From assembly GCF_000797465.1 (NCBI RefSeq), contig NZ_JSWG01000009.1, positions 620,001 to 684,000 on the forward strand: DNA of 64,000 bases, given 5' to 3'. How positions within the stretch are numbered: position 1 is the stretch's first letter; every line of letters begins with the position of its first letter. The DNA is from Psychroserpens jangbogonensis (lineage in GTDB: Bacteria > Bacteroidota > Bacteroidia > Flavobacteriales > Flavobacteriaceae). Below are positions 1 through 64,000 of the stretch, one piece after another. The notes under the pieces were generated by a model. The model did not search any database, was not told where the DNA came from, and saw only the letters and a list, made by a program, of their open reading frames with translations. Position numbers and translations under genes: made by a program.

Positions 1-305
1 AAATAGAATTGGATAAGAATTTAAAATTTGAGGATCTAAAAAAGATTCAAGATGGTTTAAAGATCGAAGGAAAACTAGTTCCTGTTGAAGAAATTAGTTA
101 CATCGAAGGTGCTGCAAAATCGCAAATTGGACTTAAGATTAAAAATACAGGGAATACGATACTTCATACTATTTTTGACCATTTAAAATATGATATAATT
201 CGAGTAGATTGTGTAGCAATTGCTCATCTTACTAAAAAAGATCTACCTCGTGGTCATTGGAAGCATCTGACAGAACAAGAACTCAATACCTTGAAGATGG
301 TGTAG
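1..305 (+). CDS. C-terminal part of an RsuA/RluB-family rRNA pseudouridine synthase (5' end outside window)
   Basis: The frame is open to the left edge, so this is the last ~100 residues of a longer protein. The first possible start inside the window is a TTG at 9, but the upstream codons are also coding-like. The order of elements (LDK..L..ED...I..G..., then a hydrophobic strand, then LTKKDLPRGHWKHLTEQEL) matches the C-terminal end of RluB/RsuA-type enzymes, which isomerise specific uridines in rRNA. The usual GRNRxVRRMF segment is absent; that place reads GNTILHTIF. The catalytic Asp would lie upstream of the window. The family call rests on recalled motif similarity. Confidence 0.6.
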   Translation, partial: IELDKNLKFEDLKKIQDGLKIEGKLVPVEEISYIEGAAKSQIGLKIKNTGNTILHTIFDHLKYDIIRVDCVAIAHLTKKDLPRGHWKHLTEQELNTLKMV

Positions 306-315
306 ATTGAAGTTC

Positions 316-1329
316 TCAATTTTCAACTTTAAACGTATACGAGACAATCAAATCGTCACCAATTAAAAAGTGCGTATCATAATAACCAGTGTTGTCAAAT
401 TGGTATTCTAATGTCAAAGACAGTTCATCCAAAATAATAGATGAAGGCTTAGCGGTTATGGTTTTAAAACCATTGTCAATAATAAACGAGATTTTATTTA
501 GATCAATAGGCTCTAACAATTCATATTTGAAAGTTATCGTTTCGTTTTTCTGAATGGTATTGTTTAATTTATTTGGAGTTTGATGAATTGTTAAGTGTTT
601 ATATGCATTGCCATACAAAATGGGATTTTCTAAAAATGATTGAAATGAAGGTAGGTCACCTTCTAAAAGCATCCATTTAGGTTCAATAGGATAATGCGTA
701 AGCACAAAAAATTCTGGATTAGTGAGAAAGAGACCGTTGTTGTAATTAAACTTAAATCCGTAATTATTAGGATGTACAATTCCACTTGCCCAAGTAGGAT
801 CACTCAAATACCATTTATCATTCAGTTTTACGGCGTTCCAAGAATGATTTGGTGCATTAAAATTATCAATTGCAGTAGAACTCGTTCTGCCAAAACCATT
901 AACCATTCTACAATTAATATTTGCCAATCTTGAAAGTTCACTAACTAGGTAAGCATAGCCAGAACAAATGGTTTTTTTTCGTTTTCTAAGTTTGCTAAAT
1001 AGTTTTTTCTTGAAACTTTCATTCCAAGCGTCAAGTTTTAGGCTATCATTTTCAAACTTCTCACGTTTTTTCTTATTCTTTAAGTAAAGCCCATAATCAT
1101 TAGACACATTAGTACAGACCCATTTGTAAATCGCTCTAAAACGTTCTACATCAGTTTCTAAATTTGACGTTAGATTATGGGATAATTCAGGCAAGTTTTT
1201 GAGTCCAGCACCTTTGTAAACCAATGCCATACTATCTGCTTTTTTAAAATCAATATGATTAAAATCAGATACTTGCGCATGAGCTTGGAATGCAAATAGG
1301 AAACTTAATAAAAGTCCTAATGTTTTCAT
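316..1329 (-). CDS. Secreted transglutaminase-like protein
   Basis: A 337-residue protein with a signal peptide (residues 1-19, cleavage near AHA-Q). A transglutaminase/protease-like core follows: Cys122 in TICSGYAYL, His162 in NHSWNAV and Asp177 in YLSDPTW form the expected Cys-His-Asp triad. The ~120-residue C-terminal part looks like a beta-rich domain. Members of this fold act as cysteine proteases, amidases or cross-linkers, and the substrate here cannot be told. The ATG start is supported by the signal peptide. It lies 21 bp downstream of a CarboxypepD_reg protein on the same strand, so the two may be co-transcribed. Confidence 0.75.
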   Translation of the reverse strand: MKTLGLLLSFLFAFQAHAQVSDFNHIDFKKADSMALVYKGAGLKNLPELSHNLTSNLETDVERFRAIYKWVCTNVSNDYGLYLKNKKKREKFENDSLKLDAWNESFKKKLFSKLRKRKKTICSGYAYLVSELSRLANINCRMVNGFGRTSSTAIDNFNAPNHSWNAVKLNDKWYLSDPTWASGIVHPNNYGFKFNYNNGLFLTNPEFFVLTHYPIEPKWMLLEGDLPSFQSFLENPILYGNAYKHLTIHQTPNKLNNTIQKNETITFKYELLEPIDLNKISFIIDNGFKTITAKPSSIILDELSLTLEYQFDNTGYYDTHFLIGDDLIVSYTFKVEN

Positions 1330-1350
1330 ATAAACAAGACTATTGTACAG

Positions 1351-1788
1351 TTAAAACGAGCGTTTTGATTTGTATGGTTTATCTGAAGCTAAAGCGCCTA
1401 CAATGTCTATAGCTTCTGATACTAATTGTAGGTTTATAAAATTGGTGTCCGCTTTAATTTTAACTCTTCTCGTTTCATAGCCTAAATAGCTAAATATTAA
1501 AACATCATTAGGTTTTAATGCTTGTGGAAAAATAAATGTGCCATCAGAATCCGTTATGGCACCAACATTACTGCCTTTAAGCGCAATATTTACACCTGTT
1601 AATGGTCCGTATTCATCACTAACCATTCCTTTGACATTTATTTCAGTATTTGATGAAGTTTGCGTTTGAGCAGACAGTGAATTGAAAGTTAGCGTTGCAA
1701 TCATAAATAATCCGAATATTAGGTGTTGAATCATTCTAGACGTAATTAAGTTTGCTCTATTTTGTGTAAGTGTTACGTGTGTTTTCAT
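1351..1788 (-). CDS. Stand-alone CarboxypepD_reg-like domain protein
   Basis: A small exported protein. After a hydrophobic segment ending in SLSAQ comes a single CarboxypepD_reg-like beta-sandwich (VKGMVSDEYGPLTGVNIALKG..., GTFIFP, FSYLGYETRRV). This is the domain found at the N-terminus of Bacteroidota TonB-dependent receptors, but no plug or barrel follows here. The ATG at 1788 was chosen. In-frame starts at 1812 (ATG) and 1815 (TTG) add a basic tail, and the downstream Met in SRMIQHLIFG would give a more classical signal peptide. The role is unknown; a surface or periplasmic binding module is likely. Confidence 0.65.
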   Translation of the reverse strand: MKTHVTLTQNRANLITSRMIQHLIFGLFMIATLTFNSLSAQTQTSSNTEINVKGMVSDEYGPLTGVNIALKGSNVGAITDSDGTFIFPQALKPNDVLIFSYLGYETRRVKIKADTNFINLQLVSEAIDIVGALASDKPYKSKRSF

Positions 1789-2125
1789 AATTTTAAAGAT
1801 TATTGTTTCCATCAAATCTATGCAATGTATCTTTTGATATCAACATACTTTTAGTCATCTTATTGTTCCACTTAGTGAAACCCTCTTTTCAATGAGCCTA
1901 AGATACATTGAAATTGTAAAAACTTAATAGATTCATTGTTAATTTTATTATAATAGAATTGCTTTTTTATTGCTGTCATCTTAATAGGAAGCTGATCTGT
2001 AGTTTTTTTGTAATTGTATAAATAATTTGCTTTTGCTTAGTTATTTTTTATAATTTTAAACAAGCTATTAATAATCACATTTGGTTCTTAACCAATTAAA
2101 ATTAACCTACTAGAGAGATGAAATT
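1789..2125. other. Divergent intergenic region with a long-range inverted repeat
   Basis: There is no coding sequence in this spacer between two divergent genes. An 11-bp perfect inverted repeat (CAATGTATCTT at 1823-1833, AAGATACATTG at 1900-1910) encloses 66 nt and would lie in the 5' leader of the leftward CarboxypepD_reg gene. A second short inverted repeat, TTGGTT-CTT-AACCAA, lies at 2081-2095, ~30 bp before the rightward small acidic protein. No promoter could be assigned with confidence. Confidence 0.45.
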
Positions 2126-2437
2126 ATGGATAAAAAAGACAATTTAAAACGTGTTATAGTCGATTTTAGAAAGTTAACACCAGAAATATTAGCCTTATTG
2201 GTTGAAAAATTTCCTTATGGCTATGATGACGGTGAAATAATTTCATTTAAAAACGCAAGTAATGAGCTTATTGAAGCTGTAGAAGTTACTACAGCAGATA
2301 CTAAGTATTTAGTTAAGGTGAGTTCAAAACTTGAAATGACTATGGAAAACTATGATGAGGATGATTATGAAGAATTTGACAATGACGATCCAGAAGCCGT
2401 TCAAGATCCAGATTTAGAGAAAGAAGAAGACGATTAA
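2126..2437 (+). CDS. Small acidic conserved hypothetical protein
   Basis: A 103-residue soluble protein. The N-terminal ~70 residues look folded (RVIVDFRKLTPEILALLVEKFPYGYDDGEIISFKN), followed by a very acidic tail rich in Asp and Glu (residues ~76-103). I recall similar short proteins as conserved in Flavobacteriaceae without a known function. It has its own ATG start and is followed at once by a good intrinsic terminator, so it is probably monocistronic. The acidic tail could bind basic partners or metals; that is speculation. Confidence 0.6.
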   Translation: MDKKDNLKRVIVDFRKLTPEILALLVEKFPYGYDDGEIISFKNASNELIEAVEVTTADTKYLVKVSSKLEMTMENYDEDDYEEFDNDDPEAVQDPDLEKEEDD

Positions 2438-2460
2438 TGTCATTTAATATAATTAAGAAG

Positions 2461-2485
2461 CCAGCTCAAAAGAGTTGGTTTTTTT
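2461..2485 (+). terminator. Intrinsic terminator of the small acidic protein gene
   Basis: The stem is CCAGCTC / GAGTTGG with an AAAA loop (2461-2478), followed by seven T on the + strand. It lies 23 bp after the stop codon at 2437 and just before the end of the convergent gene. Confidence 0.8.
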
Positions 2486-3845
2486 ATTTGTGCTTTACAC
2501 GTTTCTGAATAAACAATTCCCAAATAAGAACAGCATAGACAACAATATATTCGATGGCAATAATCCAAAGGTTTTCAGATTTATCAGCTTTATTAAGGTT
2601 GATATAAGCCAAATAACTTAGTATAATTACAAAACTCCATACCAAAGGAAATCTATAATTAGTAAATACACTTAAAATTAAAAGTGTAGCTATATACCAA
2701 GGATGAACAGTTGTGCTTAAAAACAAATAAAAGGAAAATGCGAAAAGCATATGTGTAATGAGAATTTGCGTATTCATTCTCTTTTTAGATAAAGCCAATC
2801 CTATTATAAACAGCAAAACTAAAACAGGTAACGCTTTTCCAATAATTGCAATTTCATTATAGCCTCTAAAAAGAAAGCCTATCTCTCGAGCTATGTAATA
2901 CACACTTGCATTAAACTCGAAATTCTGAAACCAAAGTCCAACGGTTTGAGCATAATTATTTATAAATTCTGAATCATAGAAAGGAGCGAATAGGATTAGG
3001 GTTGTAATGCCAATCAACGCATAAAACGAAATTAATTTTTTTAAATCGATAGTTTGAGAGGTTTCCTTTTTAAAGTATCGAAAGAGCAGAGGTAAAAGTA
3101 ATAGCGGAATTAATTTCACGGAAATGGATAAAGCAAAAATAACAGCTGCCCATTTCCATTTTCCTGAATGTAAAAGATATAAACTCCATACTAAGAAGAA
3201 GATCATAACACCTTCAAAATGAAGATTCCCTGTCAATTCAATAATAATAAACGGATTGAGAATATACCAAAAAATGTTTTTTACAGGAATATTAAGCTTT
3301 TCTAGCAAACGTTTTCCGAAGACTAACGTACCAAAATCTGCCGCAATAATTAGTAATCTTAATACAATAGCAGATCCTAAAATACTATGCCCAGAAAATA
3401 GTCCTGCTATTACAAAACACAATTGGTTAATTGGAGGATAATTGGTGAAGTGACTGCCGTTTAATTGTCCCATTCCTGCATATAACTCTTTAGCTTGAGC
3501 AATTGGAAACTCATGAGTTTGCATAAAAGATTGAGGAGTAGATAAATAAGGGTTTAAACCCTCTAAAATCATTCGACCATCCCAAATAAAGCGATAGAAA
3601 TCCTGAGATAAATTCGGAATCGCCAGAATAAAAACTGCTCGAAATAGAAACGCAATAGCTGTTAGGTATTTGATGTTGCTTTTAGCGAGCTTTAGTATTA
3701 AGAGGAATGCAAACCAAAGCGCACAATAAAACGTTATAAGCTTAGTGTATTCTGTTCTAATTAAATCATAAGCAAAAAGCCAATAGAAAAAAAAGCTAAC
3801 AAATGTGAGCAACAAAGGAACTTTATAAAGTTTCCAGATCTGCAT
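2484..3845 (-). CDS. GT-C type membrane mannosyltransferase-like protein
   Basis: About 453 residues with roughly 11-12 membrane segments. The first large loop carries DFYRFIWDGRMILEGLNPY, the D..RY.WDGR...G.NPY signature of polyprenol-phosphate-dependent GT-C (GT87/MptA-like) hexosyltransferases. Such enzymes use a lipid-linked sugar and act on the outer face of the membrane. The start was taken as the ATG at 3845 (a GTG lies directly before it). It overlaps the stop of the upstream CesA-like gene by one base (TGATG), implying translational coupling. It is the last gene of a five-gene operon with two GT2 enzymes and a redox pair. The acceptor is unknown. Confidence 0.7.
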   Translation of the reverse strand: MQIWKLYKVPLLLTFVSFFFYWLFAYDLIRTEYTKLITFYCALWFAFLLILKLAKSNIKYLTAIAFLFRAVFILAIPNLSQDFYRFIWDGRMILEGLNPYLSTPQSFMQTHEFPIAQAKELYAGMGQLNGSHFTNYPPINQLCFVIAGLFSGHSILGSAIVLRLLIIAADFGTLVFGKRLLEKLNIPVKNIFWYILNPFIIIELTGNLHFEGVMIFFLVWSLYLLHSGKWKWAAVIFALSISVKLIPLLLLPLLFRYFKKETSQTIDLKKLISFYALIGITTLILFAPFYDSEFINNYAQTVGLWFQNFEFNASVYYIAREIGFLFRGYNEIAIIGKALPVLVLLFIIGLALSKKRMNTQILITHMLFAFSFYLFLSTTVHPWYIATLLILSVFTNYRFPLVWSFVIILSYLAYINLNKADKSENLWIIAIEYIVVYAVLIWELFIQKRVKHK

Positions 3846-5335
3846 CACATTTTAGAGGATATGGATTTGAAGAATACATAACCAAAACCTAAGAACAACA
3901 TTAAGTGAAATGGGAACAAACCGAAATCACCACCTTGATCTCCTACAACAAATGCACTATATAAACCAAAAGCAAAATAAAGCATAAGAATACCTTCTAA
4001 AACAACGTGAGGAGATATTTTTTTCTTGAGATATTTATTCCCTTTCCAAGAATCTTTTATTGTACTAATATTAAATTTTGGAGTCCGAACAAACTCACTT
4101 CGTTTTCCCATATGACCTTCTAAAACAGCAATGGAGTTATGAAGCGAAAAGCCCATCGCAATGGAGAAAAATGTAAAAAACATGCCTACATAGCTAAAGA
4201 AATTTTTAAAGCCACTACCATATATTTGCTTATACATAAACCAATAGCAGATAAAGAAGATAACTGTACTCATTACGAAAAAACTCATAAAGTAAAAGTA
4301 GAAACGTAAGTGTGTATATTCATTTTTGATATACAGCATTGGAATGCTCAGCACTGCAACAATAAAAACATTCAAAAACATCGTGCTATTTAATAAATGC
4401 AGTAAGCCATGAATTTTAGTTTTGGTAGAAATATTTTTGGATGTAACAACCCGTTTCAGCATTTTTCTGAAATTCTCAGCACCTCCTTTATTCCAACGAA
4501 ATTGTTGAGAACGCGCAGCACTAATAACGACTGGTAATTCAGCTGGTGTTTCAACATCTTCGAGATATTTGAATTTCCAGTTTTTAAGTTGTGCTCTATA
4601 ACTTAAATCTAAATCTTCAGTTAACGTATCTCCTTCCCAATTTCCAGCATCAATAATGCACTCTTTTCTCCAAATACCTGCAGTACCATTAAAATTGATG
4701 AAGTGCCCTTTGCTATTGCGTCCAACTTGCTCAAGCGTAAAGTGTGCATCTAAAGCAAAGGCTTGAATTTTAGTAAGGATCGAATAGTTTCTATTAATAT
4801 GACTCCATCGTGTTTGGACAACACCAATAAGTTCATCTTTAAAATAAGGAATCGTTCGTTTTAACCAATTTGGTTGTGGTAAAAAATCGGCATCAAAAAT
4901 GGCGATAAATTCGCCTTTTGCAATTTTTAAGCCTTCTTTTAAGGCGCCAGCTTTAAAACCTGTTCTATCAGTTCTGGTAATGTGCTTGATGTCAAGACCT
5001 GTAGTTTTAATTTTTTCTATATGAAGACGTGTCGTTTCTATAGTTTCATCTGTGGAATCATCTAGGACTTGAATTTCCAGTTTGTCTATTGGATATTCCA
5101 TAAGTGCAATGTTTTCAAGCAGACGATCCATAACGTACATTTCGTTAAAGACTGGAAGTTGTATGGTAACATAAGGGACTTCTTCTGGTTTAGATAAATC
5201 AAAAGTTTCACAATCCTTATTAGTCTTTTTTGAAGAAAGGTAATTATAAAGCAAGTTGAGCTGAGCTAGAGAATACATGAAAATCAGTACAATAGCAATG
5301 GTGTAAATGACAATTATTGTCGTTTCAAGGATCAT
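3845..5335 (-). CDS. Cellulose-synthase-like processive GT2 glycosyltransferase
   Basis: A 496-residue membrane glycosyltransferase. One N-terminal helix (7-29) is followed by a GT-A domain with the family's key residues: LDDSTDE (91-97), FDADF (147-151), TEDLD (239-243) and QQFRW (277-281), that is D, DxD, D and Q(Q/R)xRW. Four or more helices follow in the C-terminal half. It resembles CesA/CsbB-like beta-glycan or glucosyltransferases of Bacteroidota. It overlaps the upstream GT2 gene by 4 bp (ATGA), so the pair is tightly coupled. The product could be a glycolipid or a polysaccharide. Confidence 0.8.
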   Translation of the reverse strand: MILETTIIVIYTIAIVLIFMYSLAQLNLLYNYLSSKKTNKDCETFDLSKPEEVPYVTIQLPVFNEMYVMDRLLENIALMEYPIDKLEIQVLDDSTDETIETTRLHIEKIKTTGLDIKHITRTDRTGFKAGALKEGLKIAKGEFIAIFDADFLPQPNWLKRTIPYFKDELIGVVQTRWSHINRNYSILTKIQAFALDAHFTLEQVGRNSKGHFINFNGTAGIWRKECIIDAGNWEGDTLTEDLDLSYRAQLKNWKFKYLEDVETPAELPVVISAARSQQFRWNKGGAENFRKMLKRVVTSKNISTKTKIHGLLHLLNSTMFLNVFIVAVLSIPMLYIKNEYTHLRFYFYFMSFFVMSTVIFFICYWFMYKQIYGSGFKNFFSYVGMFFTFFSIAMGFSLHNSIAVLEGHMGKRSEFVRTPKFNISTIKDSWKGNKYLKKKISPHVVLEGILMLYFAFGLYSAFVVGDQGGDFGLFPFHLMLFLGFGYVFFKSISSKM

Positions 5336-6024
5336 TTTTTAAAACTGTATTTAAAAATCCAACCTAAGATTTTTACGCCTGCAAATATAGCACCTTTTAC
5401 GGTACCTGAAACTTTTGACACGCCTATTCTATTTCTATAGTTTACAGGTATTTCAGCATAACTTAATTTTTGTTTTAGAACTTTTAATTGCATCTCAACA
5501 GTCCAACCATAAGTTTTATCTTCCATTTTTAAGTTGAGAAGTTTATCATATTTGATAGCTCTAAAAGGTCCTAAATCTGTAAATTTAGCTCTAAAGAATA
5601 AAGTCATTAATGTGGTAGCAAGCCAATTTCCAAATATTTGTGGAATTGTCATCGACCCTTTTTCTCTCAAACCTTTTACTCTTGCTCCAATAACAAAATC
5701 AATATTGTCTTCAATAATTGGTTTTACAATCTTGATTAATTCTTCAGGATAATCACTATAGTCACCATCAAGGAATACAATAATGTCTGGTTTTTCAGCT
5801 TGATTAGAGATGTAATTCATTCCCTTCAAACAGGCATAGCCATATCCTTTATTATTTTCAATAAGAACCGTTGCTCCAGCATTTTTCGCATTAATTTCTG
5901 TATCATCATTGGAGTTATTGCTTACTACAATAATTTCATTTACAATATCTGGAATGTCTTTAACGACATGTGCTATAGAATCTGCTTCGTTGTATGCAGG
6001 AATAATAACTTTTATACTGGGCAT
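5332..6024 (-). CDS. GT2 dolichol-phosphate-mannose-synthase-like glycosyltransferase
   Basis: About 230 residues forming one GT-A domain: IPAYNEADSIAHVV near the N-terminus, VVSNNSNDDT, and the metal-binding DGDYSDYPEEL. No C-terminal membrane anchor is obvious apart from a hydrophobic end. The family makes polyprenyl-phosphate sugars, which would supply the GT-C enzyme two genes downstream. The start was placed at ATG 6024 (MPSIKV); the longer frame begins with a TTG at 6045. There is a 33-bp gap to the polyferredoxin gene upstream, and it shares ATGA with the gene downstream. Confidence 0.75.
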   Translation of the reverse strand: MPSIKVIIPAYNEADSIAHVVKDIPDIVNEIIVVSNNSNDDTEINAKNAGATVLIENNKGYGYACLKGMNYISNQAEKPDIIVFLDGDYSDYPEELIKIVKPIIEDNIDFVIGARVKGLREKGSMTIPQIFGNWLATTLMTLFFRAKFTDLGPFRAIKYDKLLNLKMEDKTYGWTVEMQLKVLKQKLSYAEIPVNYRNRIGVSKVSGTVKGAIFAGVKILGWIFKYSFKK

Positions 6025-6057
6025 TGAGTTAGTTTGAAGGTGCAAAAATACAATATC

Positions 6058-7647
6058 TTATTTTTCGTTTACTAGTTCCATTAAATCGACATCATTTCCT
6101 AGAAGAATTTCAGTCGGATTAATTCGTCCATTCATACTATCATTCTCTAATTTTAACACACCTCTTGGGCAAACAGCAGAACAAATTCCGCAGCCTACAC
6201 AACTTGAGCGCACAATGTTTTCGCCTTTTTGAGCATAATGACGTACATCAATTCCCATTTCGCAACTGTTAGAGCAATTTCCGCATGAAATACATTGACC
6301 ACCATTTGTTGTAATTCTAAATTTAGAAAACAGACGTTGTTGGAAACCTAAAATAGCTGCCATTGGACATCCAAAACGACACCAAGATCTGCTACCTAAA
6401 ATCGGATAAAAACCTGTCCCAATGACACCTGAGAATATAGAGCCAATATAAATTCCGTAAGCAGAACGCAATGCTCCTGCTTTCACATAGAAGACATGTT
6501 CTGTAGTGCCAGTAAAATGCATGGTTACTAACAAAATTATTACAGCAAATAAACCTATCGCACCATATTTTACATCTTTCCCAAGTTCATGTCTTTTAAA
6601 AATCATGATTCCAGCAAATACGATTGTTAAAAAACCAATTACTAGACTTATGAATACACCTTTTGTAAGCCAAAAATCATTACTGTCATATCCTAAATAG
6701 GTATACACCATTGCTGTTGTCATTACCACAGAAAACACTAAAACAAGGTGAATTAACCAACGTTCTATTTTCCATGCAGACATTTTTTTAGATGATAATT
6801 GTCTGAATGAATCTCCAGCTGTTTCTGCTAGTCCACCACAACCACAAACCCAAGAACAATACCAACGTTTTCCAAATTTATAAGTTAAGATTGGAGAAAT
6901 GACAAAGATTGTAATGATACCAAAAAGGATTAGAGCTAATCCAATATTTCCATTTGATAGAAACCCACTTACTGACCATTCATCAAAAATATAATAGTTA
7001 AGTGGCCACATAGATTTTAAATCGTAGTATGGTAAATCGTTATTCATAACATACATGAATTCAGGAATCAAGAAGGCAAAACCCAATTGAAAAAACATAA
7101 CTGAGATTGTACGGATTTGTTGATAACGATTGTGTCTGTATTTGAGTATAAATTTATACCCAAATGCCAAAATAGCAATTGTATAAAGGGTTCCGTAAAC
7201 AAACCACTGACTGGCATTTCGCCCACTTAAAAGTTGACTAAGAGGATCAAATAAACTAATTAATCCAGTATTTGCTGCTCCATCAACTCCTAAACCTAAA
7301 TATTGTGGGTAAAAATAAAGAACTATATAAAAAGACGTCAGAATAACACCTACTAACCAACCCCAAACACCACGTGATGAAATAGATTTGAACCAAACAC
7401 CATCGTTTTTAATACCTTCTAATTTTGTCAAGTAGGCTTCTCTAGAATAGATAATAGTTCCAATACTTACCATACCTAATGCTAGCGTTAAGAAAACGCC
7501 TTGGTTAGGGAAATTTGTATTAAAAAGTGCTAAAGCTAGAATTAGTAAACCTACAATTCCGGTAGCCAAAGCAACTTTTTGTTTAGTTGTAATGTTTATA
7601 GCATCAGGTTTTGCCAAAGACATGCTATGATTTATTTTGTTACTCAT
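6058..7647 (-). CDS. NapH/NosR-like membrane polyferredoxin (4Fe-4S)
   Basis: A 529-residue integral membrane iron-sulfur protein. About ten hydrophobic segments carry two Cys-rich loops typical of NosR/NapH/RdxA C-terminal regions (CSWVCGCGG and SWCRFGCPMAAILG). The C-terminus holds two ferredoxin clusters (CISCGNCSNSCEMGI and CVGCGICSAVCPRGV). Such proteins pass electrons across or along the membrane to a periplasmic or cytoplasmic acceptor. It starts 2 bp after the FAD oxidoreductase stop, and the two are likely partners. No nitrous-oxide or nitrate reductase genes are near, so the electron acceptor is open. Confidence 0.8.
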   Translation of the reverse strand: MSNKINHSMSLAKPDAINITTKQKVALATGIVGLLILALALFNTNFPNQGVFLTLALGMVSIGTIIYSREAYLTKLEGIKNDGVWFKSISSRGVWGWLVGVILTSFYIVLYFYPQYLGLGVDGAANTGLISLFDPLSQLLSGRNASQWFVYGTLYTIAILAFGYKFILKYRHNRYQQIRTISVMFFQLGFAFLIPEFMYVMNNDLPYYDLKSMWPLNYYIFDEWSVSGFLSNGNIGLALILFGIITIFVISPILTYKFGKRWYCSWVCGCGGLAETAGDSFRQLSSKKMSAWKIERWLIHLVLVFSVVMTTAMVYTYLGYDSNDFWLTKGVFISLVIGFLTIVFAGIMIFKRHELGKDVKYGAIGLFAVIILLVTMHFTGTTEHVFYVKAGALRSAYGIYIGSIFSGVIGTGFYPILGSRSWCRFGCPMAAILGFQQRLFSKFRITTNGGQCISCGNCSNSCEMGIDVRHYAQKGENIVRSSCVGCGICSAVCPRGVLKLENDSMNGRINPTEILLGNDVDLMELVNEK

Positions 7648-7649
7648 GG

Positions 7650-8948
7650 TTATGCAGTTTGTAATTGTTTATTATAAGCGGATAAGATTTCAGCTTCATA
7701 GTGCTTGTAGAATTCTGGATCAAAATTGGCTTCAGAAAGATGATTCATAACATAATCAACATCTCGTTTTTCTGTTAGCCAAGTATCAAATGTTTCATGG
7801 CGCATCCTAATTCCGAAGGTATTAATCCCTATAAACTCATTTGTATCTTTATTATAACCTACTGTTAGGCATTTGGTGTCATCTTCATGTTTCCAATGGA
7901 AATGTGTTTCATTTTCCTTTGGTTTCGCCCAAACCCATCCATAGGTTTGATATTCTATATCTAAAAACTTAGCTGAATTAAACCAATGACCTGGTTTGTA
8001 TTCTCTGCGCTTATCACAAATTGTTTGTGCTAATGTTTCTCCCATCATGCGACCTGTATACCAAACGGCTTCTATAGGTCTACGGTTACCAATGGCTTCA
8101 TGCTGTTCTGCACAATCTCCAATAGCATACACATCAGGAATATTAGTTTCAAGAAAACGATTGACTTTAATACCTCTTCCAGTTTCTATTTTTGATGACT
8201 TAACAAAATCTATGTTTGGTGAAACACCAGCTGTTAAGCCAACAACATTACAAGGAATTTCTTCACCAGTTTCTTCAATTACGACTGATTTTACCTTTCC
8301 GTTTTCATCAGACTTTATCTCCTTTAAATTAGTAGATAATCGCAAATCTATGTGGTGGTTTTTAATATGACGATTAATCATTTGACTTTCGCCTTCAGGT
8401 AAAACACCATTCCAAAAACTTGATTCACGGACTAAAAAAGTCACAGGAATACTTCTTGAGTTTAGCATTTCTGCAAGTTCAATACCAATAAGTCCACCAC
8501 CAACAATCACAGCTCTTTTGCAGACTTCTTTGTTTGGAGCATGTACTTCTAAATTATCTAAATCTTGTTTATGGTACATTCCCATTACACCTTTAAGGTC
8601 CTGTCCTGGCCATCCAAATTTGTTTGGCTTACTACCTGTTGCAATAATTAATTTATCGTAATTAAGATGTGAGCCATTCGCAAGTCTTAAAGATTTATTG
8701 TCGGTATCAATGGCTTCAACATATGCATTAAGTAATTCTATTCTATTTTTCTCCCAGAACCAATTCTCATAAGGTTGTGTGTGTTCAAATTTCATATGTC
8801 CCATATAAATATACATGAGTGCAGTTCTAGAAAAGAAGTAATCGGTTTCTGCAGATATGATTGTGATTTTTTTATCGGAAAGTTTTCTAATATGCCTTGC
8901 TAAAGTGACACCAGAAATTCCATTTCCAATTATAACGATATTATTCAT
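7650..8948 (-). CDS. FAD-dependent NAD(P)H oxidoreductase (class I pyridine nucleotide-disulfide type)
   Basis: 432 residues with two Rossmann motifs: IIGNGISGVTLARHI at the N-terminus for FAD and IVGGGLIGIELAEML (near 145) for NAD(P)H. The FAD-binding VYAIGDCAEQ follows near 275, and a ~110-residue C-terminal extension holds several Trp. The fold is that of rubredoxin/ferredoxin reductases and nitrite reductase-like NAD(P)/FAD proteins. It is the first gene of the leftward five-gene operon and lies 2 bp before the polyferredoxin, to which it may feed electrons. I recall similar FAD oxidoreductases near arsenosugar genes, but the substrate is not shown by the sequence. Confidence 0.8.
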   Translation of the reverse strand: MNNIVIIGNGISGVTLARHIRKLSDKKITIISAETDYFFSRTALMYIYMGHMKFEHTQPYENWFWEKNRIELLNAYVEAIDTDNKSLRLANGSHLNYDKLIIATGSKPNKFGWPGQDLKGVMGMYHKQDLDNLEVHAPNKEVCKRAVIVGGGLIGIELAEMLNSRSIPVTFLVRESSFWNGVLPEGESQMINRHIKNHHIDLRLSTNLKEIKSDENGKVKSVVIEETGEEIPCNVVGLTAGVSPNIDFVKSSKIETGRGIKVNRFLETNIPDVYAIGDCAEQHEAIGNRRPIEAVWYTGRMMGETLAQTICDKRREYKPGHWFNSAKFLDIEYQTYGWVWAKPKENETHFHWKHEDDTKCLTVGYNKDTNEFIGINTFGIRMRHETFDTWLTEKRDVDYVMNHLSEANFDPEFYKHYEAEILSAYNKQLQTA

Positions 8949-8976
8949 AGGATTGAATTAGTTGAATCTTTTGTCG

Positions 8977-8995
8977 AAGGTTTTGTTAAAACCTT
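8977..8995. promoter_or_regulatory. Inverted repeat in the divergent promoter region
   Basis: AAGGTTTT-GTT-AAAACCTT, 8-bp arms, lies between the starts of the divergent FAD oxidoreductase (8948) and GH113-like (9042) genes. It could be an operator shared by both, or a small leader hairpin. Confidence 0.35.
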
Positions 8996-9041
8996 AAACG
9001 CTATTAGCTTTTTGTTTAAATTTAAAGATTAAATATTTGGT

Positions 9042-10049
9042 ATGAGAATAATTTTGGCTTTCCGTGTTTTGCTTTTACTTTTTATAGTAAGTGCTTGTGC
9101 TGCTCAAAAAGAGAAAGTCAACGGACTTAGTTTTGTTGCATCTCGTGAAATTATTAACGAAACACATACCGAACCAGTAGTTAAAGTTGGTGCTAATTAC
9201 ACTGCAATTATGCCTTTCGGTTTTATTCGTGATTTGGAACATCCAGAGATTATCCATAATACGGATAGACAATGGTTTGGAGAAACAAGAGCAGGTGCAA
9301 AACAATATGTTGAAGCACTGAGGAAACAGAACGTTAAAATCATGATTAAACCTCAAATTTGGGTTTGGCAAGGAGAATTTACAGGACATATAAAAATGAC
9401 TACCGAAGACAATTGGAAAGCACTAGAAACATCATATTCCAAATTCATTCTCGAATATGCAGAATTGGCGCAAGAAACAAATTCTGAAATTTTTTGTATT
9501 GGTACTGAATTAGAAAATTTTATTAACGAGCGTCCAGGGTATTGGCATCAATTAATTAAAGATATTAAACGTGTCTATAAAGGAAAGTTAACTTATGCTG
9601 CCAATTGGGATGAATTTAAAAGAACGCCTTTTTGGAGTGCTGTAGATTATATTGGAGTCGATGCTTACTTTCCTGTAAGTGAAAAGCAGACACCAACAAT
9701 TGAAGAATGTAAAGCTGGATGGCAAAAACATAAACAAGTCATGAAATCACTTTCTGAAACTCATAACAAACCTATTTTATTTACTGAATATGGTTATCGA
9801 AGTATGGACTTTACCGGAAAAGAACCATGGGAAAGTGATCATACTATTGAATCCTTGAATTTTGAAGGTCAAACGAATGCTACTCAAGCGCTTTTAGAAG
9901 AATTCTGGAATGAAGACTGGTTTGCAGGAGGATTTGTATGGAAATGGTATCATAACTACGACAAAAGCGGCGGTGAGAAAGACAATCAATTTACACCACA
10001 AAACAAACCTGTTGAAGCAGTAATTCAATCCTTTTATAAGTCCGAATAA
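9042..10049 (+). CDS. GH113-like TIM-barrel lipoprotein
   Basis: 335 residues. A lipoprotein signal ends in VSAC (Cys19), so the protein is membrane-anchored outside the cytoplasm. The rest fits a (beta/alpha)8 glycoside hydrolase close to family GH113 (beta-mannanase-like): IKPQIWVWQGEF, FCIGTELENF with the likely acid/base Glu156, YIGVDAYFP, and ILFTEYGYRS with the likely nucleophile Glu249. Its natural substrate is not evident. It begins the only rightward pair inside a leftward cluster and is followed 38 bp later by a phosphoesterase. The lipid anchor and the surrounding glycosyltransferases suggest trimming of a glycoconjugate. Confidence 0.7.
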   Translation: MRIILAFRVLLLLFIVSACAAQKEKVNGLSFVASREIINETHTEPVVKVGANYTAIMPFGFIRDLEHPEIIHNTDRQWFGETRAGAKQYVEALRKQNVKIMIKPQIWVWQGEFTGHIKMTTEDNWKALETSYSKFILEYAELAQETNSEIFCIGTELENFINERPGYWHQLIKDIKRVYKGKLTYAANWDEFKRTPFWSAVDYIGVDAYFPVSEKQTPTIEECKAGWQKHKQVMKSLSETHNKPILFTEYGYRSMDFTGKEPWESDHTIESLNFEGQTNATQALLEEFWNEDWFAGGFVWKWYHNYDKSGGEKDNQFTPQNKPVEAVIQSFYKSE

Positions 10050-10087
10050 AACAAATAGTCTATTTATATTTGTATAAAATGTAGATC

Positions 10088-10819
10088 ATGAGAACACTTG
10101 CCATTGGAGACATTCATGGAGGATTAAAAGGACTAATTCATCTTTTAGAGATTGCTAAGGTTACCAAAGAAGATGTGCTCATTTTCGTAGGCGACTATGT
10201 TGATGGTTGGAGTGAATCTGCTCAGGTTATTCAGTATTTAATAGAATTATCGAAGACAAATGACTGTATATTCATCAAAGGGAATCATGATGTTTGGTGT
10301 GAAGATTGGTTGCGAACTGGAGAAGGAGAACCTGTTTGGTTAGCCCATGGAGGACAAGAAACCGTAGAGAGTTACGACTCGTTTTCAGAAGAAGAAAAAA
10401 AGCAACACTTATATTTCTTTGGTGATATGAGTCTTTATCATATTGATGATGACAATCGATTGTTTATTCATGCAGGTTTTACCTCTATGCATGGTGTAGA
10501 AAAGGAATATAACTTTCGTAATTTTTATTTTGATCGTACACTTTGGGAAATGGCATTAACCATGGATAGTAATATTAAAAAAGATTCTGAACTCTATCCA
10601 AGCCGATTAAAACAGTATTCCGAAATTTATATTGGTCACACACCAACGATTAACTTCTATAAAGATAAACCTATGAATGCCGTAAACGTATGGAATATTG
10701 ATACAGGAGCAGCTTTTACAGGCAAACTATCTGCCATTGATATTAATACAAAAGAGGTTTTCCAAAGCGATGCTTTGAAAGATTTGTATCCAAATGAAAT
10801 AGGGAGAAATAAAGGTTAA
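10088..10819 (+). CDS. PPP-type metallophosphoesterase
   Basis: 243 residues of the calcineurin-like fold with the family's motifs in order: GDIHGG (Asp8, His10), FVGDYVDG (Asp36), KGNHDVW (Asn66, His67), HAGF and YIGHTPT. These bind two metal ions. Bacterial relatives are Ser/Thr phosphatases or diadenosine tetraphosphatases, and the substrate here is unknown. It lacks a signal peptide and is cytoplasmic. It ends directly against the convergent glycosyltransferase gene (no gap), so read-through would give antisense RNA. Confidence 0.8.
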   Translation: MRTLAIGDIHGGLKGLIHLLEIAKVTKEDVLIFVGDYVDGWSESAQVIQYLIELSKTNDCIFIKGNHDVWCEDWLRTGEGEPVWLAHGGQETVESYDSFSEEEKKQHLYFFGDMSLYHIDDDNRLFIHAGFTSMHGVEKEYNFRNFYFDRTLWEMALTMDSNIKKDSELYPSRLKQYSEIYIGHTPTINFYKDKPMNAVNVWNIDTGAAFTGKLSAIDINTKEVFQSDALKDLYPNEIGRNKG

Positions 10820-11524
10820 TCACCTAATATGTTTCTTGTAATAAGCAAATAAATCATCAGCCGAAGCACCAAACCATTTTTTGATATAGATGGTCCAAAA
10901 GTGATATTGCAATTTCCAAATACCATGCTTTTTATAGAGCCTTGCTGAAGTGCGAATCTTTTTATTAATGACAACAAATTGTTTTCTTTCGAAAAGTGCA
11001 TTAATCAATATGTTGTCTTCATAAATGATAAAGCTTTCATCATAACCACCAATATCATCAAATAACTCACGTGTAATAAACTGACTTTGATCACCACCTC
11101 TGCATGCACGCCATGAAAATTGTGTTAACCAACTCGCTAACCTCAACCACCAATGATTGCTATCAAATTGCATTCTGAAACATCCAGAAAGGTTATTATT
11201 GTTTACTTCATTTAAAATTAGTTCATCGTAATTTTTCGGCGGAAAAGAATCAGCATGAAGAAAATAAAGAATGTTACCAGTAGCATTTTTAGCTCCAAGA
11301 TTCATTTGTTTAGCACGTCCTTTTTCGGATTGTAAAAGCGTAATATTCGAGTAAATGGTTTGCATGTACGCAATTAAAGCACACGTATTGTCTTGACTTC
11401 CGCCATCAACCAAAATGATTTCGCTAATATTTGACTTTGATGAGTTTTCATTTAAATGAACAAGGAGTTTTCCAAGGTCTTTCTCTTCATTTAAAACAGG
11501 AATAATGATAGAAATCTTATTCAT
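10820..11524 (-). CDS. TIGR04283-type arsenosugar biosynthesis glycosyltransferase
   Basis: 234 residues of a GT2 GT-A fold: SIIIPVLNEEKDLGKLLVHL, IILVDGGSQDNT, EKGRAKQMNLGA, ILYFLHADSFPP, and FSWRACRGGDQSQFITRELFDDIGGYDE. This pattern is that of the TIGR04283 family, first called rSAM/selenodomain-associated transferase 2 and now linked to arsenosugar clusters. It would attach a sugar or a glycerol-type group to the arsenic-containing ribose; the exact step is not established. It overlaps the upstream DUF547 gene by 8 bp. Confidence 0.85.
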   Translation of the reverse strand: MNKISIIIPVLNEEKDLGKLLVHLNENSSKSNISEIILVDGGSQDNTCALIAYMQTIYSNITLLQSEKGRAKQMNLGAKNATGNILYFLHADSFPPKNYDELILNEVNNNNLSGCFRMQFDSNHWWLRLASWLTQFSWRACRGGDQSQFITRELFDDIGGYDESFIIYEDNILINALFERKQFVVINKKIRTSARLYKKHGIWKLQYHFWTIYIKKWFGASADDLFAYYKKHIR

Positions 11525-12407
11525 TCAAATTCCAGTTATAATCTTTGTAACTTTTTTTAGCTTTATCTGAAATTGTAACGTTTGAATATTGGTTTAAGAA
11601 GTCGATTAATGAACTTCCATTCGTTTTAAAATCGCCTCCATACCACTTAAATATTTTAGATACTTTGATGCTATTTTCACTTAGCTCATTTTTAGAAGTA
11701 TCATTTAAAAAGCCTTTAGTTAATAAAACTAAATCGGTTTCTAAATCTTTTGCAGTGAATGCTTTGTTGTATAAAATCGGACAAGAAACAGCGGCACAAA
11801 CTAGGGCGAAATGAATACGAGGTTCATCCATTTTACGAATGATTCTGTGTTCCACATCATTAAGTGTATACCATTTGTCACCAATTTTGATAAAACGATG
11901 ATTCCATGGTCCATCAATATCTTTAATGCTTTCTATTGGATAGTTATCTAAAATTAATTTAACCGTAAATGCATTGTAAACATTCATCCAATAGGCAAGC
12001 GTTTCATCCTTAGTCCAAGACTCTTGAGGAGGTGTTTCTGAAAGTGATTTTAGATAGGTGTTGAATCTTGTTTTATCTGCTCTAATTCCTTTGTAATTCA
12101 CATTGCCTTGATCTGAAACATGTTTTTGGAGTAGACTATTCCATAGATCGTGATTAAAGGATTCAATTTCAATGCTTTCAATTATTTCAGGTTCAACTAC
12201 AACTTCTGGAACAGTTTCAGAAGATTCCATTTCAGTCAAATCAGTCTCAGCAGGAGTTTCTATAACTTCTTCAATTTCAATTTCAACGATTTGCTCTTCT
12301 TTTTGAATCGTGTCTTCGGTTGGAGTAGTGCTTGCAATTTGTTTTGAACTACCACAAGAGACGATTAATAAAACAAGGATTAAAATGGAAATAGGTTTAA
12401 TGGACAT
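11517..12407 (-). CDS. DUF547 lipoprotein
   Basis: 296 residues. A lipoprotein signal (VLLIVSC, Cys near 18) is followed by an acidic Glu/Thr-rich linker (~25-80). A DUF547 domain then holds WMNVYNAFTVKLIL, IHFALVCAAVSCPIL and FKWYGGDF. The function of DUF547 is unknown. Conserved Cys and polar residues suggest a catalytic or metal-binding fold related to thiol proteases, which I cannot prove here. DUF547 genes commonly sit next to TIGR04283 transferases. It begins directly after the desaturase stop and runs into the glycosyltransferase by 8 bp, so all three form one operon. Confidence 0.8.
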   Translation of the reverse strand: MSIKPISILILVLLIVSCGSSKQIASTTPTEDTIQKEEQIVEIEIEEVIETPAETDLTEMESSETVPEVVVEPEIIESIEIESFNHDLWNSLLQKHVSDQGNVNYKGIRADKTRFNTYLKSLSETPPQESWTKDETLAYWMNVYNAFTVKLILDNYPIESIKDIDGPWNHRFIKIGDKWYTLNDVEHRIIRKMDEPRIHFALVCAAVSCPILYNKAFTAKDLETDLVLLTKGFLNDTSKNELSENSIKVSKIFKWYGGDFKTNGSSLIDFLNQYSNVTISDKAKKSYKDYNWNLNE

Positions 12408-13292
12408 CTACTTTTTGTTTAATGGATATAACTCCTGACTAATAAAATCTTTCGGGAATTGTTCGTCACCTTCAAAACCTAATTCTATGTCTCTTCCGCT
12501 ATGCGGAACATAATTTGTTTTAAAAATGTAATCCCAAATACTTAATGTTAGTCCGTAGTTAACTCCAAACCTAACATGCCTCGGAAGTTCTTTTGCATGA
12601 TGCCAGATATGCATCTTCGGATTATTGAAAATATATTTTAATTTTCCATAGTCCCAACCTAAATTAGCATGGTTGAGATGACCAATGACAATAGCAAAGA
12701 AATAGACTATGGCGACATCTTGAGCATCAAATCCACCAATAATTGCTATTGGAATATAGAGTAGTGATTTATAAACGATTGGTTCCATCCAATGGTAACG
12801 TAAATGCGCAGCAAATCCCATTTCTTTCACACTGTGGTGAACCTTGTGAAAATTCCACAATATAGGAAAGCGATGTAATAAACGATGTGTATTCCATTGC
12901 ACAAAATCACTCACTAAAAAGAAGATAAACAAGCCTAACCATTTTGGGAGATTATCTACATCAAACAATTGAAAATTGGAAATGGATAAGCCCAAAACAC
13001 CTAGTATGTCGTTAAAAAATTCAGCAGCTGAATTTGATAAGGCAATAAGCACAATGAGGTTTAAAAGAAAAAAATTGAAGAACATATAAAAGGTATCCAA
13101 CCAAAAATCTTTACGAAAGACGGCTTGATTTTTTCGCCAAGGAAAGGCAATTTCAAGAAGCCAAACAATTATGGAGATGGCGATTAAGCCATAGAAATAA
13201 TTGTCCCAATTATTTTGGAATAGAAGCTCATTTTTGAGATAATTCCAATACCCAGAGTACGAGTTTTTTATAATGTCAATATACTTTTCGAT
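12408..13292 (-). CDS. Sterol desaturase / fatty acid hydroxylase family membrane protein with no canonical start codon
   Basis: A di-iron membrane oxygenase with the histidine boxes HRLLH, FHKVHH and HHAKELPRH. It hydroxylates or desaturates lipids or cleaves ether lipids. The first standard start in frame is a TTG at 13100, which would cut the family N-terminus. The frame stays open and strongly protein-like upstream (EKYIDIIKN, then FPWRKNQAVFRKDFWLD), giving ~294 residues if an ATC at 13290-13292 is the start, in place of an expected ATG. The frame continues to the PiT stop at 13302-13304, with only TTA, GAA, CTT in between. Either a rare start codon, a mutation, or a read error is involved. 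Confidence 0.8.
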   Translation of the reverse strand: MEKYIDIIKNSYSGYWNYLKNELLFQNNWDNYFYGLIAISIIVWLLEIAFPWRKNQAVFRKDFWLDTFYMFFNFFLLNLIVLIALSNSAAEFFNDILGVLGLSISNFQLFDVDNLPKWLGLFIFFLVSDFVQWNTHRLLHRFPILWNFHKVHHSVKEMGFAAHLRYHWMEPIVYKSLLYIPIAIIGGFDAQDVAIVYFFAIVIGHLNHANLGWDYGKLKYIFNNPKMHIWHHAKELPRHVRFGVNYGLTLSIWDYIFKTNYVPHSGRDIELGFEGDEQFPKDFISQELYPLNKK

Positions 13293-13301
13293 AAGTTCTA
13301 A

Positions 13302-14417
13302 TTATGAAAGTGATTCTAATATTTTAAATAATAAAGCACTTACAATAGCTGCCATTGGAAGTGTGAGCAACCAAGATAATAATATTTTGCCAATCATTTT
13401 GTAATCGGCTTTTTTTGTGACGGTTCCAATTCCGAAAATAGAACCAACAGACACATGTGTTGTAGAAACAGGTAAACCATGTATACTTGCCGTTGTGACT
13501 AATAAACCAGTAACCATATTTGCAGTAAATCCTTGTCCAGAATTCATAGGTGTGATTTTTTTACTCATTGTGATACCTACTTTTTTTGAATTCAGTAATC
13601 CTCCAATAGCCATAACGATTGCTATAATTACCATACTCCATTTAATATCGATGGCATTTATTATTAATAATAATCCAACGATTTTAGGGGTGTCATTTAA
13701 ACCACGAGCGAAGCTTACGATTCCAGCACTTAAATAATGCAAGGCGTCTAAAACTTTTTGAGAACTTAAACCAAGAATTTGTCCATCGTAAGTTTCTATT
13801 TTATTTTGAATGGTAGCTTCAATTGTTTTTTTAGTTTTTAATGTGGCTACATTATCCATATTGAATGAAGCAACAGTAGTAGTTTGTTTCTCATGAATGT
13901 TGAGGTTTGTTTTTTTAGTTACTCCTAGTTGTTTCCTGAAAAACCTAAAGATGAGATATGCGATAAAGCTAACAATTGCTGCCATTAATGGGCTTACAAT
14001 TAAAGGCATTAAAAACGTTCCTCCGAGTTTTTCAAAATTGAATTGTGTGCCAACAGCCATTACTCCTGCACCAAATAAAGCACCTACTAAACTATGAGTA
14101 GTAGAAATAGGCATTCCAATTTTAGTTGCTATGAAAACGGTTAGTGCAGCGCCAAATGCTATAGATATTGCAAAAATAGGCATGGTTATTAGTTCATTTG
14201 GGACCAATCCTTTTCCAGAAAAGTTTTTCACTAATTCGTTTGCGAAAAAAATAGCGGCTACAGATCCAGAAAGTGTAGTGATAGTTGCCCAGTTTATTGC
14301 TTTTTTATAATTAGTTGTTCCACTCCCGAAGAGTGTAGCAACACCTTTAAAATTATCATTTGCTCCATTGCTATAGGCTAGAAAACATGCTGAAATAAAT
14401 AATAAGACTAAAATCAT
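13302..14417 (-). CDS. pit: PiT-family inorganic phosphate transporter
   Basis: About 371 residues and ten or so membrane segments. Both halves carry the PiT signature: FLAYSNGANDNFKGVATL near the N-terminus and VSFARGLNDTPKIVGLL near residue 237, plus two PISTTHSLVGA / PVSTTHVSVGS loops. PiT carriers move phosphate with H+ or Na+ and cannot fully exclude arsenate. Its place next to arsenosugar genes suggests arsenate entry or phosphate balance. The ATG at 14417 was chosen over a TTG at 14426. It lies beyond the arsM terminator and so probably has its own promoter. Its stop codon is in frame with the desaturase that follows. Confidence 0.9.
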   Translation of the reverse strand: MILVLLFISACFLAYSNGANDNFKGVATLFGSGTTNYKKAINWATITTLSGSVAAIFFANELVKNFSGKGLVPNELITMPIFAISIAFGAALTVFIATKIGMPISTTHSLVGALFGAGVMAVGTQFNFEKLGGTFLMPLIVSPLMAAIVSFIAYLIFRFFRKQLGVTKKTNLNIHEKQTTTVASFNMDNVATLKTKKTIEATIQNKIETYDGQILGLSSQKVLDALHYLSAGIVSFARGLNDTPKIVGLLLIINAIDIKWSMVIIAIVMAIGGLLNSKKVGITMSKKITPMNSGQGFTANMVTGLLVTTASIHGLPVSTTHVSVGSIFGIGTVTKKADYKMIGKILLSWLLTLPMAAIVSALLFKILESLS

Positions 14418-14487
14418 AGGGAGCAACTTTTGTTTTTATTGGACGAAAGAATAATTTTAAGCTTACAGTGATTCCTAGATATTACAC

Positions 14488-14516
14488 AAAAAAAGAACGC
14501 CTAATTAGGCGTTCTT
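14488..14516 (-). terminator. Intrinsic terminator of arsM
   Basis: A perfect 24-nt palindrome (14493-14516, arms AAGAACGCCTAA / TTAGGCGTTCTT). On the - strand it is followed by a run of seven T (14488-14494, partly within the stem). It starts 24 bp after the arsM stop and separates arsM from the PiT gene. Confidence 0.9.
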
Positions 14517-14539
14517 CATATTTTAATAGAATGTTGTTA

Positions 14540-15508
14540 CTAGCAACAACCACCACCATCATAATGAAATGTAGATTCGCTAAAAAAGATATCGTCTCTT
14601 CCTAAAGCTTGTAAAGCTCCAGCAGTTTTATCACAAATTGCTAAAGGTTGATTTTTAAGTAATACATGTCCTGCTTTATCATCAAAATAATCTTCTTCAC
14701 CATAGTAGATTGCAGCTTTTCCTGTGAAAATACATGGCCCATCACTAGGCATAGGATCTTTAATTGCAGCAACTTCAATAGATTCAATATAGATGAGTTC
14801 ATCTGTAGGATAGTGCTTAGGATCTAAAATACGATAAGGTTTTCTCGCCCTAATTTCTATAGTTCCAAAGCCTGCATCAGTTAGTGCTTTTACGTATTCT
14901 GAAATAGGTAAGCTTCCGCTTAAACATAAAGCTCTTAAACGATCGTCATTTCGCAATTCGTCGTTCATAGGTTGCTCACAAGTTGGGTCACTCATCACTA
15001 AACGACCATGAGGTTTTAGAACGCGATGCATTTCTTCAATAGCTTGCTTTAAATCTTCTGCCTTGAAAATATTAAATAAACAATTTTGAGCAGCAACATC
15101 AATACTATTATCTTCAACAGGAAGATTCATGGCATCACCTTTTTTAAGGTCTACAAATTCAGATTTAAACCAATCATTTTGTTCTTCAGCTTCAACGAAG
15201 TTTTTACGAGAAGCTTCCAACATTTCGTCTACAACATCAACACCAATAACACCTCCTTTTTGACGATTGAAATATGAGAATTGTAATAATTCCATACCAC
15301 CTCCAACACCAACATATAGCATTTTTGGATTGTTTGTTAAATCACGAGCATGAACTGTACTTCCGCAGCCGTAATTCATTTCTTGCATGATTCTCGGGAT
15401 TTTCAATCCTGGTAATTCCCAAATAGGATTCGTAGTACAGCATAACCCAACATCAGGTGTTAATGCTGCTTCTTTATATAAATCGTTAGTAGCGTTTAAG
15501 TAGCTCAT
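14540..15508 (-). CDS. arsM: Arsenosugar biosynthesis arsenite methyltransferase ArsM
   Basis: 322 residues. SAM-binding Rossmann motifs are visible: MLYVGVGGGMELLQ (67-71 GVGGG), GVDVVDEMLEAS, and LPVEDNSIDVAAQNCLFNIF. The Cys residues needed to hold As(III) are present: CC at 23-24, Cys48 in NYGCGST, PTCEQP, and a C-terminal GGGCC. ArsM methylates trivalent arsenic in steps, here expected to give the dimethyl form used by ArsS. The gene lies 80 bp after PNP, with two inverted repeats in that gap, and ends at a strong terminator. The match to the arsenosugar-type ArsM is from motif and context. Confidence 0.9.
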   Translation of the reverse strand: MSYLNATNDLYKEAALTPDVGLCCTTNPIWELPGLKIPRIMQEMNYGCGSTVHARDLTNNPKMLYVGVGGGMELLQFSYFNRQKGGVIGVDVVDEMLEASRKNFVEAEEQNDWFKSEFVDLKKGDAMNLPVEDNSIDVAAQNCLFNIFKAEDLKQAIEEMHRVLKPHGRLVMSDPTCEQPMNDELRNDDRLRALCLSGSLPISEYVKALTDAGFGTIEIRARKPYRILDPKHYPTDELIYIESIEVAAIKDPMPSDGPCIFTGKAAIYYGEEDYFDDKAGHVLLKNQPLAICDKTAGALQALGRDDIFFSESTFHYDGGGCC

Positions 15509-15539
15509 AGCTTAAGATTTTTATTTGATATTTAGTTTT

Positions 15540-15586
15540 ATAAAGGTAAGCCCTTTATCAATATTAGTGTGTAACATAGATTACAC
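15540..15586. promoter_or_regulatory. Two inverted repeats upstream of arsM
   Basis: ATAAAGG-TAAGC-CCTTTAT (15540-15558) and GTGTAA-CATAGA-TTACAC (15569-15586) lie in the 80-bp gap between PNP and arsM. The second has the spacing of CRP/FNR-family sites (two half-sites, 6-bp spacer). The GTGTAAT half-site recurs (- strand) near 14481-14487 before PiT and near 19031-19037 before the CMD gene. Either could be an operator or an attenuator. Confidence 0.4.
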
Positions 15587-15588
15587 GA

Positions 15589-16401
15589 TTAAATGGATTT
15601 TATTAGTTCTTTAAAAAGCGTAATCATATTAGGTTCTGCTTTTCCAGCCATTGCTATTATTGCTGCAATATCTACAGGTTCTAAATGATCTGGATCACAT
15701 TCGTCTGTTAATACTGAAATAGCAGCTGCTTTCATATTTAAATGATTAGCAACAATAATTTCAGGTACTGTACTCATGCCAACAGCATCGGCACCTATAA
15801 TTTTGAGCATTCTATATTCTGCTCTGGTTTCTAATTGAGGTCCAACTACGCTGGCATATACGCCTTCATGTAATTTTATATTATGTGCTTTTGCAATACT
15901 TTTAAACTTGGTATTTATTTCCAAATTGTAAGGTGCACTCATGTCTGTAAAACGTTCTCCTAAATTTTCAACACCTTTAAATGCTAATGGTGAACTTCCT
16001 TGTAAATTGATGTGATCATCAATCAACATTAATTCTCCTTTTTTAAAGTTGAGGTTAATCGCGCCAGCAGCATTCGAAACTAATAATGTTTTAATTCCTA
16101 ACTTTTCCATGATACGAACTGGAAAGGTAACATCTTGTAAAGAATAGCCTTCATATACATGAAAACGACCTTGCATTACGACCACTTTCTTTCCTGCCAG
16201 ATTTCCATAAATCAATTTCCCTTTATGAAATTCGACTGTTGCTGTTGGGAAATTAGGAATGTGATTATAACTCACCTCGCTAATCACTTCAATTTCGTTT
16301 GTGAGTTGGCCTAAACCTGTTCCCAAAATGATTCCGATTTCAGGGTTTTCAAAACCTTTATCAGCTAAATAATCTGCAGTTTCTGTTATGAATTTAATCA
16401 T
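15589..16401 (-). CDS. Purine nucleoside phosphorylase of the arsenosugar operon
   Basis: 270 residues of the trimeric PNP family. Motifs in order are GIILGTGLGQL (phosphate loop), HKGKLIYG, VVVMQGRFHVYEGY, VSNAAGAIN, GPQLETRAEYR and VGMSTVPEIIVANH. The enzyme splits purine nucleosides with phosphate. In this operon the likely substrate is the 5'-deoxy-5'-arsino-adenosine made by ArsS, leaving an arsenic-bearing ribose-1-phosphate for the glycosyltransferases. That role is inferred from context. A housekeeping salvage role is not excluded. It overlaps the upstream gene by 8 bp. Confidence 0.88.
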   Translation of the reverse strand: MIKFITETADYLADKGFENPEIGIILGTGLGQLTNEIEVISEVSYNHIPNFPTATVEFHKGKLIYGNLAGKKVVVMQGRFHVYEGYSLQDVTFPVRIMEKLGIKTLLVSNAAGAINLNFKKGELMLIDDHINLQGSSPLAFKGVENLGERFTDMSAPYNLEINTKFKSIAKAHNIKLHEGVYASVVGPQLETRAEYRMLKIIGADAVGMSTVPEIIVANHLNMKAAAISVLTDECDPDHLEPVDIAAIIAMAGKAEPNMITLFKELIKSI

Positions 16402-17023
16402 TAAGTTGTTTGATTTTATGTTGTAATTCTGTATTGTTTTTATAAAAATCCGATGCTTCTAAGTCTTCAAAAGTATCGATGTCATTTAAGACCTCTAAGG
16501 TACTAAATGTTGTATTGTTTTGTTTTAATTCTGAAAGAGTTTCTGATAACAAATGACTTTGGCTCCATGGTTTGTTTTGAAACACATTGTTGTTCATTTT
16601 AGACATTCCAATTAGGTAATAACCACCATCTTCTGCAGGTCCAAAGACAACTTCAGAGTTTTCTAATGCTTCTAATCCATTTTTAATATGAGATGCATGA
16701 ATGTCTGGCAAATCTGAACCGATTAAGACAATACGTTCGTAGCCATCTTCAAAACCTTTCAAGAATGCATTTTTCATTCGCTCACCTAAGTCAACACCTT
16801 CTTGAACCGCCTTATTTGCATTATTCCATTTGGTATTTACTATGGCGTCAGAGAAATAGATGCATAGAGATGTGTCAAGCTTTTTAGTAGCCTGTTCTGT
16901 AACTTTCAATAACTCTTTATAAACTTCAAATGCAGCTTGATTACCAATGGTTTTTGCAAGCCTAGTTTTTACTTTTCCTAGTTTTATGTTTTTCACGAAA
17001 ACAATGACGAGTTCCTTATTCAT
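16394..17023 (-). CDS. TIGR04282-type (CofC-like) arsenosugar biosynthesis transferase
   Basis: About 209 residues of a nucleotidyl/glycosyltransferase-like GT-A fold: LVIVFVKNIKLGKVKTRLAKTIG at the start, RIVLIGSDLPDI, FGPAEDGGYYLIGM, and VLNDIDTFEDL at the end. This is the pattern of TIGR04282 (formerly rSAM/selenodomain-associated transferase 1), related to CofC. It may activate or transfer a sugar-like unit. The ATG at 17023 was preferred because the protein then begins MNKELVIVF as in relatives; an ATG at 17038 also exists. It overlaps the genes on both sides by 8 bp. Confidence 0.87.
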   Translation of the reverse strand: MNKELVIVFVKNIKLGKVKTRLAKTIGNQAAFEVYKELLKVTEQATKKLDTSLCIYFSDAIVNTKWNNANKAVQEGVDLGERMKNAFLKGFEDGYERIVLIGSDLPDIHASHIKNGLEALENSEVVFGPAEDGGYYLIGMSKMNNNVFQNKPWSQSHLLSETLSELKQNNTTFSTLEVLNDIDTFEDLEASDFYKNNTELQHKIKQLND

Positions 17024-17510
17024 GTGTTTTGATTCCATTGTTTAACCATTTACTCCATTTTTCTGAAAATGTATGAATGCTATCGGTTTCATTGTTTTGA
17101 TTGTTATAAACTGAATGGTTGTTGTTTTTCCATTCGAAAATTCCACCATAAAGATTTTTTACATTGGAGTACCCTGCTTTTTTTAATTTACTTGCAATCA
17201 CTTCTGAACGAATTCCTAGTGAACAATACACAACGATTTCTTGATCTTTATTTGTTATTTGCTTCTCGATAGTTTCTATGTTGAAGTCGTCATATCCAAC
17301 CCAAAGCGCATCTTTTATATGGCTTACTCTGTATTCTTGTACTTCTCTAGCATCTAAATAAGTAGGTTCTGTTTGGAGTCTGTCTAAATCTTGAACATAG
17401 ATGTATGGCACCTCTTCGGTATTGTGTTTTTCTAGAAGCTGAGATAGTTTGTCTTGAGAAAAACTATAAACAGAAAAAAGGCATAATATGTAGAATAATA
17501 CTGTTTTCAT
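17016..17510 (-). CDS. Exported rhodanese-like protein of the arsenosugar operon
   Basis: About 164 residues. A signal peptide (MKTVLFYILCLFSVYSFSQ) leads a single rhodanese domain with YLDAREVQEYRVSHI and the active-site loop VYCSLGIRSE (Cys96), which fits a six-residue rhodanese loop. Rhodaneses carry sulfur (persulfide) or bind oxyanions. The related Cdc25/ACR2 fold reduces arsenate, so an arsenic-linked role is possible but not shown. The start at 17510 lies 1 bp after the arsS stop; a longer frame from 17561 would spoil the signal peptide. Confidence 0.8.
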   Translation of the reverse strand: MKTVLFYILCLFSVYSFSQDKLSQLLEKHNTEEVPYIYVQDLDRLQTEPTYLDAREVQEYRVSHIKDALWVGYDDFNIETIEKQITNKDQEIVVYCSLGIRSEVIASKLKKAGYSNVKNLYGGIFEWKNNNHSVYNNQNNETDSIHTFSEKWSKWLNNGIKTHE

Positions 17511-17511
17511 T

Positions 17512-18567
17512 TTAAGTAACTTCACCTTGACAACTACTTCCTGCTCCAGCTGTGCAGCCATAACAATGTTGAGAAATTACAATATTGCGTCCTTCTAGCA
17601 AGTCTTCATTAAACTCTGAAATATGCTTTACCTTACTGTTTACAGGTAATTCTAGCATTTGATTAAAATCACAATCGAATAAATATCCTTCCCAACTTAT
17701 TGATAAGGTATTTGTACACATGACATTTGCAACTGCTGTAGGATTATAAGCTTCTACCAATTGATACATATAATCTTCATAGTTTTCAGATGCAATTAAG
17801 TAGTCTAGAAAACGAGAAATTGGTAGGTTAGTGATAGCGAATAAGTTGTGAAATTGAATTCCGAAGTCATCAAGTAATGCTTTTTTGAAATCTTTTTCCA
17901 TAGACATTTGGTCTCCAGGTAAAAATGCTCCTGAAGGATTATAAACCAAGTCTAATTTTAAGTCACTATTTGGTATGCCATAACCAATAGCGTTTAGTTC
18001 TTGTAATGCCTTAATTGATTTGTCAAAAACACCATCGCCTCTTTGTTTATCTGTTTTTCCTCTTGTCCAATGTGGCATTGAACTTACGACATGAACATTA
18101 TGTTTTTTGAAAAATTCAGGTAAATCGTAATATTTTTTGTTAGCTCTAATAATGGTTAAGTTAGATCGAACAATAAAATCTTTAATTCCAACTTTGGCAG
18201 CTTCTTCAACAAACCATCTGAAATCTGGATTCATTTCTGGAGCTCCTCCTGTTAAATCTAGTGTATGTGCACCTGAATTTTTTATAACCTCCAAACACTG
18301 CTTCATAGTGTCTCTAGTCATAATTTCCTTTCGGTCTGGACCAGCATCAACATGGCAATGATCGCAAACTTGATTGCACATATAGCCAACATTAATCTGC
18401 AAAATTTCAAGCTTTTTTGCTTTTAGTGGAAATTGACTTGTTTCAGAAATCTTATTTTTAAAAGTTGGTAATTCTCCGTTTTGAAAAATACCATTTGATA
18501 ATATTTCTAATTGTCTATTGCTATTTGCTAAATCGCTTCCTTTTTTATGTAGGGACTTTGTTGCCAT
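17512..18567 (-). CDS. arsS: Arsenosugar biosynthesis radical SAM protein ArsS
   Basis: 351 residues. The radical SAM motif CNQVCDHCH (Cys64, Cys68, Cys71) binds the 4Fe-4S cluster, followed by LDLTGGAPEMNPDF (the GGE-like SAM motif). The DUF3641-type C-terminus holds further Cys (CTNTLSISWEGYLFDCDF and HCYGCTAGAGSSC) as expected for an ArsS with auxiliary clusters. ArsS transfers the 5'-deoxyadenosyl group of SAM onto dimethylarsenic(III), making the arsenosugar precursor. Earlier annotation of the family was radical SAM/Cys-rich protein. It is second in the operon, 60 bp after the CMD gene. Confidence 0.92.
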   Translation of the reverse strand: MATKSLHKKGSDLANSNRQLEILSNGIFQNGELPTFKNKISETSQFPLKAKKLEILQINVGYMCNQVCDHCHVDAGPDRKEIMTRDTMKQCLEVIKNSGAHTLDLTGGAPEMNPDFRWFVEEAAKVGIKDFIVRSNLTIIRANKKYYDLPEFFKKHNVHVVSSMPHWTRGKTDKQRGDGVFDKSIKALQELNAIGYGIPNSDLKLDLVYNPSGAFLPGDQMSMEKDFKKALLDDFGIQFHNLFAITNLPISRFLDYLIASENYEDYMYQLVEAYNPTAVANVMCTNTLSISWEGYLFDCDFNQMLELPVNSKVKHISEFNEDLLEGRNIVISQHCYGCTAGAGSSCQGEVT

Positions 18568-18627
18568 TAAATGTATAGGGTTTGTAAGCTTTAAAAAATG
18601 AATTTGGTCAGATATGAGGTAGTTAGG

Positions 18628-18963
18628 TTAACCATCTAATTTATTTATTTTATTCATCATCTGAACACCATGTACTAAAGTAGCTCCACCTTTTATTGCT
18701 GCTCCAACATGAATAGCTTCCATCATTTCTTCTTTTGTAATACCTCTTTGTAAACCGTCTTGAGAATAAGCATCTATACAATATGGACATTGTTCGGTAT
18801 GTGAAACTGCTAAAGCAATTAGTGATTTCTCTCTAGCACTTAATGCGCCTTCTTCGAATACTTTTCCGTAGTATTCAAAAAATTTATTTCCCAATTCTTC
18901 ACTCCATTCTGTGATTTTACCAAATTTTTTAAGATCTGCTGGGTCGTAGTAAGTCTTTGACAT
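18628..18963 (-). CDS. Arsenosugar biosynthesis-associated CMD/AhpD peroxidase-like protein
   Basis: 111 residues, one carboxymuconolactone decarboxylase/AhpD domain with the redox pair CPYC (Cys59, Cys62) in SHTEQCPYCIDAYSQDG. The family (TIGR04029-like) is found next to ArsS. It may reduce an organic peroxide or keep arsenic or a thiol partner reduced. It is the first gene of the leftward operon, and the ATG at 18963 fits. Its upstream region holds a GTGTAATCT element close to those before PiT and arsM. Confidence 0.88.
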   Translation of the reverse strand: MSKTYYDPADLKKFGKITEWSEELGNKFFEYYGKVFEEGALSAREKSLIALAVSHTEQCPYCIDAYSQDGLQRGITKEEMMEAIHVGAAIKGGATLVHGVQMMNKINKLDG

Positions 18964-19090
18964 ATGTGTGTATTAAATAGATGTAAGAAAATTTCAAGTT
19001 ACTGTTTTTTGTCGTAGTAAATCCTTAAAGATTACACAAAAAATTAAATTTTATTGAGGTTTTTAAATGCAATGTTTAAGCGGTAAATAT

Positions 19091-19963
19091 TTAAGATTTT
19101 AAAAAAGCACTGAAGTTACCTTCAACTAATCTCGGTGTGTCTAAAAGGTTGTATTTTTTCTGAGCTTCTTCATCTTTCCAAACTGTTTTTACACCAAGTT
19201 GATCACTCATGAGGTGTGAGTCGTATCTAGATGTTAGTAAAGCATACAGATAGTTTTTAATTGGTGTGTCTCTGTAAAATTTTAAAACAGTTCCAATGAT
19301 GTAGAAAAAATTTTCGTTGCAATCTGCAGTAATGCTATGACAATAAAAAACAGGGTTATCGTGATTTTTATAATTGATTAAGTCACGTGGTTTAAGCTGA
19401 TTTTCATCAATTTCACGATTCTTAATTTTTAGATAAGTCTCCATGCTTAATGGAAAATAAATGCAGTGTCCAGAATAGTAGCCAGATTGGTCATGTATAG
19501 CAATATTTAATTCTGGTAAGAGTTTACAAGCTTCAGTTATCAAGTCTATATTTTGGCTTTTTAATGGGTTTTTCTGAAGTTCAATAAAGCGTATGATATT
19601 TTTTAAATCATTATGTAATGAAATCTGTTTTATGCGATCTGTTTCATTGTTAATCCTTGATTTAATCCAGTTGGCATCTGGTAAATCACTAGAAATAGCC
19701 GATAATGAGTATTTACGTAAATCGAAATCGTAAAATGTTGGAATTTGAGTTGTTGTGTTTAAGTTTCGTATCACTTGATAAGGAATAAAAGTGATGTCTG
19801 CCATTGCATTTTCTTTATCACTACTTAACAGTGTTTCGTTTTTTTCCCATCGTATCACAGAACGAATATCTACATCAAATTCAGAGGCTAGTTCTGATTG
19901 AGATATACTATGGTATGATCTGTAATCAGTCATTAAATCGCCTAAAGTCTTATATTTTTTCAT
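19091..19963 (-). CDS. HTH (XRE-like) protein with an unknown C-terminal domain
   Basis: 290 residues. The first ~60 residues form a Cro/CI-type helix-turn-helix (LGDLMTDYRSYHSISQSELASEFDVDIRSVIRWEKNE). The remaining ~230 residues are mixed alpha/beta with conserved-looking stretches (GYYSGHCIYFPLSMETYLKI, FYCHSITADCN, LLTSRYDSHLMSDQLG) that I do not recognise. Some features recall acyltransferase-like folds, but no motif is clear. It lies between the arsenosugar operon and the purine genes and may regulate either one. No ArsR or Lac/Gnt-type regulator is nearby. Confidence 0.6.
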   Translation of the reverse strand: MKKYKTLGDLMTDYRSYHSISQSELASEFDVDIRSVIRWEKNETLLSSDKENAMADITFIPYQVIRNLNTTTQIPTFYDFDLRKYSLSAISSDLPDANWIKSRINNETDRIKQISLHNDLKNIIRFIELQKNPLKSQNIDLITEACKLLPELNIAIHDQSGYYSGHCIYFPLSMETYLKIKNREIDENQLKPRDLINYKNHDNPVFYCHSITADCNENFFYIIGTVLKFYRDTPIKNYLYALLTSRYDSHLMSDQLGVKTVWKDEEAQKKYNLLDTPRLVEGNFSAFLKS

Positions 19964-20045
19964 AAAAATTAAAAGACTAAAATAGCGAATATTATAATGG
20001 TATTTTTAAAATAATGGATGTAGAATAAAAAGGATAGTTGGAAAT

Positions 20046-20125
20046 AAAAGAGAGAAGCTGTTTGCTATTAATCAACACGTATCCTCAATCAATCTTTTTA
20101 AGTTGCCGTTGCTTCTCTCTTTTTT
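20046..20125 (+). ncRNA. Candidate structured RNA or leader ending in a terminator-like stem
   Basis: A perfect 13-bp inverted repeat (AAAAGAGAGAAGC at 20046-20058, GCTTCTCTCTTTT at 20111-20123) closes a 52-nt loop. The right arm runs into six or more T (20120-20125). This looks like the closing stem of a small RNA, or a terminator with a long loop, about 270 bp before xdhC. No known riboswitch consensus was recognised. Confidence 0.4.
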
Positions 20126-20194
20126 AGTTAGCTATTCATATATAGGGATTATGATATAAACACAATACAAACTTAACTGTATAGTTTATAGTAT

Positions 20195-20217
20195 AATATG
20201 ACGTTGGATGTCATATT
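20195..20217. promoter_or_regulatory. Inverted repeat upstream of xdhC
   Basis: AATATGAC-GTTGGAT-GTCATATT, perfect 8-bp arms with a 7-bp spacer, lies ~180 bp before xdhC and downstream of the candidate structured RNA. It could be an operator for the purine genes or for the HTH gene. Confidence 0.4.
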
Positions 20218-20395
20218 GAAAAAAAAGAAACTTGATGCTAATTATTATAGCAATTAGTATTCGGTTTTATTGTCTTTATTCTTTCCAATCGATGATTCCT
20301 TTCAATTTTTTATGATGTAATTAATTTTTAATCACTGAAATGAGATATGGTTTGCATTAAAAAAGTCTTACTTTTAAATTCTCTTTTTGATAAGA

Positions 20396-21166
20396 ATGAA
20401 AAATTGGATCGAACTATTATCGGAATTTAAAAAAAAGCAACAACCTGTGGCTCTAGTTACAGTTACAAAGTGTTTAGGGTCAACACCTTGTGTTGTGGGT
20501 TCACGAATGATTATTACAAATAAAAAAGAGCTTCATGGCACAATAGGAGGAGGTAAATTAGAATTTCTGGCAACAGATGAAGCCATGACTGCGCTTCGTG
20601 ACAATAGACTTATCGAATCTAGTTATACTTTAGGTCCAGAGTTTGAACAATGTTGCGGTGGAAAAGTTGAATTTATAATAGAGCCTTTGAACCAATTACC
20701 AGAATTATTTTTATTTGGCGCAGGACATATTGGATGTGAAATCGCCAAAATATTAATCGATACACCTTTTAAAGTCAATCTTATCGATTCTCGTCAAGAA
20801 TGGTTTAAGAATTTGACTTTTGATGAAAGCATCGATTGTTGTCAAGTTAATATAGATGACTTTAAGACATTTAGAGAAGTTGTGAAATGGGGAAAAAACT
20901 GCTATGTTTTGGTTTTGACTCATGATCATTCTATTGACTTCGAAATCATTGCAATGGCACTAAAAAATGAAACAAAATTTTTAGGCTTAATTGGAAGTAA
21001 AACTAAGCGCGTTCGATTTAATAATATGCTCATAAAAGAGATGAATATTGAAGAAGGAATGAGCAATGTAGTTTGTCCTATTGGGTTGCAAGTTGGAGGT
21101 GACACACCTAAAGAAATTGCTATTAGCGTTGTTGCACAATTACTAGAAGTGCATTACAAAGTATGA
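20396..21166 (+). CDS. xdhC: Xanthine dehydrogenase maturation factor XdhC
   Basis: About 256 residues. The N-terminal XdhC_CoxI domain (KKQQPVALVTVTKCLGSTPCVVGSRMI, TIGGGKLEFLATDEA) is followed by a Rossmann-like domain (ELFLFGAGHIGCEIAKIL, VLVLTHDHSIDFEII, IGSKTKRVRF, CPIGLQVGGDTPKEIAISVVAQL). XdhC binds the molybdenum cofactor and inserts its sulfurated form into xanthine dehydrogenase, whose subunits are on the opposite strand at 28-32 kb. The ATG at 20396 was preferred to the TTG at 20387. It overlaps the next gene by 4 bp (ATGA). Confidence 0.92.
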   Translation: MKNWIELLSEFKKKQQPVALVTVTKCLGSTPCVVGSRMIITNKKELHGTIGGGKLEFLATDEAMTALRDNRLIESSYTLGPEFEQCCGGKVEFIIEPLNQLPELFLFGAGHIGCEIAKILIDTPFKVNLIDSRQEWFKNLTFDESIDCCQVNIDDFKTFREVVKWGKNCYVLVLTHDHSIDFEIIAMALKNETKFLGLIGSKTKRVRFNNMLIKEMNIEEGMSNVVCPIGLQVGGDTPKEIAISVVAQLLEVHYKV

Positions 21167-22170
21167 AGAATAACAAATCTGTCATAGATAAATTAACTGC
21201 ACTTTGGGCTTTAAATGAGTCAGGACTTGGTGGTTTTTTACATGTGTTTAAAACGCCTTTTACAGGATTGATTGTAGGAGGAATTGCGATTTTACTCATT
21301 AGTTTAATTGCGTATTATGCTGAAAACAAATGGAAGGCCATTTTTAAAGCACTTCTTATCGTTTTAATTATAAAGATGGCTGTTAGTCCATATTCTCCTT
21401 TTGGAGCTTATATTGCGGTGAGTTTTCAAGCGCTTTTTGGAGCGTTACTGTTTACTAAGTTTTCATGGAAAGGAGCTACTTTGATGGTTTTAGGAATGGT
21501 TACGTTTTTGGAATCTGCACTTCAGAAAATATTAATACTCACTATTATTTACGGAACTGAACTTTGGGACGCCATAGATATTTACGGCGCTTATGTCCAG
21601 AGGAAAATGGACTTTGTTTCAGAAACATCTGCAGCTTCGGTTTTAGTGACTACTTATCTTTTGGTCTACGGAATCTGCGGAATACTAGCAGGTCTATTCA
21701 TTAGAAGTATGATTAAGATAATCTCTAGCAAAAAGGAAGTTGATTTTTATTTAGAACCCGATAGTATAAACCCTGAAAAGAGAACATCAAAGGCATCCTT
21801 TAAATTTAAGGTGATTTGGATTTGGTTGATAACAGTCGCTATTATTGTTTCTGCGTTTGCATTTTTTGGAGGCGATTTGTTTGGTTGGCAAAAGGGCGTT
21901 TATATAATGCTTCGTAGCTTATTAATTTTATTGCTTTGGTACTTAGTAATAGGACCTTTTCTATTGAAAGTGGTTCAAAAGTATCTCAGTAAAAAGAAAT
22001 CACAATACCAGGAAGATATTTCTAATGCAATGGACTTGTTTCCGTATTTCAGGCAGATTATTTTATACACATGGAAAGAAACAAAACACTTAAAAGGCTA
22101 TGCGCGTTTCAAACATTTCATTGCAAATAGCATCTCAAATTGTATTCATTTTAAAATACCTTCTGAATAA
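21163..22170 (+). CDS. Unknown multi-pass membrane protein coupled to xdhC
   Basis: 335 residues with about seven membrane segments. The N-terminal half contains KMAVSPYSPFGAYIAVSFQALFGALLF, loosely like S-components of ECF vitamin transporters. A charged cytoplasmic loop follows (~185-215), then two more helices and a basic helical tail (KKKSQYQEDISNAMDLFPYFRQI). I do not recognise the family. The ATGA overlap with xdhC ties it to purine or molybdenum cofactor use, for example uptake of a purine or of molybdate. It ends 6 bp from the convergent DUF6986 gene. Confidence 0.6.
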   Translation: MKNNKSVIDKLTALWALNESGLGGFLHVFKTPFTGLIVGGIAILLISLIAYYAENKWKAIFKALLIVLIIKMAVSPYSPFGAYIAVSFQALFGALLFTKFSWKGATLMVLGMVTFLESALQKILILTIIYGTELWDAIDIYGAYVQRKMDFVSETSAASVLVTTYLLVYGICGILAGLFIRSMIKIISSKKEVDFYLEPDSINPEKRTSKASFKFKVIWIWLITVAIIVSAFAFFGGDLFGWQKGVYIMLRSLLILLLWYLVIGPFLLKVVQKYLSKKKSQYQEDISNAMDLFPYFRQIILYTWKETKHLKGYARFKHFIANSISNCIHFKIPSE

Positions 22171-22176
22171 TAAATA

Positions 22177-23610
22177 TTATTTAAGTTTAGCACGTCTATC
22201 CTTTAATATTTTCGCAAATGATCGCGTTCTAATTTCGTCAAGAGTTAAACCAGTTACTAGAACTTCATCAATTGTAATTGCACCACTATTTAAAGCTTTT
22301 AAGAAATAATTTAAAAGACCTTGGCCAGTTGCAGCATCATCAAATGTATCACCAATTAAAGTCGCTTGAGCCGCTTTTTCTACGAAGGTTCTTAAACGCA
22401 AAACTGCATCATCATAACTCTCTAAAAAGAATGCATAAACAGCTGTGTAACGCATTGGTAATTGTGCTGGATTTAAATCCCATCCTTGGTACAAACCTTT
22501 GTATAATGAGTGACGAATATGATCATAGCCTTTAAGCCATGCACGATGTACCACTTTTTTGTTTTCATGTTCTTGTTCCTTGGTTAAATCACCACGATGA
22601 GGTCCAATAGGCATCGTATTAGTTGCACCATCAGATAGCCAAATACCAGTATGAGCTAGCGCCACTTTTGTAGTGTAATGTGCAAAATCACAAACATCAT
22701 GATCCATTTCTTGATAGGATGCAGTAATATTATTAGAAGCTGTATAATCGTAAGTTCCAAAATGGGTTGCAATACAGCGACCTTTACTTGCTACTATAAA
22801 TCTGAATAATGGATTTGTTCCGTTATGGTCCATGATGGATTGTGTAGTTTCTACCATCATTTCCATTTTAAGTGTTCCAGACTCTAAATTGAAAGCATCT
22901 TCTATGACTTCAAAAAAGGATACAAGAGCTACAATTTGTTCTGGTATAGTAACTTTAGGTAGCATCACTATAAAGTTATCGGGTAGTTTTCCGTTTGTTT
23001 CAGTGAGTAACGTTGTTAAGAATAAATCAAGTGTTCTTTGTCCACGATGTTTTAATTCTTCAGTAAAAGGTTTAATTCTAATGCCTATGAAAGGAGAAAG
23101 TGTACCATCTTTTAGACCAATAGCAACTTGCTTTGCTGCAAAAATAGCAGTATCATCTTCTTCTTTATCCGAACGATTTCCGAAGCCATCTTCAAAATCG
23201 ATTCTAAAATCTTCAACGCCTTCTTTTTCTAATTTTGCAATAACTTTTTGGTAGATATTATATGAAAACCCAGCATGATGGTTTTTTAAGTCTTCCTTAG
23301 ATAGACCTTCTAATTCTTTTATAAGTTTTAGTTGCTTTTTGTTTTTTGAAGGTAATTTTTTGCTTCCTTTTAATTTAAAGGCTTTACCAAATTCAATACA
23401 ATTAGGAGCGTAATGCAATAACGATTTTAAGGCAATAGAACCTAAAACTTGGGTAGTATTAGATTTGAAAAGATTTGCTCCACCATAAACTGTATGAATG
23501 GGTTGTCTATCTTCTCTGTCTCCTCTATATATTTTGTTGAACGTTTGATTTGCCGTTTTTAAATCGTCAAAAATGTTCTCTTTTTTATTTTCTGAAATAC
23601 TTAAATTCAT
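22177..23610 (-). CDS. DUF6986 aldolase-like protein (HpcH/HpaI, CitE superfamily)
   Basis: 477 residues. The centre resembles citrate lyase beta/HpcH-HpaI/malate synthase TIM barrels: DFRIDFEDGFGNRSD (early acidic motif), LPKVTIPEQIVALV, KMEMMVETTQSIMDH (metal Glu), and CIATHFGTYDYTAS (metal Asp, as in FGxxD of CitE). Members are sometimes named phosphoenolpyruvate kinase, with little support. It is the last gene of the purine catabolic operon, 18 bp after uraDH. It may consume glyoxylate or release it from a pathway intermediate; this is inference. Confidence 0.7.
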   Translation of the reverse strand: MNLSISENKKENIFDDLKTANQTFNKIYRGDREDRQPIHTVYGGANLFKSNTTQVLGSIALKSLLHYAPNCIEFGKAFKLKGSKKLPSKNKKQLKLIKELEGLSKEDLKNHHAGFSYNIYQKVIAKLEKEGVEDFRIDFEDGFGNRSDKEEDDTAIFAAKQVAIGLKDGTLSPFIGIRIKPFTEELKHRGQRTLDLFLTTLLTETNGKLPDNFIVMLPKVTIPEQIVALVSFFEVIEDAFNLESGTLKMEMMVETTQSIMDHNGTNPLFRFIVASKGRCIATHFGTYDYTASNNITASYQEMDHDVCDFAHYTTKVALAHTGIWLSDGATNTMPIGPHRGDLTKEQEHENKKVVHRAWLKGYDHIRHSLYKGLYQGWDLNPAQLPMRYTAVYAFFLESYDDAVLRLRTFVEKAAQATLIGDTFDDAATGQGLLNYFLKALNSGAITIDEVLVTGLTLDEIRTRSFAKILKDRRAKLK

Positions 23611-23628
23611 GCTTAATAATATTTAATT

Positions 23629-24498
23629 CTAACTTCCTCTATACGTTGAGTATCCAAATGGATTAATTAATAATGGAATATGATAATGGCTATCATCTGA
23701 CACTTCAAATTGTATTGAAGCTTCGGGATAAAAACCTTTTTGATTATTGTTTATATAATAGTTTGCTGTGTTAAAGGTCATCGTGTAAATTCCAGGTTCT
23801 AATAGCCTTCCTGGTGGCAATACATCAGAAATCCGACCATCAGCATTAGTAATGCCAACACTCATGGGTTTCCATTGATTGTTACGTAAACCTTTTAAGG
23901 TAATGAGCATGTGCATTGCTGGTTTACCAATAGATGTGTCTAAAGCATGTGTGGTTAAATGACTGCTTAAGTCTGCTTTTTGTGAAATGCTTTCAATTAG
24001 TTTTGCTAAGCGAATAACTGTGATTTTGTGTTGCTCATTCATCGCAACGAAAATTTCATCTTCACTTTGATTATTCAATCTGGTATTTATTATAGCGAGC
24101 ATCTCTTTAGCAGTTTTCCTGCTTGCGCTTACTATAAAAATGTATCCAAATTTGTCTTCATATAAATCGTTTGCTTTTATTAAAGCTTCAATCGTTTCTG
24201 TGTCCGCTTCAGTAACTTTAGATTGTTCGTTTCCAGCCCATTCAGATGTATGTGCAAATTTCTCTTTTAAGGTGTTTATGTTTCCGATTTTTGGATGACC
24301 AGTAAAAGCGTCTTTAAAATCTGCTATTGAGCAATCGTTGTACCAAATTGAAGAAGCTGATTTTATCAGTTCATTTTCAGAAGAAAAGGGTCTGCTTTGA
24401 ACCATTTTATTAATCCAAGTTTTAGAAACACAGCATTGTTCTAAATTAGAAAACGCGTCTTGGTCTGAAAGTGAATTAAGTTGGTTGAGTGTTATCAT
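23629..24498 (-). CDS. Fused OHCU decarboxylase / 5-hydroxyisourate hydrolase (UraD-UraH)
   Basis: About 289 residues in two domains. Residues 1-~165 are OHCU decarboxylase (RPFSS, FTGHPKIGN with the catalytic His, EQSKVTEAD, FGYIFIVSASRKT). Residues ~175-289 are the transthyretin-like 5-hydroxyisourate hydrolase (LTTHALDTSIGKPA, GRLLEPGIYTMTF, FYPEASIQFEV, IPLLINPFGYSTYRGS with the YRGS end). The hydrolase makes OHCU and the decarboxylase turns it into S-allantoin, so the fusion channels the unstable product of PuuD. The ATG at 24498 lies 6 bp after the puuD stop. Confidence 0.93.
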   Translation of the reverse strand: MITLNQLNSLSDQDAFSNLEQCCVSKTWINKMVQSRPFSSENELIKSASSIWYNDCSIADFKDAFTGHPKIGNINTLKEKFAHTSEWAGNEQSKVTEADTETIEALIKANDLYEDKFGYIFIVSASRKTAKEMLAIINTRLNNQSEDEIFVAMNEQHKITVIRLAKLIESISQKADLSSHLTTHALDTSIGKPAMHMLITLKGLRNNQWKPMSVGITNADGRISDVLPPGRLLEPGIYTMTFNTANYYINNNQKGFYPEASIQFEVSDDSHYHIPLLINPFGYSTYRGS

Positions 24499-24503
24499 AA
24501 TCT

Positions 24504-25907
24504 TTAGTTTGGTGCGCCTTGACTGATCCAGCAATTAATCATGTCGCGTTCTTCTTGTGTCATGCCAGTTTGATTGTTGTTAAAAGGCATGTTCTTGCTC
24601 ACAACTACACGTTGAAAGATCTTATCACGTAAATTATAAATCTGTTCTGCAGTATCATATTTTATACCATTAGGAGCTACTTTCCAAATGGCATCAGTAG
24701 GATTTGATGAATGACAAGCGGTACATCTGTTATTAATAATTGTTTGAACTTCTGTAAAGGAAACAATTTCTTTGCAATTTTCATATTTTGGAGGTGTAGG
24801 AGCTGTCATAAATGCCATACCGAATAAAATAATTACAGAAATAGGCATCACCCAAACTGAAAGTTCTCCTTTTTCACGAATGTTTAAATAATGTTTTACG
24901 CCTGCCGTTCCTAAAGTAATACCCATTAGTATCAACCATTGGTAAGAGTTTCCAAAAGTACTCGGAAAGTGATTACTTATCATCACGAATAGTACTGGCA
25001 GCGTAAAATAATTATTAGTGTATGATCTTAAAAAAGCAGCTTTTCCATCTGCTGGATTAGGTTGTAATCCTTTTTTTGCAGCAGCAACCATGCGTTTTTG
25101 TCCAGGGATTATAATAAAAAACACATTAGCAGCCATTAAAGTACCTAGAAAAGCACCAAAATGAATGTATGCAGCGCGACCACTAAATACTTGCGAATAG
25201 AACCATGCAAAAAGAAAGACTAAGGCTGTTATCGCCAAAGTGAATACGACTTTATTATTGCTTAGTCGCTTACAGATTTGGTCATATAAAACCCAACCAA
25301 TAATTAAAGAACATATACTAATGGTTATTGCCGTTGAAGGCAGGATATCTAAAACTTCAGGATCTATTAAGTACGAGCTGGCATTAAAATAGTAGATGAT
25401 TGAGAGTAAACAAAAACCAGATAGCCAAGTAAAATAGGCTTCGTATTTAAACCAATGTAAATGCTTAGGAATTTTTTTAGGTGCTAGTTTGTATTTTTCA
25501 ACATAATAAAATCCACCTCCATGAACAGCCCAAAGATTTCCAGCCAATTCATCTCTAACATTCTCAGTTCTATTCAAAGCATTTTCTAAAAACACAAAAT
25601 AGAAAGAAGCACCAATCCAAGCTATACCAAAGGTAATATGGATTAGCCTAACAGTTAAGTTTAGCCATTCAAAAAAGTGGCTTTCGTAAATGGTTCCTTT
25701 TAAAAACAGATACAATATTCCAATTCCAGCTACTGAAGCAACTACAATTAAGGCATAAAGCCAGTTCTGTGATGTTTGAATGGTATCTACCTTTTCATCA
25801 TTCCCTTGAGCTTTTAACTCTTTAATTAAATGATGTAATTTATAAGTAATTGCAACAATTACTAAGAAAATAACGAGCCAAGCTATAAGTAAGGTTACTT
25901 CAATCAT
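24504..25907 (-). CDS. puuD: Membrane urate oxidase PuuD with C-terminal cytochrome c
   Basis: 467 residues. About eight or nine membrane segments form the DUF989 (urate oxidase N-terminal) module: FHFEWLNLTVRLIHITFGIAWIGASFYFVFLEN, WAVHGGGFYYVEKYKLAP, KWYSQVFSGRAAYIHFGAFLGTLMAANVFF. A C-terminal cytochrome c domain follows (CTACHSSNP, with the axial Met in KNMPFNNNQTG). PuuD oxidises urate to 5-hydroxyisourate, passing electrons to the haem and on to the respiratory chain rather than making peroxide. It lies 5 bp after allantoicase and 6 bp before uraDH. Confidence 0.92.
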   Translation of the reverse strand: MIEVTLLIAWLVIFLVIVAITYKLHHLIKELKAQGNDEKVDTIQTSQNWLYALIVVASVAGIGILYLFLKGTIYESHFFEWLNLTVRLIHITFGIAWIGASFYFVFLENALNRTENVRDELAGNLWAVHGGGFYYVEKYKLAPKKIPKHLHWFKYEAYFTWLSGFCLLSIIYYFNASSYLIDPEVLDILPSTAITISICSLIIGWVLYDQICKRLSNNKVVFTLAITALVFLFAWFYSQVFSGRAAYIHFGAFLGTLMAANVFFIIIPGQKRMVAAAKKGLQPNPADGKAAFLRSYTNNYFTLPVLFVMISNHFPSTFGNSYQWLILMGITLGTAGVKHYLNIREKGELSVWVMPISVIILFGMAFMTAPTPPKYENCKEIVSFTEVQTIINNRCTACHSSNPTDAIWKVAPNGIKYDTAEQIYNLRDKIFQRVVVSKNMPFNNNQTGMTQEERDMINCWISQGAPN

Positions 25908-25912
25908 TTAAT

Positions 25913-26911
25913 TTATTTAATTGTTCCAAGAATTCGTAACCTGCTAATACCACCATCCGGATAAATTTTCAATTTAACATGTGTAACAGGTAGTTCAGTT
26001 TGTATAATTTCTTTTTCGAAATGATGTTCTTTATCTGCTTCTAATTTTTGCTGAGGTAATAATGATTTCCATTCATGGTTTCCACTTAAAATATCATCAT
26101 CACTATCGCAATTACAAACATCAATAGCACAAGAATCTGGGTAGTTCCCTTTAAAATGTTTTGTGTCTACTATAATTTTATGAACCATTCCAGGGTGTCC
26201 CAATCGCAGAATTACAAAATCCTCATTGTTTGGTGTTCTATTGCGTTTGGTTTCCCATCCATCTCCCATATTTTTACCAGTAGTAGGAGAAATAAGATTA
26301 TCCATTACGCTAAAGAACATATCGTTGCAATGCAAAGCTTTTCCACAATTGTTTACTAAAGCTAAATCAATTAAGTCTTCAGGATTTATTTTAGACCAAT
26401 CTTTGTAAACTTCTCCATATACTCTAAAACGTGCGACTCCACCATCAGGATAAATGTGAAGACGAACATGTGTAAAAATTCTATCTGAATCGATTTCAAA
26501 AAAATGTTGACTTCCAGGATCTAAATCTGATTTTGGTAAGATTTCTTCCCAAGGTAAATCGTCTACATTAGCCCAATCTGAAATATCTTCATCTAAATTA
26601 ATCGCTTCTACAGAAGCAAAAGGAGGATGATTACCTAAAAAATGATTGGTATCAATATCAAAACCTCTAATTTTTCCTTCAGCTCCTAATTTTAAAATTG
26701 CCCAATCATGTCCTGAAGTTCTTTTCCGTCTAGATTCCCAGCCGTCCATCCATTTTCCGCGATCGGTATATTTATCTGCAATAAAAATTCCTCGACCTTC
26801 TTTGATTAAATTTTCCTTTTCAGCGAAAAAATCATCAGTAGAATATAATACTTGTCCACCTATTTTTTCTGAAGCGAGGTCTATATATTGTTTTAGTCTG
26901 TCTTCTATCAT
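25913..26911 (-). CDS. alc: Allantoicase
   Basis: 332 residues made of two allantoicase repeats (jelly-roll). The first holds GKWMDGWESRRKRTSGHDWAI and IDTNHFLGNHP, the second MGDGWETKRNRTPNNEDFVI and VDTKHFKGNYP; each ends in a RLRIYPDGGVxR-type strand (RLHIYPDGGVARFRVYG, KLKIYPDGGISRLRILG). The enzyme hydrolyses allantoate to ureidoglycolate and urea. It overlaps the allantoinase stop by 4 bp (ATGA). No ureidoglycolate lyase or urease follows within the window. Confidence 0.93.
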   Translation of the reverse strand: MIEDRLKQYIDLASEKIGGQVLYSTDDFFAEKENLIKEGRGIFIADKYTDRGKWMDGWESRRKRTSGHDWAILKLGAEGKIRGFDIDTNHFLGNHPPFASVEAINLDEDISDWANVDDLPWEEILPKSDLDPGSQHFFEIDSDRIFTHVRLHIYPDGGVARFRVYGEVYKDWSKINPEDLIDLALVNNCGKALHCNDMFFSVMDNLISPTTGKNMGDGWETKRNRTPNNEDFVILRLGHPGMVHKIIVDTKHFKGNYPDSCAIDVCNCDSDDDILSGNHEWKSLLPQQKLEADKEHHFEKEIIQTELPVTHVKLKIYPDGGISRLRILGTIK

Positions 26912-28248
26912 TTATCTTTTAATAATAATTTTCCTTGTTGAAGTGTTTTGAGTTTTGAATTTTCAATCACTTGAACACCATTAACAAATGTATGAATTAC
27001 TTTTCCAAAAACAGTTTCGTTTAAGTATGGTGTTGCTTTGTGCTTGTGTTGAACAGCGTTTTCTGTAATTTGAAACTTTTGAGAATCATCCCAAACCGTA
27101 ATATCTGCATCAAATCCAGCTTGTAAAGAACCTTTTCTATAATCAATGCCTAAAAACTCAGCAGGCTTACTTGTGAGTAAAGAAATTAATTTTTCAGTAG
27201 ATAATCCTCTCTTTTTGCCTTCACTAAACAAAATAGGAAGTGTAAATTGTAATCCTGAAATTCCACCCCAAGCCTTAAAGAAATTGCCGCTTTCTAATTG
27301 CTTGCGTTCAGGTGGAGCAGGTGAGTGGTCTGATGCTAAAAAGTTAAATCCATCATCTAAAAGATATTCCCAAAGTGCATCATTATTTGTTGTCTCTCTT
27401 ATTGGAGGTGCACATTTATAAATGGGTGATTCGTCTGGAATGTCTTCTGCATTAAAGTATAAATAATGCGGACAAGTTTCAACTGTAAGTTTATTGGTTT
27501 CTTTTTGGCGTTGTTTAATTCGTTCAATGCCTTCAGAAGCCGAAAGATGTACAATATGTACTTTTATATCAAACCTTTTTTGAATATCTATAGCCAAATC
27601 AATAGCATTAGATTCCCAATGTTGAGGTCTAGATTTTAAATAGTTTTGGTAGCTTTTCTGATTTGTTACTTCAGGAACATTGTCGTCTGTTAATTCACAA
27701 TGCAGTAGCAATGGTATATTGTGTTTTTTTAGAATAGGAGCAATAGCTTCTAAGTCTGTTTTTGAGACATTTGGAAATTCATCAATTCCTGAATGTGTTA
27801 AAAAACCTTTGATGCCAAAAACGCCCTCTATTATTAAGTCTTCAATATCATCTTTATTTGAAGGAATGATTCCGCCATAAAACCCACAATTAACATGAAG
27901 TTTATCTTTTGAGGCTTCTTGTTTTCGTTTGAAGGCTTTTAAATCTGTTGTAACCGGACTTGCATTTAACGGCATTTCAATAAGTGTGGTAATTCCTCCA
28001 ATTGCTGCCGCTTTTGTGGCTGTATCAAACCCTTCCCAATCTTCACGTCCAGGTTCGTTAATATGAACGTGAACATCAATTATTCCAGGCATAACAATCA
28101 GGTTTTCATAGTCTAAAAAAGAAATAGTTTCAATTTTATGATAGCCTTTGTAGATGTTTTGAATTTTTTGCTCTTTTACATGTATCGTAGCTTCAGTAAA
28201 AAAATCCACTAGAAAACAACGCTTGCTGTATATTAAAAATTCTGTCAT
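26908..28248 (-). CDS. allB: Allantoinase
   Basis: 446 residues of the amidohydrolase superfamily. Metal ligands are visible: IDVHVHINEPG (HxH), the carbamylated Lys in GVFGIKGFL, LLLHCE, VHIVHLSASEG and ASDHSPAP (Asp). The GREDWEGFDTATKAAAIGGITT stretch fits allantoinase/AllB and dihydroorotase relatives; the operon context decides for allantoinase. It opens the ring of allantoin to give allantoate. It starts 3 bp after the stop of xdhB. Confidence 0.93.
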   Translation of the reverse strand: MTEFLIYSKRCFLVDFFTEATIHVKEQKIQNIYKGYHKIETISFLDYENLIVMPGIIDVHVHINEPGREDWEGFDTATKAAAIGGITTLIEMPLNASPVTTDLKAFKRKQEASKDKLHVNCGFYGGIIPSNKDDIEDLIIEGVFGIKGFLTHSGIDEFPNVSKTDLEAIAPILKKHNIPLLLHCELTDDNVPEVTNQKSYQNYLKSRPQHWESNAIDLAIDIQKRFDIKVHIVHLSASEGIERIKQRQKETNKLTVETCPHYLYFNAEDIPDESPIYKCAPPIRETTNNDALWEYLLDDGFNFLASDHSPAPPERKQLESGNFFKAWGGISGLQFTLPILFSEGKKRGLSTEKLISLLTSKPAEFLGIDYRKGSLQAGFDADITVWDDSQKFQITENAVQHKHKATPYLNETVFGKVIHTFVNGVQVIENSKLKTLQQGKLLLKDK

Positions 28249-28251
28249 AGA

Positions 28252-30576
28252 TTACTTGCTGTATAAACTCATCAATACTTTCTCAGGAGTCAGAGGTGCA
28301 TGAAACTTCAATTCATAATTAGGATTAAAGGCTTTAATAGCATTTTGAAGCGCAAAATAAGCACCAATTCCATACATTAATGGAGGCTCTCCTACAGCTT
28401 TAGATTTTAAAATTGCCATGTCATTACCATCCGTTTCTACAGGAATAACTTCAACGTCTTTAGGTACTGAAAATATATCTGGAATCTTATAAGTTGACAA
28501 TGCATTTGAAAGTAATCGACCTTGATCATTATAGGCTATTTCCTCCATAGTCATCCAACCTATACCTTGGATTAAAGCGCCTTCAACTTGACCTAAATCA
28601 ATTCCTTCACTCATGCTTTTTCCATAGTCGTGAACAATCTTAACCGAATCAAATTCGTAAGTGCCACGGGTGCAATCTACAGTAGTTGTTATAATTGCGG
28701 TACCGTAAACATGGTAGGCAAAAGGATGGCCTTTTTCTTTCGTTTTATCAAAATGAATCTCTGGTGTAGCGTAGTGTGCATTTTCGGTTAAAGCAACCCG
28801 TTTCATCATTGTTTTACTGATGAGTTCTGTCCAAGACAATTCTGATTTTTTATGGTTTACATAAATGTATTCATCTTTTAATTCGATTGAATCTTCGGAA
28901 ATGTCTAGGTCTTCAGAAGCAACTTTTTTCAAACGACCAAGTAAAGCAGTACACGCTTTTAGTGTTGCTTTTCCGTTGAGATCTGCAGTAGAACTAGCAG
29001 CAGAAGGAGAGGTGTTAGCAACTCTAGTTGTATTTGTGGTTTCAATTTTTATTTTTTCAATTGGGATCGAAAATACTTGTGCAGCAATTTGTATCATTTT
29101 GGTATTCACGCCTTGTCCCATTTCAACAGCAGCTGTACTAATTCCAACACTTCCATCGAGATAAATATGAACCAATGCTCGAGCATGATTCATTGGTGTA
29201 TTCGTAAATGAAATTCCAAAAGTTATTGGCATAAAAGCTAATCCTTTTTTGAAATTTGAATGGTCCTTATTGAAATTTTCAACTTCGCGTTCTAAGGCTT
29301 CAATATTGTAAATAGATTTTGCTGAATCCCAAGTGTTTTTAGCTTCCACTTTTTTGGCAATTTGGCCATAAGAGAAAGTGTCGTTTTCATCTAGTAGATT
29401 CGCTTCCTGAATTTGTCTAGGAGGCACTCCAATCTCATTTGCAGCTTTCGCAATTGCAGATTCTATAACAAACATTCCTTGTGGACCTCCAAAACCTCTA
29501 AAAGCAGTATTGGGAGGCAAGTGCGTTTTACAACTTATTACTGTTGTCTCTACATTTGGAACAAAATAACTGTTCGTAGCATGAAATAAAGTTCGCTCTG
29601 CAATAGCTGGTGATAAATCGGCAGCTGCACCAGAGTTTTGAAGAAACTCAACTTCGTAAGCTAAAATTTTAAGGTCTTTTGATAAGCCTATTTTATAAGT
29701 ACTTTCGTATGGATGACGCTTTCCTGTCATTCGTAAATCGTCATGTCGATTCAAAATTAATTTTACCGATTGATTCAAATGATACGAGGCTAAAGCGGCC
29801 ATTACAGCCCAAGGTGTGGCTTGGTCTTCTTTACCACCAAATCCACCACCAAGTCGTGTTACATCTACTTCAATTTTGTGCATGGCAACACCCAAGACTT
29901 GAGCAGCCATCTTTTGAACAGCTGTTGGTCCTTGAGTTGATGAGGTAATTTTTATGTTTCCGTTTTCGAGAGGTTCGGCGTAAGCACCTTGCGATTCGAT
30001 ATATAAATGTTCTTGTCCGTTTGAAAAGGTTTCGCCTTCAAAAATATACTCGCAATCGTTGAAACCTTTTTCAGTATCACCTAAACTAAAAGATCTTGGA
30101 GCATTGATAAAACTACCTTTTGCTTTGGCTTCTTTCGCTGTTGTGATAACTGGTAATTCTTCAATGTCGATTTCGATTAACTCTCTAGCTTTCCTTGCAA
30201 TAAATTCAGATTCTGCAACAATTAAGGCAATTGGCATTCCCCAAAAATGGACTTCATCTTCTGCAAATAATGGCTCGTCAGGAATGATGCCTCCAATTTG
30301 GTTTTTACCTGGAACATCTTTGTATGTAAAAATGCGTTCTACACCTTCTAAGGCTTCCGCTTTAGAATAGTCGATATGTTTAATTTTTCCGTGTGCTTTT
30401 GGTGAATCATAAACTACAGCATGAAAAGTACCTTGTTTAACATTTACATCATCTACATATATGGATTCACCTCGAACATGCGTATACGAATCTAAATTTT
30501 TAATGCTCTGCTTTATCGATATTGATACAGCATCTAATTTAGATTCTAAAGCGTTATTTGATTTGTGTTTATGCAT
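28252..30576 (-). CDS. xdhB: Xanthine dehydrogenase molybdopterin-binding subunit XdhB
   Basis: About 774 residues. An aldehyde oxidase/xanthine dehydrogenase a/b hammerhead domain (YTHVRGESIYVDD) precedes the molybdopterin domain, with GGGFGGKEDQATPWAVMAALAS, NTAFRGFGGPQGMFVIESA, SPSAASSTADLNGKA and the catalytic Glu in KAVGEPPLMYGIGA. It oxidises hypoxanthine to xanthine and xanthine to urate, and needs XdhC for its Mo cofactor. The ATG at 30576 (MHKHKS) was preferred to the TTG at 30585. It overlaps xdhA by 8 bp. Confidence 0.95.
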   Translation of the reverse strand: MHKHKSNNALESKLDAVSISIKQSIKNLDSYTHVRGESIYVDDVNVKQGTFHAVVYDSPKAHGKIKHIDYSKAEALEGVERIFTYKDVPGKNQIGGIIPDEPLFAEDEVHFWGMPIALIVAESEFIARKARELIEIDIEELPVITTAKEAKAKGSFINAPRSFSLGDTEKGFNDCEYIFEGETFSNGQEHLYIESQGAYAEPLENGNIKITSSTQGPTAVQKMAAQVLGVAMHKIEVDVTRLGGGFGGKEDQATPWAVMAALASYHLNQSVKLILNRHDDLRMTGKRHPYESTYKIGLSKDLKILAYEVEFLQNSGAAADLSPAIAERTLFHATNSYFVPNVETTVISCKTHLPPNTAFRGFGGPQGMFVIESAIAKAANEIGVPPRQIQEANLLDENDTFSYGQIAKKVEAKNTWDSAKSIYNIEALEREVENFNKDHSNFKKGLAFMPITFGISFTNTPMNHARALVHIYLDGSVGISTAAVEMGQGVNTKMIQIAAQVFSIPIEKIKIETTNTTRVANTSPSAASSTADLNGKATLKACTALLGRLKKVASEDLDISEDSIELKDEYIYVNHKKSELSWTELISKTMMKRVALTENAHYATPEIHFDKTKEKGHPFAYHVYGTAIITTTVDCTRGTYEFDSVKIVHDYGKSMSEGIDLGQVEGALIQGIGWMTMEEIAYNDQGRLLSNALSTYKIPDIFSVPKDVEVIPVETDGNDMAILKSKAVGEPPLMYGIGAYFALQNAIKAFNPNYELKFHAPLTPEKVLMSLYSK

Positions 30577-31981
30577 GCTGTACAAAATCTTTTAAAGTGA
30601 ATTGCTTCGGAAATAATTCGGTAAAATGCGCATAAAATAATTGCCGCCCTAGAAGACGTTTATAATCACTTGTACCACGAACATCACTAATAGGTGCTAT
30701 TTCATTTTGAAGTACATTACTAGCTTCAAGTATTGTTTCTGAAGTCAATGGTTTTCCAGTTAAAAACTTTGCAGTGTCGTGTAAATATTTCGGAATTGCA
30801 GCCACACCTCCAATTGATACATGTACTTCTGAAATAGTATTGTTTTCTAAAGACATATGAATTGCAGAATTGACACTAGCAATATCTAAATGCGTTCGTT
30901 TGCAAACTTTTTCGAAATTGAAAAATGATTGCGTAGTTGGTAATTTAAAACTAATAGCCTTTAATAACTCGCCATCTTTTAAATCGTAAGTTTTATAGCC
31001 TTGATAGAAATTTTTAAGTGGCAATGTTCGTTCTTCTTCTTGTTCATTTGTAATTATAAGATCACTATTAAGTGCTAAGAAGAAAATAGTCATATCACCA
31101 ATAGGTGAGGCATTAGCCAAGTTGCCTCCAAAAGAAGCCATGTTTCTAATTTGTTCTGAAGATACGAGCTTAAGGTATTTTTTTAGATTAGGAAAATGAT
31201 TGTTGATTTCAATATGATTCCATAAATCAGACACTGTTGAGTTAGTACCAATCGTACATCGATTATTTTCAATGCTAATGCCTTTTAAATAATCTTTTTC
31301 AGCAATTAGGTGTACCGAATTATCAGCCAAATGATCGGCTTGTTGCACATATAAATCAGTACCACCAGAGACATATTTCCCTTTAGGTTGGTTGATATCT
31401 TTAGCTTCTAGATCTTTTAATCGTTTATGAATACTGTTAAAATACTCAGGAACAAAACCATTTTTAATTAACCAGTTAAATGAATTGTCAATCTTTTGGT
31501 TTTGCAATGCTGATACTACTTGATGTGCTGCTTTTTCAATGGCTTTATAGCCTGTGCATCTGCAGATGTTTCCGCTAATAGCATTAATAGCGTTACGGTA
31601 ATTCTTTTCAGAATTTGATAAAGCAAACCCTGTCAAGGACACAACGAAACCTGGCGTACAAAACCCACATTGCGTAGCATAATTAGCTTTCATGGCTTCT
31701 TGAGTCGTGGTAAGTTTGTTTTTTAGATTAGTGCCTTCAACAGTTACAATATGTTTTCCATGTGCATTTCCTAAAGGAGAAATACAAGACGTGATACTTT
31801 GGTATTCAATTGTATCATTATTTAAAGACCCAACTAAAACTGTGCAAGCTCCACAATCACCTTCACGACACCCAATTTTAGTTCCGGTAAGGCGTTGTTC
31901 ATATCGCACAAAATCTAGTAACGTCATCCCAGAATGTTCTGGCGTTTTTATGGTTTTATTATTGAGTATGAAGGTTATCAT
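30569..31981 (-). CDS. xdhA: Xanthine dehydrogenase small subunit XdhA (2Fe-2S and FAD)
   Basis: 470 residues. The N-terminal [2Fe-2S] domains carry GCREGDCGACTVLVG, QCGFCTPGFVVSLTG and GNICRCTGYKAIEKA. The FAD-binding part follows (KYVSGGTDLYVQQ, RNMASFGGNLANASPIGD) with a CO-dehydrogenase flavoprotein C-terminal domain. It takes electrons from the molybdenum site to NAD+. The first gene of the pair, it overlaps xdhB by 8 bp and lies 3 bp downstream of the deaminase gene. Confidence 0.95.
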   Translation of the reverse strand: MITFILNNKTIKTPEHSGMTLLDFVRYEQRLTGTKIGCREGDCGACTVLVGSLNNDTIEYQSITSCISPLGNAHGKHIVTVEGTNLKNKLTTTQEAMKANYATQCGFCTPGFVVSLTGFALSNSEKNYRNAINAISGNICRCTGYKAIEKAAHQVVSALQNQKIDNSFNWLIKNGFVPEYFNSIHKRLKDLEAKDINQPKGKYVSGGTDLYVQQADHLADNSVHLIAEKDYLKGISIENNRCTIGTNSTVSDLWNHIEINNHFPNLKKYLKLVSSEQIRNMASFGGNLANASPIGDMTIFFLALNSDLIITNEQEEERTLPLKNFYQGYKTYDLKDGELLKAISFKLPTTQSFFNFEKVCKRTHLDIASVNSAIHMSLENNTISEVHVSIGGVAAIPKYLHDTAKFLTGKPLTSETILEASNVLQNEIAPISDVRGTSDYKRLLGRQLFYAHFTELFPKQFTLKDFVQHA

Positions 31982-31984
31982 TAA

Positions 31985-32455
31985 CTAGTATTCTGTTTTA
32001 TCTTCTTTTCTTGACCATTCTTGAAATGGCTTTAAAGCAATCTCTCGAGCCAATTGCTCAAAAGGAATACTTCTCTCAGCATAAGGTAGTGGAATTTCTT
32101 TATAAATGAACTCATCGTCAAACCCAATATTCGCGGCGTCTACTTGGTTACTTCCGTAGTAGACCTTATCAGGACGAGCCCAATAAATTGCACCTAAACA
32201 CATAGGGCAAGGTTCGCATGAGGTATAGATCTCGCAACCGTCTAATTGAAATGAGCCTAGATTTTTGCAAGCATCTCTAATTGCTGTCACTTCTGCATGT
32301 GCAGTTGGGTCATTAGTTGATGTCACTTTATTATTTCCGCGTCCAACGACTTTTCCGTCTTTAACTATTACGCATCCAAATGGTCCGCCTTCGTTGTTGT
32401 TCATTCCTTTAAGAGCTGCGTTTACAGCTTCTTGCATAAATTTGTCTTTGCACAT
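31985..32455 (-). CDS. guaD: Guanine deaminase-type nucleoside/base deaminase
   Basis: About 156 residues of the cytidine deaminase-like fold: TAHAEVTAIR (zinc His53 and catalytic Glu55) and CEPCPMCLGAIYWAR (zinc Cys83, Cys86), with a C-terminal PLPYAERSIPFEQ stretch typical of guanine deaminases. It would turn guanine into xanthine, feeding the xanthine dehydrogenase encoded next. The ATG start (MCKDKFMQEAV) was chosen over a TTG at 32485. It heads the eight-gene leftward purine operon. The exact specificity (guanine vs cytosine) rests on context. Confidence 0.85.
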   Translation of the reverse strand: MCKDKFMQEAVNAALKGMNNNEGGPFGCVIVKDGKVVGRGNNKVTSTNDPTAHAEVTAIRDACKNLGSFQLDGCEIYTSCEPCPMCLGAIYWARPDKVYYGSNQVDAANIGFDDEFIYKEIPLPYAERSIPFEQLAREIALKPFQEWSRKEDKTEY

Positions 32456-32748
32456 TTTAAAAAATATTTTACTGGAAAAATACAAATCATTTTAAGAGTT
32501 GTGGTAAATTTGGATTATTTATTTTAAAAAATGCTTAGCTTCGGAAGTCTAAAGAACAAGACAGTATTTCGAATGTGTTTTTTTATTTTTATAGCTTTAA
32601 TAGGATTTTTTGGTGATACTTTTTTCCGAATAAGAAAAAAAAGCGAAATCTTTTCCATCTCATTGTCATAATTTTTTGATAAAACAAGTATATAGAATAA
32701 TAGCAATTTGGGTTGGGACAGTTAATGATTAATTAAAACACATCAAAG

Positions 32749-33720
32749 ATGGAAATGGTTTATTTGTTGAAGGGTTATGTAAAAGGGAAATTGAGAAGTG
32801 TTTATAAATTATTATTATCAAACTCATCAATTGCTAGAAAGTATTTAAGAAAATCTGATACTGCTGGAAGCAATAGCCTTTATTGTTATGGAATTTGGAT
32901 GAAACATTTAAAATATTGGTCACTGCTTAACAATAAAACGCCTGAAGTTGTTGTAGAGATTGGTCCTGGGAACTCTCTTGGTGTTGGATTGGCTGCCTTG
33001 ATTTCTGGATCTGAGACACTATATGCTTTGGAGAGAACTCAATTTTGGAACACAGAAACTAACATTCGAGTTTTTGATGAGTTAGTAGCTTTATTTAAAA
33101 CAGAGAAAAAAACTAAAAAGATTAATATAGAATCTGTAAGAACTGTTGATGAAGAATTAGGTTTTCCTTCAGATATTCTTACTAAAGTTTATTTGTCACA
33201 GTGTTTGAACACCGAAAGACTTAAAAAAATCCGTAAAGAACTTTCCGATCCTTCTAATCCCAATAATGCACATATTCATTCTGTGATACCATGGGAAAGC
33301 ATAGATGCAATAGAAGATAATAAAGTCGACTATATCTTTTCGCATACCGTCTTACAGCATATTGATGATTTACCAAATACATACAAAGCAATGAATAAAT
33401 GGCTGAAAAATGGAGGTTGCATTTCTCATAAAATTGACTTTAAATCTATGAACACAACAAAGCTGTGGAATCAGCATTGGACGCTTAATGACGCAGAATG
33501 GCAAATAGTTACTGGCGGAACAAACTTGATTAATAGAGAGCCTTTGTCATCGCATTTAAAATTTTTAGAAATTAATGGTTTTGAAATTATCCAGGAAATT
33601 AAAGATTCTAGCGATAATGAGTTAAGTGCTGAAGATTTGTCTGATAAATTTAAACAATTGAATATTAGTGATTTAACGACAAGTGGTTATTATTATTATG
33701 CTCAATTAAAAAAGAAATAA
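32749..33720 (+). CDS. Class I SAM-dependent methyltransferase
   Basis: 323 residues. The SAM-binding region is VVVEIGPGNSLGVGLAALISG with an acidic end to the next strand (LERTQ), then VDYIFSHTVLQHIDDLPNTYKAMNKWLKNGGCISHKID. This is close to methyltransferase domains of the Methyltransf_11/23 group. The substrate is not evident; the ~200-residue C-terminal part with FKSMNTTKLWNQHW suggests a polar or lipid-linked acceptor. The ATG at 32749 fits. It stands alone between the purine operon and tRNA-Phe, ending at a terminator. Confidence 0.7.
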   Translation: MEMVYLLKGYVKGKLRSVYKLLLSNSSIARKYLRKSDTAGSNSLYCYGIWMKHLKYWSLLNNKTPEVVVEIGPGNSLGVGLAALISGSETLYALERTQFWNTETNIRVFDELVALFKTEKKTKKINIESVRTVDEELGFPSDILTKVYLSQCLNTERLKKIRKELSDPSNPNNAHIHSVIPWESIDAIEDNKVDYIFSHTVLQHIDDLPNTYKAMNKWLKNGGCISHKIDFKSMNTTKLWNQHWTLNDAEWQIVTGGTNLINREPLSSHLKFLEINGFEIIQEIKDSSDNELSAEDLSDKFKQLNISDLTTSGYYYYAQLKKK

Positions 33721-33732
33721 ATTATTAAAACC

Positions 33733-33764
33733 AAAAAACCCGATTCAATAGAATCGGGCTTTTA
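33733..33764. terminator. Bidirectional terminator between the methyltransferase and tRNA-Phe
   Basis: The stem is CCCGATTC / GAATCGGG with an AATA loop (33739-33758). On the - strand six T follow, ending tRNA-Phe; on the + strand CTTTT follows, ending the methyltransferase gene. Confidence 0.8.
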
Positions 33765-33765
33765 G

Positions 33766-33841
33766 TGGTGGTGCCTCCAGGAATCGAACCAGGGACACAT
33801 GGATTTTCAGTCCATTGCTCTACCAACTGAGCTAAGGCACC
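33766..33841 (-). tRNA. tRNA-Phe (GAA), CCA encoded
   Basis: On the - strand the 76-nt sequence begins GGTGCCTTAGCTCAGTTGG and ends with GGCACCACCA. The anticodon loop is CTGAAAA with GAA at its centre, and the T-arm GGTTCGATTCC is intact. The acceptor stem pairs GGTGCC / GGCACC. The encoded CCA is at the 3' end, and the terminator follows directly. Confidence 0.97.
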
Positions 33842-34032
33842 AGTCGTTTTAAACGAGAGTGCAAATATATATGCATTTTTATTATTGGCAAAAGGAAACT
33901 TTAAAAATTTATCGTCTTTATTCATTTAAGATGATAGCGTCAATAAATACAGGCAATTAATATGTTATTTTTTGGTTAAACCGACTTTAAGTTTTTTAAT
34001 CATTTTGTATGTTTACCGCTTATTGATTTACA

Positions 34033-34761
34033 ATGAATTTAATAATGGACGTAGGAAATACCTTGGTGAAACTAGCTGTTTTTCAAGACAATGTGTTATT
34101 TGAAAAGGTAACCACACAGCATGATGGGTTTTTAAAGGCTGTTAAGCAAGTGCTAAATAAATATCCTATTATCTCAAATGGTATAATATCTTCGGTAGGT
34201 AAATTAAATAAAGAAGATGTTCAAGTTGTAGAATCAGAAATTGATTTATTGATATTAAAATCTGAAACGAAACAACCTTTCAAAAATTTATACAAAACAC
34301 CTAAAACCCTTGGAGTAGACCGTATAGCCTTGGTTAGCGCATCAATTCGGCAGTTTTCTAACTCGAATGTTCTTATTATTGATGCGGGAACTTGTATCAC
34401 CTACGATTTCATAAATACTAACAATGAATATTTTGGAGGCGCTATTTCGCCTGGGATAAGATTGCGATACCATAGTCTACATAATTTAACGGCAAATCTT
34501 CCGTTACTTGAGTCTGAACTCCCTGAATCTCTAATAGGTAATACAACAAATAGTTCGATTCATTCAGGAGTAGTATTTGGTGTTTTGAAAGAAATAGATG
34601 GTGTTATTAACGACTATAAAGAAAAATATTCGGATTTAACAGTTATTTTAACAGGAGGTGATACCAATTTCTTGTCAAAACAATTAAAAAATGGCATATT
34701 TGCGAATTCAAATTTTCTTTTAGAAGGTTTGAATTTTATTTTAGAATATAATACACAATAA
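34033..34761 (+). CDS. coaX: Type III pantothenate kinase CoaX
   Basis: 242 residues of the acetate-kinase/Hsp70-like fold: MDVGNTLVKLAVF (phosphate 1), KTLGVDRIALVSASI, IIDAGTCITYDFI (adenosine motif), ISPGIRLRYHSLHNLTANLP. The enzyme uses ATP and pantothenate to start CoA synthesis. It lacks the feedback site of CoaA. It opens a rightward run coaX-OMP-TPR-lptC-membrane-CorC that I recall from other Flavobacteriaceae. Its stop overlaps the next ATG by one base (TAATG). Confidence 0.93.
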   Translation: MNLIMDVGNTLVKLAVFQDNVLFEKVTTQHDGFLKAVKQVLNKYPIISNGIISSVGKLNKEDVQVVESEIDLLILKSETKQPFKNLYKTPKTLGVDRIALVSASIRQFSNSNVLIIDAGTCITYDFINTNNEYFGGAISPGIRLRYHSLHNLTANLPLLESELPESLIGNTTNSSIHSGVVFGVLKEIDGVINDYKEKYSDLTVILTGGDTNFLSKQLKNGIFANSNFLLEGLNFILEYNTQ

Positions 34762-36071
34762 TGATAAAAAAACTTGTAATAGTTTTAGTTGCTTTTTTTG
34801 CATTACAAATGAATGCTCAGGAAGGTACAGCTTCGCCATATTCTTTTTATGGAATAGGATCTTTAAAATTTAAAGGGACAGTCGAAAATAGAAGTATGGG
34901 AGGATTGAGTATCTATTCGGATAGTATTCATGTTAATCTTAGAAATCCTGCTGCATATGTAGGTCCAAATTTAAAGATTTTTAATAATGAAAATCGTCCA
35001 ATTAAATTTTCAATAGCAGCAAGTCATAATAGCATCAATTTAAAAGCAGATTCTGGTAGAGAGAAAACAAGCGCTACTACAATTGATTATATGGCTTTGG
35101 CAATGCCGTTAAGCGATAAGCTTGGATTTGGTATGGGAATAATGCCTTATACTTCTGTTGGTTATAAATTAGAAGACACAAACAGTAGTGATCAAATTCT
35201 AAATAGATATAGAGGAGAAGGAGGACTAAATAAAGCTTTTATTGGTCTTGGCTATCGAATTACAGATAAATTGAGTGCAGGAATTGATGTGAATTATAAT
35301 TTTGGAAATATTCAAAATACAGCTATAGAGTTTTTGTATGATGACGATGGAAATGTAATACAATATCAATCTAGAGAACAAAATAGATCTGATCTTAGTG
35401 GAGTAAATATTAATTTTGGTTTGACTTATAAAACCATGATTAATGAAAAACTTGAATTACAATCTGGGTTTACTTTCTCACCACAAAGCGAAATACAATC
35501 AATAAATGAAAGAACGTTTGCTACAATTGTGATTAATCAAACAAATGGTCAAGAACTTGTAGCAAATTCAATCGAGGCAGATTTAGACGCTCTTGGCCTG
35601 GAAAGAACTGATTTGACCTTGCCATACAGAATGTCTATTGGAGCGGGAATTGGAGCACCAAGAAAATGGTTTTTAGGAGCAGAATATACCTATCAAAATA
35701 CAAGTGAATTTTCAAATCCAATTGTTTCTATAGATAATGCTAAATATGTAAATGCATCAAATATATCAATAGGAGGTTTCTTTGTGCCAGATTATGATTC
35801 TTTTGCTAGTTACTGGAAAAGAGCTACTTATAGAGCTGGTATTCATTTCGAAAGCACAGGCTTAGAAATTAATAATGAAAAAATAAATGAGTTTGGCATA
35901 TCTTTTGGAGTAGGACTACCAGTTGGGAAATGGTTTTCAAATGCTAATCTTGGATTAGAAGTTGGAAGAAAAGGGACAACAAATCAGAATTTAATACAAG
36001 AAAATTTTGTGAATTTCCAACTAAGTCTATCATTAAATGATAGATGGTTCCAAAAGAGAAAATATAACTAA
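34761..36071 (+). CDS. Predicted outer-membrane beta-barrel protein
   Basis: 436 residues. A signal peptide (MIKKLVIVLVAFFALQMNAQ) leads a protein full of short amphipathic beta strands and Gly/Asn turns (SPYSFYGIGSLKFKG, DKLGFGMGIMPYTSVGYKL, AGIDVNYNFGNI) ending in an aromatic strand (LSLNDRWF). These are marks of a FadL- or PorV-like barrel. No ligand or partner can be inferred from the sequence. It overlaps coaX by 1 bp and lies 15 bp before the TPR gene. Confidence 0.7.
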   Translation: MIKKLVIVLVAFFALQMNAQEGTASPYSFYGIGSLKFKGTVENRSMGGLSIYSDSIHVNLRNPAAYVGPNLKIFNNENRPIKFSIAASHNSINLKADSGREKTSATTIDYMALAMPLSDKLGFGMGIMPYTSVGYKLEDTNSSDQILNRYRGEGGLNKAFIGLGYRITDKLSAGIDVNYNFGNIQNTAIEFLYDDDGNVIQYQSREQNRSDLSGVNINFGLTYKTMINEKLELQSGFTFSPQSEIQSINERTFATIVINQTNGQELVANSIEADLDALGLERTDLTLPYRMSIGAGIGAPRKWFLGAEYTYQNTSEFSNPIVSIDNAKYVNASNISIGGFFVPDYDSFASYWKRATYRAGIHFESTGLEINNEKINEFGISFGVGLPVGKWFSNANLGLEVGRKGTTNQNLIQENFVNFQLSLSLNDRWFQKRKYN

Positions 36072-36086
36072 CGAAAAATTAATACA

Positions 36087-37469
36087 ATGAAAACGAGAAT
36101 TATTTTAGTATTAGCTACTTTGTTCTTAACGGCAAACTTCAGTTTCGCTCAACAAGATGAAGAGTGTATGCTTAACTTAACGTTAATGAATGACTACGTT
36201 AAGAGTAAAAAATATGACGAGGCTTTCGAGCCTTGGATGAAAGTGAGAAACAAATGTCCAAAGTTTAGTTATGCTATTTACGCTTATGGTGAAAAAATAC
36301 TTAATTATAAAATCAAAAACTCTACAGGTCAAGAAAAACTAGATTACATTAGTGACCTAATGGTTGTTTGGGATAAAGGAATGGAATTTTTCCCTAGTAA
36401 ATATGATTTAGGTGAAGTGCTAGCAAAGAAAGCACTTAAAATGTACGACAACCAAAAAGACATGAGTCTTACAGATAAGCAGATTTATGATGGTTTTGAT
36501 AAAGCGTACACACAAGATTTAGAAAACTTTACAAGTGCTAAAGGATTATATGTATACTTTACTAAAATAGTTGATTTATACAAAGCTGAACAAGAACCAA
36601 TACAAGATGTGTTTAATAAGTACGATGATGTATCTGAGCAATTAGAAACGATTAATGCAAAATTTACTGTAAAGTTGAATAAACTAATTGAAAAAGAAGA
36701 TGCAGGAACAGTATTGACTAAGAAAGAAGGTAAATACAAAACGTTTTATCAGAAATCTTTAGAAGCTAATGGTAAAATCTCAGGGAGTTTAGATACGTAT
36801 CTTGGTCAGTTAGCAAATTGTGAGAATTTGATTCCGTTGTATCAGAAAGATTTTTCAACGTACAAAAATGATGCAGTTTGGTTGAAAAGAGCTGTTAGCA
36901 GAATGTATAACAAAGAATGTACTGATGATCCCTTATATATTGAATTAGTAAAAGCATATGATGCAACAGCACCTTCTGCAGACACTAAATACTTTGTGGC
37001 AACAATCTTGTACAAGCAAAATAAAAACAAAGAAGGAGATGATTACATCAAGCAAGCTTATGAATTAGAAACAGATGTATTCAAAAAAGGTCGTTTAGCT
37101 AAGAAAATTGCTAACGGTTATAAGAAACGTGGAAGCTATGGTTCTGCAAGAAACTATTATAGAGAAGCATTAAAGTTGAATCCTTCAGATGGAACACCGC
37201 ATTTACAAATTGCGTCTATGTATGCTAAAAGTGCAAACAGTTGTGGAGACACTAACTTTAATAAAAGAGCTGTCTTTTGGTATGCTGCTCAAGAAGCTTT
37301 AAAAGCAGGAAGAGTTGATGCAAGAATGAAATCTAGTGCACAACAAGCTGCTACTTCTTACAACGCAAATGCACCAACAAAAGCTGAGATTTTCCAACAA
37401 GGAAATGCAGGAACAACAATCTCTATTGGTTGTTGGATTGGTGGAAGTGTAAAAGTTCCTAATCTGTAA
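36087..37469 (+). CDS. Exported TPR protein
   Basis: 460 residues, with a signal peptide ending NFSFAQQD. It contains helical TPR-like repeats along its length, the clearest near the C-terminus (RLAKKIANGYKKRGSYGSARNYYREALKLNPSDGTPHLQIASMYA). Such proteins scaffold periplasmic or outer-membrane complexes. Its position between a barrel protein and lptC suggests a role at the cell envelope. The last residues (NAGTTISIGCWIGGSVKVPNL) are not TPR. lptC starts 1 bp after its stop. Confidence 0.75.
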   Translation: MKTRIILVLATLFLTANFSFAQQDEECMLNLTLMNDYVKSKKYDEAFEPWMKVRNKCPKFSYAIYAYGEKILNYKIKNSTGQEKLDYISDLMVVWDKGMEFFPSKYDLGEVLAKKALKMYDNQKDMSLTDKQIYDGFDKAYTQDLENFTSAKGLYVYFTKIVDLYKAEQEPIQDVFNKYDDVSEQLETINAKFTVKLNKLIEKEDAGTVLTKKEGKYKTFYQKSLEANGKISGSLDTYLGQLANCENLIPLYQKDFSTYKNDAVWLKRAVSRMYNKECTDDPLYIELVKAYDATAPSADTKYFVATILYKQNKNKEGDDYIKQAYELETDVFKKGRLAKKIANGYKKRGSYGSARNYYREALKLNPSDGTPHLQIASMYAKSANSCGDTNFNKRAVFWYAAQEALKAGRVDARMKSSAQQAATSYNANAPTKAEIFQQGNAGTTISIGCWIGGSVKVPNL

Positions 37470-37470
37470 A

Positions 37471-38043
37471 ATGAAAAGTAAGTTTTTACATATAAATATA
37501 TACATAGTCACAACAATTGTTGTGACTATGTTTTTTTCATGTAAGAACAATTTTAAAGATGTTCAGCAAATAGGTATCCTTCAAAATCAACCTATTGGTG
37601 AAGCGAAAAATATCGATTTAAGATATACTGAAACAGAAGATGTTAATGGTAAAGTAATCGCAAATCTTAAAAGCCCTAAAATGCTAGATTACTCTAATAG
37701 AGAATTTGCGTTTTCTGAGTTTCCAGATGGTGTGAACTTAGCACTCTATGATGAAAATGGAGAGAAAAATGTTATTCTAGCTGATTATGCCATTGTATAC
37801 AATAAAACCGATTTAATCGATTTACAAGGGAATGTTATTCTTATTACTCCTCAAAATGACAGTCTTTTTGCAGATCAGTTATATTACGATCAAAAATTAG
37901 AATGGTTATTTACTAATCAGCAGGTAAGGTTGAAGTCTGCAACCTCAAATAATGGTAGAGGAAATATCTTTGATTCCGATACTAAATTTAAAAATTATAC
38001 CATTCTGGAAGGAAGTGGTGATATGCTTTTAAAAGACCAATAG
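37471..38043 (+). CDS. lptC: LPS export periplasmic lipoprotein LptC
   Basis: 190 residues. A lipoprotein signal ends in FFSC (Cys near 24), followed by an OstA/LptC beta-jellyroll (KVIANLKSPKMLDYSNREFAFSEFPDGVNLALYDENGEKNVILADYAIVYNKTDLIDLQGNVILI). LptC passes lipopolysaccharide from the inner-membrane LptBFG to LptA. The family is shorter than the usual E. coli type but fits Bacteroidota homologues. The signal sequence is encoded by DNA that also forms a strong terminator-like hairpin (37502-37537), which is odd. Confidence 0.85.
   Translation: MKSKFLHINIYIVTTIVVTMFFSCKNNFKDVQQIGILQNQPIGEAKNIDLRYTETEDVNGKVIANLKSPKMLDYSNREFAFSEFPDGVNLALYDENGEKNVILADYAIVYNKTDLIDLQGNVILITPQNDSLFADQLYYDQKLEWLFTNQQVRLKSATSNNGRGNIFDSDTKFKNYTILEGSGDMLLKDQ
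37502..37537 (+). promoter_or_regulatory. Terminator-like palindrome inside the lptC coding sequence
   Basis: A perfect palindrome spans 37502-37531 (15-bp arms; half-site ACATAGTCACAACAA), directly followed by a run of seven T (37531-37537). It has every mark of an intrinsic terminator, yet it lies in codons ~11-22 of lptC. It may attenuate the coaX-OMP-TPR transcript before lptC. Confidence 0.6.
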
Positions 38044-38097
38044 TTAAAGTAGTTTACTAAAACATCTCTATCTTTGTAGCAAATATTTATATTCAAA

Positions 38098-38289
38098 ATG
38101 AAGATTCTTCAATTTTTTCAATACATATACCTCTTTTTTGGTGTGCTTTTTATTTATGATGGATTTGTTAGTTGGAATGATGGTACTAATAGGTCTTATA
38201 TTTCTTTCGTTTTCGCTGCTCTAGCTATTTTTATGTTTTTCTTCAGAAAACGTTTTAGGAAAAAATTTGACGATAGGAATACTAAATAA
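38098..38289 (+). CDS. Small two-helix membrane protein
   Basis: 63 residues with two membrane segments (YIYLFFGVLFIYDGFVSW and ISFVFAALAIFMFFF) and a strongly basic end (RKRFRKKFDDRNTK). No enzymatic motif is seen. Short proteins of this type sit in the same place, between lptC and the CorC-like gene, in related genomes as I recall. It lies 2 bp before the next gene, so it is probably co-transcribed. Function unknown. Confidence 0.6.
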   Translation: MKILQFFQYIYLFFGVLFIYDGFVSWNDGTNRSYISFVFAALAIFMFFFRKRFRKKFDDRNTK

Positions 38290-38291
38290 GT

Positions 38292-39581
38292 ATGGACTTA
38301 AGCATCCTAATCATTATTGTAATGTTATTACTCTCTGCCTTCTTTTCAGGTATGGAGATTGCTTATGTATCTTCGAATAAAATCCATATTGAGATTGAAA
38401 AAAAGCAAGACGATTTTCTTGCTAGAATTTTAACCCTATTAACTGCAAAGCCTTCCAAATTTATTGCAACGATGCTTATTGGTAATAATATAGCACTGGT
38501 TATTTATGGCTTTATTATGGGAGATGTTTTGGTAGATTGGTTTCAATCTAAACTCCCAACAGAATATCAAGTGGTAGATTATTTGTTAACTGATTTAAGT
38601 CTGTTAACACAAACTGTAATCTCTACAGTTGTAATATTAATAACTGCCGAATTTTTACCTAAAGTATTTTTTCAGATTTATGCGAATTCATTCTTAAAAA
38701 TATTTGCCTTTCCTGCATACTTATTTTATTTACTATTCTGGTTTATATCATCATTTATCATTTGGATTTCAGATAGAATATTAAAAGTGTTCTTTAAAAC
38801 GGATGGTGATAATGTAGAATTGGCTTTAACCAAAGTAGAGTTGGGAAATTATATTAGCGAACAAATGCAGTCTGTTGAAGAACATGATGAGGTTGATAGT
38901 GAAATTCAAATTTTTCAGAATGCCTTAGAGTTTTCAGATGTAAAAGCTCGCGAGGTAATGGTTCCTAGAACTGAAATTATTGCTGTAGACGTAAAAGAAT
39001 CAGTAAAAAACATTAGTACAATGTTTATTGATAGCGGATTGTCTAAAATATTGGTCTATCAAGATTCAATTGATGATATTTTGGGTTATGTACATTCGTT
39101 TGAACTATTTAAAAAACCGAAATCTGTAAAAGCAATTACATTTCCGGTGGTATTTGTGCCATCAACAATGCTAGTAAAAGATGTGCTTAATATCTTAACT
39201 AAAAAAAGAAAGAGCATCGCTGTTGTAATTGATGAGTATGGTGGAACTGCAGGTATTATGACAATAGAAGATATTGTTGAAGAACTTTTTGGTGAAATTG
39301 AGGATGAACACGATAGCGTAGAATTAACTGAAGAAAAGATTGATGATCATAACTATAGGTTTTCTGCTCGTTTAGAAGTTGATTATGTTAATGAAACATA
39401 TAAATTAGATCTTCCAGAAGGCGAAAATTACGAAACACTTGGAGGTCTAATCGTTGATGAAGCTGAAGAAATTCCACAAGAAGGTGATGTAGTTATTATT
39501 GGCGTGTTCAAATTTAAGATATTAGAAGTCTCTTCTACTAAGATAGATGTGGTAGAATTACATATTATTGAAATGGACTAA
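38292..39581 (+). CDS. CorC/HlyC-family CNNM-like membrane protein with CBS pair
   Basis: 429 residues. A DUF21 membrane module (SGMEIAYVSSNKIHIEIEKK, NNIALVIYG) is followed by two CBS domains (REVMVPRTEIIAVDVKESVKNI, KSIAVVIDEYGGTAGIMTIEDIVEELFGEIEDEHD) and a C-terminal CorC_HlyC transporter-associated domain (NYRFSARLEVDYVNE, EEIPQEGDVVIIGVFKFKIL). The family affects Mg2+ efflux, and a Bacteroidota member (GldE) assists gliding. Which role applies here is unclear. It ends an apparent operon before a 207-bp gap. Confidence 0.85.
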   Translation: MDLSILIIIVMLLLSAFFSGMEIAYVSSNKIHIEIEKKQDDFLARILTLLTAKPSKFIATMLIGNNIALVIYGFIMGDVLVDWFQSKLPTEYQVVDYLLTDLSLLTQTVISTVVILITAEFLPKVFFQIYANSFLKIFAFPAYLFYLLFWFISSFIIWISDRILKVFFKTDGDNVELALTKVELGNYISEQMQSVEEHDEVDSEIQIFQNALEFSDVKAREVMVPRTEIIAVDVKESVKNISTMFIDSGLSKILVYQDSIDDILGYVHSFELFKKPKSVKAITFPVVFVPSTMLVKDVLNILTKKRKSIAVVIDEYGGTAGIMTIEDIVEELFGEIEDEHDSVELTEEKIDDHNYRFSARLEVDYVNETYKLDLPEGENYETLGGLIVDEAEEIPQEGDVVIIGVFKFKILEVSSTKIDVVELHIIEMD

Positions 39582-39788
39582 TATGTTCGAAATAACGTAA
39601 GCCAATTCACACGAAAAGTTGTTTTAATATGGATTACTTTTCTTCAGTATTTAGCCGATAAAATCCGACGCTCATCCCAAGACTTGAATATACCTTGCTA
39701 TTTAAGCAATAAAAACATAAATCTACTTTCATTATTTAATAGAAAATGGTATTTTCGCCCACTTATTATTCGATAAAATATACGTAAA

Positions 39789-41942
39789 ATGGCAGTTTTA
39801 AATAAAATTAGACAACGTTCTTTGTTCTTGATTCTAATCATTGCACTAGCATTGTTCTCATTTGTACTTACCGATTTGTTTAGAAACAGTGATGCGCTTT
39901 TTGGCGGTTCTCAAGATGTAGTTGCTACCGTTAATGGTACAAACATCAACAGAACTGACTTTATGAACAGAGTTGAGCAAATGCAAAGTCAGTTAGGTCC
40001 AAATTCTACATCTACTCAAGCAATGTCTAGAGTTTATGATCAAGAAGTTAGAAAAGCAATTATGGCATCTCAATTTGAAAACCTTGGCTTAAGTGTTGAA
40101 GGAGATCAAATGAAAGATTTACTTAAACAAAGTTTCTCTAGTTATCCAGAGCTTCAAAATGCAGCTGGTGTTTTTGATGAAAACAAACTTACTGAGTTTG
40201 TAAATAACCTAAAAGCACTTAACGGTCAAAGTGCTCCGTTAGGAACGTTTCAAATTAACTACCAACAATGGGTAAGTACTGAAAACAATATTGCTTTAGG
40301 AGCTCAAGAAAGAGCATACTATGCAATGGTTAAAGCTGGAGTAAATGCTACTTTAGGTGAAGCTGAAGTTGATTATATGTTAGAAAACGCAACAAGAGAT
40401 TTGAATTATGTTCAAATACCTTTTACGTCTATCACAGATAGTTTAGTAGATGTTTCTAAAGCAGATATCACTAAATACATTGGTCAGCATAAAGATAAAT
40501 ATGAAGTTGAAGCGACAAGAGACATCAGCTTTGTAGAGTTTAAAGAAGTTGCTAGTGTTGAAGATGAAGATAATCTTAAAGCTGATTTATTAGCCTTATT
40601 AGATAACAAGGCAGAATTTAACGACACTACAAAAAATACAGATACGATTATCGGTTTTGCAAATACTACTGACGTAGAAAACTTTGTAAATTCTAATTCA
40701 GATGTTTCTTATAACGATGTATTTTTAACTAAAGGTCAATTGCCTACAGTTGCTGCAGATGCAATTTACGGAACTAACGTTGGTGGAGTTTACGGTCCTT
40801 ATAAGGATAACGGATTCTACAAATTGTCTAAAGTAGTTGCTGAAACGCAATTGCCAGATTCAGTTAAAGTAAGACATATTTTAGTTCCACACCTTGGAGC
40901 TCAAAGTGCTCAGCCAGATGTAACAACAACTATTGATGATGCAAGAGCATTGGCAGATAGTATTAAAACAGTTGTTACTGCTAATCCTTCTAAATTTCCA
41001 GAATTAGTAACTACTTATTCTTCAGACCTAGGAAGTGTTAGTAATGGTGGTGAATATGATTTTCACCCAATTACTCAAATGGTTAAGCCATTTAGTGATT
41101 TTGAATTTCAAAAGGAAGTAGGTGATGTTGATGTGGTTCAAACTGTATTCGGTTTTCATATTATTGAAATACTTGACCAAAAAAATAAATCAAGAGCAGT
41201 AAAAGTTGCAACTATATCTCGTAAGGTTGAACCTTCTGAGAAAACTATTGATGCAACATTTACAGAAGCATCTAAGTTTGAATTGGCTTTACAAAAAGAA
41301 GCTTATCAAGATGCTGCTAAAGAACGTAATTTTGATACTAAGCCAGTTAACGGAATTAAAGTTCTTGATGAAAATATTCCAGGTTTAGGAAGTCAAAGAA
41401 CAATTATTCGTTGGGCATTCGAAGATGGAACTAAAGTAGGAGACTACAAGCGTTTTTCTATTCCTAGTGGAGGTTATGCCGTAGTTCAAGTTGTTAAAGC
41501 GACTAAAAAAGGTTTAATGGATACTGAGAGTGCTTCTGCAACAGTTCTTACTGAAATAAGAAATGAGAAAAAAGCTAAAATGATTTTAGAAGGTATCACA
41601 GGAACAACAGTTGCTGATGTTGCTAAAAATCAAGGCAAGGCTTCTAATAAAGCGTCTGCTGTTAACATGAAAAACCCAACATTATCTGGAGCTGGTGCAG
41701 AACCTAAGGTTGTTGGAGCTGCTTTCGGATTAGAGCAAGGAGGAGTTTCTAAACCAATTGTTGGAAACAAAGGTGTGTATGTAGTTGAAGTTACTAAGGT
41801 TAATGAAGCGACTTCATTAGATAACTACCAAGCTATCGCAAACCGTTTGAGTACAGCAAGAACTAGTGCGTCAGAAACTAAAGTATACCAAGCTTTAAAA
41901 GAAACAGCTGAGATTGAAGATAACAGAGCTAGATTTTTCTAG
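39789..41942 (+). CDS. PpiD/SurA-like periplasmic peptidyl-prolyl isomerase
   Basis: 717 residues. One N-terminal membrane anchor (residues ~11-31: FLILIIALALFSFVLTDLF) precedes a SurA_N chaperone region (VATVNGTNINRTDFMNRVEQMQ) and a parvulin-type PPIC domain (SVKVRHILVPH near 355, then DLGSVSNGGEYDFHP, VQTVFGFHIIEIL). A second degenerate PPIase-like part follows. It would help fold outer-membrane proteins, anchored in the inner membrane. It has its own upstream gap, with a TATTTTCG box 19 bp after TTTC (a possible promoter), and ends at a terminator. Confidence 0.87.
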   Translation: MAVLNKIRQRSLFLILIIALALFSFVLTDLFRNSDALFGGSQDVVATVNGTNINRTDFMNRVEQMQSQLGPNSTSTQAMSRVYDQEVRKAIMASQFENLGLSVEGDQMKDLLKQSFSSYPELQNAAGVFDENKLTEFVNNLKALNGQSAPLGTFQINYQQWVSTENNIALGAQERAYYAMVKAGVNATLGEAEVDYMLENATRDLNYVQIPFTSITDSLVDVSKADITKYIGQHKDKYEVEATRDISFVEFKEVASVEDEDNLKADLLALLDNKAEFNDTTKNTDTIIGFANTTDVENFVNSNSDVSYNDVFLTKGQLPTVAADAIYGTNVGGVYGPYKDNGFYKLSKVVAETQLPDSVKVRHILVPHLGAQSAQPDVTTTIDDARALADSIKTVVTANPSKFPELVTTYSSDLGSVSNGGEYDFHPITQMVKPFSDFEFQKEVGDVDVVQTVFGFHIIEILDQKNKSRAVKVATISRKVEPSEKTIDATFTEASKFELALQKEAYQDAAKERNFDTKPVNGIKVLDENIPGLGSQRTIIRWAFEDGTKVGDYKRFSIPSGGYAVVQVVKATKKGLMDTESASATVLTEIRNEKKAKMILEGITGTTVADVAKNQGKASNKASAVNMKNPTLSGAGAEPKVVGAAFGLEQGGVSKPIVGNKGVYVVEVTKVNEATSLDNYQAIANRLSTARTSASETKVYQALKETAEIEDNRARFF

Positions 41943-41963
41943 ACTTTAAAATTTTATAGATTT

Positions 41964-41993
41964 AAAAAGCTTCACTTTATGTGGAGCTTTTTT
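41964..41993. terminator. Bidirectional terminator between PpiD and GHMP kinase genes
   Basis: The stem runs 41964-41975 (AAAAAGCTTCAC) against 41981-41992 (GTGGAGCTTTTT), one T-G pair, loop TTTAT. A T-run follows on the + strand and an A-run precedes it, so it works in both directions. It lies directly at the end of the convergent gene at 41992. Confidence 0.85.
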
Positions 41994-42909
41994 ATTTTAA
42001 AATCATGTCCTCGTAATCAATAATAGTTGAGAACCCTTGGTCTTTAAAATAAGAGCTAGGATTGTTTTGTGAAGCGACTAAAACAAAATCTCCACCCCAA
42101 GCCCCAAGACTTTTGATGCTGCCGTTAAAGTCATTAAATAGAAGCTCTTTAACTGGTTTTTGTTTTATGATTTTCGAAATGATTTGTTCATGACGATCTA
42201 TTAATTGTTGAAAGTGTTCTAATGAATCACAATCAATCATGTCTTGAGTGATTCGGTTAATGTATTCAATGTCAATCTTTAAGTCTGAACCATTAGACCT
42301 ATACTTTGCTATTCCATCTCTACTATTTTGCTTTTGATTCAGATGAACAAAATACAATGAGCTTTTAAAGGATGGGTTAAAATTCACAGATTTTATATCC
42401 TTTTTGCCGTCTAAAAGAATCTGATATGTTTTTGGTTGTTTAGCTTCAGCGCAAGCAATATCATAACCACTGCCACCAAATGTTAAATCAAGCAGACTAT
42501 ATGGATTGATATTAGCCCAATTGGAAATGTTATGTATTAAAGTAGAAGAAGTGCCTAAACCCCAGTTTTTTGGAAATTCAAGTTGCGTAGTAATCTCAAA
42601 ACCTTGGCGATTACTTAAAAACTTAGGATTAAGAGATTGAGCAGCTTTCAGAATTTGTAAAAGTCGTTCTGAAACCTTCTCATCATTGTTTTTGTTACAC
42701 GAAATATTTTGGTGACTTAAATCAAATTCGGCTTCGAACCAATTTGAATTATTCTCGTCAAAGCTATTCCAATAAAGTTTTGAAGCTTCTAAAGGTTTAA
42801 CGGTTAAGTCTTGACCGAATTTAGTTGGAATAGCCAAAGAGAAAGCACCATCAAGAACGACGTACTCTCCAGTAAGGAGTAATTTCCCATGACTATAATA
42901 GCTTTTCAC
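41992..42909 (-). CDS. GYDIA-family GHMP kinase
   Basis: 305 residues of the GHMP kinase fold. KLLLTGEYVVLDGAFSLAIP is at the N-terminus, NWGLGTSSTLIHNI takes the place of the usual GLGSS(A/G) ATP loop, and GGSGYDIACAEAKQP gives the family its name. Members are thought to phosphorylate mevalonate or phosphomevalonate in the mevalonate pathway. It starts with GTG, overlapping the HMG-CoA reductase stop by one base (TAGTG), so the two are translationally coupled. That coupling is the best evidence for its role. Confidence 0.85.
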   Translation of the reverse strand: MKSYYSHGKLLLTGEYVVLDGAFSLAIPTKFGQDLTVKPLEASKLYWNSFDENNSNWFEAEFDLSHQNISCNKNNDEKVSERLLQILKAAQSLNPKFLSNRQGFEITTQLEFPKNWGLGTSSTLIHNISNWANINPYSLLDLTFGGSGYDIACAEAKQPKTYQILLDGKKDIKSVNFNPSFKSSLYFVHLNQKQNSRDGIAKYRSNGSDLKIDIEYINRITQDMIDCDSLEHFQQLIDRHEQIISKIIKQKPVKELLFNDFNGSIKSLGAWGGDFVLVASQNNPSSYFKDQGFSTIIDYEDMILK

Positions 42910-44216
42910 TAGTTGTTGGCTCTTAACTTGTTAATGTTTTCTAATACTGAGCTATGCGTTACAGCATTTGTTTTAAAATGTGATACAAGTGTCTCTTTTT
43001 CTTCTGGAGTTGCTTCAAACTGGTTTAAAATATTCATGAGATGCATTTTCATATGACCTTCTTGAATGCCAGTAGTAGTTAACGAACGTAATGCAGCAAA
43101 GTTTTGAGCTAATCCAGCGACTGCAACAATTTGCATGAGTTCTTTTGCAGAAGGTTTACCAAGCATTTCTAAAGCTAGTTTTACCAATGGGTGTAAACTT
43201 GTTAAGCCACCAACAGTTCCAAGAGCTAAAGGGATTTCCATCCAAAATTTGAATATACCATCTTTCACTTCTGCATGTGTTAAACTGCTATAAGTTCCAT
43301 TTCTTGATGCATAGGCATGAACTCCTGCTTCAACAGCTCTAAAGTCATTCCCAGTAGCTAAAACGACTGCATCAATGCCGTTCATAATACCTTTGTTATG
43401 TGTTACTGCTCTATATGGCTCTATTTCTGCAATATTAACAGCTTGAATAAATTTTTCTGCAAACGCTTCAGGTGATATATTTGGGTTTTCAGTTAAATCC
43501 TCAACCTTGCAACTGACTTCAGCTCTAACTAAACAATTGGGCACATAGTTAGACAGAATACTCATGATAATATTAATATTACCAGACAATGAAGGTTCTG
43601 CATTTGCTTTTAAGGTTGTTGCAAACTGTTCTAAGCAACTATTTATAAAATTTGCTCCCATAGCATCCACGGTATCAAACGTGGCATGTAATTGATAGTA
43701 ATTTTCGAGATCTTCAGTTTTGTTTTTAAGTTCAATATCTAAAATGCCACCTCCACGTTTCTCCATACTTTTGGTAATAGATGAAGTGTCTTCATAGAAT
43801 TTTGGTTTTACCACATTGAAAAACGAAGTTAAGTCTTCCGTATTACCATCATAAGTAAAATGGACTTGACCAATTTTTGTGGATGAAATGACTTTAGTTT
43901 GGAATCCACCTCGATCAAACCAGAATTTTGCAGCTTTACTTGCAGCGGCAACAACTGAACTCTCCTCAATAGTCATTGGTATTGTATAAGTTTGCCCGTT
44001 AATTAAAAAATTAGGCGCAATACCAAAAGGCAGGTAATAGTTGGTAATTGTATTTTCTATAAATTCATCATGCAGTTGTTGGATTTTATCATCACTATTC
44101 CAATATTGCTTTAAAATAATTTCAGCATTGTCATTATTTGAAAAATAAGTATCAACAATCCAATCAATTTTTTCAGATTTAGACAATTTAGAAAAGCCAG
44201 TAATAGTTTTATGCAT
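42909..44216 (-). CDS. HMG-CoA reductase, degradative (class II) type
   Basis: 435 residues. The HMG-CoA reductase signature is visible as MTIEESSVVAAASKAAKFW, DAMGANFINSCLE, VTHNKGIMNGIDAVVLATGNDFRAVEAGVHAYA, GGLTSLHPLVKLALEML and the C-terminal catalytic His region GIQEGHMKMHL. By family it is of the class II type often labelled degradative, but with a GHMP kinase next to it the more likely direction is mevalonate synthesis for isoprenoids. The ATG at 44216 is preceded by a ~200-bp gap to the divergent POT gene. Confidence 0.9.
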   Translation of the reverse strand: MHKTITGFSKLSKSEKIDWIVDTYFSNNDNAEIILKQYWNSDDKIQQLHDEFIENTITNYYLPFGIAPNFLINGQTYTIPMTIEESSVVAAASKAAKFWFDRGGFQTKVISSTKIGQVHFTYDGNTEDLTSFFNVVKPKFYEDTSSITKSMEKRGGGILDIELKNKTEDLENYYQLHATFDTVDAMGANFINSCLEQFATTLKANAEPSLSGNINIIMSILSNYVPNCLVRAEVSCKVEDLTENPNISPEAFAEKFIQAVNIAEIEPYRAVTHNKGIMNGIDAVVLATGNDFRAVEAGVHAYASRNGTYSSLTHAEVKDGIFKFWMEIPLALGTVGGLTSLHPLVKLALEMLGKPSAKELMQIVAVAGLAQNFAALRSLTTTGIQEGHMKMHLMNILNQFEATPEEKETLVSHFKTNAVTHSSVLENINKLRANN

Positions 44217-44414
44217 TAACTTGAATTTAAGGATACAAAGATACTATTCTTGTATGTAATTCTCTTTACAGTTATGATTATTGCACATTTAACTGTTAAT
44301 AGTTAGGGTTTTTTGCGTAATTTTTAGTAAACTTGACATATTTTTATCAAAAAATAGCACGATTCTTGATGCTTTTTCAAGAACCGTGAAAAAAACTAAC
44401 TAACACAAATTTTT

Positions 44415-45989
44415 ATGTCTACAACAACACTAAAACCTCACCAAAAAGAACTTTGGGGACATCCTATAGGGCTTTATGTTCTATTTTTTACTGAAATGTG
44501 GGAACGCTTTTCATATTATGGAATGCGAGCACTATTAGTAATTTACATGATTGCTCAAGCATCTCACGCAGATGGTCCTGGTTTAGGTTGGTCTAATATT
44601 GAAGCCTATCAACTATATGGTTGGTATGTTATGTTAGTGTATGTAATATCAATTCCTGGAGGTATTTTAGCCGATAAAGTCTTAGGACAAAGGAAGACAG
44701 TCATGCTAGGAGCAATTATTTTGTGTCTTGGTCATGGTACGTTGGCAATAGAGGCTGATTGGGCTTTCTTTACTGGTTTAGGCTTAATTATTTTGGGTGT
44801 AGGTTGTTTAAAACCTAACATTTCAACAATGGTTGGAGGTCTTTATAAAAAAGGAGACATAAGACGTGATAAAGGTTTTAGTATCTTTTATATAGGTATT
44901 AATTTAGGATCATTATTAGCAACTACATTTGTAGGAATGGTTGTTGCAAAATGGGGATGGCACGCAGGTTTTGGTATGGCAGGAATTGCAATGTTACTAG
45001 GACTTTTTGTATATATATGGGGACAAAAATATATTTCTCATGTAGGTAATAAACCTACAGTTGAAGAAAAGAAAAATGATATTTCTATAGTTAAACTATT
45101 TTCAAATATTTTTAAATCACCAGTACAATTAGCAATTTTTGTTGTTCTATTGGCATTTTCACTTTATGCAGGATTTACCTTTGAAGGTGTTGATCATTGG
45201 GGTTATGGAGCCTTATTTATCTTTCTTTCTTTTGTAGTAGGATTATTAATGATGATTTTTAAAAGTTTAGAGACACAAGTATTAAAAGATCGTTTCTTAG
45301 TATTATTACTTTCATTTTTATTGGTAATTGTTTTTTGGGGAGCTTTTGAACAGGCTGGTGGATTGATGAGTGTTTATACAGAAACAAAGACAGATAGAAT
45401 GTTATTTGGTTGGTTAGTCCCAACACCAATGTTTCAAGGATTAAATGCTGGATTTATTATATTACTTGCAGTTTGGATAGCAAATATCTGGGCAAAACGT
45501 AAATTAAAAAATAAAGAAGCCTCTTCATTGTTTAAAATGGCTACAGGAACAATAATTATGGGCTTAGGCTTTGTATTCATGATTTTTGCAGTTAAAGAAT
45601 ATGATGCTAATGGAAGTTCGGGAATGCAGTGGTTAGTATTAGCTTACTTATTTCATACAATTGGAGAGTTATGCTCTTCTCCTGTATCATTATCGTTTGT
45701 AACAAAATTAGCACCTGTAAAGTATGCGTCCTTAATGATGGGATTATATTTTGCTGCTACTGGACTTGGAGGAAAAGTTGCTGGTATTTTAGGTGAAAAA
45801 TCTGAACATTTTGGAGAGTACACTATTTTTATAGGAATTGTAATTTTTACAGTTGCTTTTGGTTTATTGGTTATAGCATTGTTAAAACCATTAAAGCGCC
45901 TAACGCATGGAGCTGAAGATAATGAAGTTGAAATGCATAATGATGAGACCGAAGGTTTTGAACTTGCTGATCCAGATATTAATAACTAA
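44415..45989 (+). CDS. POT-family di/tripeptide transporter
   Basis: 524 residues, ~14 membrane segments. The PTR2 signature is present: WGHPIGLYVLFFTEMWERFSYYGMRALLVIYM, KTVMLGAIILCLGHG, GVGCLKPNISTMVG, FSIFYIGINLGSLLATT and, near the C-terminus, WLVLAYLFHTIGELCSSPVSLSFVTKLAP. The carriers import di- and tripeptides with protons. A second, similar transporter follows after a hairpin, so this is a tandem pair. The ATG start lies 198 bp from the divergent HMG-CoA reductase gene. Confidence 0.93.
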   Translation: MSTTTLKPHQKELWGHPIGLYVLFFTEMWERFSYYGMRALLVIYMIAQASHADGPGLGWSNIEAYQLYGWYVMLVYVISIPGGILADKVLGQRKTVMLGAIILCLGHGTLAIEADWAFFTGLGLIILGVGCLKPNISTMVGGLYKKGDIRRDKGFSIFYIGINLGSLLATTFVGMVVAKWGWHAGFGMAGIAMLLGLFVYIWGQKYISHVGNKPTVEEKKNDISIVKLFSNIFKSPVQLAIFVVLLAFSLYAGFTFEGVDHWGYGALFIFLSFVVGLLMMIFKSLETQVLKDRFLVLLLSFLLVIVFWGAFEQAGGLMSVYTETKTDRMLFGWLVPTPMFQGLNAGFIILLAVWIANIWAKRKLKNKEASSLFKMATGTIIMGLGFVFMIFAVKEYDANGSSGMQWLVLAYLFHTIGELCSSPVSLSFVTKLAPVKYASLMMGLYFAATGLGGKVAGILGEKSEHFGEYTIFIGIVIFTVAFGLLVIALLKPLKRLTHGAEDNEVEMHNDETEGFELADPDINN

Positions 45990-46004
45990 CACTTATATAA
46001 AATT

Positions 46005-46036
46005 AAACCCTTGTAAAACTTTATTTACAAGGGTTT
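46005..46036. terminator. Hairpin between the two POT genes
   Basis: A 13-bp perfect stem (AAACCCTTGTAAA / TTTACAAGGGTTT) with a 6-nt loop, followed by GTCTTTTC. The T-run is weak, so it may be a partial terminator or an mRNA processing hairpin in a shared transcript. Confidence 0.6.
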
Positions 46037-46063
46037 GTCTTTTCTAACTAAATTCTTTCTTTT

Positions 46064-47848
46064 ATGAATACTGATATCGAAAATCTTTTTAAAGACAAGG
46101 TTATTGGGCATCCTGCAGGCTTGTTCGTACTCTTTTTTACCGAAATGTGGGAACGTTTTTCATTCTATGGAATGCGTATTCTATTGGTTCTTTTTCTAAC
46201 AGCTCCATTTGCAAGTGATAATCCTGGTTGGGATTGGCCACGAGAGCATGCTTTAGCATTAATAGGAACCTACGCTTCGTTGTTATATCTCACACCTATA
46301 GTTGGTGGTTGGATAGCTGATAAAATTACAGGTTATAGAATAGCTGTTGTGATTGGTTGTTTAATAATGACCCTTGGTCATGCCGCTATGGCTCTTGAAA
46401 CAACAATGACATTTTATCTTGGATTAGCCTTATTAGTGATAGGAACTGGGTTTTTTAAACCTAATATTACATCTATTATATCAGAAATGTATAAAGGCAA
46501 AGAATCTAAAAAAGATGGTGCATACACGATTTTTTATATGGGTGTAAACGCTGGAGCTTTCTTTGGAATGTTACTTTGCGGGTATTTTGCTAAGACTTAT
46601 GGATGGTCTTGGGGATTTGGGATAGCCGGAATTTTTATGTTTTTTGGAATGCTTCAATTCTTGTTTTCTAAAAAGATTTTTGGTGATATTGGTGGAAAGC
46701 CAAGTCTTAAACATGAAGTAGAATTACCACAGAATATTAATGAAGAGAGTCCAGTAGATCAAGAAGATGCTCAATTGAATGAGAAATTAAATCCGTTCAC
46801 CACATTTGACAAGATATTAATTGTTTTATCATCTGTTGGAGGATTACTTTATTTGTTTAATGATCCTTTAGAAAAGATTAAAGGAACAAGTTTAGCACCT
46901 TTTGAAATTGGTGGAATGAGCGGGTCTAATGTTATTGTATTATGTGCTTTAGCTTTCTTTCTGGTTTTATTAGTGACTAGAATTTCTAGGTACTTACCTA
47001 TAGTAAGAGATAAAATAATTGCAGTTTCTATATTTGGATTATTTACCGTGTTCTTCTTTGCGTTTTTTGAGCAGTCTTTGGGGTCGATGACCTTATTTGC
47101 GAGAGATTATACAAATCGTATTTTGGAAGGTGATTCTGCAACGGTATTTAAAATTATTGATGCTCTACTTACTACTATTCCGCTTATTATAATTACTTGG
47201 GTACTAGCAATATTGTCGAAAAAAACCTTTTCAAAAATAGCCTTATCAAATGTTATACTTTGGATAATCTTTGCTGGGTTATGGGTATTGGTGATTTTTA
47301 GATTATATAAGAACTTCACTGCAGAAGTAACGGAAGTTGAAGAAACTTGGTTTGGAATATTAAATTCGTTCTTTATTATCACATTGGCACCTTTGTTTTC
47401 AAGATGGTGGGAGAGTAAATACAATCCAAGCGCAGCGATGAAATATGGCTTAGGCTTAATTTTATTAGGAATTGGATTTGCTGTGTTATCATATGGAGCA
47501 TCAGATATTCCTTCAGGAGCTCAGACGGCTTCAATAAGCATGATATTTTTAATTATTGCATATTTATTTCATACTATGGGAGAACTGTGTTTATCACCTG
47601 TTGGACTTTCTTATTTAAGTAAGTTGGTTCCAGCTCGTATGATAGGATTCATGTTTGGTGTCTGGTATTTGGCGATTGCAGTAGGTCAAAAAGCAGCAGG
47701 AACTATGGGAGGAATGATTGATAAGATATCTGCAGAATATTCCTTAGGAACCTTCTTTTTAATATTTACGGTAATACCAATTGGTGTTGGACTGATATCA
47801 ATTTTATTGAATCCTGTGCTTAAAAAGTTAATGCATGGTGTTCGATAA
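46064..47848 (+). CDS. Second POT-family di/tripeptide transporter
   Basis: 594 residues. It shares the opening GHPAGLFVLFFTEMWERFSFYGMRILLVLF, GTGFFKPNITSIISEMY, YTIFYMGVNAGAFFGM and, at the end, LIIAYLFHTMGELCLSPVGLSYLSKLVPA with its upstream neighbour. A longer, charged central loop (~205-240, rich in Glu and Gln) separates the halves. It arose by duplication or by joint retention of two paralogues, and may differ in peptide choice. It ends at a clear terminator. Confidence 0.93.
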   Translation: MNTDIENLFKDKVIGHPAGLFVLFFTEMWERFSFYGMRILLVLFLTAPFASDNPGWDWPREHALALIGTYASLLYLTPIVGGWIADKITGYRIAVVIGCLIMTLGHAAMALETTMTFYLGLALLVIGTGFFKPNITSIISEMYKGKESKKDGAYTIFYMGVNAGAFFGMLLCGYFAKTYGWSWGFGIAGIFMFFGMLQFLFSKKIFGDIGGKPSLKHEVELPQNINEESPVDQEDAQLNEKLNPFTTFDKILIVLSSVGGLLYLFNDPLEKIKGTSLAPFEIGGMSGSNVIVLCALAFFLVLLVTRISRYLPIVRDKIIAVSIFGLFTVFFFAFFEQSLGSMTLFARDYTNRILEGDSATVFKIIDALLTTIPLIIITWVLAILSKKTFSKIALSNVILWIIFAGLWVLVIFRLYKNFTAEVTEVEETWFGILNSFFIITLAPLFSRWWESKYNPSAAMKYGLGLILLGIGFAVLSYGASDIPSGAQTASISMIFLIIAYLFHTMGELCLSPVGLSYLSKLVPARMIGFMFGVWYLAIAVGQKAAGTMGGMIDKISAEYSLGTFFLIFTVIPIGVGLISILLNPVLKKLMHGVR

Positions 47849-47873
47849 TCGAATAAATCGTTAAAATAAACGC

Positions 47874-47901
47874 AAAATGCTCCACTTTTGGAGCATTTTT
47901 T
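47874..47901 (+). terminator. Terminator after the second POT gene
   Basis: The stem AAAATGCTCCA / TGGAGCATTTT with a CTTT loop (47874-47899) is followed by further T residues. It starts about 25 bp after the stop codon at 47848. Confidence 0.85.
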
Positions 47902-47935
47902 GTAAGTTCGGAACAGAAATTGCAACAAACAAATC

Positions 47936-48490
47936 ATGAGAAAATTAACTTACATATTCGTTTTAGCACTGTTAACTTCGGTTAGTGGTTTTGCTCAGTC
48001 ACAAGAAATAAACTGGGTAACTTTAGATGAGGCTTTAGAGCTTCAAAAGAAAAACCCAAAGAAAATTATGATGGACGTATACACAAATTGGTGTGGTCCA
48101 TGTAAAATGTTAGATAAAAACACGTTCCATAATCAGGATGTTGTAGCCTTTGTGAATAAAAATTATTATGCTGTTAAGTTTGATGCTGAAGGTGACTCTA
48201 CTATCGATTACGACGGAAGAACATTCAGTAATCCAGGCTACAAAGCTGAATTAAAAAACAGAAGAAACGGAGTGCACGATTTAACACGATATTTAAAAGT
48301 GAATGCGTATCCAACTATTGTGTTTTTTGATACAGATGCCAAGGTTATTTCACCAATTAAAGGCTACCAAAAACCCCAACAAATTGAATTATACTTAAAA
48401 TTATTTCTTGGTGATGACTATAAGTCAATGACAACTCAAGAGGATTTTAATGCGTATTACTCAGCTTTTAAACCTGAGTTTCAACAATAG
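47936..48490 (+). CDS. Exported thioredoxin-like protein
   Basis: 184 residues with a signal peptide (MRKLTYIFVLALLTSVSGFAQ) and one thioredoxin fold. DVYTNWCGPCKMLDKNTFHNQDV holds the redox CGPC pair and the LKVNAYPTIVFFD stretch holds the cis-Pro. It is likely a periplasmic thiol-disulfide protein. The pattern is near the DUF255/thioredoxin_7 group (K-L-D-K-N-T-F). Its terminator lies inside the end of the convergent comEC gene. Confidence 0.85.
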   Translation: MRKLTYIFVLALLTSVSGFAQSQEINWVTLDEALELQKKNPKKIMMDVYTNWCGPCKMLDKNTFHNQDVVAFVNKNYYAVKFDAEGDSTIDYDGRTFSNPGYKAELKNRRNGVHDLTRYLKVNAYPTIVFFDTDAKVISPIKGYQKPQQIELYLKLFLGDDYKSMTTQEDFNAYYSAFKPEFQQ

Positions 48491-48496
48491 AAAAAA

Positions 48497-50530
48497 TTAT
48501 TTTATTATAAATGCTCCCTTTTCATACGTTTGATGGAAAGGGAGTTTTTCATTTAAACAAGTTCCTTTCCAGCGTTTTATATAAGATTTGTAATTACTAC
48601 CATCAGCAATGATAAATTGAGGTTGTAGTGTGTCAATAAGACGTTTCAAATTAACTTTAGGTGAGTTCCGTAAAACAATAAAGTCTGGCTTAAAACTTAC
48701 CTTATAAACACCTAAACTATCAATTACCAAAAATGTCTTATGAGGCGTTTTATACACATCTCGTAAGGAATCAAATGTGATAGACTTTATGAAGTTTCCA
48801 ACTTTGTAGTCTTTTATCATTTTTTCGTTTTTTATTGTGGTACTATCTAAATTATGCCAGATTATTAAATTGGTATTCTCCTTTTTTCCAAAGACACTAT
48901 ATCTACTTTTATGGAAAATGATAAAAGCTTCAGAATTATTTTTTCTTTTTGTATAAATTAAACTGCATTGTAATGACAGTATTGAAACTAAGAGAATCAA
49001 GATGCTCTTAAAATGAAATTTCTTGTAAACCAAAACCATAGCAAGTAACAGCAGGTAAGTTCCTATTACATGTGTTAATTCAAACGAAATGTCTTTAATT
49101 AGAAATGTGTCTTGTTTGGATACCCAAGACACTACATGATTCATTGCGCTAATAAGACTTCCATACGCGTTAGCTAATAGTTCTGGAAGTATTTTCAAAA
49201 GCGATAGAATAATCACTAAAATCCCAATGCCTAATATCAATCCTAAAAACGGAATAATAGCCATATTAGAAACAAAAAATAATCCAGGAAATTGATGAAA
49301 ATAAAACAAACTAATTGGAGCTACACCTAATTGAGCAGCCATAGTCACTGTGAAAATTTGCCATAAATAATCTATAGTTTTCCATTTAGGTGACCATAAT
49401 TTATACATTAATGGTTGAATTGATACAATAGCGAATACTGCTAAATAGCTCATTTGAAACCCGACATCAAACAAAAACATGGGTTTTACCAATAGCAGCA
49501 TAAACATTGAAATAGATAAGGTGTTGTAAATATTTGTAGGACGTTTCAAATGCATCGCTATAGCCACAATACTAAACATAGTTACTGCTCTTGTAACAGA
49601 TGCTGATAATCCAGCAATAACAGCAAAACTCCATAGCAAAATTAGAATGATTAGGACTTTAATGGTGTTGCCTCGTTTTAAGTTCTCAATGGGCTTTAAA
49701 GCAAAATTCAACATCATAAGAATAATACCAACATGCAGCCCTGATACTGCTAATATGTGAATCGCTCCAGCATTTGCATATTCTGTATACATATCACGAT
49801 CCATGTCTTGTCGTTGACCAAGGATGAGTGCATTGATGATCGCTAATTCTTCAGGTTTAAAATCAAAACCACTTAATTGTGTATTGATGGTCTGTCTTAA
49901 AGTATCTGCATATCCAAAGACCGTTTGTGTCTCTGATTTTATCTCAAACAAGAGATGTTGTTCTGTGAAAAGTTGATGATAGACCTGCTGTTTTTCTAAA
50001 TATGCTCTGTAATTGAATTGATTTGGATTTAACGGACTTCTAATTTCTTGAAATTCTGAATGAATTAGTAAGATGTCATCTACATCATATAATTTTAAGT
50101 TGCTTTTCTTTTCAATGTTTAATAACGTTTTGCCTTGAACAACTTGCTCGTCAATTCTTAGTATTTCTACTATGTATTTAGTGTGATATCTAGTAGGCTT
50201 AAGCCGTTCTTTTATTCTGAAAACTATTTGATTGGAGACAGCTGATTCAATGTTTTTATTATTGATGTAATGCTGAGGGAAATTTTTATGATGGTGTGTA
50301 GTATAGGTTAATATGCCTAAAGAGAACATCAAAACATAAGCAACAAGTCCAAACCAAATGGTTTTATGTAATATGTGTCTTGCCATACGATTTGCTAGAA
50401 GCAAAACCATGAGTAATCCAATAGTTAAGTAATACGTATGAAGTAATATTATTTGAAAGAAATGAGAAAGCAGGATGCCTGCTATGAGGCAGAACGTTAA
50501 CTTGATGATAATAAAATTGAGAGATTTCAC
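48497..50530 (-). CDS. comEC: ComEC/Rec2-family DNA uptake channel protein
   Basis: 677 residues. The N-terminal OB-fold-like DUF4131 region (RIKERLKPTRYHTKYIVEI) is followed by a Competence membrane domain with ALILGQRQDMDRDMYTEYANAGAIHILAVSGLHVGIILMML, FAVIAGLSASVTRAVTMFSI, and QMSYLAVFAIVSIQPL. The C-terminal ~150 residues are soluble and shorter than a full beta-lactamase-like domain. It would translocate single-stranded DNA across the inner membrane. The start is GTG, as the ORF has no ATG in the right place. It stands alone. Confidence 0.87.
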   Translation of the reverse strand: MKSLNFIIIKLTFCLIAGILLSHFFQIILLHTYYLTIGLLMVLLLANRMARHILHKTIWFGLVAYVLMFSLGILTYTTHHHKNFPQHYINNKNIESAVSNQIVFRIKERLKPTRYHTKYIVEILRIDEQVVQGKTLLNIEKKSNLKLYDVDDILLIHSEFQEIRSPLNPNQFNYRAYLEKQQVYHQLFTEQHLLFEIKSETQTVFGYADTLRQTINTQLSGFDFKPEELAIINALILGQRQDMDRDMYTEYANAGAIHILAVSGLHVGIILMMLNFALKPIENLKRGNTIKVLIILILLWSFAVIAGLSASVTRAVTMFSIVAIAMHLKRPTNIYNTLSISMFMLLLVKPMFLFDVGFQMSYLAVFAIVSIQPLMYKLWSPKWKTIDYLWQIFTVTMAAQLGVAPISLFYFHQFPGLFFVSNMAIIPFLGLILGIGILVIILSLLKILPELLANAYGSLISAMNHVVSWVSKQDTFLIKDISFELTHVIGTYLLLLAMVLVYKKFHFKSILILLVSILSLQCSLIYTKRKNNSEAFIIFHKSRYSVFGKKENTNLIIWHNLDSTTIKNEKMIKDYKVGNFIKSITFDSLRDVYKTPHKTFLVIDSLGVYKVSFKPDFIVLRNSPKVNLKRLIDTLQPQFIIADGSNYKSYIKRWKGTCLNEKLPFHQTYEKGAFIIK
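48514..48549 (+). terminator. Terminator of the thioredoxin gene within antisense comEC
   Basis: The stem CTCCCTTTTCAT (48514-48525) pairs with ATGGAAAGGGAG (48533-48544), one T-G pair, followed by five T on the + strand. It overlaps the last codons of the convergent comEC gene. Confidence 0.75.
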
Positions 50531-50571
50531 TTCCTTAATATAGTAAATAAACTATATAAATAGAAAATAAT

Positions 50572-51093
50572 CTACATCATTCGTCTTGCTTGAACATAAG
50601 CTGAGTACCAATAACGTTCAGATAAATTAGAAGTAATAACTCCTTTGCTGCTTGTAGAATGAATAAACTCGACATAACCAGGTCTGCTTTTTGTCACAAT
50701 ACCTACATGATTTACTTTCCGGCTGTTCTTCTTTGTAGCAAAAAATAAAAGATCACCTTCTTTTACGTTTTTGACATCAATCCATTCGCCTGTCTTTTTT
50801 AGATCTGCCGTCGTTCTTGGTAAATTGATGTTTTCTTTCTGAAAAGCTACTACAACCAGACCAGAACAATCCATTCCTCGTTTAGTTGTTCCGCCATATT
50901 TATACCGTGTACCTTCAAAAGTTTGAGCATAATCAATAATGCTCTCAATTGTTTTGGATGGTTTTGGTGAAGCTGTGTTATTTTTTCGAGTATTGACTTT
51001 AGTCGTTTTAGACTTTTTAGTTTTAATTCCTTTTGAGGAATTACAACTACCAAAACTGATACATAATACGAGAAGTAGGACTATCTTTTTCAT
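50572..51093 (-). CDS. NlpC/P60 lipoprotein (peptidoglycan hydrolase type)
   Basis: About 173 residues. A lipoprotein signal (VLLLVLCISFGSC) and a Lys/Ser/Thr-rich linker lead an NlpC/P60 domain with the catalytic Cys in MDCSGLVVVAF, His in KVNHVGIVTK and a second His in YVEFIHSTSSKGV. These enzymes cut D-gamma-glutamyl-meso-DAP or stem peptide links. The ATG at 51093 is preferred because it starts the signal peptide; a longer frame from 51138 does not. It is divergent from a small membrane protein gene. Confidence 0.85.
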   Translation of the reverse strand: MKKIVLLLVLCISFGSCNSSKGIKTKKSKTTKVNTRKNNTASPKPSKTIESIIDYAQTFEGTRYKYGGTTKRGMDCSGLVVVAFQKENINLPRTTADLKKTGEWIDVKNVKEGDLLFFATKKNSRKVNHVGIVTKSRPGYVEFIHSTSSKGVITSNLSERYWYSAYVQARRMM

Positions 51094-51141
51094 TAAGCCG
51101 AAAATAGTAAAAAAATCAAAATGTTTTTGTAAATTCATTAC

Positions 51142-51486
51142 ATGAAAAATAGAATTCTATTAAATTCTGATTTAGATGGCCAAATTGTTTGGTATTTTAT
51201 TGCTATAATTTCTTCTATTTTAGTTTTAAATTGGATATATAAAACTTTAAAATCCTTAGATGGTGTTACAGAAACAATTGGTTTGTATCTTGAAGAAGAA
51301 TTAGTTGCTGAAAATTATACTTTAAATTTCAACAATGAAATACATCAGGTTAATAAGTTATCAGTAGTATCAAAAACAGTTTTAGTTTCATTATCAGTTC
51401 TTATAATCATGACGCCTTTATACGAATTTATTGAAACATTGCGACCTAAAGAATATGTTTATCAATGGTCGTGCTTTCCTTTTTGA
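51142..51486 (+). CDS. Small membrane protein, unknown
   Basis: 114 residues with two hydrophobic helices (IVWYFIAIISSILVLNWIY and VVSKTVLVSLSVLIIMTPLYEFI) flanking a soluble stretch (KSLDGVTETIGLYLEEELVAENYTLNFNNEIHQVN). No family recognised. The ATG start is 49 bp from the divergent NlpC/P60 gene, and the gene ends 7 bp from the convergent lpxB. Its reading frame looks real by amino acid composition, but it has no context that points to a role. Confidence 0.5.
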   Translation: MKNRILLNSDLDGQIVWYFIAIISSILVLNWIYKTLKSLDGVTETIGLYLEEELVAENYTLNFNNEIHQVNKLSVVSKTVLVSLSVLIIMTPLYEFIETLRPKEYVYQWSCFPF

Positions 51487-51492
51487 ATTAGA

Positions 51493-52602
51493 CTATGCGA
51501 TACTTTTATAAATTAATTTAGCAGCAGTATCACTTGCACCTTTTCCTCCCAATTTCTTTTCTAAATCGTAATAATCAATAAACAATCTACTACGTTCATT
51601 CTCATCAAGAATATTTGACAATTCTTTCTTCAGTCGCTTTTTGTTTAAATCACCTTGAATTAATTCAGTGACCACTTCTCGATCCATTATTAAATTTACC
51701 AGAGAAATAAATTTTAAGGTAATAATTCGTTTAGCAATTTGATAAGATATACTATTCGCTTTATAACAAACGACTTGTGGTACTTTAAATAGAGCAGCTT
51801 CTAAAGTCGCTGTTCCAGATGTAACCAGAGCAGCATGAGAAACACTTAATAAATCGTAAGTTTTATTTGAAATGAAAGCTACATTATCTTGTTTAATAAA
51901 AGATTCATAAAAACTAAATTCTTGACTGGGAGCACCAGCGATTACAAATTGGTAATCTTTAAAATCATTTACCAAACTCAGCATGACACCAAGCATTTTT
52001 GTGATTTCTTGTTTTCTACTTCCTGGTAATAGGGCAATAATGGGTTTGTCAGTAAGATTAAAATCTTTTCTGAAGGTTTGCTCATCAACTTGTTGACGAT
52101 CTGATATTGCATCAATCAAAGGATGGCCAACAAAATGCACGTCATAATCATACTTGGCATAAAATTCCTTTTCAAAAGGAAGGATAACATACATTGCATC
52201 AATGTCACGTTTTATTTTTTCAACTCGACCAGCTCTAGATGCCCATACCTGCGGTGAAATATAATAATGTGTTTTGAAGTTTTTATCTTTTGCCCATTTT
52301 GCAATACGAAGATTAAACCCAGAATTATCTATAAAAATAATAACATCAGGTTGATAGCTTTCAATATCCTTTTTGCAGAAGGTAATTAAGCCTAAAATTT
52401 TACGAAGATTAAAAATCACTTCAGCAAAACCCATAAATGAACGATTCTTGTAATGTGTTACTAAAGTTCCTCCTACAGATTGCATAAGGTCGCCTCCCCA
52501 AAATCTAAATTCGGCATTTACATCTTGTTGTAGTAATGCTTTCATCAGATTGGAAGCATGCAAGTCTCCAGAGGCTTCGCCAGCAATGATGTAGTATTTC
52601 AT
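51493..52602 (-). CDS. lpxB: Lipid-A-disaccharide synthase LpxB
   Basis: 369 residues of the GT19 family: YYIIAGEASGDLHASNLMKAL, FRFWGGDLMQSVGGTLV, VIFIDNSGFNLRIAKWAK, YISPQVWASRAGRVEKIKRDIDAMYVILPFEKEFY, FVGHPLIDAI and LLPGSRKQEITKML. It joins UDP-2,3-diacylglucosamine and lipid X in lipid A synthesis. The upstream frame follows closely (no gap), so it is in an operon with surE and a small membrane protein. Length fits the family. Confidence 0.95.
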   Translation of the reverse strand: MKYYIIAGEASGDLHASNLMKALLQQDVNAEFRFWGGDLMQSVGGTLVTHYKNRSFMGFAEVIFNLRKILGLITFCKKDIESYQPDVIIFIDNSGFNLRIAKWAKDKNFKTHYYISPQVWASRAGRVEKIKRDIDAMYVILPFEKEFYAKYDYDVHFVGHPLIDAISDRQQVDEQTFRKDFNLTDKPIIALLPGSRKQEITKMLGVMLSLVNDFKDYQFVIAGAPSQEFSFYESFIKQDNVAFISNKTYDLLSVSHAALVTSGTATLEAALFKVPQVVCYKANSISYQIAKRIITLKFISLVNLIMDREVVTELIQGDLNKKRLKKELSNILDENERSRLFIDYYDLEKKLGGKGASDTAAKLIYKSIA

Positions 52603-52887
52603 TTATGTAAATCTAATAATAATGGTTATTAAAGCTACAATAATGGTTGCAATAAGTACGCCTTTGGCTCGTGATTCTTTATTAGTATTTATAAAAAGGA
52701 AAAAAGCACCTAAATTCAAAAGAGCACCAATACTTACCAATTTTGTAAATACACCTTGAGCACGAGAAATGTTTAAAGAGTCCTTTAGAGATTCTCCTGT
52801 TCCAAAAAACAAAAGCGACAATGTCAGTCCAATAACACTAGCTATTAAGCCAATAATGATTCCTATGATTACTTCTTTATTCTTCAA
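52603..52887 (-). CDS. Small three-helix membrane protein between surE and lpxB
   Basis: 94 residues with about three hydrophobic segments (IIGIIIGLIASVIGLTLSLLFFG, LVSIGALLNLGAFFLFI, VLIATIIVALITIIIRF). It starts at TTG within the end of surE (11-bp overlap) and its stop abuts the lpxB start. No known motif. The tight link to lpxB points to an envelope role, which is only an inference. I recall small proteins at this place in other Flavobacteriaceae. Confidence 0.6.
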   Translation of the reverse strand: MKNKEVIIGIIIGLIASVIGLTLSLLFFGTGESLKDSLNISRAQGVFTKLVSIGALLNLGAFFLFINTNKESRAKGVLIATIIVALITIIIRFT

Positions 52888-53653
52888 ATTTCCAAGTATT
52901 TAGTTGTTGAATGCTATGATGTGCGGTCAGGTCAAATTGAACAGGAACAACAGAAATATAACCGTTGGCTAAAGCCCATTCGTCTGTATCTTCTCCATGA
53001 TCTAGATTTACAAATTTCCCCGTTAACCAATAGTATTCTCGGCCTTGAGGATTAGTACGCTTGTCAAACTCTTCTTCCCAATTAGCTTTTGCTTGACGAC
53101 AGATTTTGATTCCTTTTATTTCTTTTTTGCTTAGATTCGGAATATTCACATTGAGTACAGTACCACTATCTAAACCATGGTTTAAAACGTTTTCGGTAAT
53201 TGATTTTATATAGGTCTTACAAGAATCAAAATTTGCACTCCAATTATAATCACAAAGTGAAAACCCTATTGCAGGAATACCTTCAACACCAGCTTCAATA
53301 GCAGCACTCATAGTTCCAGAATAAATAACATTAATCGATGAATTGGATCCATGATTAATTCCAGACACACATAAATCTGGTCGTCTGTCTAAAATTTGTT
53401 TTACACCGAGTTTCACACAATCTGCAGGAGTTCCAGAACAGCTATATTCCTTTTGTAAACCCTTGTCTATCGTTACTTTTTCAACATGTAAGGTGGAATT
53501 TATCGTAATGGCATGACCCATCCCGCTTTGCGGACTGTCTGGTGCTACAACCACTACATCACCAATAGTTGTCATTATTTCAATTAGTGCTCTAATACCT
53601 GGAGCAGTAATACCATCGTCGTTAGTGACTAAAATAAGAGGCTTCTTTGACAT
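52877..53653 (-). CDS. surE: 5'/3'-nucleotidase SurE
   Basis: 258 residues. The SurE fold is clear from LILVTNDDGITAPGIRAL (metal Asp pair), VVVAPDSPQSGMGHAITI, CSGTPADCVKLGV, DLCVSGINHGSN (Asn) and YSGTMSAAIEAG. It removes phosphate from nucleoside 5'- or 3'-monophosphates and aids survival in stationary phase. The ATG start fits. Its end overlaps the small membrane protein gene. Confidence 0.95.
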   Translation of the reverse strand: MSKKPLILVTNDDGITAPGIRALIEIMTTIGDVVVVAPDSPQSGMGHAITINSTLHVEKVTIDKGLQKEYSCSGTPADCVKLGVKQILDRRPDLCVSGINHGSNSSINVIYSGTMSAAIEAGVEGIPAIGFSLCDYNWSANFDSCKTYIKSITENVLNHGLDSGTVLNVNIPNLSKKEIKGIKICRQAKANWEEEFDKRTNPQGREYYWLTGKFVNLDHGEDTDEWALANGYISVVPVQFDLTAHHSIQQLNTWKFEE

Positions 53654-53855
53654 TTATTTGTTTTTTTGACTCATACAAAAATACACAAACACGCTTGAAA
53701 ATCCTATAAATAGAGGTTTAACAAAAAATTAGTAGCACTTGACTTAATTGGCATGGTTTTTTCTTTTACTTTAGTAGAAATTATGAATTCTATGTAATTA
53801 CCGTTTTTGAACTAGTTAAGGTCATAAGAACGTCGGGTTACATAAAAAATGAAAT

Positions 53856-56033
53856 ATGAAAAATATTATGCAAAGGAATTATAAATTATTGCTTTTGGTG
53901 TTACTGTTGGCATTTGCTTCATGCAGTTTTACATCTAAAAAGTTTGAAGATCCAGATAAAGACAAGTTAGTTTTTCAATTAGTGACATATCTACTTGATG
54001 AAATGCATTTTAATCCGAAAGACATTAATGACGATTTTTCGAAAGAGATCTTTGATGATTATTTAAAACAACTCGACCCTTTAAAACGTTATTTTTATGC
54101 GTCTGATATTAAAGAATTCGAAAAGTATAAAACGGATTTGGATGATCAGATCAAGGCTTATGAAGTTACTTTTTTCGACCTAACCTTTGATCGTTATGAG
54201 CAAAGACTGGCAGAGTCTAAAGAAATATATAAAGAGGTATTAGAAAATCCTTTTGATTTTACAATGGAGGAAGAGTTTTCTACAAAATACGAGGAATTGA
54301 CTTACGTTAACTCTAAAAAAGAATTAAAAGAACGCTGGAGACATCAACTTAAATTTTCAACTATTGCTAATTATGATGATTTAATAGCACAACAGGAAAG
54401 AGATATTAAAAGAGTAAGTGAGTCTGATTCGGAAGATGATAAGGATGTTGATTTTACTAAAAAATCGCTTGTCGAACTTGAGAAGGAATCTCGCGGAATC
54501 ACGTTAAAATCTTTAAATGAATTATATGAATACATGGAAGATAGACGAAGAAAAGATTTGCTATCAGTTTATGTAAATGCAATAGTGCGTGAATACGATC
54601 CACATACAGCGTATTATGAACCAGAAGATAAAGAACGTTTTGATGCTAGTATATCTGGTAAGTTTGAAGGTATTGGAGCTAGACTTCAAAAAAAGATGGA
54701 TGTCATTACTATTATGGAAGTCATTGCAGGAGGACCAGCATGGAGACAAAAAGAACTTGAGGCTGGAGATCAAATCTTAAAAGTAAAACAGGAGGATGAA
54801 GAAGAACCTCTTAATGTGGTAGGTATGAGAACTAGTGATGCCGTTAAGTTTATTAAAGGACCTAAAGGAACAGATGTGACCCTTACTGTTAGAAAAGTAG
54901 ATGGCTCAATTCAAGATATTACAATTACCAGAGATATTGTAGAAATGGGTGAAGTCTATGCTAAATCATCTACAGTTATTAAGGATGGAAAAAAATATGG
55001 TATTATTGATTTACCTGGATTTTATGTTGATTTTAATGACGTGAATAATCGTAATGCTGCTTCAGATGTGAAAATCGAAATTGAAAGATTAAAAGCTGAA
55101 GGTATGGAAGGTCTTGTTATAGATCTTAGAAATAATGGTGGTGGATCTTTACAGACCGTTGTCGATATGGCAGGATTTTTTATAAAAGAAGGTCCAGTAG
55201 TTCAGGTTAAAACATCTGGAGAACCAAAAGAAGTTTTGATGGATAGAGATAGATCTATAGTTTGGGATGGACCACTTGTTATCTTAGTTAATGAATCTTC
55301 TGCATCAGCTTCAGAAATTTTAGCTGCCGCGATGCAAGATTATAAAAGAGCAATTATAATTGGTAGTGATCAAACTTATGGAAAAGGAACTGTTCAAACT
55401 GTCGTAGATCTTAATCGTATGGTTAGAAACAATACGAGTGGTGATATTGGTGCTTTAAAATTGACTATTCAAAAATTCTATAGAATTAATGGAGGATCAA
55501 ATCAATTAGAAGGTGTTAAAAGTGATGTTGTTATTCCAAATCGATACAGCTATATTGATATAGGTGAAAAGAACCAGGAGAATCCTCTGCCTTGGAGTCA
55601 AATTGAACCAGCGCAGTATGATGTTTGGGATAGCTATTTTGATTACGATACAACTATTGCAAAGAGCAAAGAACGTATGGCAAGCAATGAACAATTAAAC
55701 CTAATTGATGAAAACGCTCAATGGGTCAAGAAAATTAGAGATAAGGAACTATTTTCTCTAAACTATAATGATTATAGAACGTCACTTGATATAAGTGAAA
55801 AAGAAGCGAAACGTTTTGAAGAACTTTCAAATTATCAAACGAACTTAACTTTTGAGTCATTATCTCAAGAGATAAAGTTAATGGAACAAGATTCTGTTTT
55901 AAGAGATAAGCGTGAGCGCTGGCATACAAGCTTAAGTAAAGATGTTTATATCGAAGAGGCATTGAATGTTTTAAACGACTTGAAAATGACGTACGGAATA
56001 AAATCAAAAGTTGCGACTTCAGTAAAGAATTAA
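53856..56033 (+). CDS. Carboxy-terminal (tail-specific) protease, S41 family
   Basis: 725 residues. A lipoprotein signal (LLAFASC) precedes an N-terminal TSP region, a PDZ domain (FEGIGARLQKKMDVITIMEVIAGGPAWRQ, near 265-345) and the S41 peptidase with LVIDLRNNGGGSLQTVV and NESSASASEI (likely nucleophile Ser484) plus YGKGT (Lys510). A DUF3340-like C-terminal region follows. It trims exported proteins at their C-terminus. It ends 1 bp before an ABC permease gene, an unusual neighbour. Length and motif order match Prc. Confidence 0.93.
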   Translation: MKNIMQRNYKLLLLVLLLAFASCSFTSKKFEDPDKDKLVFQLVTYLLDEMHFNPKDINDDFSKEIFDDYLKQLDPLKRYFYASDIKEFEKYKTDLDDQIKAYEVTFFDLTFDRYEQRLAESKEIYKEVLENPFDFTMEEEFSTKYEELTYVNSKKELKERWRHQLKFSTIANYDDLIAQQERDIKRVSESDSEDDKDVDFTKKSLVELEKESRGITLKSLNELYEYMEDRRRKDLLSVYVNAIVREYDPHTAYYEPEDKERFDASISGKFEGIGARLQKKMDVITIMEVIAGGPAWRQKELEAGDQILKVKQEDEEEPLNVVGMRTSDAVKFIKGPKGTDVTLTVRKVDGSIQDITITRDIVEMGEVYAKSSTVIKDGKKYGIIDLPGFYVDFNDVNNRNAASDVKIEIERLKAEGMEGLVIDLRNNGGGSLQTVVDMAGFFIKEGPVVQVKTSGEPKEVLMDRDRSIVWDGPLVILVNESSASASEILAAAMQDYKRAIIIGSDQTYGKGTVQTVVDLNRMVRNNTSGDIGALKLTIQKFYRINGGSNQLEGVKSDVVIPNRYSYIDIGEKNQENPLPWSQIEPAQYDVWDSYFDYDTTIAKSKERMASNEQLNLIDENAQWVKKIRDKELFSLNYNDYRTSLDISEKEAKRFEELSNYQTNLTFESLSQEIKLMEQDSVLRDKRERWHTSLSKDVYIEEALNVLNDLKMTYGIKSKVATSVKN

Positions 56034-56034
56034 T

Positions 56035-57129
56035 ATGAGTAATAATAGTGGCTCATTAACCAAATTAGCGCTTCAAAAGTTTAAAAAAAACTTTTGGGGC
56101 GTTTTAAGTTTTTGGCTCATTGTAATTATTGGTCTCATTTCTGTTTTTGCATATGTTATTGCACCAGACGATTCCCAAAATGCAAATCAAATGCATTTAT
56201 CAATTCATTCAAAATCTCCTGGGTTTAAAGTAACTCTTTTGAGTGTGCCTTCAGAATTAGAAATTGAACAAAGTTTTGTGTCTAAACTTTTTTATGGAAA
56301 ACTTAAGACGGACACCGAAATACCAATATCGAAACACAAAATTTATAATCAAAAATTAATATATACCGAATATGCATCAGACGGTTTAATTGGAGTAGAG
56401 AAATCAATTGATATAAGCCGTTTTACAAATAAAGATTATAAGGCTTTCATCAAAGAAAAGACCTTTATTTTTGGAACAGATAAATACGGAAGAGATTTAC
56501 TAAGTCGAGTATTGATAGGTTCTCGTATTTCTTTTTTCATTGGTTTTATTGCCGTTTTTATTTCTTTAGTAATTGGTATTGTTATGGGAAGTATAGCTGG
56601 TTACTATGGTGGTAAAGTTGATGCCGTTATAATGTGGATTATAAACGTGACTTGGTCAATTCCTACATTGCTACTAGTAATAGCAATTACATTAGCCCTC
56701 GGAAAGGGGTTTTGGCAGGTGTTTATTGCAGTTGGTTTAACCATGTGGGTTGAAGTAGCTAGAGTAGTTAGAGGGCAAATAATAAGTGCAAAAGAAATGC
56801 AATATGTTACTGCGGCCAGAGCACTAGGTTTTAATGATTATAGAATTATAACTAAACATATATTGCCAAATATAATGGCTCCAATTATTGTGATTTCTGC
56901 AGCAAATTTTGCAGCTGCAATTCTTATTGAAAGCGGACTTAGTTTTTTAGGAATAGGAGCACAGCCACCCATGTCAAGTTGGGGAGCAATGATTAAGGAT
57001 CATTATAATTATATTATTTTAGGAAAACCTTACTTAGCCTTAATACCAGGATTATGTATAATGATTTTGGTTATGGCTTTTATGTTAATAGGGAATGCGC
57101 TTAGAGATGCCTTAGATGTAAAAACCTAG
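56035..57129 (+). CDS. DppC/OppC-like ABC transporter permease
   Basis: 364 residues. The N-terminal helix is followed by a ~110-residue periplasmic insert, then the BPD_transp_1 domain with the EAA loop (EMQYVTAARALGFNDYRIITKHILPNIMAPIIV), FGTDKYGRDLLSRVLIGSRIS, and ESGLSFLGIGAQPPMSSWGAM. These are permeases for di/oligopeptides. Its usual partner permease, ATPases and binding protein are not in the window. It begins 1 bp after the protease stop, so both could be in one transcript. Confidence 0.85.
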   Translation: MSNNSGSLTKLALQKFKKNFWGVLSFWLIVIIGLISVFAYVIAPDDSQNANQMHLSIHSKSPGFKVTLLSVPSELEIEQSFVSKLFYGKLKTDTEIPISKHKIYNQKLIYTEYASDGLIGVEKSIDISRFTNKDYKAFIKEKTFIFGTDKYGRDLLSRVLIGSRISFFIGFIAVFISLVIGIVMGSIAGYYGGKVDAVIMWIINVTWSIPTLLLVIAITLALGKGFWQVFIAVGLTMWVEVARVVRGQIISAKEMQYVTAARALGFNDYRIITKHILPNIMAPIIVISAANFAAAILIESGLSFLGIGAQPPMSSWGAMIKDHYNYIILGKPYLALIPGLCIMILVMAFMLIGNALRDALDVKT

Positions 57130-57932
57130 TCTAACCAATGTGATAAATCTCTATTGGATAATTTCTCTATTTTTTGAATATCATCTTTGACACTATTTAA
57201 AATATAGGACTTAGTTTCTGAAGGTAAATTTGGTTTTCGATTTATGAAATCACGATTAAAATAGTTTTTAATAATAAATCCGACCTTTCTAATCTTTTCA
57301 AATACAGTTTTAGGATTGTCATATTTGTAATGTATGACTCTTCTATTGAAGCTTTTGTTAGTATCCAACACTTTTTTATTTACAGATATTCTATCAACAC
57401 CTAAAAACTCAAAAGTAGAATCTAATACATGTTGTGGTTTAGAAATAAAATCTTCAAAAAATAGCATTAGTATATTGTGCTTTCCAAAATGACTAATATA
57501 AGGTTCAATTTGCATCGCATATCGAGTTGTATCAATATAGTGATTGTTAGAGGTTAAAGCTTTATTAATATTACTTATAGGCTCATGTCCTCGATTATAA
57601 GCGTGTATGTAGTGAGAAACAATACGATCTATTGGATGCCTCATCATATAAATGATTTTCATTTGAGGATTGTATTCAAAAACGTCTTGATGAATATTCT
57701 TGTTATAATGTGGAAATTTAGAATAGTTTGTGGAGCCTTCACCAAAAAGTTTAGCGGAATTTTTTTTAAACAATGAATGGTAATTATCTAAGTTGCCTCT
57801 CCAATTTTCATCACTAAAAAACTGTGGCTCTTTTGGATCGCTAAAACAAATATCAGGATGTTGTGATAGCGCATTACTTAAGCTTGTAGTTGCTGATTTT
57901 GCTGCTCCAATAAGTAAAAAATCTACAACCAC
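57126..57932 (-). CDS. Sulfotransferase family protein
   Basis: 268 residues. PAPS-binding 5' loop FLLIGAAKSATTSLSNAL, DPKEPQFFSDE, and the 3' loop MRHPIDRIVSHYIHAYNRGHEP fit the Sulfotransfer_1 family. It would sulfate a hydroxyl group on a glycan or lipid; the acceptor is unknown. The start is GTG. It stands alone, overlapping the ABC permease end by 4 bp, and engB starts 12 bp away. Some bacterial members act on flavolipids or sulfonolipids, but nothing here decides that. Confidence 0.8.
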   Translation of the reverse strand: MVVDFLLIGAAKSATTSLSNALSQHPDICFSDPKEPQFFSDENWRGNLDNYHSLFKKNSAKLFGEGSTNYSKFPHYNKNIHQDVFEYNPQMKIIYMMRHPIDRIVSHYIHAYNRGHEPISNINKALTSNNHYIDTTRYAMQIEPYISHFGKHNILMLFFEDFISKPQHVLDSTFEFLGVDRISVNKKVLDTNKSFNRRVIHYKYDNPKTVFEKIRKVGFIIKNYFNRDFINRKPNLPSETKSYILNSVKDDIQKIEKLSNRDLSHWLD

Positions 57933-57943
57933 TGTTTATGTAA

Positions 57944-58552
57944 TTATCGCATTGTGTTAATCTGTTGATTTGTCTCTTCGATAAACTGAATTACTTCATC
58001 TCTCCCAATAGCTTTAGAAGATGAGGTTACAAAGTAAGGAGGTAATTCCACCCAATTCTTTAGGAGTTCCTGACAATATTCCTCAACGTTTCTTTCAATT
58101 GCCTTTGGCTTTAATTTATCCGCTTTAGTGAAAATGATAGAAAACGGTATTTCACTTACACCTAAATATTCCATGAATTCTAAATCAATTTTTTGAGGCT
58201 CGTGTCTTATGTCAACCAATACAAATGCTGAAGCTAACTGTTTTCTTTTCTCGAAGTAATTGGTAATAAACTTCTGAAATTTTCGCTTTGCAGTCTTTGA
58301 AACTTTAGCATAACCGTATCCTGGTAAATCAACTAAAAACCAATTTTTATTGATAATAAAATGATTTATTAGTTGTGTTTTTCCTGGTCTTCCCGAAGTC
58401 TTCGCGAGATTTTTATGGTTGGTAAGCATGTTGATTAAAGATGACTTCCCAACGTTACTTCTTCCAATAAATGCATATTCTGGTAGATAATCCTTTGGAC
58501 ATTTATCTACATCAGAATTACTTATAACGAATTCAGCAGTTTTAATAAGCAT
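57944..58552 (-). CDS. engB: GTP-binding protein EngB (YihA/YsxC)
   Basis: 202 residues with all G motifs: [16 protein letters not shown] (G1, 29-44), [11 protein letters not shown] (G2), [14 protein letters not shown] (G3), FTKADKLK (G4) and TSSSKAIG (G5). EngB helps assemble the 50S ribosomal subunit and is essential in many bacteria. It lies 29 bp after the alpha/beta hydrolase stop, so the two may be co-transcribed. Confidence 0.95.
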
Positions 58553-58581
58553 AAAATAAATTTTTCGCGAAAGCGATTGTA

Positions 58582-59346
58582 TTAGAAATTACGGTCTTTA
58601 AGCCAAGAGTATAATATGTCGTTGAATTGTTCAGGATGCTCCATCATTGCAGCATGTCCACATTTTTCAATCCAAAATAAGTCAGAATCTGGTAAAAGTT
58701 CATTGAATTCTTTAGCAACTTCAGGAGGTGTAACAGTATCATTTTTACCCCAAATGATGCAAACAGGTAAAACCATTTTCGGCAAATCTTTTGCCATATT
58801 ATGTCTTATGGCACTTTTTGCAATGGCAAGTGTTTTTATTAGTTTATTTCTATCATTGACTGTTTCGTAAACTTCATCAACAATTTCTTTGGTTGCAACC
58901 TCAGGATCATAAAAAACCTCTTGTGCTTTTTTCTTAATCACTTCATAGTCGCCACGCTTTGTGTAACCTCCACCCATTGCACTTTCATATAAGCCAGAGC
59001 TTCCTGTAATGATTAACCCTTTCACTTTAGCTGGATATAATTTTGTATGATAGAGACCAATATGTCCTCCTAGTGAATTTCCTAACAAAATAACTTCGTC
59101 AAAACCTTTAAATTCAATGAAATCATGAAGGTATTTTGCGAAACTTTTTACGTTTGTTTTTAATAATGACATCGAGTAAATAGGTAGTTCTGGAATAAGA
59201 ACTTTATAGCCTTTTTCACTAAAAAAAGTAGTGACCGCATCAAAGTTGCTTAATCCACCCATCAGGCCATGTAAGACAATAATTGGAGTGCCTTCACCAA
59301 CTTCAATATAACTGAATTCTTTTTCCTTCTTTAAATGATGCGCCAT
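58582..59346 (-). CDS. Alpha/beta hydrolase
   Basis: 254 residues of the alpha/beta hydrolase fold. [15 protein letters not shown] is the oxyanion region, [14 protein letters not shown] holds the nucleophile Ser, [15 protein letters not shown] the acidic Asp, and [14 protein letters not shown] the His. Family relatives include esterases and MhpC-type C-C hydrolases. The substrate is unknown. The ATG start is followed by a ~300-bp gap to mraZ on the other strand. Confidence 0.8.
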
Positions 59347-59564
59347 TAATTATTGGTCATTTTGTCAAAAACAAATATAGGTATTTCAATTAAAACTTTC
59401 CGATAATATTTCAACCGAACATAAATGAATGTTAATGAGATATTAACAATGCTTCTGGGATAATGAATTTATTTTTTAGCTGTCTGATTTTTAAATTTTT
59501 AGCCTCTGCAAAGGGTGGTAAAATAGTTGAAATAATACAGTTCATCGAAAATTTATTAACAAAA

Positions 59565-59589
59565 GTGGAGTAGAGTGGTAAAATGTGGG
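59565..59589 (+). promoter_or_regulatory. MraZ operator: three GTGG direct repeats
   Basis: GTGGA (59565), GTGGT (59575) and GTGGG (59585) recur exactly every 10 bp, the form of MraZ boxes described in other bacteria. They lie 54 bp before mraZ. A further GGTGGTAAAATA copy lies ~60 bp upstream (near 59514), matching the GTGGTAAAAT of the second repeat. MraZ is thought to repress its own cluster here. Confidence 0.75.
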
Positions 59590-59642
59590 ATAATTTTCGA
59601 TATATTTGAATCTTAATCGCTAGTTGCGCTAAATCAATCAGT

Positions 59643-60110
59643 TTGAACCCATTAATTGGAACTTATGAATGCAAAGTGGATGCCAAAGGAAGGCTAATGC
59701 TTCCTGCTGCAATTAAAAAGCAGTTGCTTCCAGTTTTGCAAAATGGTTTTGTTTTAAAGCGTGCTGTTTTTCAGCCGTGTTTAGAACTCTATCCAATGAG
59801 TGAATGGGAAGTTTTAATGCAAAAGGTTAACAAACTCAACCGTTTCAAAAAGAAGAATAACGATTTTATACGTCGTTTCACTGCAGGTTTGAAGATGGTT
59901 GAGGTTGATGCTGCTGGTCGATTATTGATTCCAAAAGATTTAGTGGCTTTTTCAGGTATTGCCAAAGAAATTGTAGTGTCTTCTGCAATTAACATTATTG
60001 AAATTTGGGACAAGGATAAGTACGAGAAAGCTATTGATGATGCCACAGGTGATTTTGCTGATTTAGCAGAAGAAGTTATGGGACAAGATGATGACGATGG
60101 AATATCATAA
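59643..60110 (+). CDS. mraZ: Transcriptional regulator MraZ
   Basis: 155 residues made of two SpoVT-AbrB/MraZ folds: LIGTYECKVDAKGRLMLPAAIKKQLLP, then AGLKMVEVDAAGRLLIPKDLVAFSGI, each with the DxxGR.xxP motif. MraZ binds upstream of the dcw cluster. The start is TTG at 59643 (MNPLIGTYECK); no ATG fits. Its last 23 bases overlap the start of rsmH. Confidence 0.93.
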   Translation: MNPLIGTYECKVDAKGRLMLPAAIKKQLLPVLQNGFVLKRAVFQPCLELYPMSEWEVLMQKVNKLNRFKKKNNDFIRRFTAGLKMVEVDAAGRLLIPKDLVAFSGIAKEIVVSSAINIIEIWDKDKYEKAIDDATGDFADLAEEVMGQDDDDGIS

Positions 60111-60993
60111 TCCAGTATTGCTAAAAGAATCCGTTGATGGTTTGAATATTAAACCTGATGGAGTTTATGTAGATGTGACTTTTGGTGGTGGTGGTCATAG
60201 CAAAGAGATTTTAAGCCAGTTAGGTCCTAACGGGAAACTGTTTGCTTTCGATCAAGATAAAGATGCTCTTTTAAATACTATTGATGATGATCGATTTACG
60301 TTAATCAATGAGAATTTTAGATTTGTCAGACGATTTTTAAGATTCTATGGTGCCAAAGAAGTCGATGGAGTTTTAGCCGATTTTGGAGTGTCTTCTCATC
60401 AGTTTGATGTAGCCGAACGCGGATTTTCAACACGATTCGAGGCTGATTTAGATATGAGAATGAATCAAGATGATGCCGTTTCTGCTTATCACGTTGTAAA
60501 CGAATATGATGAAGAACAAATAAGACAAGTCTTATTTCAGTATGGAGAATTAAGACAAGCGCCAGCAATGGCAAAAGAAATAGTTGAAGAACGAAAAAAT
60601 GGCGAGATAAAAACGAGCCAACAATTAAAAACTGTTTTGAAACAGTTTTTAAATCATAAAAAAGAAAATAAAGTATTAGCTCAAATTTATCAAGCGATAA
60701 GAATTGAGGTAAATCAGGAGATTGAAGCTTTAAAAGAGTTTTTATTGCAAACTCCAGAAATTTTAGTCAAAGGCGGACGATTGAGTTTAATCTCATACCA
60801 TTCACTTGAAGACAGGTTGGTAAAACGTTTTATAAGAAATGGCATGTTCGAAGGAGAACCTGAACGAGATGTCTTTGGAAACTATGAAGTGCCTTTAAAA
60901 AAAGCAGGCAATTTAATTGTTCCAGCTAGAGAAGAAATAGCCATAAATAATAGAGCTAGAAGCGCAAAGCTTCGTATTGCTGAAAAATTATGA
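60088..60993 (+). CDS. rsmH: 16S rRNA (cytosine-N4) methyltransferase RsmH (MraW)
   Basis: 301 residues. HNPVLLKESVDGL, YVDVTFGGGGHSKEIL (SAM motif), FDQDKDAL, VDGVLADFGVSSHQFDVAERGFS and SYHSLEDRLVKRF are the family's marks. It methylates N4 of C1402 in 16S rRNA. The ATG at 60088 is used; ATGs at 60091 and 60097 are near, and the last (MEYHNPV) is also plausible. It overlaps mraZ by 23 bp and ftsL by 4 bp. Confidence 0.95.
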   Translation: MMTMEYHNPVLLKESVDGLNIKPDGVYVDVTFGGGGHSKEILSQLGPNGKLFAFDQDKDALLNTIDDDRFTLINENFRFVRRFLRFYGAKEVDGVLADFGVSSHQFDVAERGFSTRFEADLDMRMNQDDAVSAYHVVNEYDEEQIRQVLFQYGELRQAPAMAKEIVEERKNGEIKTSQQLKTVLKQFLNHKKENKVLAQIYQAIRIEVNQEIEALKEFLLQTPEILVKGGRLSLISYHSLEDRLVKRFIRNGMFEGEPERDVFGNYEVPLKKAGNLIVPAREEIAINNRARSAKLRIAEKL

Positions 60994-61307
60994 AAAAAAA
61001 TATTTACAGCATTTTAAGAGGTAAATTTTTAGTGAGTGATGACTCCTTTAAAAACTGGAGAATCATCATTTTCATTTCTGTTCTAGCCATAATAATGATT
61101 GCAAGTTCGCATAGTGCAGATCAGAAAGTATATGAGATTGCACGACTTAAAAATGAAGTAAAAGAGTTAAGGTCAGCTTTTGTAGATGGCAGATCAAAAT
61201 TGATGAGGATTAAAATGGAATCATCAATAATAAAAAAAGTAGCAGATAAAGGAATTGTAATATCAGAGATTCCACCAAAAAAAATAAAAGTAAAATCACA
61301 AGATTGA
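60990..61307 (+). CDS. ftsL: FtsL-like cell division protein
   Basis: 105 residues with a single membrane helix (IIIFISVLAIIMIASSH, ~25-41) and a periplasmic coiled coil (VYEIARLKNEVKELRSAFVDGRSKLM, ~47-72). This is FtsL's layout, and its place between rsmH and ftsI is the standard one. It belongs to the FtsQLB complex of the divisome. The ATGA overlap with rsmH and 4-bp gap to ftsI show one transcript. Confidence 0.85.
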   Translation: MKKNIYSILRGKFLVSDDSFKNWRIIIFISVLAIIMIASSHSADQKVYEIARLKNEVKELRSAFVDGRSKLMRIKMESSIIKKVADKGIVISEIPPKKIKVKSQD

Positions 61308-61311
61308 AATC

Positions 61312-63312
61312 GTGGCAACAACCGAAACTAACATATTAAACAGATTGTATTTCATAGCTGGATGTATGTTTGTCTTCGCTCTTGCGGTTGTTTTTAAATT
61401 GTGTACTATTCAATTTGTTCAAGGTGATGAGTATAGAGCTCTTGCCGAAGAGCGTACTGTTAAAAATCATGAAATCCCAGCTAATAGAGGTAATGTGTAT
61501 TCTGCTGATGGTAGTTTATTAGCAACTTCTATTCCTAAATATGATATCAGACTTGATGTTGTTCAGCCCAAACAGGCAACGTTTAATAAGTATATTAAAT
61601 CCTTGTCAGATTCGTTGGCAAACTATTCTGGCAAATCTTCAAGTTATCATCAAAACTCGATAACTAAGGCGAGATCTAATAAAAATAGATACTTCCTTTT
61701 AGCTCGTAATATTAGTTATTCCGATTACATCAGATTACGGAATTTCCCTATGCTTCAGCTTGGTGCTATTAAAGGCGGACTTATCGTTGAGCAAACAACT
61801 AGACGAGAACATCCAATGGGTGGAATCGCTGAGCGTACAATTGGGTATGAGCGTATTGATGAAGATGGCAATGTAACACGTCCTGGTATCGATGGTGCTT
61901 TTGGTGTAAAATATTTAAGAGGAATTAATGGTTCGCGTCTGAAACAGAAAATTGGTAATGGACAATGGAAACCTATTGTGGATTATAATCAAGTTGATCC
62001 TCAAGATGGTTATGACGTTTACACAACAATTGATGTTAATATTCAAGACATTGCACATCATTCTTTACTAGGTCAATTAGAAAAATACGAGGCTGAGCAT
62101 GGATGTGCTGTGGTGATGGATGTTAAAACTGGTGAGATTAAGGCGATTTCAAATCTCGGAAGAAATAAAAATGGAAACTACTATGAGCGATTAAATTATG
62201 CTGTAGGAGAAAGTCATGAACCTGGCTCTACGTTTAAAGTTATGGCATTTATGGCCGCTTTGGAAGATAAGGTCATTGATACTTCTACTATTATAAATAC
62301 GTTTCAAGGCACAAAGCGTTTCTACGGAAGAACAATTAGTGATTCACGTGGTCATGGTAAAATATCTGCTGCACGTGCATTAGAAGTGTCATCAAATATT
62401 GGTTTAGCCACTATAATCGATGAAGCTTATTCTAAAAAACCAAAAATATTCATTAATAGATTGAAGAGTTGGAATCTTCATGAGCCTTTAGGTATATCAA
62501 TTATAGGTGAAGGAATTCCTGATATTGCTGAGCCTGGAAAAGCAAATTGGAGTCGAAATGCTTTGCCGTCAATGGCGTATGGTTATAATTTACAAATGAC
62601 GCCTTTGCAGACTTTGACATTCTATAATGCTATTGCAAATGATGGCGAAATGGTAAAGCCAAGATTTATTAAAGCCGTAAAAGAGTTTGATAGAGAAATT
62701 GAAACCTTTAATAAAGAAGTAATCAATCAGAAGATTTGTTCAGATAAAACTTTGGGTGAAATTCGTGATATCCTCAAAAATATTGTCATTAGAGGTACGG
62801 GTTCTAGAATGTATTCTGAAAATTTTTCAATGGCAGGAAAAACAGGAACTGCAAGAACAGACTACAGTAATTATGAAGAATGGCGTAAGGATAGAAAATA
62901 CGTGTCTTCTTTTGCTGGTTATTTCCCAGCCGATAACCCTAAATATTCTTGCATTGTAGTTATCCATAAGCCTAGTACTAAAGTTGGTTTTTATGGAGCT
63001 GATGTATCTGGACCAGTATTTAAAAGAATAGCACAAAAAATATATACAGAAACACCTTTGATAGATGAAGTGGAATCATTAGAAGTCGTCAATAATCAGG
63101 TTAATGAATCTTTTGAGGCCTACTACGATATTGCAAACACTTACAAAACGATAATGCCAAATGTTGTTGGCTTGCCTGCTATGGACGCTTTAGCCTTATT
63201 AGAAAATATGGGATTAAAAGTTAGCCTTGAAGGTGTTGGAGTGGTAAAAAAACAATCTATAAATAAAGGGGTAAAAGTAAAACCTAATCAAGTTGTTGTA
63301 TTAAATATTTAA
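61312..63312 (+). CDS. ftsI: Penicillin-binding protein FtsI (PBP3-like) with PASTA domain
   Basis: 666 residues. A membrane helix (~13-30) is followed by a PBP dimerisation region (IPANRGNVYSADGSLLATS) and a transpeptidase with STFK (Ser306-Lys309), SSN (360-362) and KTG (510-512). A PASTA domain ends the protein (MPNVVGLPAMDALALLENMGLKV...NKGVKVKPNQVVVLNI). It crosslinks septal peptidoglycan. The start is GTG at 61312, 4 bp after ftsL. The stop overlaps murE by one base (TAATG). Confidence 0.95.
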   Translation: MATTETNILNRLYFIAGCMFVFALAVVFKLCTIQFVQGDEYRALAEERTVKNHEIPANRGNVYSADGSLLATSIPKYDIRLDVVQPKQATFNKYIKSLSDSLANYSGKSSSYHQNSITKARSNKNRYFLLARNISYSDYIRLRNFPMLQLGAIKGGLIVEQTTRREHPMGGIAERTIGYERIDEDGNVTRPGIDGAFGVKYLRGINGSRLKQKIGNGQWKPIVDYNQVDPQDGYDVYTTIDVNIQDIAHHSLLGQLEKYEAEHGCAVVMDVKTGEIKAISNLGRNKNGNYYERLNYAVGESHEPGSTFKVMAFMAALEDKVIDTSTIINTFQGTKRFYGRTISDSRGHGKISAARALEVSSNIGLATIIDEAYSKKPKIFINRLKSWNLHEPLGISIIGEGIPDIAEPGKANWSRNALPSMAYGYNLQMTPLQTLTFYNAIANDGEMVKPRFIKAVKEFDREIETFNKEVINQKICSDKTLGEIRDILKNIVIRGTGSRMYSENFSMAGKTGTARTDYSNYEEWRKDRKYVSSFAGYFPADNPKYSCIVVIHKPSTKVGFYGADVSGPVFKRIAQKIYTETPLIDEVESLEVVNNQVNESFEAYYDIANTYKTIMPNVVGLPAMDALALLENMGLKVSLEGVGVVKKQSINKGVKVKPNQVVVLNI

Positions 63313-64000
63313 TGGCAGAGTTAAAGGACATATTATATAAGGTTACTATCAATGCAGTTGTTGGAAGCACAGGTGTTGATGTTAATGCTATTCATTTTGA
63401 TTCTCGAGCAGTTTCAAATGGTGATGTCTTTGTTGCTATAAAAGGAACAACAGTTGATGGTCATAATTTCATTCAAAAAGCAATTAAACTAGGAGCTATA
63501 GCTGTAGTTTGCGAATCGCTTCCAGAGAATTTGCAAAATGGAATTACTTATATAGAAGTTGAAAACACAAACAGTGCATTAGCTTTTATGGCTTCTAACT
63601 ATTATGAAAATCCATCTGGTAATTTAAGATTAGTTGGTGTTACCGGAACTAACGGAAAAACTACCATTACAACGCTTTTATACCAGCTGTTTAAAAAAGC
63701 AGGTTATAAAGTTGGTTTGTTATCTACCGTGAAAATTATGGTTGACAATACTGAATTTAAAGCAACGCACACCACTCCAGATTCATTAACCATTAATAAG
63801 TATTTAAAATTAATGAATGATGCAGGTGTAGAGTTCTGTTTTATGGAAGTAAGCTCACACGGAATACATCAAAAGCGTTCAGAAGGATTACAGTTTGAAG
63901 GAGGTGTGTTTACGAATTTGTCTCATGATCATTTAGATTATCACAATACGTTTGCTGAATATAGAGATGTTAAAAAATCATTTTTTGATCACTTACCAAA
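63312..64000 (+). CDS. murE: UDP-N-acetylmuramoyl tripeptide ligase MurE (3' end outside window)
   Basis: Open from the ATG at 63312 to the right edge (~229 residues seen). It has AIHFDSRAVSNGDVFVAIKG near the N-terminus, the ATP loop VGVTGTNGKTTITTLLY (GTNGKT at 112-117), LSTVKIMV, TTPDSLTINKYLK, MEVSSHGIHQKR and FTNLSHDHLDYHNTF. This is MurE, which adds the third residue (usually meso-DAP) to UDP-MurNAc-L-Ala-D-Glu. The specificity loop (DNPR) lies beyond the window. It is in the standard dcw order after ftsI and overlaps it by one base. Confidence 0.94.
   Translation, partial: MAELKDILYKVTINAVVGSTGVDVNAIHFDSRAVSNGDVFVAIKGTTVDGHNFIQKAIKLGAIAVVCESLPENLQNGITYIEVENTNSALAFMASNYYENPSGNLRLVGVTGTNGKTTITTLLYQLFKKAGYKVGLLSTVKIMVDNTEFKATHTTPDSLTINKYLKLMNDAGVEFCFMEVSSHGIHQKRSEGLQFEGGVFTNLSHDHLDYHNTFAEYRDVKKSFFDHLP

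Follow-up and report, generated by a model that had tools for sequence, protein, structure and literature searches.

A ten-gene arsenosugar cluster in Psychroserpens jangbogonensis and candidate enzymes for the late steps of the pathway

Which enzymes carry out the later steps of arsenosugar biosynthesis? Passages of PMC11009773 describe arsenosugars as the main form of water-soluble arsenic in marine algae. In the literature covered here, mainly open-access and represented by titles, the starts of abstracts, and the passages cited, enzymes are tied only to the early steps (ArsM and ArsS), and no test of PNP, MTAP, TIGR04282, or TIGR04283 in the pathway was recognised. A sequence-only reading of the present locus had held that few such systems have been studied outside cyanobacteria and algae. 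Few papers were indeed found in this mainly open-access literature; the implied rarity in bacteria does not survive the genome counts given below. The make-up of the cluster suggests enzymes that may perform the late steps of the pathway.

The locus lies in a window of 64,000 nucleotides, the whole stretch analysed (contig NZ_JSWG01000009.1, positions 620,001 to 684,000). It is an arsenosugar cluster of ten genes, all on the - strand, at 10820-18963, and it exceeds the six genes first described. The features, with bit scores and cut-offs, are as follows.

18628..18963, - strand: CMD/AhpD-like arsenosugar-associated peroxidase-like protein, CPYC motif (TIGR04169, 190.6 bits, cut-off 120)
17512..18567, - strand: ArsS, radical SAM enzyme (TIGR04167, 440.4 bits, cut-off 300)
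17016..17510, - strand: exported-looking rhodanese, start taken at 17510 (NF045521, 200.1 bits, cut-off 145)
16394..17023, - strand: TIGR04282, nucleotidyltransferase-fold enzyme annotated as a glycosyltransferase (198 bits, cut-off 134)
15589..16401, - strand: nucleoside phosphorylase (PNP I family) with Asp233 and Ile245 (NF006054, 343.6 bits, cut-off 218)
14540..15508, - strand: ArsM, arsenosugar-type arsenite methyltransferase (NF038099, 573.6 bits, cut-off 400)
14492..14517, - strand: terminator-like stem-loop in the ArsM/Pit gap, symmetrical on both strands
13302..14426, - strand: Pit-type inorganic phosphate transporter (PHO4, 225.1 bits, cut-off 33.7)
12408..13292, - strand: sterol-desaturase/fatty acid hydroxylase-like protein (93.6 bits, cut-off 31, scored on a 230-aa ORF)
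11517..12407, - strand: DUF547 protein (87.3 bits, cut-off 27)
10820..11524, - strand: TIGR04283, GT2-family arsenosugar glycosyltransferase (233.7 bits, cut-off 182)

The six - strand ORFs from the CMD gene to ArsM, which the sequence-only reading had taken as the core operon, are all present where it had placed them. Each scores above the curated NCBIfam cut-off of its best family, and by a wide margin, so the family assignments stand; ArsS or ArsM scores under the cut-offs, named by that reading as a refutation, did not occur. As a description of the cluster, six genes is too few: TIGR04283, the DUF547 gene, the sterol-desaturase-like gene, and the phosphate transporter also belong to it. 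The CMD gene, for which TIGR04029 had been suggested, matches TIGR04169, and TIGR04029 is absent among the matches listed. Of the several 8-bp overlaps reported, that of PNP with TIGR04282 is present (16394-16401) and that of TIGR04282 with the rhodanese requires the second ATG (17023). The rhodanese/ArsS overlap is confined to the longest ORF and vanishes with the rhodanese start at 17510, which gives 164 aa as in several relatives. DUF547 and TIGR04283 also overlap by 8 bp (11517-11524). The sterol-desaturase-like frame is open from the Pit stop and has ATC where relatives, many of 293-298 aa, have their start Met.

Does the cluster end at the palindromic terminator downstream of ArsM, as had been proposed? 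The stem-loop exists: positions 14517-14492 hold an 11-pair stem and a T-run, the longest stem among 6 terminator-like sites in 10 kb, a number of sites not above chance given the 4.4 +/- 2.4 of shuffled sequence. The cluster continues past it, because the four same-strand genes beyond recur with the cluster elsewhere. Promoter scanning was uninformative, with 45 sigma-70-like sites observed and 47.6 expected; the sigma-70 consensus may not suit the Bacteroidota, the phylum of the host. An upstream HTH-like gene (19091-19963) was rejected as a cluster regulator, having no family match and no relative labelled in 80 family stretches. None of the ten genes matched an ArsR-type regulator in the family searches.

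The chemistry of ArsM and ArsS is established for other family members, and the cysteines singled out from the sequence are invariant. All 171 aligned ArsS proteins (300-420 aa, BLAST >200 bits to the window ArsS) carry Cys at C64, C68, and C71 of the CxxxCxxC motif and at C284, C299, C335, C338, and C346. In ArsM, the pairs C23, C24 and C321, C322 are conserved as Cys across all 92 aligned proteins (300-360 aa, BLAST >250 bits). The same holds for ArsM C48/C143/C195, which align with C72/C174/C224 of 4kw7, residues that we take to be the three As-binding catalytic Cys of CmArsM. An arsinothricin-type model gives the window ArsM 100.3 bits, far under its cut-off of 500.

We consider the chances evenly balanced that the ten genes form an arsenosugar biosynthesis cluster that runs from ArsM and ArsS through a phosphorylase to activation by TIGR04282 and transfer by TIGR04283. 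Arsenate, we infer, would enter with phosphate via Pit and then be reduced. ArsM would methylate arsenite twice, and ArsS would use SAM to attach a 5'-deoxyadenosyl group to dimethylarsenite, yielding 5'-deoxy-5'-dimethylarsinoyl-adenosine. The next three proteins, like Pit firmly placed in their families, would supply the later steps. PNP (MTA phosphorylase in some Proteobacteria) would exchange adenine for phosphate, yielding dimethylarsinoyl-ribose-1-phosphate; TIGR04282 would activate this product as a nucleotide sugar; and the GT2 enzyme TIGR04283 would move the arsenic sugar onto a lipid head group or glycerol. Accessory roles would fall to the rhodanese, the AhpD-like protein, the DUF547 protein, and the hydroxylase. 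A specific candidate for every later step can be named from the cluster and its relatives. For an algal arsenolipid, passages of PMC10456119 ascribe adenine loss to a hypothetical nucleosidase.

How closely is the phosphorylase bound to the arsenic genes? Among 199 Flavobacteriaceae genomes, a PNP homologue is present in all 148 with ArsS versus 27 of 51 without (Fisher 4e-17), and a hand count of genomes >=90% complete gives 130/130 versus 22/35 (2e-10), both p values being too small because the genomes are related. Gene order, labelled by longest-ORF calling and BLAST, is similarly regular. In loci L032-L191, TIGR04282 lies directly upstream of 106 of 128 PNP genes, and ArsM is the next gene after PNP in 77 of the 82 cases with ArsM in the locus. 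The rhodanese-TIGR04282-PNP-ArsM block stays intact where ArsS has relocated (e.g., L072, L074, L078). The genome counts and the PNP-ArsM adjacency that outlasts relocation of ArsS speak against a bystander PNP, that is, an ordinary purine-salvage gene travelling with the arsenosugar genes while another nucleosidase removes adenine, an explanation that we judge unlikely yet worth serious weight. In its favour, the host genome has one PNP match only, so the enzyme probably serves purine salvage too, and orphan PNPs of the same type occur in ArsS-less genomes (G155, G029, G028, G040, G053, and G021). Moreover, of the 38 phylum-sample loci, two (L224 and L258) have PNP near ArsS; these two come from the window's own family, a fact that shifts weight from our best explanation to the bystander. 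The labelling overlooked ArsS in L237 and L240, the ArsS annotated in L265, and the MTAP of L266; the content of L265 and L266 was taken from record annotation, and L237 and L240 do not count among the 38. Outside the family, PNP nevertheless lies near ArsS in named loci, for example in Fulvivirga (L187) and in a MAG of Cyclobacteriaceae (L190). In three Proteobacteria, similar company is kept by a different phosphorylase, MTAP, which lies <=2.3 kb from TIGR04282 in ArsS regions of Acinetobacter, Burkholderia glumae, and Cupriavidus, on the opposite strand and with two other genes in between in Acinetobacter. On the plasmids of Hymenobacter, Pseudanabaena, and Thiodictyon, the annotation shows neither MTAP nor PNP in the vicinity of ArsS.

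The active site of the window PNP bears on its substrate. The protein scores 290.9 bits with TIGR01700 (inosine/guanosine-specific PNP I), narrowly under the cut-off of 293.35, and 91.0 bits with the MTA phosphorylase model TIGR01694, below its cut-off of 274.85. Judged by its sequence, it is not an MTAP family member and at most would work like one. Asp233 and Ile245 align with an Asn and a His of the solved PNP 8swu, which we take to be the base contact and the 5' contact of inosine/guanosine-specific PNPs. Passages of PMC10911062 report human PNP Asn243 and His257 as inosine-binding, and those of PMC4308819 describe a human PNP simulation with no lasting bond from 5'-OH to His257 with its inhibitor. 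Neither residue serves as a clean marker of the cluster. Asp233 was discarded as such, as Asp occurs in every readable Bacteroidota PNP, cluster-linked or not. The specificity of Ile245 to ArsS genomes is weakened by the tree, in which 12 of the 33 PNPs of ArsS-less genomes carry Ile/Val. The family's Ile/Val PNPs fall to the same side of a single branch; the genome counts therefore do not represent independent events. One pair of loci, L190 (cluster, Ile) and L270 (ArsS-less, Leu), hints at parallel change, a single case; in the pair L189/L271, Ile is found both with and without ArsS.

Could PNP instead aid arsenate reduction through nucleoside arsenolysis, supplying arsenite to ArsM? A passage of PMC12608789 reports arsenate reduction by PNP in vitro and calls its in vivo relevance unknown. 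Such a role would suit the neighbourhood, which includes a thiol protein of AhpD type, a rhodanese, and a phosphate transporter. However, the host genome carries two putative ArsC-family proteins (PF03960), and arsenolysis leaves both the 5'-pocket residue and the MTAPs unexplained; we consider it very improbable.

The TIGR04282 step depends on what this protein is. Its AF2 model (mean pLDDT 95.6) retrieves 3cgx at rank 1 of a fold search, followed at ranks 2-10 by Rv2983, MM2497, 3-phosphoglycerate guanylyltransferase, and an Rv0371c homologue; KdsB and GlmU are also among the matches listed. We take the Rv2983, MM2497, and Rv0371c-type entries to be CofC/FbiD- and MocA-like nucleotidyltransferases. 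Among the best 50 matches, ranks 2-40 are of nucleotidyltransferase type, by their titles or usual assignment. By sequence, CofC models match as well (TIGR03552, 45.7 bits, below the NCBIfam cut-off of 105). On this modelled fold, the label "glycosyltransferase" appears doubtful. It is the name used by NCBIfam and RefSeq, the depositors of 3cgx call their protein a putative nucleotide-diphospho-sugar transferase, and glycosyltransferases do appear from rank 41. Given the higher ranks, we find it improbable that TIGR04282 is a glycosyltransferase acting directly on a sugar-1-phosphate or nucleoside.

The cluster is common in marine flavobacteria and, as such, ordinary. ArsS exceeds its cut-off in 148 of 199 Flavobacteriaceae genomes and in 104 of 247 genomes across the phylum, and it occurs on plasmids of Pseudomonadota and of a cyanobacterium; a bacterial host with this set is thus not unusual. 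A matching ArsM is found in 117 of the 148 family genomes with ArsS versus 0 of the 51 without. The ten genes recur in identical order in Paucihalobacter ruber (L131). In the fetched loci, TIGR04283, tracked as cluster c0 in the 80 family stretches, is the next gene after 75 of 95 DUF547 genes, and Pit directly follows 8 of 86 ArsM genes; Pit also adjoins the methyltransferase in L264. Such wide conservation, together with the lack of an ArsR-type gene, would fit an everyday substrate other than arsenic, whether another metalloid or a common metabolite, and this would explain why most family genera keep the cluster. We give that idea a slight chance only: the window ArsM can be aligned to a solved arsenite methyltransferase with all three catalytic Cys conserved, phosphate transporters are recurrent members of the cluster in two phyla, and neither an ACR3 nor an ArsB efflux pump was found in the host genome, so another way of handling arsenic is expected.

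In a variant arrangement, a SusCD-symporter-phosphoesterase uptake module, whose phosphoesterase marks 28 of 199 family genomes, adjoins ArsS and ArsM is often absent, which suggests scavenging of methylated or sugar-bound arsenic instead of own methylation. The full proposal is tentative, and we hold it at somewhat less than even confidence: a complete nucleotide-sugar route whose phosphorylase is PNP in Flavobacteriaceae and in part of the other Bacteroidota and, in some Proteobacteria, an MTAP recruited independently, together with a misnamed TIGR04282, transfer by TIGR04283, and uptake-module strains that scavenge arsenic. Because this machinery is spread widely through a large family with many marine heterotrophs, members of the family may make or recycle organic arsenic without having been recognised as doing so.

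TIGR04282 has its fold in common with the CofC/FbiD guanylyltransferases and matches them in sequence, although it scores below the CofC cut-off and would be expected to act on a different substrate. The MTAPs of Acinetobacter portensis (L264) and B. glumae (L266) keep gene company similar to that of the window PNP, and the L264 enzyme belongs with it to superfamily PF01048; theirs is the MTAP family, whereas the window's is PNP I. In Burkholderia gladioli, arsQML likewise pairs a radical SAM enzyme with ArsM on a C-As compound, arsinothricin, but the group that ArsL is predicted to transfer there is 3-amino-3-carboxypropyl (passages of PMC8552651). All five families of the NCBIfam arsenosugar cluster, TIGR04167, NF038099, TIGR04282, TIGR04283, and TIGR04169, exceed their cut-offs here within 8.2 kb, and the window adds PNP, rhodanese NF045521, Pit, the sterol-desaturase-like protein, and DUF547, all recurring with it. 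Finally, Synechocystis PCC 6803 likewise uses ArsM and the radical SAM enzyme ArsS for the first steps, as described in the same passages of PMC8552651; to this pair, the window adds candidate enzymes for the later steps.

The arsenosugar locus of the window is a ten-gene cluster spanning 10820-18963. The sequence-only reading had described six genes, at 14540-18963, as a core operon ending at a palindromic terminator. All six minus-strand open reading frames are present there, and the family reading holds: CMD (TIGR04169), the radical SAM enzyme ArsS (TIGR04167), rhodanese (NF045521), TIGR04282, the nucleoside phosphorylase PNP (NF006054), and the arsenite methyltransferase ArsM (NF038099) all score above their curated NCBIfam cut-offs. 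The terminator-like site does not end the cluster. Four more genes, including TIGR04283, lie on the same strand below it; thus, the cluster comprises ten genes.

Features below ArsM
14517-14492, terminator-like site, below ArsM and above Pit
13302-14426, minus strand, PHO4/Pit phosphate transporter (profile search)
12408-13292, minus strand, sterol-desaturase-like hydroxylase (profile search)
11517-12407, minus strand, DUF547 protein (profile search)
10820-11524, minus strand, TIGR04283 (233.7 bits versus a cut-off of 182)

Because the terminator-like site falls inside the cluster, the ten genes probably form two transcription units. The hydroxylase frame opens straight after the Pit stop codon (13290-13301), and the window has ATC where relatives' hydroxylases have the start methionine, so either translation begins at an uncommon codon or the start of the gene is damaged. 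Upstream of the cluster, 19091-19963 encodes an HTH-like protein of 290 amino acids that has no match in Pfam or NCBIfam.

Gene order was compared in two sets of 80 loci, with genes labelled by BLAST. One set comprised Flavobacteriaceae stretches picked by place, not at random, from genomes of known ArsS, PNP, and ArsM match status; ArsS is present in 51 of the 80, and 43 of those 51 also carry PNP. The other comprised the named ArsS loci that best matched the query alignment; 59 of these 80 hold PNP, with contig ends falling inside some. Of the 128 PNPs longer than 240 amino acids in fetched loci L032-L191, 106 have TIGR04282 as the gene immediately upstream and 77 have ArsM as the gene immediately downstream; where the locus holds ArsM at all, it is the next gene after PNP in 77/82. 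Among 86 ArsM genes, 24 are followed by DUF547, 22 by the hydroxylase, 8 by Pit, and 2 by PstS; DUF547 is followed by TIGR04283 in 75 of 95 cases. Paucihalobacter ruber (L131) carries the window's exact ten genes in identical order with none intervening.

Besides the window, ten further fetched Bacteroidota loci have Pit inside the cluster, as do the plasmid loci L263 and L264, while L048 and L137 carry pstSCA in its place. Reading of L048:329-3740 shows apparent phosphate ABC transporter genes (pstSCAB) after ArsM, in the window's Pit slot. The organism's own genome yielded neither ACR3 nor ArsB when these were sought, and it encodes two ArsC-family proteins of unsettled class. Together, these features fit detoxification of arsenate coimported with phosphate. 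Arsenate detoxification and dimethylarsenate turnover are described in ocean plankton, in an account that does not name Bacteroidota (PMC6426599).

In many relatives, the neighborhood of ArsS includes genes for SusC, SusD, a sodium/solute symporter, and a metallophosphoesterase. All four genes accompany ArsS in 34 fetched loci (including L052-L065 and L067-L070), two of which, L233 and L260, belong to other families. Of the 199 family genomes, 29 have the module's phosphoesterase (E up to 1e-60); every one of them also encodes ArsS, within 10 kb of the phosphoesterase in each case except genome G087. ArsM is missing from 14 of these 29 versus 17 of the 119 other ArsS genomes (Fisher 1.9e-4, a value made too small by the relatedness of the genomes). 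In G045, a genome of the window's genus, the module is present (C8:181258-191646) and no ArsM exceeds the cut-off. One explanation is that module-bearing strains scavenge methylated or sugar-bound arsenic. In L066 (4691-12230), this slot instead appears to be filled by a different TonB-dependent-receptor-like protein together with ABC transporter genes and a further radical SAM-like protein.

In the window's ArsM, C48, C143, and C195 align with the arsenic ligands C72, C174, and C224 of an arsenite methyltransferase of known structure (4kw7). In alignments filtered by length and score, nine of the ten window ArsM cysteines are invariant in 92/92 ArsM sequences and the tenth, C177, is Cys in 89, while eight ArsS cysteines are invariant in 171/171. 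A sequence search of solved structures with ArsS returned no match. In oxo-arsenosugar biosynthesis, arsenic is reported to be adenosylated by a radical SAM enzyme (PMC12159101), and SsArsS is reported to act together with SsArsM (PMC8552651).

The AF2 model of TIGR04282 (49 sequences; mean pLDDT 95.6) has as its top Foldseek match in the PDB 3cgx, deposited as a putative nucleotide-diphospho-sugar transferase and also matched by sequence. Next come Rv2983, MM2497, 3-phospho-D-glycerate guanylyltransferase, Rv0371c, KdsB, IspD, and GlmU; glycosyltransferases first appear at rank 41 among the best 50 folds. These nucleotidyltransferase-like neighbors of the model argue for nucleotidyl transfer. 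GlmU-type relatives use sugar-1-phosphates. The cluster's phosphorylase would form a sugar-1-phosphate, from which TIGR04282 and the GT2 enzyme TIGR04283 could complete a nucleotide-sugar route. Given that all three are encoded in one cluster, we infer that such a route would be the simplest assembly of its enzymes. A second TIGR04282-like protein (L053:3954-4637; 105.7 bits versus a cut-off of 134) occurs with ArsS in many relatives.

Two PNP positions may bear on the substrate: a base contact, Asp233 in the window, and the 5' site, Ile245; the solved PNP 8swu has Asn and His. Human PNP is reported to bind inosine via Asn243, Glu201, Tyr88, and His257 (PMC10911062), and a simulation with an inhibitor found no lasting bond between the inhibitor 5'-OH and His257 (PMC4308819). 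Among family genomes, a PNP homolog accompanies ArsS in 148/148 versus 27/51 without ArsS (Fisher 4e-17; four of the 24 PNP-less genomes were deduced from the list of matched genomes). A hand count of genomes at least 90% complete gave 130/130 versus 22/35 (p = 2e-10). Because the genomes are related, both p-values are too small. In ten of the 27 ArsS-less genomes with PNP, the homolog is only 45-54% identical to the window's, and ArsS-less G146 has a broken PNP. Among the seven of those ten whose sequences were inspected, six carry His at the 5' site, and the G116 match ends before it. Equally divergent PNPs (50-53%) from ArsS genomes G035, G065, and G185 have Ile. Across loci up to L260, the site is Ile or Val in 131/131 readable PNPs, the window's and orphans from ArsS-less genomes included (three were unreadable). 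In a 103-row tree, Ile/Val occurs in 70/70 PNPs from ArsS genomes; those from ArsS-less genomes have Ile/Val (12), His (11), or Leu (9), with one unread. Thus, a hydrophobic 5' site accompanies ArsS within the family yet is not exclusive to ArsS genomes. In this tree, all of the family's Ile/Val PNPs fall to one side of a branch (support 100/100), so the site may reflect a single ancestral event. By analogy with MTA phosphorylase (MTAP), the combination of Asp and a hydrophobic residue in the cluster PNP would favor adenine nucleosides whose 5' group is not a hydroxyl. Asp also occupies the first site in the MTAPs of L263, L264, and L266.

These MTAPs come from ArsS loci outside the family. 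Acinetobacter portensis L264 has the order ArsS, TVP38/FAD protein, DUF547, TIGR04283, TIGR04282, methyltransferase, Pit, followed on the opposite strand by mtnP and a sterol desaturase; the methyltransferase best matches an arsenite methyltransferase model, below cut-off (177.1 bits versus 263). This nearly complete arsenosugar cluster is borne on a plasmid named pJNE5-X3_NDM-1. In Burkholderia glumae L266, MTAP adjoins TIGR04283 and TIGR04282, with ArsS and DUF547 in the same region. In Cupriavidus KK10 L263 (tblastn), TIGR04283, partial TIGR04282, and MTAP lie consecutively on one strand, 2-4.4 kb after ArsS. MTAP thus accompanies ArsS in three of six plasmid lineages examined; none was found within 8-9 kb of ArsS on Hymenobacter, Pseudanabaena, and Thiodictyon plasmids. 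Among 40 phylum-wide stretches (ArsS called in 38; genes counted only near ArsS), TIGR04282 occurs in 21/38, TIGR04283 in 17/38, and PNP in 2/38, both from the window's own family. Among the named loci from outside the family, PNP does occur near or next to ArsS, for example in Fulvivirga imtechensis (L187) and in MAGs of Cyclobacteriaceae (L190) and Bacteroidia (L188). A phosphorylase gene is thus linked to ArsS in certain lineages but not in others.

Of 199 family genomes (198 genera), 148 have an ArsS above cut-off, as do 104 of 247 genomes sampled across the phylum. ArsM (NF038099) exceeds its cut-off in 117 family genomes, all with ArsS (117/148 versus 0/51 without). Plasmid ArsS matches number 54 records, 47 of them Burkholderia; the Paraclostridium and Streptomyces plasmid matches are weak hits to other radical SAM proteins. 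Among the best 80 matches, the closest named ArsS relatives (92-93% identical) are Flavobacteriaceae, e.g., Gaetbulibacter, Winogradskyella, and Algibacter. The ArsS on a contig titled Chlorobiota bacterium (L135) shares 85% identity with that of the window, so the title is probably wrong for this contig. The survey shows that the cluster is widespread within Flavobacteriaceae, where it is an ordinary example of an already known type of system. Its added value is as a comparative case for the enzymes of the unassigned late arsenosugar steps.
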